Virus record (IMG/VR): IMGVR_UViG_3300025655_000226
Coordinates: 1-27,543 of that record
Length of the DNA: 27,543 nucleotides
Source: a virus
Reading direction: 5' to 3' (one strand)
The notes beneath the pieces are model-generated. The model was not told the DNA's origin. It was given only the letters and a program-made list of their open reading frames with translations, and searched no databases. This document shows, one piece after another, positions 1 through 27,543 of the stretch; positions within the stretch are counted from its first letter, which is position 1; every line of letters starts with the position of its first letter. Position numbers and translations under genes: made by a program.

Positions 1-152
1 TGTTGATTAACAACAGACCTGATGGACAAACCGGCATTGCACAACTTGCTCAGATGAAAAAAGCTATTAAAATGGCTGAAAAAGTTTCTGTTATTGCAAG
101 AGGAAATGCTATGTCTGAGATGATGGAAGATGTAAGTTGCGGTTGCGACTAG
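1..152 (+). CDS. 3' end of an unknown phage protein, truncated by the window edge
   Basis: The reading frame starting at base 3 is open from the left edge and ends with TAG at 150-152, giving 49 visible residues. The visible part is mostly helical and rich in Ala, Lys and Met, with the stretch AQLAQMKKAIKMAEK in the middle, and it finishes with the cysteine pair of SCGCD. A similar Cys-Gly-Cys motif occurs in the small protein at 4779-4961. A terminator follows within 21 bases, which supports this being a real gene end. The family cannot be recognised from this fragment and no function is proposed. Confidence 0.55.
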   Translation, partial: LINNRPDGQTGIAQLAQMKKAIKMAEKVSVIARGNAMSEMMEDVSCGCD

Positions 153-172
153 TAAAATCCATTTGTAAAAAC

Positions 173-202
173 AGCGAGGTTCTAATCAATCTCGCTTTTT
201 TT
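173..202 (+). terminator. Rho-independent terminator after the truncated first gene
   Basis: AGCGAGGTT (173-181) pairs with AATCTCGCT (188-196), a 9-bp stem with one G-T pair and a 6-base loop. A T-run to base 202 follows directly. It lies 21 bases after the stop codon at 150-152 and separates the leftmost gene from the groEL regulatory region. Confidence 0.85.
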
Positions 203-211
203 ATCATTAAT

Positions 212-238
212 CGACATAACCGGTTATGTTTTATGTCG
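212..238. repeat. Perfect palindrome nested in an inverted repeat (operator-like)
   Basis: ACATAACCGGTTATGT (214-229) is a perfect 16-bp palindrome. Overlapping it, CGACATAA (212-219) is repeated inverted as TTATGTCG (231-238), so the left arm can pair with either of two right arms. The arms contain the same CGACAT core that recurs in the array at 426-475. It follows the terminator at 173-202, so a simple terminator role is unlikely; a dimeric protein-binding site is the more natural reading, by inference. Confidence 0.6.
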
Positions 239-425
239 TTTTTGCGACGACTCATTTTTTGTAACTATCTCTTTATTAATACTTTATTCTTTTAATGTCG
301 ATAATGTTAAAAAAAAGAAGAGAATAGCTTCAAAAAAAAAGAAAGAGAGTAGTGTTTTATAGAGAGAGAGTATAGAAAAACAAAATCGCTTTTTGACACA
401 TTTTCAATGTTCATTGGGCTTAGCA

Positions 426-475
426 CAACATTGCATCAACATTTTTCAACATTTTTCGACATAAATCAACATAAA
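426..475 (+). repeat. Array of CRACAT repeats phased at one helical turn
   Basis: Cores of the form C(A/G)ACAT start at 426, 437, 447, 457 and 467, so spacings are 11, 10, 10 and 10 bases. The last four are exact 10-base units: TCAACATTTT twice, then TCGACATAAA and TCAACATAAA. Three more copies lie upstream, at 212 on the plus strand and at 233-238 and 295-300 on the minus strand. A 10-bp period places the sites on one face of the helix, as expected for iterons or a cooperative operator array. The array lies about 115-165 bases upstream of the groEL promoter. Confidence 0.7.
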
Positions 476-588
476 CCATAAAAAAAATGACACAGACCCT
501 TGCGTCATCCACAAACAAGAGCATAATAATTATTGTTTTGCTATCGCATTTTCTTTTCAAAAGTGGCTTTAATTAGAATTAATTGTAC

Positions 589-596
589 TATATTTG
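589..596 (+). promoter_or_regulatory. Bacteroidota-type promoter of the groEL operon (-7 element)
   Basis: TATATTTG fits the TAnnTTTG -7 element used by the Bacteroidota primary sigma factor. It ends 27 bases before the groEL ATG, similar to the other promoters in this window. No clear TTTG box is seen 17-23 bases upstream, so the upstream element is weak or absent, and the nearby repeat array may bind an activator or a repressor. Confidence 0.7.
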
Positions 597-622
597 CATA
601 TAACAATTAAAAATCAAATCAA

Positions 623-2239
623 ATGTTAGAAAATCAAGGTTATTCTCCTAAGGATTTACAATTTGGAGCAGAAGGAAGGAAAAAATTAGTTAGTGGCGTT
701 GTGAAAATGTCCAAAGCTGTGAAAGCTACATTAGGTCCGGGAGGTAATCCTGTGTTAATTGAATCTCCAAACCACACTCACAGTATCACAGTTACCAAAG
801 ACGGTGTAACTGTTGCAAAATCAATTGACTTACTTGACCCTTCGGAGAACCTTGCGGTTAAGATGATGAAGGAAGCTGCTGAGAAGACTGCTACTTCAGC
901 AGGAGATGGTACAACAACCGCTATTGTCCTTACTGAGGGATTGGTATTGAGTGGTATTGAGCACATAACAGCAGACTTAAACCGAACTGAGGTATTGAGA
1001 TGTATGGTGGACATCAGCGACAAGGTGGTGGACAAGTTACGAAGACGTAGCAAAAGAGTTACAAGCGCGATGTTAGTAGATGTAGCGAGTATCTCTGCAA
1101 ATAACGATAGAGAGATTGGGAAGATTATCTCAGAGGTGTACAAAGATGTGGGTAAAAACGGTATCGTTACAGTAGAGAAAAGTCAGAACGATGAGACCTA
1201 TGCTGAGACCACAATGGGGTTGAAATTCGACAGAGGGTACTTAAGCCCGATGTTTATAAATGATTCTAAAAAAGATGAGTGCGTATTTGAAGACACTATG
1301 GTTATGGTTGCTGATATGGAGATTACTAATATCCTTCAGATTGAGAGCATACTTAAACCAATTGTACAAGAAGGTAAGAAGTTATTGATTATATCCCCTT
1401 GTAATCAGAACTTGATTAATAGTTTGGCAGCGAATGTTGTCAAAGGACACATCAAAGTATGTGCGGTTGCACCTCCGGCATTTGGATACAAGCAGCACGA
1501 GCTGATGCAAGACATCGCTATCAGTGTTGGGGCTACTTATTTCAGTGAAAAGACAGGAGATGACTTGAGTATAATCAACTATGGCGACCTTGGACACGCA
1601 TACAAAGTAATTGTAAGCAAAGACAAGACCATTATCATCAAATCAAACACAAAAACAGACCAAAGAGCTATTGGCGCAAGAGTTGAACAGCTGTGGGATT
1701 CGCATAAAAACGCCACAAAAAAGCACGAAAAGGACCATTTATTGGAGAGAATTGCATCATTAACAGGTGGAATTGGGGTTATTTTTGTGGGTGGACAGAC
1801 TGACTTGGAGCAGAAAGAATTGTTCGATAGGGTTGACGATGCTGTTTGCGCGGTGCGTTCCGCACTTGAAGAAGGGATTCTACCGGGTGCAGGAAAGGCT
1901 TTGCTTGAAGAATCAGCTGCTTTGTTTACAGATGCAGATAAGAGTCCTGAATATGATGCGGCATTGAGAATTTTAAAGGCAGCTCTTATGGCTCCGTTTT
2001 TACAGATACTTGCAAACGCAGGATTGAAAGCTGAAGATATTTACAAAGATGGAACTGCTGAAGGTCAAGGTTACAACTTGAAGACAAGAGAGTATGGCGA
2101 CTTGATTAAGATGGGAGTAATCGACCCATTGAAAGTAACGCGAAGCGCATTACAAAATGCTGTGAGTGTAGCTGTAACAATCTTGAGTACCGATGCGATA
2201 ATTACGTTAGCTCGTACTTATGTGCAGGCTGAAGACTAA
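623..2239 (+). CDS. groEL: Phage-encoded chaperonin GroEL (60 kDa, type I)
   Basis: ATP-driven folding chamber subunit acting in the host cytoplasm, here probably for phage virion proteins. The 538 residues match group I chaperonins along the whole length. Visible landmarks are the nucleotide-binding TLGPG (36-40), TKDGVTVA (58-65), the catalytic loop AGDGTTTA (93-100, with Asp95 equivalent to E. coli Asp87), FDRGYLSP (202-209) and Asp406 equivalent to Asp398. Oddities: the usual LGPKGR is LGPGGN, and the C-terminus ends in VQAED without the Gly-Gly-Met tail. The start has a Bacteroidota leader (AATCAAATCAAATG) and a promoter 27 bases upstream. It heads an operon that ends with groES. Family assignment is firm; a dedicated virion substrate is inference. 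Confidence 0.97.
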   Translation: MLENQGYSPKDLQFGAEGRKKLVSGVVKMSKAVKATLGPGGNPVLIESPNHTHSITVTKDGVTVAKSIDLLDPSENLAVKMMKEAAEKTATSAGDGTTTAIVLTEGLVLSGIEHITADLNRTEVLRCMVDISDKVVDKLRRRSKRVTSAMLVDVASISANNDREIGKIISEVYKDVGKNGIVTVEKSQNDETYAETTMGLKFDRGYLSPMFINDSKKDECVFEDTMVMVADMEITNILQIESILKPIVQEGKKLLIISPCNQNLINSLAANVVKGHIKVCAVAPPAFGYKQHELMQDIAISVGATYFSEKTGDDLSIINYGDLGHAYKVIVSKDKTIIIKSNTKTDQRAIGARVEQLWDSHKNATKKHEKDHLLERIASLTGGIGVIFVGGQTDLEQKELFDRVDDAVCAVRSALEEGILPGAGKALLEESAALFTDADKSPEYDAALRILKAALMAPFLQILANAGLKAEDIYKDGTAEGQGYNLKTREYGDLIKMGVIDPLKVTRSALQNAVSVAVTILSTDAIITLARTYVQAED

Positions 2240-2441
2240 AGAGTTCATAAAGTTTACTGTGATATGGGTGGCGTGTAATCTATCAATACCATTTTGGATG
2301 GTAGGACACGTACACCTAACGGTAAACATCTACGAGGACTTGACTGAGATATTAACGTCAATGGGAATGAACATAATAGTTGCTGTTGGCTTTTGGTTAA
2401 ATTGGAAAGACGAATCTAAAAATTATGATAAGAGGAATTGA
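2220..2441 (+). CDS. Small protein with two predicted membrane segments
   Basis: 73 residues with hydrophobic stretches at about 12-30 (FTVIWVACNLSIPFWMVGH) and 46-62 (TSMGMNIIVAVGFWLNW), and a charged C-terminal tail. A small inner-membrane protein with a helical hairpin is the likely shape. It overlaps the last 20 bases of groEL and the first 17 bases of the next gene, as expected for translationally coupled phage genes. I do not recognise a family. A holin-like or membrane-regulatory role is possible, but a better holin candidate exists at 7792-8223. Confidence 0.6.
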   Translation: MCRLKTKEFIKFTVIWVACNLSIPFWMVGHVHLTVNIYEDLTEILTSMGMNIIVAVGFWLNWKDESKNYDKRN

Positions 2442-2655
2442 CTACGTTACGATAGAAGTTTATGGATTAAACCAATCAGGGATGGCAGACTTAGAAGAGT
2501 GCCAAGGATTGTTGGATGAAAGTCCAAGGTTTAAGGACTTCAGAGCTGAGGCATTGAATCATAGAAGGGGAACCGGATATGTGGACGTAGCATTATACCC
2601 TAAAGATGGGGATAAGAGAAAATTCATAGAGGATGTAAAAAAGTTTGGACTATAA
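2425..2655 (+). CDS. Hypothetical small protein in the chaperonin operon
   Basis: 76 residues, soluble, mixed alpha/beta in appearance: a strand-like start (DYVTIEVYGL), a central acidic helix, a second strand (GYVDVALYP) and a C-terminal basic helix (KRKFIEDVKKFGL). No catalytic motif or cysteine pair beyond a single Cys is visible. It overlaps the preceding gene and precedes groES by 33 bases, so it is probably co-transcribed from the promoter at 589. I do not recognise the family, and no function is proposed. Confidence 0.65.
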   Translation: MIRGIDYVTIEVYGLNQSGMADLEECQGLLDESPRFKDFRAEALNHRRGTGYVDVALYPKDGDKRKFIEDVKKFGL

Positions 2656-2688
2656 AAAATAAAATAAACAATTAAAAATAAAAAAATT

Positions 2689-2952
2689 ATGTCATTAAAG
2701 CCCATCGGAAAATATATTGTCATCAAGACTATTGATGAAGAGTTAAAGACAGAGTCAGGATTGATTCTATCAGGAGAAGATGTAAATCAAATGCGTTATA
2801 AGCGCGGTATAGTTATTGCTTCGGGAACAGATGTTCCACATATCAAAAAAGATGATGAAATCTATTACGATAAAGTGCAAGGATTTACAATGTTGATTGA
2901 CGATAAGCAATACACGATTATTCGGGAGAACGATGTCGTTGTTGTTTTATAA
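2689..2952 (+). CDS. groES: Phage-encoded co-chaperonin GroES
   Basis: Lid of the GroEL chamber. The 87 residues follow the GroES plan: first strand PIGKYIVIK, a mobile loop about 16-36 carrying the hydrophobic tripeptide Leu25-Ile26-Leu27 that docks on GroEL, the strand RGIVIASG, a KKDDEIYYD strand and the C-terminal strand NDVVVVL. It is about ten residues shorter than bacterial GroES because the roof hairpin is reduced to GTDVPHI. It follows groEL in the same operon, so the phage carries a complete, probably matched, chaperonin pair. The last 35 bases overlap the 3' end of the convergent gene on the other strand. The start is set by the A/T-rich leader directly before the ATG. Confidence 0.9.
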   Translation: MSLKPIGKYIVIKTIDEELKTESGLILSGEDVNQMRYKRGIVIASGTDVPHIKKDDEIYYDKVQGFTMLIDDKQYTIIRENDVVVVL

Positions 2953-3361
2953 CTTTGTTCATTTCAATAATCATATCGCGATAAACCTTATCTGAGTATG
3001 ATACATTTTTATGAAACATTTTATTATATGAATTACTAACGGGGATTTCTTCCCCGCTTAGTTTTCTATAAAGCGTCTGAATCATTCGAGTGGCTTTAAT
3101 TGTCAATTGGTACAGAGCCTTTCTATTACCAACTCTATTTCTAAACTTTACTATCCACCCTTCTTTTTGAAGTCTGAAGAAACGAGTTACATCCCACCCC
3201 AAAAGATTATCAAACTCTTCAAACTTATCTTTTCCAAAATACTTTTCAGAGTATAGGAATAACAACATATCTAAGTCAGCCTGAGTAAGTTCGTATTTAA
3301 TTTTTGCGAATTGGCGAATTACTCTCCAATATTTTAGGTAATCATCTTGATTTGATTTCAT
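2918..3361 (-). CDS. Winged-helix-like DNA-binding protein, putative regulator
   Basis: 147 residues, and the only gene on the minus strand. The N-terminal half is helical (LTQADLDMLLFLYSE), followed by a helix pair (FFRLQKEGWI) and a beta wing (VGNRKALYQLT), the pattern of MarR-like winged-helix proteins. The C-terminal half is basic and helical and ends in KQQRHRSPE. Similar proteins occur beside the late genes of other Bacteroidota phages (from memory). It has its own -7 element TAACTTTG (3394-3387), 26 bases before its ATG and overlapping the rightward promoter, so it could control both directions. Its 3' end overlaps groES by 35 bases. The fold is inferred; the DNA target is unknown. Confidence 0.75.
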   Translation of the reverse strand: MKSNQDDYLKYWRVIRQFAKIKYELTQADLDMLLFLYSEKYFGKDKFEEFDNLLGWDVTRFFRLQKEGWIVKFRNRVGNRKALYQLTIKATRMIQTLYRKLSGEEIPVSNSYNKMFHKNVSYSDKVYRDMIIEMNKVIKQQRHRSPE

Positions 3362-3376
3362 TTGAATTTTTTTTTA

Positions 3377-3384
3377 TACATTTG
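3377..3384 (+). promoter_or_regulatory. Rightward Bacteroidota-type promoter for the small-protein cluster
   Basis: TACATTTG matches TAnnTTTG and ends 28 bases before the ATG at 3412. A TTTG at 3351-3354 lies 22 bases upstream, an acceptable -33 element, making this the best two-part promoter of the window. Its last four bases belong to the palindrome TTTGTACAAA (3381-3390) shared with the leftward promoter. Confidence 0.7.
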
Positions 3385-3386
3385 TA

Positions 3387-3394
3387 CAAAGTTA
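3387..3394 (-). promoter_or_regulatory. Leftward promoter for the winged-helix gene, overlapping the rightward one
   Basis: On the minus strand, TAACTTTG (3394 to 3387) fits TAnnTTTG and ends 26 bases before the start codon at 3361. It uses the other arm of the palindrome TTTGTACAAA (3381-3390), so the two -7 elements point away from each other with their initiation regions crossing. No good -33 box is seen for this direction. Confidence 0.55.
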
Positions 3395-3411
3395 TTAAAT
3401 AAAAAATAATT

Positions 3412-3633
3412 ATGGCACTAAATAATCAAAGACCCGACACTCCATTAGCAACTACCCCTGAGCCTCAACCTGTTAGTTCAGGATTGCAACCTTCAACTCA
3501 GATGGGAATGATTCCTCAGCAAAGAGTTGCTACAAAATTTGAGCAAACTGCTGACAGCGCTATAAATAAAATTAAAGCAATGACACCTGCTGCACCTGCT
3601 GCACCTGCCATACCTGCTGCACCTCAACAATAG
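3412..3633 (+). CDS. Small Pro/Ala-rich protein
   Basis: 73 residues of low complexity: a Pro/Thr-rich N-terminal part containing DTPLATTPEPQP, a short amphipathic segment (KFEQTADSAINKIKAM) and a C-terminal Ala-Pro tail built from repeats of the codon block GCACCTGCT. It is probably mostly disordered. It is the first gene after the promoter at 3377 and is five bases from the next gene, with which it shares a DTPL motif near the N-terminus. No family is recognised; a minor virion component or internal head protein would fit the neighbourhood, but this is only context. Confidence 0.6.
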   Translation: MALNNQRPDTPLATTPEPQPVSSGLQPSTQMGMIPQQRVATKFEQTADSAINKIKAMTPAAPAAPAIPAAPQQ

Positions 3634-3638
3634 AAATT

Positions 3639-3947
3639 ATGGGAATTGTAAAAAAAACAAAAGAAGAAAGAAAGGCAGAATCTGCCAAGACTTATGAGGC
3701 TGCATCAAAAAGAAGCGATACTCCTTTAGGAGATACTCCTGACCCAACTACACCTATTACAAATTTAAAATCGGCATTGGCTGATATTAATACAAGAAGT
3801 GCAGCAAGACAGGCATCTAAAGACGAATCTCAAGCAAAACTTGATGCTGATAGAATAGCAAGAAGCAGAGCAAAAAAATCTATTGCCGGAGAAGGTTCAA
3901 GACTTCAAGGATTGGCATCATTTGCGGATAGAACAAAATTAAAATAA
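3639..3947 (+). CDS. Small basic helical protein
   Basis: 102 residues, strongly charged. The N-terminus (KKTKEERKAESAKTYEAASK) is helical and basic, the middle carries SDTPLGDTPDP, similar to the DTPL segment of the preceding protein, and the C-terminal half is an Ala/Arg/Lys/Ser-rich helix that could form a coiled coil. No cysteine or catalytic motif is present. It belongs to the tight run of small genes 3412-4961, probably read from the promoter at 3377. I do not recognise the family. Confidence 0.65.
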   Translation: MGIVKKTKEERKAESAKTYEAASKRSDTPLGDTPDPTTPITNLKSALADINTRSAARQASKDESQAKLDADRIARSRAKKSIAGEGSRLQGLASFADRTKLK

Positions 3948-3975
3948 TAATTACTAACACAAACACTAAATTAAA

Positions 3976-4128
3976 ATGGCAAAGTCAAAATCAACACCAA
4001 ACTTACCCGCATCGTCAAAAATGCAAATGCCAATGGCAGCAAATAAACCTGCTATTAAAAACGCACTTAAAGGACCTTCTAAAGCGGCAGGAGTGAAATC
4101 AGTGAAAACTGCAATTAAAAAGAAATAA
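3976..4128 (+). CDS. Tiny basic protein, first of a tandem paralogous pair
   Basis: 50 residues. The N-terminus reads MAKSKSTPNLPASSKMQMPM and the rest is Lys/Ala-rich and strongly basic. The next gene starts in the last base of its stop codon (TAATG) and has the near-identical N-terminal motif TPNLPGSSRMQMPM, so the two are paralogs. The leader AAATTAAAATG is typical for this genome. The conserved TPNLPxSSxMQMPM block between two otherwise diverged peptides is good evidence that both are translated. The function is unknown. Confidence 0.7.
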   Translation: MAKSKSTPNLPASSKMQMPMAANKPAIKNALKGPSKAAGVKSVKTAIKKK

Positions 4129-4301
4129 TGGCTAAAGAAAAAGACACTCCGAACCTACCGGGTTCATCTCGTATGCAGATGCCTATGTCAAGTGGAAATA
4201 ATACTCCGCTTAAAATCAAAGCCGATAGTGATGGCGCAACTAGTAAAGTTACTAAAGCAGCCTCAGGAAAAGGTATGGGTGGTAAAAACCCTTATTGTTA
4301 A
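4128..4301 (+). CDS. Tiny basic protein, second of a tandem paralogous pair
   Basis: 57 residues starting MAKEKDTPNLPGSSRMQMPM, matching the preceding protein for about 20 residues, then diverging into a Lys/Ser/Gly-rich tail that ends KNPYC. The start codon overlaps the preceding stop (TAATG), indicating translational coupling. Compared with its partner it has an extra TPLKIKAD segment and a C-terminal cysteine. Function unknown; the pair looks like a recent local duplication followed by divergence of the C-terminal parts. Confidence 0.7.
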   Translation: MAKEKDTPNLPGSSRMQMPMSSGNNTPLKIKADSDGATSKVTKAASGKGMGGKNPYC

Positions 4302-4319
4302 TTATTAAATTTCAAAGAA

Positions 4320-4469
4320 ATGGCAAAGAGAAAAAAAGAAGTAGCTCCTGAAGTAGCTACTGAGACAGTAGTTACAGAAGAAATAACTCCTACTGTAGAA
4401 GTTGTATTGAACGTTCCTGCTCCTGAAAGAGAAGACCCGGGGCATAACACAAGAGCATTTAGACAATAA
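4320..4469 (+). CDS. Tiny protein with a basic head and an acidic Val/Glu-rich body
   Basis: 49 residues: a basic start MAKRKKE, then an acidic segment rich in Val, Thr and Glu, and the end EDPGHNTRAFRQ. It sits 18 bases after the preceding stop, within the small-gene run, and begins with the same Met-Ala-Lys as its neighbours. No domain is recognisable. Coding is supported by the spacing, the common MAK start and the lack of another use for the interval; the evidence is modest because the gene is so short. Confidence 0.55.
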   Translation: MAKRKKEVAPEVATETVVTEEITPTVEVVLNVPAPEREDPGHNTRAFRQ

Positions 4470-4499
4470 TAATTTAAATATCCTATTACTTCTAATAAA

Positions 4500-4766
4500 A
4501 TGGTAGTAATGGGATTTTTAATAAAAAAAGTACTGATGAAAGAAATGATAAAAAGAAAAGATGGCTCTGTATCTCAAAGAGGTCTTTATGACAATATTAG
4601 AGCTGCTAAAGGTTCAGGAAAAAAACCAACTCCAAAAATGCTTGCGCAAGAAAAAATAATTGAAAAAGCAAAGCAATACGAGTCTAAAAAATCATTGGAT
4701 GGTAAGATGAAATTCCTAAAAGGAAATGTTAGTAAATTACCTGTCCAAAAAAATAAAAAAAAGTAA
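4500..4766 (+). CDS. Small Lys-rich protein of a family common in phages
   Basis: Up to 88 residues. The core reads KRKDGSVSQRGLYDNIRAAK, then GSGKKPTPKMLAQEK, a pattern I associate from memory with short proteins of freshwater and marine phages, function unknown. The C-terminus is a Lys-rich tail. The start is uncertain: ATG codons at 4500 and 4509 and one before KEMIKRKDG (4536) are all in frame, and none has a clear ribosome-binding site; the conserved core begins soon after the last one. It is unrelated in detail to the basic protein at 8606-8878 but has the same general character. Confidence 0.65.
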   Translation: MVVMGFLIKKVLMKEMIKRKDGSVSQRGLYDNIRAAKGSGKKPTPKMLAQEKIIEKAKQYESKKSLDGKMKFLKGNVSKLPVQKNKKK

Positions 4767-4778
4767 TATCTTTACAAA

Positions 4779-4961
4779 ATGAAATCACAAGGATTGGGAG
4801 ATACGATTGAAAAAATAACTGCTGCAACAGGAATTAAGTATGTGGTAGAGACTATCGCGGAAGCGGTAGGAAAAGATTGTGGATGCAGCGGCAGAAAAGC
4901 TACTATGAATAATCCGAAACTATTGATTAACAAAACATTTTATAAAATAAATCCAAATTAA
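4779..4961 (+). CDS. Small GLGDTIEKIT/DCGC-type protein
   Basis: 60 residues with two recognisable blocks: GLGDTIEKITAATGIKYVVE near the N-terminus and DCGCSGRK in the middle, followed by NPKLLINK. This combination recurs in many Bacteroidota phages, where a short helical part precedes a Cys-Gly-Cys motif (from memory). The two cysteines could bind metal in an oligomer, but this is not shown. It ends two bases before the next gene and closes the small-protein run. The Cys-Gly-Cys motif also occurs at the end of the truncated gene at 1-152. Confidence 0.7.
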   Translation: MKSQGLGDTIEKITAATGIKYVVETIAEAVGKDCGCSGRKATMNNPKLLINKTFYKINPN

Positions 4962-4963
4962 AA

Positions 4964-5449
4964 ATGGCAACTCAAAAATTACAACCGACAAGAGCATTAA
5001 CAGTAATAAAGTCAGACAACGCAGTTATTCCATTTGTCAATTTAATTGATTCAGGAGTAAACACAAGTATTGTCTCTTTTGCGTTAGTTTCGTCAAGTTC
5101 AACATTTGTAACTGATAATGTTAAAACAGGAGACATTGTTTATAATTTAACAGATGGAACTGCTGCTACTGTAGAATCTATTGTAAGTCAAACTCAAATA
5201 GTTTTAAATGCTGATATTTTCTTAGCTACTTTAAAAACTTTTGAAATATATCAACAATCTGCACAAACAGGTATTGGAAATCAAGGATGTGTGCTTTACA
5301 TTGGAACAGGAGGAAATATAAAAGTAACCACAAGTGGAAATGATATAGTTACATTTGTAAATGTTCAAGATGGAACCTTTTTCCCAATCAATGTATTAAA
5401 AGTTTTTGCAACAGGAACTACTGCTTCTAACATCATAGCTCTTTGGTAA
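4964..5449 (+). CDS. Putative virion structural protein, beta-rich
   Basis: 161 residues, rich in Val, Thr and Ser with almost no helix. Residues about 41-96 (core STFVTDNVKTGDIVYN to IVLNADIF) form a beta module that recurs inside the ring protein at 20123-21079. The C-terminal part (TTSGNDIVTFVNVQDGTF, then VFATGTTASNIIALW) matches short phage structural proteins found next to adhesin or head-fibre genes. It lies two bases from the following adhesin gene. A capsid decoration or fibre-attachment role is likely but not shown. Confidence 0.75.
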   Translation: MATQKLQPTRALTVIKSDNAVIPFVNLIDSGVNTSIVSFALVSSSSTFVTDNVKTGDIVYNLTDGTAATVESIVSQTQIVLNADIFLATLKTFEIYQQSAQTGIGNQGCVLYIGTGGNIKVTTSGNDIVTFVNVQDGTFFPINVLKVFATGTTASNIIALW

Positions 5450-5450
5450 T

Positions 5451-7313
5451 ATGCAAATATCCATATCAATATTAGTAGGAAATGCCAATTCAGGTATTTC
5501 TTACGTTAAGAGACTAATAAGGAATTTCAAAGCTCGTGTACTTTCATACCCGAATAGCATATTCGAGGCAGAAGCTTGCTTAGACGCTACGTTAGAGGAA
5601 TTAAATGGAATTGGATTATTAGATAATGCATCGCTTATTATCACGCCTAATGCATATAATGAGGGAATATTATATGATGTAATTCCTAATACACCTCTTG
5701 GCGATATGGATGTAGTTCGTGCTACAACAGCAACGAGGGTAAATGCAGAGGGATTGATTGAAGTAGTACCGAGAAATTTATTGACTTATTCAGAGCAGTT
5801 TGAGAATGCAAATTGGGTTAAAAACAGAATCACGATAACTTCTAATGCAACAACTTCTCCCGATGGTACAACTACTGCTGATTTATTAGATACAACTGCA
5901 AATGGCTCAGGTTCTTCTGTAACTCAAAACATTAATTCAGTTTCGGGAACGAGATATAATATTTCTTTATTTGTAAAAAGAAATAATGTAGATTTTTTCT
6001 TGTTTAATATTGTTAATAGTGCTTTTACAAATGGAGTTAGAATTTGGTTTAATATAAATACAAAAACTATAAGTAGTACTTCAAATGTAGGGTCAGGTTT
6101 AAATATAAGTAATACTTTAGTAGAAGAATACGCAGATGGTTGGTTGAGGTTAAGTACTTCTGTAATAGCAGATGATTCTTTAATTAGAGCAGCATTTTTT
6201 ATAACTAATGCAAATGGTGTTTTTTCATCTATTATTGGCGATAAAGTTTACCTTTGGGGCGCTCAATTAGACCAAGGCTCAACAGCAACAGAATATTATC
6301 CAACTACAACACGTTTAAACATCCCACGTATTGATTACACAAACGGTATTTGTCCGAGTATATTGGTAGAGCCACAGAGGACTAATTTAGCTTTGTATAG
6401 TGAGGAGTTTGATAATGCTTATTGGACAAAAGACGGAACCGCAGTTGTGACTGCTAATACTACTATATCCCCAAACGGAACTTTGACAGCATATACTGTT
6501 TCGGGAGCAACTGGAACTTCAACCACAAATACAATAAGAAGAACTTTTATAGGACTTACAACCACTCATACATCATCTGTTTTTGTTAAAAGTCTTGGAG
6601 CAACTACATTTTCAATAAATAATAGAAATGGAATTACTGGGGCTGTTCCAAGAAAAATAGTAACATTAACAAGTGATTGGCAAAGAGTAGAATTGTCATC
6701 AATAATACAAGACGGTCAAGTTTGTTTTGGTGGGTCTGATGGAGATTTTGCTATCTACGGAGCTCAACTCGAAGCAGGTTCATATCCAACTTCATATATT
6801 CCAACAATAGCAAGTACAGTTACAAGAAACGCTGATGCAATTTATAAAATAGGAATTGCTGATTTAATAGGACAAACAGAAGGAACTTTCTTTATAGATT
6901 TTCAAAATAAAGTTAATGAAATAACAACTGGAGTAGTTGTTAGAATGTTGTATAGTATAACTGATGGAACTAATAATAACAGATTTTCACAAGCAATAGT
7001 TAGAACACCTACAAGAAATTATACGGATATAACAATACGTTCAAATAATGTAACCGTATCTAATATTAATGTAGATACACCAACTGGTAGATTTAAAATA
7101 GCAGTATCTTATAAAATAGGAGCAACTAAAATGTTTATAAATGGGGTATTAGTTGGGAATGTAGGTTTATCTGAAATTCCTATTATAAACAGATTATTTT
7201 TAGGTTGCTCTAGTACATCGGGGGGCGAAAATGCTAATGTGGGTATAAATACTTTTTTAATTTCAAAAACTGCTTTAACAGATGCAGAATGCGTCGCATT
7301 AACAACTTTATAA
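5451..7313 (+). CDS. Putative receptor-binding fibre/adhesin with repeated beta modules
   Basis: 620 residues. After an N-terminal domain (about 1-105) come two copies of a carbohydrate-binding-like module. Copy A (about 109-285) begins NLLTYSEQFENANW, contains SPDGTTTADLL and ends WGAQLDQGSTATEYYPT. Copy B (about 311-455) begins NLALYSEEFDNAYW, contains SPNGTLTAYTV and ends YGAQLEAGSYPTSYIPT. The C-terminal part from about 478 to the end resembles a concanavalin/LamG fold (EGTFFIDFQ, KMFINGVLVG, and the end ALTDAECVALTTL). Such modular proteins bind host surface glycans. The following small gene starts one base after the stop. Host recognition is inferred; a head fibre is the alternative to a tail fibre. 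Confidence 0.8.
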   Translation: MQISISILVGNANSGISYVKRLIRNFKARVLSYPNSIFEAEACLDATLEELNGIGLLDNASLIITPNAYNEGILYDVIPNTPLGDMDVVRATTATRVNAEGLIEVVPRNLLTYSEQFENANWVKNRITITSNATTSPDGTTTADLLDTTANGSGSSVTQNINSVSGTRYNISLFVKRNNVDFFLFNIVNSAFTNGVRIWFNINTKTISSTSNVGSGLNISNTLVEEYADGWLRLSTSVIADDSLIRAAFFITNANGVFSSIIGDKVYLWGAQLDQGSTATEYYPTTTRLNIPRIDYTNGICPSILVEPQRTNLALYSEEFDNAYWTKDGTAVVTANTTISPNGTLTAYTVSGATGTSTTNTIRRTFIGLTTTHTSSVFVKSLGATTFSINNRNGITGAVPRKIVTLTSDWQRVELSSIIQDGQVCFGGSDGDFAIYGAQLEAGSYPTSYIPTIASTVTRNADAIYKIGIADLIGQTEGTFFIDFQNKVNEITTGVVVRMLYSITDGTNNNRFSQAIVRTPTRNYTDITIRSNNVTVSNINVDTPTGRFKIAVSYKIGATKMFINGVLVGNVGLSEIPIINRLFLGCSSTSGGENANVGINTFLISKTALTDAECVALTTL

Positions 7314-7314
7314 A

Positions 7315-7656
7315 ATGAACATATACAAATTAAATTACACAGACAAAGAAACTGCAATAGCTGATTTATTAGCAAAAGGAGTTTATATTGAAACAGAAGA
7401 AGGAATTGTTTACGCGCAAGGCGTTCAAGCAGTTGTTGAAATTGGAAAGGTGGTAGAAATACAAGGTACTTACGACTCAGAAGGAAATGTAATTACAGAA
7501 CCAATCTACTACGATGGCTATGCTTATGATGTTATGAGCGAGCAAGAGATTTATTTTGAAAGCGAGATATTCCCTGTGGATTGTAAACACAGCTTTGCGG
7601 GATATGCTCAAGATGCTGATGGATACATACCGGAATCATTAAATATAGTAAATTAA
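7315..7656 (+). CDS. Small acidic protein next to the adhesin
   Basis: 113 residues, acidic, with a helical start (NYTDKETAIADLLAKGV) followed by beta-rich segments and a Tyr-rich middle (EPIYYDGYAYDVM). The end DADGYIPESLNIVN is polar. Proteins of this size and pattern often follow fibre genes in Bacteroidota phages (from memory), where an assembly chaperone or fibre-tip role has been suggested by position only. It is separated from the adhesin stop by one base, so the two are probably co-translated. Confidence 0.7.
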   Translation: MNIYKLNYTDKETAIADLLAKGVYIETEEGIVYAQGVQAVVEIGKVVEIQGTYDSEGNVITEPIYYDGYAYDVMSEQEIYFESEIFPVDCKHSFAGYAQDADGYIPESLNIVN

Positions 7657-7657
7657 A

Positions 7658-7792
7658 ATGGCAAAAGTTAAACAACAAGAAGGAACATACAAAGCAAAAC
7701 CTAAGAAAACAGGTGTAGCTGCTAAAACAAAAACAAGCACTTTAAAAACAAGTAAGAACTACGTTAAATCGTATAAATCACAAGGAAGATAA
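7658..7792 (+). CDS. Tiny Lys-rich protein
   Basis: 44 residues, very basic, beginning MAKVKQQEGTYKAKPKKTG and ending KNYVKSYKSQGR. The last base of its stop codon is the first base of the holin start (TAATG), as with other coupled gene pairs here. A lysine-rich body with a tyrosine-containing QGR end is a pattern I recall from short proteins of crAss-like phages. It may bind nucleic acid or act inside the capsid, but nothing in the sequence proves this. Confidence 0.6.
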   Translation: MAKVKQQEGTYKAKPKKTGVAAKTKTSTLKTSKNYVKSYKSQGR

Positions 7793-8223
7793 TGAAATAT
7801 ATAAACTACATAGCGGCATCATTGATACTTTTATTCGTACCAATTTACGGATTACTAATAGCGGTTGGAGCAGCAATAGTCCTTGATACATTCACAGGTA
7901 TTTTCAAGAGCGTAAAGCTTAGAGGTTGGAGCAGTGTAAGAAGTAGAATTCTATCAAATATAATTTCAAAGATGGCGCTATATGAAATATGCATTTTATT
8001 TCTTTTTGTAATAGACAAATTTGTTTTAAATGAGTTTATTGTAAGATGGTTTGGATTTGATTTTATGTTTACTAAAATATGTGCTATACTTTTAATCTTT
8101 ATTGAATTGGTTTCAATAAAAGAAAATATTGAAGAGACTTTTAATGTAGATATTTGGAAGCTACTTAAAAAAGCATTCTTAAGAGCAAAAGAAATCAAAA
8201 CAAATGTAAACGATATTGCGTAA
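7792..8223 (+). CDS. Putative holin
   Basis: 143 residues with hydrophobic segments at about 6-36 (long enough for a hairpin or two helices), 62-79 and 91-108, and a basic C-terminal helix ending in a cytoplasmic-looking tail. The DTFTGIFKSVK segment and the following GWSSVRSRILSNIISKM are typical of a holin family in Bacteroidota phages and prophages. It would open the inner membrane at the end of infection. The gene overlaps the putative endolysin by one base (TAATG) and is followed by a spanin-like gene, so position supports the call. Confidence 0.8.
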   Translation: MKYINYIAASLILLFVPIYGLLIAVGAAIVLDTFTGIFKSVKLRGWSSVRSRILSNIISKMALYEICILFLFVIDKFVLNEFIVRWFGFDFMFTKICAILLIFIELVSIKENIEETFNVDIWKLLKKAFLRAKEIKTNVNDIA

Positions 8224-8606
8224 TGAAAATAACAGTTAAAAGATTGCATAGAACAGAACACTCTACAATAGGAGAATTATCTATTGATGGCAAGTTTGAG
8301 TGTTATACTCTTGAAGATAAAGAGCGCGATGTAAAAATTAAATCAGAAACAGCTATTCCTAAAGGAGAGTATAAGGTCATAATAAATCAGTCAAATAGAT
8401 TTAAAAGACTTCTTCCTTTGTTGCTTAATGTTACAAACTTTGAAGGAGTTCGTATTCATAGCGGAAATTCAAATCACGATACAGAGGGTTGTATATTAGT
8501 TGGAACAACAAGAACTCTCGATTATATTGGAAACTCTCGAGTGGCTTTTCAGAAGCTATTTAAAAAAATGCAATTAGCAAAAGATATAACTTTAATAATT
8601 GAGTAA
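8223..8606 (+). CDS. DUF5675-type protein, putative endolysin
   Basis: 127 residues. The C-terminal half carries GVRIHSGNSNHDTEGCILVG (75-94), with His79, His85 and Cys90 in an arrangement recalling the His/Cys active site of L,D-transpeptidase-like enzymes. The N-terminal half is beta-rich with ECYTLED and IPKGEYKVI motifs typical of DUF5675. Cell-wall cleavage in the periplasm is the likely role, based on the lysis neighbourhood: the holin lies directly upstream and a spanin-like lipoprotein downstream. Biochemical activity of the family is not certain to me. Start and stop codons overlap both neighbours by one base. Confidence 0.8.
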   Translation: MKITVKRLHRTEHSTIGELSIDGKFECYTLEDKERDVKIKSETAIPKGEYKVIINQSNRFKRLLPLLLNVTNFEGVRIHSGNSNHDTEGCILVGTTRTLDYIGNSRVAFQKLFKKMQLAKDITLIIE

Positions 8607-8878
8607 TGGCAAAGACAGCAGCTTGGACAAGAAAAGAAGGAAAGTCTGAAACAGGAGGTTTAAATGCTAAAGGAGTAGCAAGTTATAGAGCCGCTAATCC
8701 GGGAAGCAAATTAAAAATGGCTGTAACAACAAAGCCTTCTAAGTTAAAGGCAGGTAGTAAAGATGCTAATAGACGAAAGTCATTCTGTGCTCGTATGGGA
8801 GGGATGCCGGGTGCTATGAAGAAACCAAATGGAGAACCAACAAGGAAAGCATTATCCTTAAAAAAATGGAACTGTTAA
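8606..8878 (+). CDS. Small basic protein resembling DUF6321
   Basis: 90 residues: MAKTAAWTRKEGKSETGGLN at the start, RRKSFCARMGGMPGAMKK in the second half, and the end KKWNC. This pattern matches a short basic family widespread in marine and freshwater phages, annotated DUF6321 as far as I recall. Two cysteines (in SFCARM and at the C-terminus) and many Arg/Lys residues suggest nucleic-acid or metal binding, but no function is known. It sits inside the lysis cassette, overlapping the endolysin stop and the spanin start by one base each. Confidence 0.8.
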   Translation: MAKTAAWTRKEGKSETGGLNAKGVASYRAANPGSKLKMAVTTKPSKLKAGSKDANRRKSFCARMGGMPGAMKKPNGEPTRKALSLKKWNC

Positions 8879-9345
8879 TGAAAAAGATACTAATACTTTG
8901 TTTTTTAATACTTACTTCTTGTGCTGCAAGAAAGGTAAACGTAGACAAAGTCGATGCTTTGGTAAAAACAGATAGTACTTCTGTAACTAAAAAAGAAACT
9001 GTAGCGACTCAAGATAATCATATTAGTATTGTAACCGATACTGATGAATTGGAGATAACGCCAATTGATACCGCAAAAGTCATTGAGGTTGATGGTAAGA
9101 AGTACAAAAATGCAAAGCTGAGATACAAAAAAGTAAAAAAGGTCTTAGTAGATAGCACTAAAATAAAAGTGTCTGAAAAAGCCTCTATTAAGGTCGAGGT
9201 AAAAAAAGACGCTAAAGTAAAAGCATTTAAAAAAGAAATTGATAAAGAAGCGAACTACTCAATTTATTTTTGGTGGCTTTTAATTCTATTGCTTATTGCC
9301 TTGGGATTTTATACTTACAAAAGAATCAACAGAACTTTATTTTAA
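8878..9345 (+). CDS. Unimolecular spanin-like lipoprotein
   Basis: 155 residues from the ATG that overlaps the preceding stop (TAATG); an earlier in-frame ATG at 8866 would add MELL and spoil the signal peptide. MKKILILCFLILTSC is a lipoprotein signal with lipobox LTSC (Cys15). A long Lys/Asp/Val-rich periplasmic stretch follows, and a transmembrane segment near the C-terminus (YFWWLLILLLIALGFYTY) ends in a basic tail. An outer-membrane lipid anchor plus a C-terminal inner-membrane helix is the design of u-spanins such as T1 gp11, which fuse the two membranes in the last lysis step. Assignment is by architecture and position, not sequence similarity. Confidence 0.75.
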   Translation: MKKILILCFLILTSCAARKVNVDKVDALVKTDSTSVTKKETVATQDNHISIVTDTDELEITPIDTAKVIEVDGKKYKNAKLRYKKVKKVLVDSTKIKVSEKASIKVEVKKDAKVKAFKKEIDKEANYSIYFWWLLILLLIALGFYTYKRINRTLF

Positions 9346-9351
9346 AATTTA

Positions 9352-9359
9352 TATCTTTG
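9352..9359 (+). promoter_or_regulatory. Bacteroidota-type promoter upstream of the packaging-gene block
   Basis: TATCTTTG matches TAnnTTTG and ends 34 bases before the ATG at 9393, right after the lysis cassette stop. The leader between is A/T-rich with two TCAAATTAAA-like repeats. No clear -33 TTTG is seen. It is placed to drive the closely packed genes from 9393 through the portal. Confidence 0.65.
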
Positions 9360-9392
9360 TATAATTAATAATCAAATTAAAATCAAATTAAA

Positions 9393-9629
9393 ATGTCAAA
9401 AGAACAAGTAACACAAGAAGAATTAACAAAAATTCAAGAATTAAACTCAGAGTTTAATAAAGCAAAAATGGCTATTGGAGATGTTGAATTACAAAAACAA
9501 CAAATCTTACGTCATATCGAAGAGTTAAAGATTCAATTCTCAGCACACGAACAATTATTAATTGATAAGTATGGTGTAGATGCAGTTATTAACATTCAAA
9601 CAGGAGAAGTAACTCATAAAACAGACTAA
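9393..9629 (+). CDS. Small coiled-coil protein
   Basis: 78 residues. A long charged helix with heptad-like spacing (EELTKIQELNSEFNKAKMAI, then VELQKQQILRHIEELKIQF) is followed by a short end, LIDKYGVDAVINIQTGEV. This helix-plus-INIQTGEV layout recurs in small proteins of Bacteroidota phages (from memory). It follows the promoter at 9352 and is five bases before the next gene. It could be a structural or assembly factor; no function is known. Confidence 0.7.
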   Translation: MSKEQVTQEELTKIQELNSEFNKAKMAIGDVELQKQQILRHIEELKIQFSAHEQLLIDKYGVDAVINIQTGEVTHKTD

Positions 9630-9634
9630 AACAA

Positions 9635-10273
9635 ATGGCAAAAATTAGCACATACTCTCAGCCAACGGCTCCAAGTTTATCGGACTACGTTATTGGAACA
9701 GACACTAGCGATGGATTAGCAACAAAGAATTTTCTTTTGTCAGACATCGTATCTTTAACTAGTACAAAAGGATTATTTGCACAAACAACTCTAGGAACAC
9801 TTATAACAAATACTATAGTTGAAACGTCTTTAATAGGGGCAGGTGTAGGTAGTTTAATTGTGCCTGCTAATGGTTTTAGTGTGGGCGATAGCTTTACAGT
9901 AAAATTATGTGGTCCTCTTTCCTGCGCGAATAATGAAACAATCCGCATAAGGATAAAATCTGATGGAATTGTAATTGGCGATTTAGGAGTTTTTCAAATG
10001 AACACCACTACGAATAAGTTTTTTGAATTAGTAGTAGATTTTACAGTAACAAAAATAGGTGGACCGGGAGTTGCTGAATTGTTTGTTAATGGTCAATACA
10101 GTTACAATCAAGATACCGCAGGTTTATTACAAGGAAGTAATTTCGGTTTAATATCTAATACTGTATTTGATACGACCGTATTAAACGCTTTATCAATTAC
10201 CGCTGAATGGGGCACATCAAAAGTAGCTAATAAAATTCAATCACAAAACTTTGTGCTTACAAAAGTATATTAG
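9635..10273 (+). CDS. Putative virion structural protein (fibre or decoration type)
   Basis: 212 residues, beta-rich. The N-terminal about 45 residues (STYSQPTAPSLSDYVIGTDT, then TKNFLLSDIVSL) are a frequent start of phage fibre or head-surface proteins and probably act as the virion anchor. The rest (FSVGDSFTVKLCGPLSC, IRIRIKSDGIVIGDLG, FFELVVDFTV) looks like a single jelly-roll-type beta sandwich. No helices or catalytic motifs are evident. Position next to other structural genes supports a virion role; whether it sits on head or tail cannot be told. Confidence 0.7.
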   Translation: MAKISTYSQPTAPSLSDYVIGTDTSDGLATKNFLLSDIVSLTSTKGLFAQTTLGTLITNTIVETSLIGAGVGSLIVPANGFSVGDSFTVKLCGPLSCANNETIRIRIKSDGIVIGDLGVFQMNTTTNKFFELVVDFTVTKIGGPGVAELFVNGQYSYNQDTAGLLQGSNFGLISNTVFDTTVLNALSITAEWGTSKVANKIQSQNFVLTKVY

Positions 10274-10296
10274 AGTTTTGGTTTAAATTAAATTAA

Positions 10297-10524
10297 ATGG
10301 ATATTAGAAAAATATCAATCGGACCTGACTATAAGAGTGGGGCAATGCACTACATAGTAGGTCAAAAAATACTTGGAGATTCAAATGAAATTAATTGTAT
10401 TAAACGGCAAGCGAAAACGGGAAATGTATTAATTTACATTATTAATAAAAAAGAAGAGGTAGTTCTATGGAAAGAGTTTACCTTTACAGTTCCAATTTCA
10501 ATCGAATTTAATATAGACTTTTAA
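10297..10524 (+). CDS. Small conserved hypothetical phage protein
   Basis: 75 residues, mixed charge, with strand-like segments (AMHYIVGQKIL, GNVLIYIINK, VVLWKEFTFTVPISIEFNIDF) and few helices, consistent with a small beta sandwich or barrel. Its stop overlaps the next start (TAATG), placing it in the same translational unit as the GroES-like protein. The pattern DIRKISIGPDYKSGAMHYIV is one I associate with short proteins in Bacteroidota phages, function unknown. Confidence 0.65.
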   Translation: MDIRKISIGPDYKSGAMHYIVGQKILGDSNEINCIKRQAKTGNVLIYIINKKEEVVLWKEFTFTVPISIEFNIDF

Positions 10525-11087
10525 TGAAATCTCCATTCTACTTCATAGTAAAGCCTATGAATGGAAAGCGATACGATAATACAAAAGACATAGGAGGAAT
10601 TGACTTTATCGTTAGTACCTCAGAAGAGGACCACAAGTTCTCTAATAGATATGCAGAAGTTATCGAGCTTCCCGTAGGCTACACCGGACCTATCTCAATA
10701 GGAGACACGCTTCTTGTGCATCATAATGCTTTTAAGTATTATAATGATATGAGAGGTCGTCAAAAAAGCGGCAAGAGTTTTTTTAAAGATGACTTATTCT
10801 TTATAGAAACAGACCAATTCTTTTTATACAAGAAAGGTTCTACTTGGAATGCTTATGACAAGTATTGCTTTGTTAGACCAATCCTTGCTACAGATTATTA
10901 TATAAAAAAATCATTTAGCGAAGAGCCATTAAGAGGGCAGATGGTTTATCCAAACGAATACCTTTTAAACAAAGGAATCAAAAAAGGGGATTTTGTTTGT
11001 TTTACTCCCGATAGTGAATATGAGTTTACTGTTGATGGAGAAAAGTTGTACCGTATGTATGACCATCAAATAACAATAAAGCTATGA
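10524..11087 (+). CDS. Protein with GroES-like appearance, putative accessory folding or structural factor
   Basis: 187 residues. Residues about 23-66 read like the GroES core: a loop with GGIDFIV, then RYAEVIELPVGYTGPISIGD and TLLVHHN, matching the GroES order mobile loop, strand, and GD-type strand before the last hairpin. The C-terminal part (IKKGDFVCFTPDSEYEFTVD and on to ITIKL) lines up well with the C-terminal part of the phage GroES at 2689-2952 (IKKDDEIYYDKVQGFTMLID to VVVVL). The fold call is inference from these two resemblances. It overlaps the preceding stop and the following oxygenase start, so it is co-translated with both. Confidence 0.6.
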   Translation: MKSPFYFIVKPMNGKRYDNTKDIGGIDFIVSTSEEDHKFSNRYAEVIELPVGYTGPISIGDTLLVHHNAFKYYNDMRGRQKSGKSFFKDDLFFIETDQFFLYKKGSTWNAYDKYCFVRPILATDYYIKKSFSEEPLRGQMVYPNEYLLNKGIKKGDFVCFTPDSEYEFTVDGEKLYRMYDHQITIKL

Positions 11088-11650
11088 TAAATATTGTAGA
11101 TGATTTTTTAGGGAAAGGAGTTTATGATTCTGTTTATAAACTTTTGTCAAATAACGAATTTCAAGAAGTTGAAGTTGGAGATAAAAAATTTTGGGTTCAA
11201 TATAGCAACAAAGACTTTGACGAATATATTGTTGGAAAGCTATCTGCTATAGATGGAGTACAGCGTGAATGTCTATTAGGATTCTTTAGAGTAGCAACCG
11301 AAGAATTTGATACTGATTGGAGAATCCACGCAGACTCAAAAGTAGGCGATATTAGACCCGAAAGAGCACTCGTGCTATATATATCTCCATCTACAAAAGA
11401 AGGTCTTCACGGAACTGCTTTTTGGAGACATAAAGATGTAGGTTATGAGATGCCTTTAGATGTTTCCAATGAAGAAGCTGATAGGTTTCTTTTAGATGAA
11501 GCAAATAACTTAGATAATTGGGATTTACATTCTGTAGTGGGATATAGACCAAATCGTGCTCTTATGTATCCTTCTAATTATTTTCACAGTAAATATCCAA
11601 ACACAGGTTGGAAAGAGGGACGTATGGTATATGTAATGTTTTATAGATAA
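11084..11650 (+). CDS. 2-oxoglutarate/Fe(II)-dependent oxygenase
   Basis: 188 residues. The double-stranded beta-helix metal site is readable: His82-Ala-Asp84 in WRIHADSKVGD, the distal His168 in NYFHSKYPN, and Arg180 in KEGRMVYVMFY that would hold 2-oxoglutarate. WRHKDVGYEMP and the IDD/VDDFL-type N-terminus also fit prolyl-hydroxylase-like members. These enzymes hydroxylate protein side chains, nucleotides or other small substrates using O2. The substrate is unknown; the gene sits between virion genes and the terminase, starts inside the stop of the GroES-like gene (ATGA), and could modify a virion protein. Confidence 0.85.
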   Translation: MINIVDDFLGKGVYDSVYKLLSNNEFQEVEVGDKKFWVQYSNKDFDEYIVGKLSAIDGVQRECLLGFFRVATEEFDTDWRIHADSKVGDIRPERALVLYISPSTKEGLHGTAFWRHKDVGYEMPLDVSNEEADRFLLDEANNLDNWDLHSVVGYRPNRALMYPSNYFHSKYPNTGWKEGRMVYVMFYR

Positions 11651-11654
11651 CGAT

Positions 11655-11939
11655 ATGACAGCTAAAGAAACAAAATTAAAGATTATTGCTGCCGGTCATA
11701 AAGCAGTATTGGAACTTATAAAAGTAGCAGAAGAATCTATCTTAAATCCTGATATGGAAGGAGACGACTTAGCTGCCGACAAGTTAAAAAATGCAGCGGC
11801 TACAAAAAAATTGGCTATATTTGATGCATTCGAGATTCTTAGCAGAATAGAAGCTGAAAAAGAAAGTCTTGATATTGCCGAAAACGGAGGAAGTAAAACT
11901 GATACAAAACAAGGGTTTGCAGAAAGAAGGTCTAAATAG
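11655..11939 (+). CDS. Putative terminase small subunit
   Basis: 94 residues, mostly helical: KLKIIAAGHKAVLELIKVAE, then DDLAADKLKNAAATKKLAIF and DAFEILSRIEAEKESLD, with a basic tail ending in GFAERRSK. It lies directly upstream of the large terminase gene and overlaps it, the usual place for the small subunit that recognises phage DNA. The AADKLKNAAATKKLAIFDAF pattern recurs upstream of terminase genes in Bacteroidota phages (from memory). No helix-turn-helix is obvious, so the assignment rests on position and helical character. Confidence 0.55.
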   Translation: MTAKETKLKIIAAGHKAVLELIKVAEESILNPDMEGDDLAADKLKNAAATKKLAIFDAFEILSRIEAEKESLDIAENGGSKTDTKQGFAERRSK

Positions 11940-14163
11940 TTTATATACAATAGTCAAAGGCTATATCCCATCCCATTCTATTACTAAAAAAAATGGCAAT
12001 AAATCTTGGATATATGGTTATAACGACCAATATGATGTTATAGTAATATCTAAAACAGGTCAAATAGGAGACGTGGTAAATATTGCAGGACTTTATATTG
12101 CACTTCCACCTACTCCAAAAGATTGTATAAAAAGAAGTACTACAAAATCTGAACAACATTGGGAAAGACAAACTCTTCCAAAACAACTCTCAAGAATACA
12201 ATCAATATTCCAATGGAATGAAATGCCATCTGAATTTAAGAATAGGTGGGTTGATTATATTGAAAACGAATTTGACTGTAGAGAGAATGGGGTGTGGTTT
12301 ATGAATAATGGGGTTCATACATACATAACAGGTTCTCACTATATGTACCTTCAATGGGCAAGTATTGATATTGGGTATCCTGATTTTCGTGAAGCAAATA
12401 GAATTTATTGGATTTTTTGGGAAGCGTGTAGAGCCGACCAAAGAAGTTTTGGTATGATATACTTAAAGATTAGACGTTCAGGATTTTCTTTTATGTCGTC
12501 ATCTGAGTGTATCAATGTTGGAACACTTGCAAAAGACGCGCGAATAGGTATATTATCTAAGACCGGCTCTGATGCCAAGAAGATGTTTACTGATAAGGTA
12601 GTTCCAATAAATAGCAGACTTCCATTTTTCTTCAAACCTATTATGGATGGTATGGATAAACCAAAGACAGAGTTGGCTTTCCGTGTACCGGCATCTAAGA
12701 TTACAAAGAAGAATATGTATGATTCTGAAGCAGAAATCATAGAAGGGTTAGACACGTCAATAGATTGGAAGAACACAGAAGATAACTCCTATGATGGAGA
12801 AAAGCTATTATTCTTGGCTCACGATGAGTCCGGTAAATGGACTAAGCCAAATAACATTAAGGAGAATTGGCGCGTAACTAAAACTTGTCTTCGATTGGGT
12901 TCTAAAATTATTGGAAAATGTATGATGGGCTCAACTTCAAATGCATTATCTAAAGGTGGTCAAAACTACAAAGATATGTTTGAAGATTCAGCGGTTACAA
13001 CTCGTAACGCTAACGGTCAGACAAAAAGTGGATTGTACGCTTTATTTATTCCTATGGAATGGAATATGGAGGGATTTATAGATGTGTATGGTATGCCTAT
13101 ATTTAGAACTCCTGAAGTTCCAATCACAGGAGTAGACGGTGGTATTATTAGTATGGGCGCTATTGATTATTGGGAAAATGAGGTTGATTCTCTTAAAAAT
13201 GATTCTGATGCATTAAATGAATATTACAGACAGTTTCCAAGAACAGAATCACACGCATTTAGAGATGAGAGTAAACAGTCTTTATTTAACCTTACAAAAA
13301 TATACCAACAAATTGATTACAACGACAGTTTAATAAAAGAGCACTATACTACTCGCGGCTCGTTACATTGGAGAGATGGTATGAAAGACACTAAAGTTGT
13401 TTTTACTCCTGACTCAAGAGGTAGATTCTTAGTTAGTTGGACTCCTGCAAAGCATCTTCAAAACAATGTGCATACAATACACGGAATGAAACACCCCGGC
13501 AATGAATATATTGGTTCATTTGGGTGCGATAGTTATGATATATCAGCAGTAGTTGGCGGCAGAGGGTCTAATGGTTCTTTGCACGGACTTACGAAGTTTA
13601 ATATGGATGACGCTCCTTCAAATGAGTTTTTCTTAGAGTATATAGCAAGACCTCAAACAGCTGAGATATTTTTTGAAGAAGTTCTTATGGCTTGTGTGTT
13701 TTATGGTATGCCAATTCTAATCGAGAACAATAAACCCCGATTGCTTTATCATTTTAAAAATAGAGGATATAGACATTACTGTTTAAATAGACCTGACAAG
13801 CAATATAATAAATTATCAAAAACTGAACGTGAACTCGGTGGAATACCCAACTCATCTGAAGATGTAAAGCAATCTCACGCATCTGCAATTGAGTCTTACA
13901 TAGAAAAGTATGTTGGGATAGATTTTACAGGAGAGTATAGAGATGGAGGAGATATGGGAACTATGCCTTTTACACGGACATTAGAGGATTGGGCAAAGTT
14001 TGATATAAACGATAGAACCAAATTTGATGCGTCTATAAGTTCGGGATTAGCTGTAATGGCTAATCAAAAGCATTTATACGTGCCGGAGAAAAAAGATTCA
14101 AAAATAAGTATTAACTTCGCAAGGTATTCTAATGATGGTTCAACAAGTCAATTAATCAAATGA
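11917..14163 (+). CDS. terL: Terminase large subunit (crAss-like)
   Basis: Packaging ATPase and nuclease. With the TTG start at 11917 it has 748 residues; the frame is open further and another TTG lies at 11869. No in-frame ATG occurs before NEMPSEF, well inside the conserved region (YDVIVISKTGQIGDVV is upstream of it), so a non-ATG start is needed; 11917 gives the smaller overlap with the preceding gene. Visible motifs: the degenerate Walker A KIRRSGFSFMSSSE (about 184-197), Walker B LLFLAHDE (about 297-304), the coupling motif GSTSN (about 338-342), and an RNase H-type nuclease beginning at FGCDSYD (Asp about 538). It ends in an ATGA overlap with the portal gene. Confidence 0.9.
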   Translation: MQKEGLNSLYTIVKGYIPSHSITKKNGNKSWIYGYNDQYDVIVISKTGQIGDVVNIAGLYIALPPTPKDCIKRSTTKSEQHWERQTLPKQLSRIQSIFQWNEMPSEFKNRWVDYIENEFDCRENGVWFMNNGVHTYITGSHYMYLQWASIDIGYPDFREANRIYWIFWEACRADQRSFGMIYLKIRRSGFSFMSSSECINVGTLAKDARIGILSKTGSDAKKMFTDKVVPINSRLPFFFKPIMDGMDKPKTELAFRVPASKITKKNMYDSEAEIIEGLDTSIDWKNTEDNSYDGEKLLFLAHDESGKWTKPNNIKENWRVTKTCLRLGSKIIGKCMMGSTSNALSKGGQNYKDMFEDSAVTTRNANGQTKSGLYALFIPMEWNMEGFIDVYGMPIFRTPEVPITGVDGGIISMGAIDYWENEVDSLKNDSDALNEYYRQFPRTESHAFRDESKQSLFNLTKIYQQIDYNDSLIKEHYTTRGSLHWRDGMKDTKVVFTPDSRGRFLVSWTPAKHLQNNVHTIHGMKHPGNEYIGSFGCDSYDISAVVGGRGSNGSLHGLTKFNMDDAPSNEFFLEYIARPQTAEIFFEEVLMACVFYGMPILIENNKPRLLYHFKNRGYRHYCLNRPDKQYNKLSKTERELGGIPNSSEDVKQSHASAIESYIEKYVGIDFTGEYRDGGDMGTMPFTRTLEDWAKFDINDRTKFDASISSGLAVMANQKHLYVPEKKDSKISINFARYSNDGSTSQLIK

Positions 14164-16595
14164 AAAACGTAACAATAGATATTACATCGTCAGCCTTTCC
14201 AAGTCAGTTAGCTACTGATGCGGAAAAAAAATCCGAACAATTTGGGCTGCAAGTTGGTCAAGCTATTCAGTATGAATGGTTCAGAAAGGATGGAAGTAAT
14301 TGCAGGTATTATGGTCAATGGAGAGAATTTCATAGACTAAGGTTATACGCAAGAGGAGAACAATCAATTAGTAAATATAAAAATGAATTAGCCATTGATG
14401 GCGATTTATCTTATTTAAACTTAGATTGGACACCTGTTCCTGTTATACCTAAATTCGTTGACATCGTTGTTAACGGAATGTCTGATAGATTATTCAAGGT
14501 AAAAGTATATGCACAAGATGCTATGTCTCAATCTAAGAGAAGCAAGTATCAAGATATGATTGAGGGGCAAATGATTGCCAAACCTGTTTTAAATCAAATA
14601 AAAGAAAGCACAGGATTTGATGCATTTACAATGGACCCTGAAAAACTTCCTGAAACAGATGAAGAGCTTTCTTTATTTATGCAGCTTCACTACAAACCTG
14701 CGATTGAGATTGCGGAAGAAGAAGCTATCAATACCATATTTGACGAAAATCATTATAACGATATTCGTTGGAGATTAGATTACGATGCTACAGTACTTGG
14801 TATATCTATTGCTAAACACGAATTTCTTCAAGGAACAGGAGTTAAAATATCTTACGTTGACCCTGCTAATGTTGTATATAGCTATACTGAAGACCCTCAT
14901 TTTAAAGATTGTTTTTATTGGGGAGAAATTAAAACTCTTCCGATTAGCGAGTTAATGAAAATTGACCAAAGTCTTACCAAAGAAGATTTACAAGAAATAA
15001 CTCAATACAGCCAAGGTTGGTATGATTATTTTAATGTAGCTCAATTCTACGAGAATAGTGTATTCTCAAGAGATACTTGTACATTAATGTACTTCAATTA
15101 TAAAACCACAAAGAAAATAGTTTTCAAGAAAAAAATCCTTGAGAATGGTGGTTCACGAGTTATACCTAAAGATGATACTTTCAATCCTCCACAAGAAATG
15201 ATGGAAGAAGGAAATTTTGAAAAAATAGAGAAAACTATTGACGTGTGGTATGAGGGTATTATGGTAATGGGAACTAATATTTTGTTACAATGGAAGTTGT
15301 CTGAGAATATGGTAAGACCTAAATCAGCATCGCAACACGCGCTACCTAATTACGTAGCTTGTGCGCCAAGAATGTATAAAGGAGCTATAGAATCTTTGGT
15401 ACGTAGAATGATACCTTTTGCTGACCTTATTCAAATTACTCACTTAAAATTACAGCAAGTAATTAACCGTGTCGTACCTGACGGGGTATTTATTGACGCA
15501 GACGGTCTTAATGAAGTTGATTTAGGAAACGGAGCTGCTTATAATCCTGAAGACGCTTTAAGGCTTTACTTCCAAACGGGGTCGGTAATTGGTAGAAGTT
15601 TTACTCAAGATGGAGATTTCAACAATGCTAAAGTGCCTATTACTCAATTAAGTTCTAGCACAGGTGTAGGTAAAACTCAAATGCTTATCACTAATTATAA
15701 TCACTATATGGATATGATTAGAACGGTAACTGGGCTTAATGAAGCACGAGATGGCTCTACTCCTGACCCCAATTCATTAGTTGGATTACAAAAATTAGCT
15801 GCTTTAAACTCAAATACAGCTACTCGACATATACTTGAAGGCGGATTGTATATATACCGCTCAATGGCGGAAGCCTTAACTTATAGAATTGGAGATATTT
15901 TAGAGTATTCTGATTTTAAAGATGAGTTTATTAATCAAATTGGTAGATACAATGTATCTATTTTAGGAGACATAGCGGACCTTTATATTTATGATTTTGG
16001 TATTTTTATTGAGGTCGCACCTGATGAGGAGCAAAGAGCGCAGCTTGAAGCTAATGTAAATATGGCATTATCTAAAGGAGATATTAATCTTGAAGATGCT
16101 ATTGATATTCGTGAGATTAAAAATCTTAAACTTGCTAATCAATTATTAAAGATGAAGCGAATCAAGAAACAAGAACGTGAGGACCAAATGGCAATGCAAA
16201 AACAAGCTATGCAGGCTCAGCAGCAATTGAAGTCTCAAGAGATGGCAGGTCAAATGGCTATACAAAAAATGCAGACGGAAGTTCAGACTAAAGGTCAATT
16301 AATGCAGATGGAAGCTGAGTTTAGTATTAGAAAAGTTCAAGTTGAAGCTGAATTAAAATCTCATTTAATGGCAGAGGAATTTATGTATAATCAGAAACTT
16401 CACGGTATGGAAATGGAAACATTAAATGGGCGTGAACAATCTCGTGAAGACGCTAAAGCTAAACGTATTAGTCAACAAAATACAGAGCAATCTAAACTGA
16501 TAGACCAACGTAAAAACAATTTACCTCCATTGAATTTTGAATCAAACGAAGATAGTTTAGATGGGTTTGATTTCGCAGAATTTGAGCCGCGTTAA
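14160..16595 (+). CDS. Portal protein (crAss-like)
   Basis: 811 residues, the size of crAss-like portals. It follows terL with a 4-base overlap (ATGA). The N-terminal region (EWFRKDGSNCRYYGQWREFH, LYARGEQSISKYK, VPVIPKFVDIVVNGMSDRLF) is typical of the family, the middle contains the stem and wing region (MIPFADLIQITHLKLQQVIN), and about 660-780 is a Gln/Met-rich coiled coil (QMAMQKQAMQAQQQLKSQEM) corresponding to the barrel or tail of the portal. It forms the ring at the capsid vertex through which DNA enters and leaves. The assignment is strong from motifs and gene order. Confidence 0.9.
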   Translation: MKNVTIDITSSAFPSQLATDAEKKSEQFGLQVGQAIQYEWFRKDGSNCRYYGQWREFHRLRLYARGEQSISKYKNELAIDGDLSYLNLDWTPVPVIPKFVDIVVNGMSDRLFKVKVYAQDAMSQSKRSKYQDMIEGQMIAKPVLNQIKESTGFDAFTMDPEKLPETDEELSLFMQLHYKPAIEIAEEEAINTIFDENHYNDIRWRLDYDATVLGISIAKHEFLQGTGVKISYVDPANVVYSYTEDPHFKDCFYWGEIKTLPISELMKIDQSLTKEDLQEITQYSQGWYDYFNVAQFYENSVFSRDTCTLMYFNYKTTKKIVFKKKILENGGSRVIPKDDTFNPPQEMMEEGNFEKIEKTIDVWYEGIMVMGTNILLQWKLSENMVRPKSASQHALPNYVACAPRMYKGAIESLVRRMIPFADLIQITHLKLQQVINRVVPDGVFIDADGLNEVDLGNGAAYNPEDALRLYFQTGSVIGRSFTQDGDFNNAKVPITQLSSSTGVGKTQMLITNYNHYMDMIRTVTGLNEARDGSTPDPNSLVGLQKLAALNSNTATRHILEGGLYIYRSMAEALTYRIGDILEYSDFKDEFINQIGRYNVSILGDIADLYIYDFGIFIEVAPDEEQRAQLEANVNMALSKGDINLEDAIDIREIKNLKLANQLLKMKRIKKQEREDQMAMQKQAMQAQQQLKSQEMAGQMAIQKMQTEVQTKGQLMQMEAEFSIRKVQVEAELKSHLMAEEFMYNQKLHGMEMETLNGREQSREDAKAKRISQQNTEQSKLIDQRKNNLPPLNFESNEDSLDGFDFAEFEPR

Positions 16596-16614
16596 TAATG
16601 TCAAAAAAATTGCA

Positions 16615-16622
16615 TAGCTTTG
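16615..16622 (+). promoter_or_regulatory. Bacteroidota-type promoter for the scaffold and capsid genes
   Basis: TAGCTTTG fits TAnnTTTG and ends 22 bases before the ATG at 16644, in the 48-base gap after the portal gene. The leader ends in AAATCAAATCAAATG, the same as in front of groEL. No -33 box at the expected distance. Together with the terminator at 19220 it would define a separate scaffold-capsid transcript. Confidence 0.7.
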
Positions 16623-16643
16623 TAAAAAATTAAATCAAATCAA

Positions 16644-17759
16644 ATGGAAATGAAAGTAAGATTATTAGATGGTACGGAGGAAAAAGGAACTGCTCAAGTA
16701 GAACAAGAATTACTTGAAAAACACGAGCAACAATTTCAGAATGTTAATATACCCGGACAAGAACAACAACAAGAACAACAACAAGAGCAACAACAAGAGC
16801 AAGAGCAAGAGCAACAGCAAGAAGTTGAATTAAACGAAGAACAAGTTCTTTCATATATTGGAAAAAGATACAATAAGCAGATTAATTCATTAGATGAATT
16901 AACAGCTCAAAGGGAAGAAGTCGAGGCTTTACCTGAAGATGTTGCTGCTTATATGAAATACAAAAAAGAAACGGGTAGAGGTTTTGAGGATTTTTTGAGT
17001 CTTAAAAAAGACTTTGACTCAATGGACCCTGAAGATTTACTTGAAACTTATTTATCAGCAACCCAAGAAGGGCTTGATGATGAAGATATTGACACATTGA
17101 TGGAATCGTATAGGTATGATGAAGATATTGACGATGATTCAACTATTAGAAAAATAAAATTAGAAAGAAAAAAGGCTGTTGCTGAAGCAAAGAAATTTTT
17201 TAATTCTCAAAAAGAAAAATATAAAGTGCCACTTGAGTCAAGTGTTCCGCTAATTTCTGATGAGGAAAAAGAAGTTTACGAAGGTTATAAGCAATATACC
17301 AAGCAAGCGAAGACACTTGAAGAAGAGAATGAGAGAAAGAGAAATTGGTTTAACCAAAAATCTGATGAAGTATTTAGCGGAGAGTTCAAAGGTTTTGACT
17401 TCAACGTTAATGACAAACGAATCACTTTCAATCCCGGAGATGCCAATGAACTTAAAAAAGCACAAGCTACACCTGCAAACTTTATAAATAAGTTTTTAGA
17501 TGAGCAAGGGTTAATTAAGGATGCGGCAGGTTATCATAGGTCGTTAGCTGTAGCTATGAATCCTGAGAGATTTGCAAAGTTCTTTTACGAACAAGGGCAA
17601 GCAGATGCTACTGAAGGCACTATGAAGAATATTAAAAATATTCAAATGTCTGCCAATAGAGCGCCTGAAATTACAAAATCAACGGAAGGAATGCAGGTAA
17701 AAGCGGTAAACCCTGATTCCGGTAAAAGTCTAAAAATCCGTAGCATAAAACGAATATAA
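16644..17759 (+). CDS. Acidic putative scaffolding protein
   Basis: 371 residues between portal and major capsid protein, where scaffold genes normally lie. The N-terminus is followed by an almost pure Gln/Glu tract at 39-60. The remainder is acidic and helical (DPEDLLETYLSATQEGLDDE, DEDIDTLMESYRYDEDIDDD) with a coiled-coil-like basic/acidic stretch (TIRKIKLERKKAVAEAKKFF), and a basic C-terminus ends KSLKIRSIKRI, a plausible capsid-binding helix. No protease motif is visible. Scaffolding is inferred from position, acidity and predicted helix. Confidence 0.7.
   Translation: MEMKVRLLDGTEEKGTAQVEQELLEKHEQQFQNVNIPGQEQQQEQQQEQQQEQEQEQQQEVELNEEQVLSYIGKRYNKQINSLDELTAQREEVEALPEDVAAYMKYKKETGRGFEDFLSLKKDFDSMDPEDLLETYLSATQEGLDDEDIDTLMESYRYDEDIDDDSTIRKIKLERKKAVAEAKKFFNSQKEKYKVPLESSVPLISDEEKEVYEGYKQYTKQAKTLEEENERKRNWFNQKSDEVFSGEFKGFDFNVNDKRITFNPGDANELKKAQATPANFINKFLDEQGLIKDAAGYHRSLAVAMNPERFAKFFYEQGQADATEGTMKNIKNIQMSANRAPEITKSTEGMQVKAVNPDSGKSLKIRSIKRI
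16758..16822 (+). repeat. CAA/GAA-rich coding microsatellite in the scaffold gene
   Basis: Runs of the hexamer-to-nonamer units CAAGAACAACAA and CAAGAGCAACAA repeat in frame, giving the Gln/Glu tract at residues 39-60. Repeat-unit changes here would alter tract length in steps of whole codons and keep the frame. Confidence 0.75.
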
Positions 17760-17778
17760 ATTTTAAAAATTAATCAAA

Positions 17779-19206
17779 ATGGCAGGTACATTATTATCAA
17801 ATCCTACTTTTGCATTACAGCCAAGTGCTGAGCAAGTAGCATTGCAGACAAACTATATTACTAACTTCAACTTCTTGAATCAGTATCTTCCTGATACTTA
17901 CGAAAAAGAATTTGAGCGTTACGGTAATAGAACCATCGCATCATTCTTGAGAATGGTAGGTGCTGAGATGCCTTCAAACTCTGACCAAATCAAATGGGCA
18001 GAACAAGGTCGTCTTCACATTAAATACACTAACTGTACTACACCGGCGATTGCTACGGCTTCTACCGCTACTTTTACAGTTGCTGATTCAGGTGTTACTT
18101 ACATCGCAATTAGAGTTGGACAAACTGTTATGATTCAACAAAACTCAACAGGAGTTTTCAACAAAGCAATCGTTACTGCCGTTCCTACAGCAACTACTTT
18201 TACAGTAGCTTACTACGAAGGTGGTGGTCAAGCGATTACTGCTGCTGCTCAATGTACTGTATTTATTTATGGTTCTGAGTTCAAAAAAGGAACTAACGGA
18301 ATGGTTGGTTCTTTGGAAGCAGAAGATGAGTTCTACTCTAACAAGCCTATTATCATCAAAGATAAATATGCTGTTAACGGTTCTGATATGGCTCAAATCG
18401 GATGGGTTGAAGTTACTACTGAAAATGGTGCTACAGGTTACTTGTGGTATTTGAAATCAGAGCACGAAACTCGTTTACGTTTTGAAGATTATTTAGAGAC
18501 TGCAATGATTGAAGCAGTTCCTGCTGCCGCAGGTTCAGGAGCTTTAGCTGCTTTAGGTGGTGTTGCAGGTGGTTCTGAAGGTATCTTCTATGTTGTAAAC
18601 AATAGAGGTAACGTATGGGGAGGTGGTTCTCCAACTTCTTTATCTGAGTGGGATTCTATCGTTTCTCGTTTGGACAAACAAGGAGCTATCGAAGAAAACG
18701 TTGTGTTTGTTAACCGTGGATTGTCTTTTGACATCGACAATATGTTAGCAACATTAAACGGGTACACTTCAGGTGGTGTTGCTCAGTCTGCATCTTTCGG
18801 TTTATTCGACAACGATGTTGATATGGCGTTGAACTTAGGATTCACAGGATTCCGTAGAGGTTACGATTTCTACAAATCTGATTGGAAATACCTAAACGAC
18901 CCAACTATGAGAGGTGGTTTATCTAACGTTGCAGCTACTGCGACAGGTACAATCACAGGACTTATGGTTCCTGCAGGTTCTACATCTGTGTACGACCAAA
19001 TTATGGGTAAAAACGCTAAGAGACCTTTCTTACACGTTAGATACCGTGCTTCAGAAGCTGAAGACCGTAGATACAAAACGTGGATTACGGGTTCTGCCGG
19101 TGGAGCTCAAACATCTGACTTAGATGCAATGGAGGTTAACTTCTTGTCTGAAAGATGTGTATGTACTTTAGGTGCAAACAACTTCGTGTTATTCCGTTTC
19201 GGATAG
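17779..19206 (+). CDS. Major capsid protein (HK97 fold, crAss-like)
   Basis: 475 residues. The N-terminal LLSNPTFALQPSAEQVALQT, the helix NQYLPDTYEKEFERYGNRTI, the region KSEHETRLRFEDYLETAMIE, the central FGLFDNDVDMALNLGFTGFR and the C-terminal DAMEVNFLSERCVCTLGANN followed by FVLFRFG are all typical of crAss-like capsid proteins. Residues about 84-165 form a Val/Thr-rich beta insertion (IRVGQTVMIQQNSTGVF) that may sit on the capsid surface. Codon choice is richer in C-ending codons (TTC, AAC, TAC) than in neighbouring genes, as expected for the most abundant phage protein. A strong terminator follows 13 bases after the stop. Confidence 0.93.
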   Translation: MAGTLLSNPTFALQPSAEQVALQTNYITNFNFLNQYLPDTYEKEFERYGNRTIASFLRMVGAEMPSNSDQIKWAEQGRLHIKYTNCTTPAIATASTATFTVADSGVTYIAIRVGQTVMIQQNSTGVFNKAIVTAVPTATTFTVAYYEGGGQAITAAAQCTVFIYGSEFKKGTNGMVGSLEAEDEFYSNKPIIIKDKYAVNGSDMAQIGWVEVTTENGATGYLWYLKSEHETRLRFEDYLETAMIEAVPAAAGSGALAALGGVAGGSEGIFYVVNNRGNVWGGGSPTSLSEWDSIVSRLDKQGAIEENVVFVNRGLSFDIDNMLATLNGYTSGGVAQSASFGLFDNDVDMALNLGFTGFRRGYDFYKSDWKYLNDPTMRGGLSNVAATATGTITGLMVPAGSTSVYDQIMGKNAKRPFLHVRYRASEAEDRRYKTWITGSAGGAQTSDLDAMEVNFLSERCVCTLGANNFVLFRFG

Positions 19207-19219
19207 TATATAATAAATT

Positions 19220-19254
19220 GGAGAGTGCTTTTAAAGGCACTCTCCTTTTATGTT
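19220..19254 (+). terminator. Strong terminator after the major capsid gene
   Basis: GGAGAGTGC (19220-19228) pairs perfectly with GCACTCTCC (19237-19245) over an 8-base loop, followed by TTTTATGTTTT. The 9-bp GC-rich stem is the strongest hairpin in the window and ends the scaffold-capsid transcript. Confidence 0.88.
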
Positions 19255-19290
19255 TTAAAAAAAATAAATTAAATTAAATCATTATTAAAA

Positions 19291-20034
19291 ATGGCAACAG
19301 TAGTTTTAATAGACAAAGTCTATAAATTGACAATAGGCAATCCGCTTTCATATAGTTTAGCGGCAAGAAATCATCCGAGATTCCCACTAATGTGGTTCGA
19401 TGAAAAAAAACAAGAAAATCGTGCTCTTAGATACGCGATAAATCAAAAGACTCCCTTTGAGGATGAACAAGACGGAAACGCAATACTTGAGCCAATTATG
19501 TTTGAAGATGGCTTTTTAAGCGTTCCAAGAACAAATCCCGCGCTTCAAGCGTTCTTACATTACCATCCATTAAACGGAAGGATTTTCGTTGAAGTAGATG
19601 AAGAAAAAGATGCAGCTTACGAGGTTGAGAATTTAGACCTTGAGATTGACGCATTAGTTGAGGCGAGAAAACTTTCTCTTGAACAAATTGAAACTCTTAC
19701 AAGAGTAATGTTCGGAAAAGACCCTTCAACAATCTCAACAGCAGAATTAAAACGAGATATATTAGTGTTTGCTAAAAATGACCCAAGAGGATTCTTGGCT
19801 ACATTGAATGACCCTGAACTACAGTTTCAAGCTAAAGTTAGATTATTCTTTGAAGAGAAATTATTAGCACTACGCAATAATGATAAAGAGGTTTGGTTTA
19901 ATACGCCTACTAACAAAAAGAAAATGTTATCAGTACCATACGGAGAAGACCCTTATGATATGGTAGGTGGCTTCTTATCAAGCGATGAAGGTATTGACTC
20001 TCTTAAAATGTTAGAGGCAAATTTACCTCAATAA
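19291..20034 (+). CDS. Conserved head-associated phage protein, function unknown
   Basis: 247 residues between the capsid and ring-protein genes. Recognisable blocks are ALRYAINQKTPFEDEQDGNA, ILEPIMFEDGFLSVPRTNPA, LQAFLHYHPLNG, STAELKRDILVFAKNDP and NKKKMLSVPYGEDPYDM, which together occur in many crAss-like and related freshwater phages (from memory), always near the capsid gene. The first 60 residues are beta-rich, the middle is an acidic helix (EVENLDLEIDALVEARKLSL). No enzyme motif is visible. It is flanked by terminators on both sides; no promoter element was found in the 36 bases before it, so transcription may come from read-through. Confidence 0.75.
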   Translation: MATVVLIDKVYKLTIGNPLSYSLAARNHPRFPLMWFDEKKQENRALRYAINQKTPFEDEQDGNAILEPIMFEDGFLSVPRTNPALQAFLHYHPLNGRIFVEVDEEKDAAYEVENLDLEIDALVEARKLSLEQIETLTRVMFGKDPSTISTAELKRDILVFAKNDPRGFLATLNDPELQFQAKVRLFFEEKLLALRNNDKEVWFNTPTNKKKMLSVPYGEDPYDMVGGFLSSDEGIDSLKMLEANLPQ

Positions 20035-20067
20035 TATAATTGGATTAAAATATCCTTTATTGAAATT

Positions 20068-20095
20068 AGCACAGATTTATTTCTGTGCTTTTTTT
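20068..20095 (+). terminator. Terminator after the head-associated gene
   Basis: AGCACAGA (20068-20075) pairs perfectly with TCTGTGCT (20082-20089) over a TTTATT loop, followed by an uninterrupted T-run to 20095. The following promoter element starts only four bases later. Confidence 0.88.
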
Positions 20096-20098
20096 ATG

Positions 20099-20106
20099 TA
20101 TATTTG
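20099..20106 (+). promoter_or_regulatory. Promoter of the ring/tail gene block, abutting a terminator
   Basis: TATATTTG matches TAnnTTTG and ends 17 bases before the ATG at 20123. The T-run of the terminator ends four bases before it, so a -33 element would have to lie inside the hairpin; none is obvious there. Confidence 0.7.
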
Positions 20107-20122
20107 TAAAAAGATTTAAAAA

Positions 20123-21079
20123 ATGATAAACGAAGTTAGAAATACAGTATTATCCGTATTAAATAAAAATAATTATGGATATATTTCTCCATCAGACTTC
20201 AATTTATTTGCTGAAAATGCACAGATGGAGATATTTGAAGACTATTTCAAAAATTACAACAAGGCTATAAATGCTGAAAATGCACGCACAGCCGGAAGTG
20301 ATTACGCTGAAATTGAAGGCCCTATAGCCGAAACTCTCGAAGGTTTTTTAGTTACAAATTATTTAGCGCATTTAGGCTCAAATAGATACTCAGCACCATC
20401 TCTAACTACAACAGGAGATGACGACTATTATATTCTTAAAGTATTATGTAGAACAAATCAACTTTCAAGTGGTTCAAATACAGGAGTTACAGCTCCTGCT
20501 CCTACTCCGTTTTTAATAGATTCTACAGCGACGTTTTTATCTGATGGAATATCTGTTGGAGATTTAGTCGTCAACACAACTACAGGTCTTATCGCTAATG
20601 TATTGTCTTTAACTTTATCTACAAATACTTCATTAGCTTTGACTGCTGATATATTTACAGTAATAGGAAATGAATACTCAATATTAAAAGAATCTATCTT
20701 AAAAGAAGCTGATAAGGTTAGTGTTGGAAAAATAACAATGCTTAACGCATCAAGCCTAACAAGTCCAACTGAGTTTTACCCATCATATACTCTTGAGGAA
20801 GAGACAATTAAGTTATTTCCAAATACTATAAATTCTAAAGGAAAAGTTGAATGTGTTTATTTTAGATACCCTAAAACTCCAAAATGGACTTATGTTACCT
20901 TGACAAGTGGGGAGCCGGCTTTTGACCAATCGCAACTTGATTATCAGGATTTTGAACTTCCTTTTTCAGATAATTATATATTAGCAATGAAGATACTTCA
21001 ATATTGTGGCGTTTCAATTCGCGAAACTGAAGTTGCTCAATTTGGCATAGCTCAAGAACAACAAATAAATCAACAATAA
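20123..21079 (+). CDS. Ring/connector-like structural protein (crAss-like), with an inserted beta module
   Basis: 318 residues. The N-terminus (MINEVRNTVLSVLNKNNYGY, ISPSDFNLFAENAQMEIFED, YFKNYNKAINAENAR) and the C-terminal DFELPFSDNYILAMKILQYC are typical of a conserved head-tail connector component of crAss-like phages. Residues about 122-188 (LIDSTATFLSDGISVGDLVV to LALTADIF) look inserted and match the protein at 4964-5449 almost motif for motif. It lies downstream of the promoter at 20099 and 12 bases before the next connector gene. Its exact place in the tail stack cannot be read from sequence. Confidence 0.8.
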   Translation: MINEVRNTVLSVLNKNNYGYISPSDFNLFAENAQMEIFEDYFKNYNKAINAENARTAGSDYAEIEGPIAETLEGFLVTNYLAHLGSNRYSAPSLTTTGDDDYYILKVLCRTNQLSSGSNTGVTAPAPTPFLIDSTATFLSDGISVGDLVVNTTTGLIANVLSLTLSTNTSLALTADIFTVIGNEYSILKESILKEADKVSVGKITMLNASSLTSPTEFYPSYTLEEETIKLFPNTINSKGKVECVYFRYPKTPKWTYVTLTSGEPAFDQSQLDYQDFELPFSDNYILAMKILQYCGVSIRETEVAQFGIAQEQQINQQ

Positions 21080-21091
21080 AAATAACAAAAA

Positions 21092-22015
21092 ATGACATAT
21101 ATATCACAGTATGAATATTATGACAATAATGGGAATACGCCTCAAGACGCAAATTGGGGTTCATACCAATATGTTAGTTTAGATGATGTAGTCAATAATT
21201 TTTTATTGATGTACTCAGGAAACCATTCATTAGTAAATAACGAAGAGAGATACAAAATAATATTTCACGCAAAACGAGCTATACAAGAGCTTAATTATGA
21301 CGCGTTCAAGGAGATTAAGGTATTAGAGTTAAGTGTAACTGATTCGTTAAGATATGTACTTCCATCGGACTATGTAAATTGGGTTCGTATTTCTTTATAT
21401 AAAGACGGTTGGTTAAGGCCATTAACTGAGAATATTCAAATTTTATCTTCTAATGCATATTTACAAGATAATCAAGGAAATATTTTATTTGACCAAAACG
21501 GAAATATACTTCAACCTCAAAATTCTACTATAGATTTTGACAGACTTAGAGGAACAAAAAAAAGTATCTACCTAAATCAAGGAAGCCAATTTGATGGACA
21601 ATATGGTTGGAATTATGATGGGATGTGGTATTTTGATTATGGAATAGGAACAGCATTTGGATTAAATACAGAAACTGCAAATTTTAACCCTACTTTTAAG
21701 ATTGATAAAAAAACAGGAGTTATAAATTTTGATTCAAGTATGGCAGGAGAGCTTTGTATTCTTGAGTATATATCCGATGGTATGGAGAGCGGAGATAATT
21801 CTTTAATTACTGTTAATAAATTATTTGAACAATATGTCTACGCAGCTATAAAATATGAGATATTAAATTCTAAATTTAATGTTCAAGAATATGTAGTGGC
21901 AAGAGCAAGAAAAGACAAATCAGCATTATTAAGAAATGCAAGAATAAGAATTAGTAACATTCATCCGGGAAGACTCTTAATGAATTTAAGAGGTATGGAT
22001 AAGATAATCAAATAG
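21092..22015 (+). CDS. Ring protein 2 / tail-tube-A-like structural protein (crAss-like)
   Basis: 307 residues. The start (SQYEYYDNNGNTPQDANWGS, YQYVSLDDVVNNFLLMYSG), a helical adaptor part (IIFHAKRAIQELNYDAFKEI), VLPSDYVNWVRISLYKDGWL and the basic C-terminus ARKDKSALLRNARIRISNIH plus PGRLLMNLRG are hallmarks of the second head-tail joining protein of crAss-like phages, related in role to T7 gp11-type tubular proteins. The middle is Gln/Asn/Tyr-rich. It is one base from the next gene, so the three tail genes are tightly linked. Confidence 0.8.
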   Translation: MTYISQYEYYDNNGNTPQDANWGSYQYVSLDDVVNNFLLMYSGNHSLVNNEERYKIIFHAKRAIQELNYDAFKEIKVLELSVTDSLRYVLPSDYVNWVRISLYKDGWLRPLTENIQILSSNAYLQDNQGNILFDQNGNILQPQNSTIDFDRLRGTKKSIYLNQGSQFDGQYGWNYDGMWYFDYGIGTAFGLNTETANFNPTFKIDKKTGVINFDSSMAGELCILEYISDGMESGDNSLITVNKLFEQYVYAAIKYEILNSKFNVQEYVVARARKDKSALLRNARIRISNIHPGRLLMNLRGMDKIIK

Positions 22016-22016
22016 T

Positions 22017-25000
22017 ATGGCGAATTTCACAAGAAATTTTTTAGCAGGAAGAATGAATAAAATCGTTGACCAACGAGTACTTCCTGATGGCGAATATGTT
22101 GATGCTATGAATATCAGAATGGGGTCAACAGAAATGTCTGAAGTAGGAGTTATTACCAACACAATGGGTAATGATTTAGCTGCTCCTGCATTAAGATATA
22201 TTGACGGAACAGTGTTAAGCACTCAGGCAAGAACAATTGGAGCTATGGAAGATAGCGCTAACGAGACTATTTATTGGTTTGTTCACGACCCTGCATTTCC
22301 TATCGCGCCTACAGGTAAACTTGATTTAATTGTATCTATTAACGTATTAACTAATGTATTAACATATCACATCATTAGTATAAATGACGGAGGAAACGTA
22401 AACACTACATTAAATTTCAATCCTGCCTATCTTATTACGGGTATCAACTTAATTGATAGCCTTTTATTTTGGACAGATGATTATAATGCTCCACGAAATA
22501 TAAACATAAATAGAAACTACCCTAATCCGATAGCAAATATTGATGCGTTGAACCCTGAATCAATTCTTGTTATAAAAAAACCGCCGATTGAGGCACCTGA
22601 AGTAAGTCCAATTACTACAAGCGGACAACAAAATTTTTTAGAAACAAGATTTATTTGTTTTGCTTATAGATATAAATACGTAGATGGAGAGTATTCTGCT
22701 ACATCTCAATGGTCTGCACCTGCATTTGTTCCTAATCAATTCCAATTTAGCGTTAATAGTATGCTAAATGAAGGTATGACTAATTTTTGCAATACAGCAA
22801 TTATAAATTTCAATTCAGGAGGACCTCTTGTAGTTGGAATTGACTTATTATTTAAGCAGTCAGAAAATAATGTAATTAAAATTATTCAGCAATTTAACAA
22901 GGTAGATGCCGGATATGCGGATAATACCGTATATCAATATTCATTTAATAACAGTAAAATATTTACAGTACTAAATGAAGCTGAAATTTTAAGACTTTAC
23001 GATAATGTTCCTCGTTATGCTAAGGCTCAGACTATTATGGGAAATAGATTGATGTTTGGAAATTACGTTGAGGGATATGATTTAATTGATAAAAATGGTC
23101 AGCCAACTAAAATTGAATACTCTACAAATTTAATCACTGAAGTTATTGGAGATGCAGATTTAATTGATAGCACAGGAGATGGAATTTACAATATAGACCC
23201 TGCGTCTACGGGATTAACAGTAGGAGATGCTATTATTAATTTTGACTTAGGCGCTTCTCCATTGGTTGAAGGTGCTGCAATATCTTTAGATATTACAATA
23301 TCTCATAAATTATGGACAGGATATGTTCCTGAGCCTGACGAAATAACGGATGGAATTACACTTCAGTTTAGCTTCTTGCTGACTCAAAACTACAGTTCTG
23401 TATATCAATTAGCAACAAGCTCTCAATTTAAAAATGCAATAGGTACTTCTTTAAATATACTTCCTGTTTCAACTACTATTTTAGGTCAAGATACGTCCTG
23501 TAACGGGGTTACATTTACTGATTCTTTTAATTGCGCATTGCCAAATAATTTAGGTTTAGCTCCTAATACGTTTATAAAATATGCAAGTGGTATCAATACT
23601 ATCTCTACTGTTTTACAACCGATAAAAATAATAACTACTCCCGCAAGTACTGTAATTGGTTTGCAATTCCCATCTATGGTTTATGTTGATAATATAGCTA
23701 CTCCTACAAAAAAAGCATACGAGTATTACCAAGTGACTTTTGCAAGAGCGGCTTTTCAAGAGATTGCAAATCCTCGAAGTTTACATAGTAATAGAGGGTA
23801 CGAAGTGGGATTGGTTTATATGGATGAGTTCAATAGAGCTACAACTGCGTTAGTTAGTACTAATAATGCAGAGTTTGTCCCTTGTGGATATGCTCCAAAT
23901 AAAAATAGTATTCAAGTTATAATACCTACTACTCAAAGAGCGCCTAAGTGGGCTACACGATATAAGTTTGTAATTAAACCTGACGCTGAAAGGTACGAAA
24001 CAATTTATAGTAATTTATTTTTTATTAATCCCGAAACAAATGAAGCTTGGCTTTTGCTTGAAGGAGAGAATATGAGGAAAGTTGAAGACGGGGATAGATT
24101 GATTGTAAAAGCAGACACTCAAGGACCTACACTTAATTGTACTTATACTACTGTTCTTGAAAAAACTGCTCAAGCAGCAGGATTTCTTGAAATACCGACT
24201 GAAGATGACCCAACCGTATTTATTAACGTACCGGCAGGTTTATATATAAAGTTAAATCCTAATAGTTTTAATTTAGTACAGACTGAAAATGCTATAATAG
24301 CTCCGGGTCAAAAACAACAATGGGCAAGTGGAGGAAACCACACTATAATGTCTTACGATATGAATATTGAAGACCCTGCAAATCCGGGAATGTATATTGA
24401 TTACAATATCCCTGCCGGAAGTAGAATCAATTGGTACGTAGATTGGAATAGAGCAGGTGTTGGAGGAGCTTGTGAACCAAGGGGTTACACATTAGAAAAA
24501 GTATATACCTCTACTCAGGACTATGATAATATGTATGAATGGTTTGTTGGAGATAATATTCAACTTACAATCAATTCAGGTATTGATAAAGGAGATGACG
24601 AAACTAATGAGTTTGTTCCGGGAGTAGGTTCTCAATTAACTGCTGTTAATGACAGTATAAATTATTGGCAGTTTTATAGAAATCTTGCAACAAATCAACT
24701 TACTATTAGTTGGAGTAGTACAAATAGTTGCACGGGTATTAATTATAAATATTCGCGTAGAATTTATATCACAGCAAACATTGAAGTGTTTCGTGCAGAA
24801 AATACATTAATTTTTGAAACAGAACCTTCTGATGCTTTGCCTGATGTATTTTTTGAGAACGAACTATCATTTTCTATTGATTCTGATGGTAATCATTCAG
24901 GTAATATTCAAAATCAAAATATAGTAGCAGGTACTGCCGGTATAATTGACACTATGTTTTTTAATTGTTATTCTTTTGGAAATGGAGCAGAAAGTTACAA

Positions 25001-26897
25001 GATACGTGATTCTATTCTAGGAAGGTCTTTTAGTTTTGGAGAAAGAGTAACTACCGTTGCTGCTCAAGACTATAAAGTTGCTGATAGGTTTTCTGATATT
25101 ACCTATAGTGGTGTTTATAATGGGGAGTCAAATATCAACAAATTAAACGAATTTAATTCGGGGTTATCTAACTTTAAGCGTTGCGAAGCTTCGTTTGGGG
25201 AAATACAATTGTTAGATGGTAGAAATACAGATATTCTTTGTTTACAAGAGGATAAAATATCTTACGTTTTAGCGGAGAAAAACTTATTGTCAGATGCAAG
25301 TGCCGGTGGTATAATTACAGCTACTCCTGAGGTCTTAGGAACGCAAATAGCACGTACTGAAAAGTACGGTATTAGTTTCAACCCTGAGAGCTACGTTCAA
25401 TGGGGATTTGATAGATTTTTTGCAGATGCAAAACGCGGGGCTGTTATTCAATTAAAAGGTGGGGATTCTCAAAATGAACAATTAATAGCAGTATCTGAAC
25501 AAAATATGAGAACTTGGTTTAGAGATAAATTCAATTCATCATTTAACTATCAAAAACTCGGGGGTTTTGACCCTTATATGAATGAGTATGTGTTGTCTAT
25601 GAACGACCAAGAACTCCCTTTAAATCCTCAATGTTTGAAATGCGGTATTAATCAAACATTTACATTATCTATAGCAGATGAAAAATCTAAAGAAGTAGTA
25701 TATTGTGTCGATTTAGGGCCTCTTGTAGGTATTACTGAAATAAGTTGGGATTTTGTTAGTATTGAATCAGGAACAGGAGGGTTAAATGTATCTGTAGAAT
25801 ACAATGGAGTTGTAACTACTTCAGGGTATACAAATATTCCGGGGAATTTATTTTTTGATAAAAACAATGTATCTGTAGAAACTGCAACAATTACTCTTGA
25901 GTACAACTTAGATATGGTTGTAAATGTTCTTGCGGACTGTTGTAATGCAGAACCAATGACTATAGTTGAAGTTGTTTTAACAAATGATTCAGAATCAGGT
26001 CAAACCATACATACTCAATACAGATATATAGACGGAGCATTTATTGGACCTCTTCTTTCTAACTTAGTTTTATTCTCAAGCGGAACAGCAAGTCCTCTTG
26101 TATCAAGATATAATACAGTATCAGGATTTGTTGGGGCAGGCGGCTTCCCTCCTGAAGGAAGTACTATGAGATTGTATTCAAACGCAATAGTTCCTGACAA
26201 TTATGTGTTTAACATAGCTCAAGATAAATTTAGATATTTAAGAAGCGGTGTATTATACAACAACAACGATATTGATATTAATTCTTTATTAGGCGTTTCC
26301 ACAGTTGCTACTCCTAATTCAGGCTCAGCCCCTTTGTACTATGTTGACTTTACGGTTCCTGCAAGTTCATTTGGAGAATACCTTTACTTGATTTGGGATT
26401 TAAGAGATGCTATACCTGCTGAATTATGTTTTGGAGGAACTATTAGTGATTCTTGTTGTGATTGTGTTCCGGGTAGTTACTATTTGAACGCGTCATTCCC
26501 TACAGCAACCTCTATATTTAATGACGTTAATTTATCTATTCCTGCAACAAATGGATTTTATTCAACAGGTGGAATTGTTAGAGAATTAGTTGACGGTGTG
26601 TTATTACCTCAGCAACCTTGTAGTTCTTGTGGAGTTGAAGTATCTTTGTGTTTTGGAACAAGTGCAATTGACGTATGTTGCAGTTGTGACTTAATATGTA
26701 CAACTCCTTACAATCTTTATCAAGTAACAAATAATGAAGCCTTTGATACAACGCTTTATTTTTATGACTCGTATGGAATATTGACAAGTTTACCATTATC
26801 AGCCTCTGCAATAGGAGTATTTTATTGCTCTATTGGAACTCCTTTTGCAGATACAAGTATATCTATTATCGACATAAAATGCGAATGTATAACATAA
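22017..26897 (+). CDS. Very long tail stabilisation-like protein (crAss-like)
   Basis: 1626 residues. The N-terminus NFTRNFLAGRMNKIVDQRVL then PDGEYVDAMNIRM is the signature of the large tail-hub or stabilisation proteins of crAss-like phages, often compared with P22-type tail accessory factors. The long body is beta-rich (YRYKYVDGEYSATSQWSAPA, GNRLMFGNYVEGYDL, CLQEDKISYVLAEKNLLSD) and suggests a propeller-like assembly. The last about 160 residues are cysteine-rich: two LCFG...CC.C units (about residues 1467 and 1543) flank a module (YYLNASF to CSSCGV) that recurs at the start of the next gene. No frameshift or stop interrupts the gene. Probably the distal part of the short tail, by homology in gene order. 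Confidence 0.85.
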   Translation: MANFTRNFLAGRMNKIVDQRVLPDGEYVDAMNIRMGSTEMSEVGVITNTMGNDLAAPALRYIDGTVLSTQARTIGAMEDSANETIYWFVHDPAFPIAPTGKLDLIVSINVLTNVLTYHIISINDGGNVNTTLNFNPAYLITGINLIDSLLFWTDDYNAPRNININRNYPNPIANIDALNPESILVIKKPPIEAPEVSPITTSGQQNFLETRFICFAYRYKYVDGEYSATSQWSAPAFVPNQFQFSVNSMLNEGMTNFCNTAIINFNSGGPLVVGIDLLFKQSENNVIKIIQQFNKVDAGYADNTVYQYSFNNSKIFTVLNEAEILRLYDNVPRYAKAQTIMGNRLMFGNYVEGYDLIDKNGQPTKIEYSTNLITEVIGDADLIDSTGDGIYNIDPASTGLTVGDAIINFDLGASPLVEGAAISLDITISHKLWTGYVPEPDEITDGITLQFSFLLTQNYSSVYQLATSSQFKNAIGTSLNILPVSTTILGQDTSCNGVTFTDSFNCALPNNLGLAPNTFIKYASGINTISTVLQPIKIITTPASTVIGLQFPSMVYVDNIATPTKKAYEYYQVTFARAAFQEIANPRSLHSNRGYEVGLVYMDEFNRATTALVSTNNAEFVPCGYAPNKNSIQVIIPTTQRAPKWATRYKFVIKPDAERYETIYSNLFFINPETNEAWLLLEGENMRKVEDGDRLIVKADTQGPTLNCTYTTVLEKTAQAAGFLEIPTEDDPTVFINVPAGLYIKLNPNSFNLVQTENAIIAPGQKQQWASGGNHTIMSYDMNIEDPANPGMYIDYNIPAGSRINWYVDWNRAGVGGACEPRGYTLEKVYTSTQDYDNMYEWFVGDNIQLTINSGIDKGDDETNEFVPGVGSQLTAVNDSINYWQFYRNLATNQLTISWSSTNSCTGINYKYSRRIYITANIEVFRAENTLIFETEPSDALPDVFFENELSFSIDSDGNHSGNIQNQNIVAGTAGIIDTMFFNCYSFGNGAESYKIRDSILGRSFSFGERVTTVAAQDYKVADRFSDITYSGVYNGESNINKLNEFNSGLSNFKRCEASFGEIQLLDGRNTDILCLQEDKISYVLAEKNLLSDASAGGIITATPEVLGTQIARTEKYGISFNPESYVQWGFDRFFADAKRGAVIQLKGGDSQNEQLIAVSEQNMRTWFRDKFNSSFNYQKLGGFDPYMNEYVLSMNDQELPLNPQCLKCGINQTFTLSIADEKSKEVVYCVDLGPLVGITEISWDFVSIESGTGGLNVSVEYNGVVTTSGYTNIPGNLFFDKNNVSVETATITLEYNLDMVVNVLADCCNAEPMTIVEVVLTNDSESGQTIHTQYRYIDGAFIGPLLSNLVLFSSGTASPLVSRYNTVSGFVGAGGFPPEGSTMRLYSNAIVPDNYVFNIAQDKFRYLRSGVLYNNNDIDINSLLGVSTVATPNSGSAPLYYVDFTVPASSFGEYLYLIWDLRDAIPAELCFGGTISDSCCDCVPGSYYLNASFPTATSIFNDVNLSIPATNGFYSTGGIVRELVDGVLLPQQPCSSCGVEVSLCFGTSAIDVCCSCDLICTTPYNLYQVTNNEAFDTTLYFYDSYGILTSLPLSASAIGVFYCSIGTPFADTSISIIDIKCECIT

Positions 26898-26911
26898 TTT
26901 AATTAAATAAT

Positions 26912-27543
26912 ATGGCAATAAATGCACCTTACTTTCTAGATGCCGCTGACTTAGATTTAGCTACATCAATATATTTAGATTTAGCACTAACACTCGTAGC
27001 TCCTGATGGATTCTATGGAGATGGAACAATAACAAGAGAGCAGTCATCAGGAATACTTTTGGCTGCTGAGTCTTGTGCAACCTGCGGTGTTCCTTGTGGT
27101 GCTTCCGTAAGTGGCTCAGGAGGTCAAGGCATTTATCAAGTAAATTTAAATACAGGAACTCTTGACACAGGAGCTATAATAATTAGATTTGACCCTTTTA
27201 ATTTCCCTGATGGTGTTAGAGCAACTTATGATGGAGTTGTATATAATAAATTATCATCTCCTATAGATGGCTTGCATCAAAGTACAACTCCCGGAAATTT
27301 CACAGTTGCAGGAGAAGTAGCCGGAGATTGTGGATTGTCAGGAAATACTACGACTCTTCCATCATTAGTTGAGTATCTTTATGACGGAACTTCGTTTGTT
27401 GCGACAGGAAATACTCAATCAATTACCGTGCTTCCCGGAGACGTTTCGTTAGGAGCTCCCCCCGGTTTTTGTGTTTTAGTAATACCAAAGCCTTCAGGAA
27501 CTCCTAACAATGTGTTTCTTGAAATGCTGGGGCCTTGTGGAGG
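26912..27543 (+). CDS. 5' part of a Cys-containing structural protein, truncated by the window edge
   Basis: Starts 14 bases after the preceding stop, behind the leader AATTAAATAATATG, and is open to the right edge (210 complete codons). The N-terminus reads NAPYFLDAADLDLATSIYLD, continues LALTLVAPDGFYGDGTITRE and reaches CATCGVPCG; this parallels the C-terminal module of the preceding 1626-residue protein. The rest is beta-rich (YQVNLNTGTLDTGAIIIRFD, LVEYLYDGTSFVATG) with further cysteines. A tail or adhesin component is likely from position and character. The C-terminus lies outside the window. Confidence 0.7.
   Translation, partial: MAINAPYFLDAADLDLATSIYLDLALTLVAPDGFYGDGTITREQSSGILLAAESCATCGVPCGASVSGSGGQGIYQVNLNTGTLDTGAIIIRFDPFNFPDGVRATYDGVVYNKLSSPIDGLHQSTTPGNFTVAGEVAGDCGLSGNTTTLPSLVEYLYDGTSFVATGNTQSITVLPGDVSLGAPPGFCVLVIPKPSGTPNNVFLEMLGPCG

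Follow-up and report, generated by a model that had tools for sequence, protein, structure and literature searches.

The CRACAT sites upstream of groEL in the window (the whole stretch of viral DNA analysed, a 27.5-kb fragment) are probably the iterons of a P4-like phage replication origin that is present in two copies and bound by the primase-helicase that the phage itself encodes, groEL being no more than a neighbour. Two functions had been suggested for this region in the original prediction, namely a phage replication origin with iterons and a master control site for the chaperonin operon. The former was the better supported of the two, as the element containing the sites is conserved, helically phased, duplicated beside a primase-helicase gene, very AT-rich and located near the GC-skew minimum, and its iterons and the predicted C-terminal winged helix of the primase-helicase change together. 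As judged from comparison of related phages, the duplication and this co-variation point to a two-part replication origin over a groEL switch. The arrangement may well constitute an undescribed replicon type, in which an initiator combining a BT4734-like primase, an SF3-type helicase and a winged helix acts on two distant phased iteron copies in the same orientation. Its logic would be P4-like with an unrelated primase, and K739, E749, T764, Y767 and R791 would be specificity residues readable from natural iteron switches.

Genome context

The relatives of the window are phages of approximately 60–65 kb. Three relative contigs had a 127-bp end overlap, consistent with circular assembly, and one relative is a complete circular genome (MW202828.1, 60,850 bp, annotated as Podoviridae sp.). 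The nearest isolates by primase search were flavobacterial phages; because of these isolates and the Bacteroidota-type −7 box of groEL, the hosts are probably members of the Bacteroidota. In most genomes, the early genes run leftward and the late genes rightward from a point 0.6–1.6 kb upstream of groEL.

Several smaller genes were noted in these genomes. The gene at 2918–3361 on the minus strand of the window encodes a 147-aa protein and overlaps the terminal part of groES, which is on the other strand; the protein is annotated as 'repressor protein' in MW202828 and had no Pfam match. Small tandem proteins with a 'DTPLATSPEP'-like N-terminal motif are encoded at 3412–4200 of the window and also in genome G003, and make up a family of repeated small genes close to the chaperonin genes. 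Small stand-alone Bac_DnaA_C proteins are encoded at L104:3985-4287 and L084:3317-3811 and have homologues in other genomes, one of these proteins (B100) being present in 11 of 11 genomes.

The CRACAT cluster and the conserved element upstream of groEL

All eight CRACAT sites originally reported were recovered, on the plus strand at 212, 426, 437, 447, 457 and 467 and on the minus strand at 233–238 and 295–300. A count over the whole window showed no overall enrichment (30 observed versus 26.8 expected), but the local cluster was exceptional in both density and phasing. None of 1,000 dinucleotide shuffles of the window matched either the eight sites, the best 265-bp stretch having five, or the five-site run with 10/11-bp spacing, the longest such run being three. 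Likewise, neither the eight sites nor the five-site run was attained in 20,000 shuffles of positions 151–622 alone. In most near-complete relatives, the densest CGACAT cluster genome-wide was at this same place upstream of groEL. The palindrome pointed out in the same region, ACATAACCGGTTATGT (214–229), is real and spans 16 bp but was not conserved among relatives.

Aligning the upstream regions of relatives, followed by an nhmmer profile search, revealed that the CRACAT repeats are one edge of a larger conserved AT-rich element (Table 1). This non-coding element of ~180 bp was detected by the profile in 75 of 80 groEL loci from relatives; of the five loci without a match, three (L015, L016 and L041) are truncated on the upstream side, and two (L076 and L079) have switched iterons. 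Its layout comprises ATGTCG iterons, TAACTTATTGATTATTAATA, an ATGTCG-N3-ATGTCG pair, a tract rich in purines and AT that contains TATATATA, and TTGACAT/CGACAT sites on the right. The 222–400 element and the helical phasing of its sites were kept in nearly all relatives, whereas the exact five-copy run with 10-bp spacing was common to only some, with 10-bp-spaced runs of three to six in L006–L008, L012 and L013. Between the ~180-bp element and the groEL promoter, the array at 426–472 forms a rightward extension that varies.

Table 1. Features at and around copy 1 of the element in the window
Feature	Position	Strand	Basis or remark
Likely terminator of upstream small gene	166–203	+	Arms 166–181/188–203, 88% complementary, then T run
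Left iterons CGACAT	212; 233–238	+; −	Flanking the non-conserved palindrome 214–229; CGACAT here recurrent in relatives
Element copy 1	222–400	+	nhmmer profile match 3–182, E 1e-33
IHF-like motif position	262–280	+	Consensus YAANNNNYTGATW, degenerate in the window as TAACTATCTCTTTATTAAT
Core iteron pair ATGTCG-N3-ATGTTA	295–309	−	
AT/purine-rich, easily melted tract (DUE-like)	310–381		Stability calculation
Five-iteron array: CAACAT ×3, CGACAT, CAACAT	426–472	+	Spacings 11, 10, 10, 10 bp
groEL Bacteroidota-type −7 promoter element TATATTTG	589–596	+	Sole TANNTTTG match in 1–640, either strand
groEL	623–2239	+	PF00118, phrog_5725; neighbour, probably outside the element's function

Distances between same-strand sites were almost only multiples of ~10.25–10.5 bp (vector strength 0.78). 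In 58 non-redundant regions these distances clustered at 9–12, 20–21, 30–32, 40–43, 50–53, 60–63 and 71–74 bp, with almost none between. CGACAT was found 59 times in the copy-1 regions versus 1.6 expected. The exact IHF consensus was present in 59 of 75 copy-1 elements and 68 of 91 copy-2 elements (see below) versus ~0.02 expected, the window's own copy being without it. In seven aligned relatives, the stretch from the bend-like motif to the core iteron pair is shorter by exactly 10 bp, a natural indel.

In the window, the region's least stable 120-bp stretch starts at 254 and falls within the lowest 0.8% of the window, although it is not the window minimum. The element and its surroundings combine directly repeated phased sites with an adjoining AT-rich, easily melted region, as is characteristic of iteron-type origins. 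An Rfam search of window positions 1–3500 gave no match. GC skew had been suggested as a check on an origin, and the cumulative minimum was found within ~3.5 kb of copy 1; this agrees with an origin but is confounded with the divergence of early and late transcription.

A second copy beside the primase-helicase gene

In all 11 near-complete genomes, the profile search detected a second copy of the element. It has the same genome orientation as the first and lies directly upstream of a gene that encodes an ~808-aa primase-helicase (P808); the weakest of these matches was that in MW202828 (E 1.5e-4). Among viral contigs, the element was located upstream of the P808 gene in 71 of 72 testable loci. 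Copy 2 is ~9–16 kb away from copy 1, usually lies between the terminator of the SSB gene and the P808 start codon, and has no chaperonin gene adjoining. CGACAT was again over-represented in copy 2 (21 versus 0.9 expected). The two least stable 120-bp windows genome-wide were the two copies in 5 of the 11 genomes, and at least one copy was among the five least stable in 10 of the 11.

In L253 (G020:1-12000), an intact copy 2 (3408–3571) is separated from the P808 start (5386) by ~1.8 kb that include several small open frames. Some distant P808 relatives (L332–L334 and L336) have no element adjoining the gene; these primase-helicases have SRQ/SXN-type recognition helices, and any iterons must lie elsewhere.

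The two copies also bear on a possible role of the element in transcriptional control, in which P808 or the 147-aa winged-helix-like protein (2918–3361) would bind it as a repressor or activator timing the expression of P808 and of the late genes and groEL. This explanation is unlikely. It is consistent with the occurrence of both copies in promoter-bearing intergenic regions after terminators, with the groEL −7 element ~120 bp downstream of the array and with the presence of the 147-aa protein in 80 of 80 groEL loci. However, P808 is transcribed to the left and groEL to the right, so that the two copies face opposite ways relative to local transcription; such a difference in orientation towards the gene that each precedes would not be expected of a simple operator or promoter. 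The distance between element and groEL varies from 51 to 634 bp, the ~1.8 kb between copy 2 and P808 in G020 likewise speaks against this explanation, and an operator needs neither a long AT-rich tract nor genome-minimum stability. In addition, phages of the genus Elemovirus have groEL without the element upstream. Three contigs of the family were without groEL and are fragments.

The existence of a second copy without a chaperonin neighbour, its orientation, the variable distance to groEL and the Elemovirus arrangement weaken the reading as a groEL operator, and leave a master control site for the chaperonin operon unsupported as the main role of the element. The 147-aa protein, which had been put forward originally as a binder, may nevertheless be an additional regulator. 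It is not informative as a binder of the iterons, because it is broadly diverged (~34%) in the iteron-switched phages.

Co-variation of the iterons and the predicted P808 winged helix

The window itself does not include P808, and the protein was read from relatives. Its N-terminal primase domain matched BT4734-like_N (PF08800, E 5e-19 to 5e-20), with a weak match to PriCT_1, a weak, sub-threshold match to DUF5906 and the Walker-like motifs PEGGTGKG and ILCFDD. A model of the C-terminal domain based on 56 sequences had the order strand-helix-helix-strand-strand, with a mean pLDDT of 68 and values of ~80–93 in the winged helix, and the domain is predicted to be a winged helix. A Foldseek search of this model against the PDB gave no significant match; the weak top list consisted mostly of winged-helix proteins, and 1ka8, the origin-binding domain of P4, ranked eighth in it (E 0.52, not significant). 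The whole-protein AlphaFold model had a mean pLDDT of 41 and was left out of the fold search, and a PDB sequence search with P808 gave spurious matches to designed proteins only. A homologue of the C-terminal half of P808 was also found together with a terminase gene in Salinibacter ruber pSR14 and pSR31 (L346 and L347), which are filed as plasmids and are probably phage-plasmids or satellites.

One clade has changed its iterons from CGACAT to TAACAT/CAACAT. In G060, ATGTTA/TAACAT replaces ATGTCG/CGACAT in both copies of the element, and a copy-2 scan found five more of these A-type phages, both copies being readable in G060 only. The six form a single clade (support 0.94) in a tree of P808 residues 1–690. 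The other 85 sequences share 443 P808 columns with at least 95% conservation; six of these columns are changed in every A-type member (I682V, K739M/L/T/I, E749V/N, T764Q, Y767S/F and R791K). Five of these six are within residues 735–795, where 27 of the conserved columns are located (Fisher p 3e-6, the co-variation tests having been designed post hoc, after the pattern was seen, with two events counted). T764 and Y767 are in the predicted recognition helix and R791 is in the predicted wing.

The second event was found in a separate lineage, L331, which has CAACAT/TAACAT iterons with Y738N, K739L and E749H; its sister L330 carries the common residues together with CGACAT iterons. The G-type phages that have the element keep E749, whereas 7 of 7 A-type phages have lost it. 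On the basis of this co-variation of winged-helix residues over two switch events, P808 is a candidate binder of the iterons.

The same comparison makes it improbable that the iterons represent modified DnaA boxes recognized by B100 and A162, the stand-alone DnaA domain-IV proteins of these phages. Two Bac_DnaA_C proteins do occur in nearly all genomes and TTTTCGACA is one position off TTWTNCACA, but the recognition helices of B100 and A162 differ greatly from phage to phage even where the CGACAT iterons are identical, whereas P808 is 76–98% identical and its winged helix changes precisely in those phages with changed iterons. The canonical DnaA box TTWTNCACA was found neither in the copy-1 regions of 11 genomes nor in the window, which also weakens this reading. 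A partition, packaging (pac/cos) or recombination site is more improbable still: two direct copies could recombine and plasmid centromeres also carry phased iterons, but copy 2 is tied to the primase-helicase gene and not to the terminase (~11 kb from copy 1), no partition or integrase gene tied to copy 2 was noticed in the genomes, and the iterons co-vary with the helicase.

Proposed origin and its significance

The computations establish the element together with its phasing, duplication, conservation and low stability, and the co-variation of iterons and winged helix. For the two-copy replication origin, we infer that binding, melting, loading and the start of replication take place at the element. 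Its parts are an iteron pair, an IHF/HU-like bend site, a second iteron pair, an AT/purine-rich melting tract and the right-hand iterons. Copy 1 lies upstream of groEL, at the junction of the divergent early and late gene blocks, and copy 2 just upstream of the gene for P808, with its BT4734-like primase, PriCT-like region, putative SF3-type ATPase and predicted C-terminal winged helix. The winged helix would bind the phased iterons, so that P808 multimers would be stacked on one helix face, while a bending protein at the IHF-like site would wrap the DNA. The AT-rich tract would melt and the P808 helicase ring would load and prime. The second copy may be a cis-acting partner of the first, like crr for ori in phage P4, and/or autoregulate P808; its location beside its own P808 gene would also fit autoregulation.

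The origins of uncultured phages are rarely identified, and here the element, its second copy, the likely initiator and candidate specificity residues were obtained from comparison alone, for a phage group that is common in metagenomes. The result suggests a two-site origin model for primase-helicases with a previously unknown DNA target, in contrast to the stem-loop origin proposed for related replicases, and shifts the focus to replication and away from a presumed chaperonin switch.

Comparison with known systems

The Flavobacterium phages of the genus Elemovirus have a similar genome plan, groEL/groES and a related primase N-terminus (residues 5–326). Unlike the phages studied here, they are without the element, the C-terminal half of P808 and the DnaA-C proteins, and have a separate annotated replication initiation protein.

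Replicases of the pRN1 orf904 type and of phage BIP-1 consist of an archaeo-eukaryotic-type primase, a helicase and a C-terminal winged helix in that order, and a stem-loop origin has been proposed for them (PMC4234260). The predicted domain order of P808 would match this type, the primase being clear, the ATPase suggested by motifs and the sub-threshold DUF5906 match, and the winged helix predicted from the model. The pRN1 origin is a stem-loop of ~100 nt without iterons, downstream of the gene, whereas here a phased iteron/AT element is located upstream, with a distant second copy.

Archaeo-eukaryotic-type primases (AEPs) of mobile elements, such as PrimQH, have PriCT, ATPase and winged-helix domains, and the winged helix has been suggested to recognize the origin; BT4734-like primases form a family of AEPs that is separate from the other clades (PMC5862659). 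The predicted domain layout of P808 is that of the PrimQH-type proteins, but it differs in its BT4734-like primase, and a candidate DNA target is supplied here.

In phage P4, two separate cis regions (ori and crr) carry the same iterons, and the two copies in 11 of 11 genomes here are alike in this respect. P4 alpha is a single primase-helicase whose C-terminal winged helix binds the origin repeats (PMC4234260, citing Ziegelin and Lanka 1995 and Yeo et al. 2002); its primase domain is of the bacterial Toprim type (PMC4234260). The primase of P808 is BT4734-like and not Toprim, the iterons and the element architecture are unrelated to those of P4, and the fold match to 1ka8 was below significance. 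The different primase type places the present system outside the P4 alpha systems, yet it appears to work like one.
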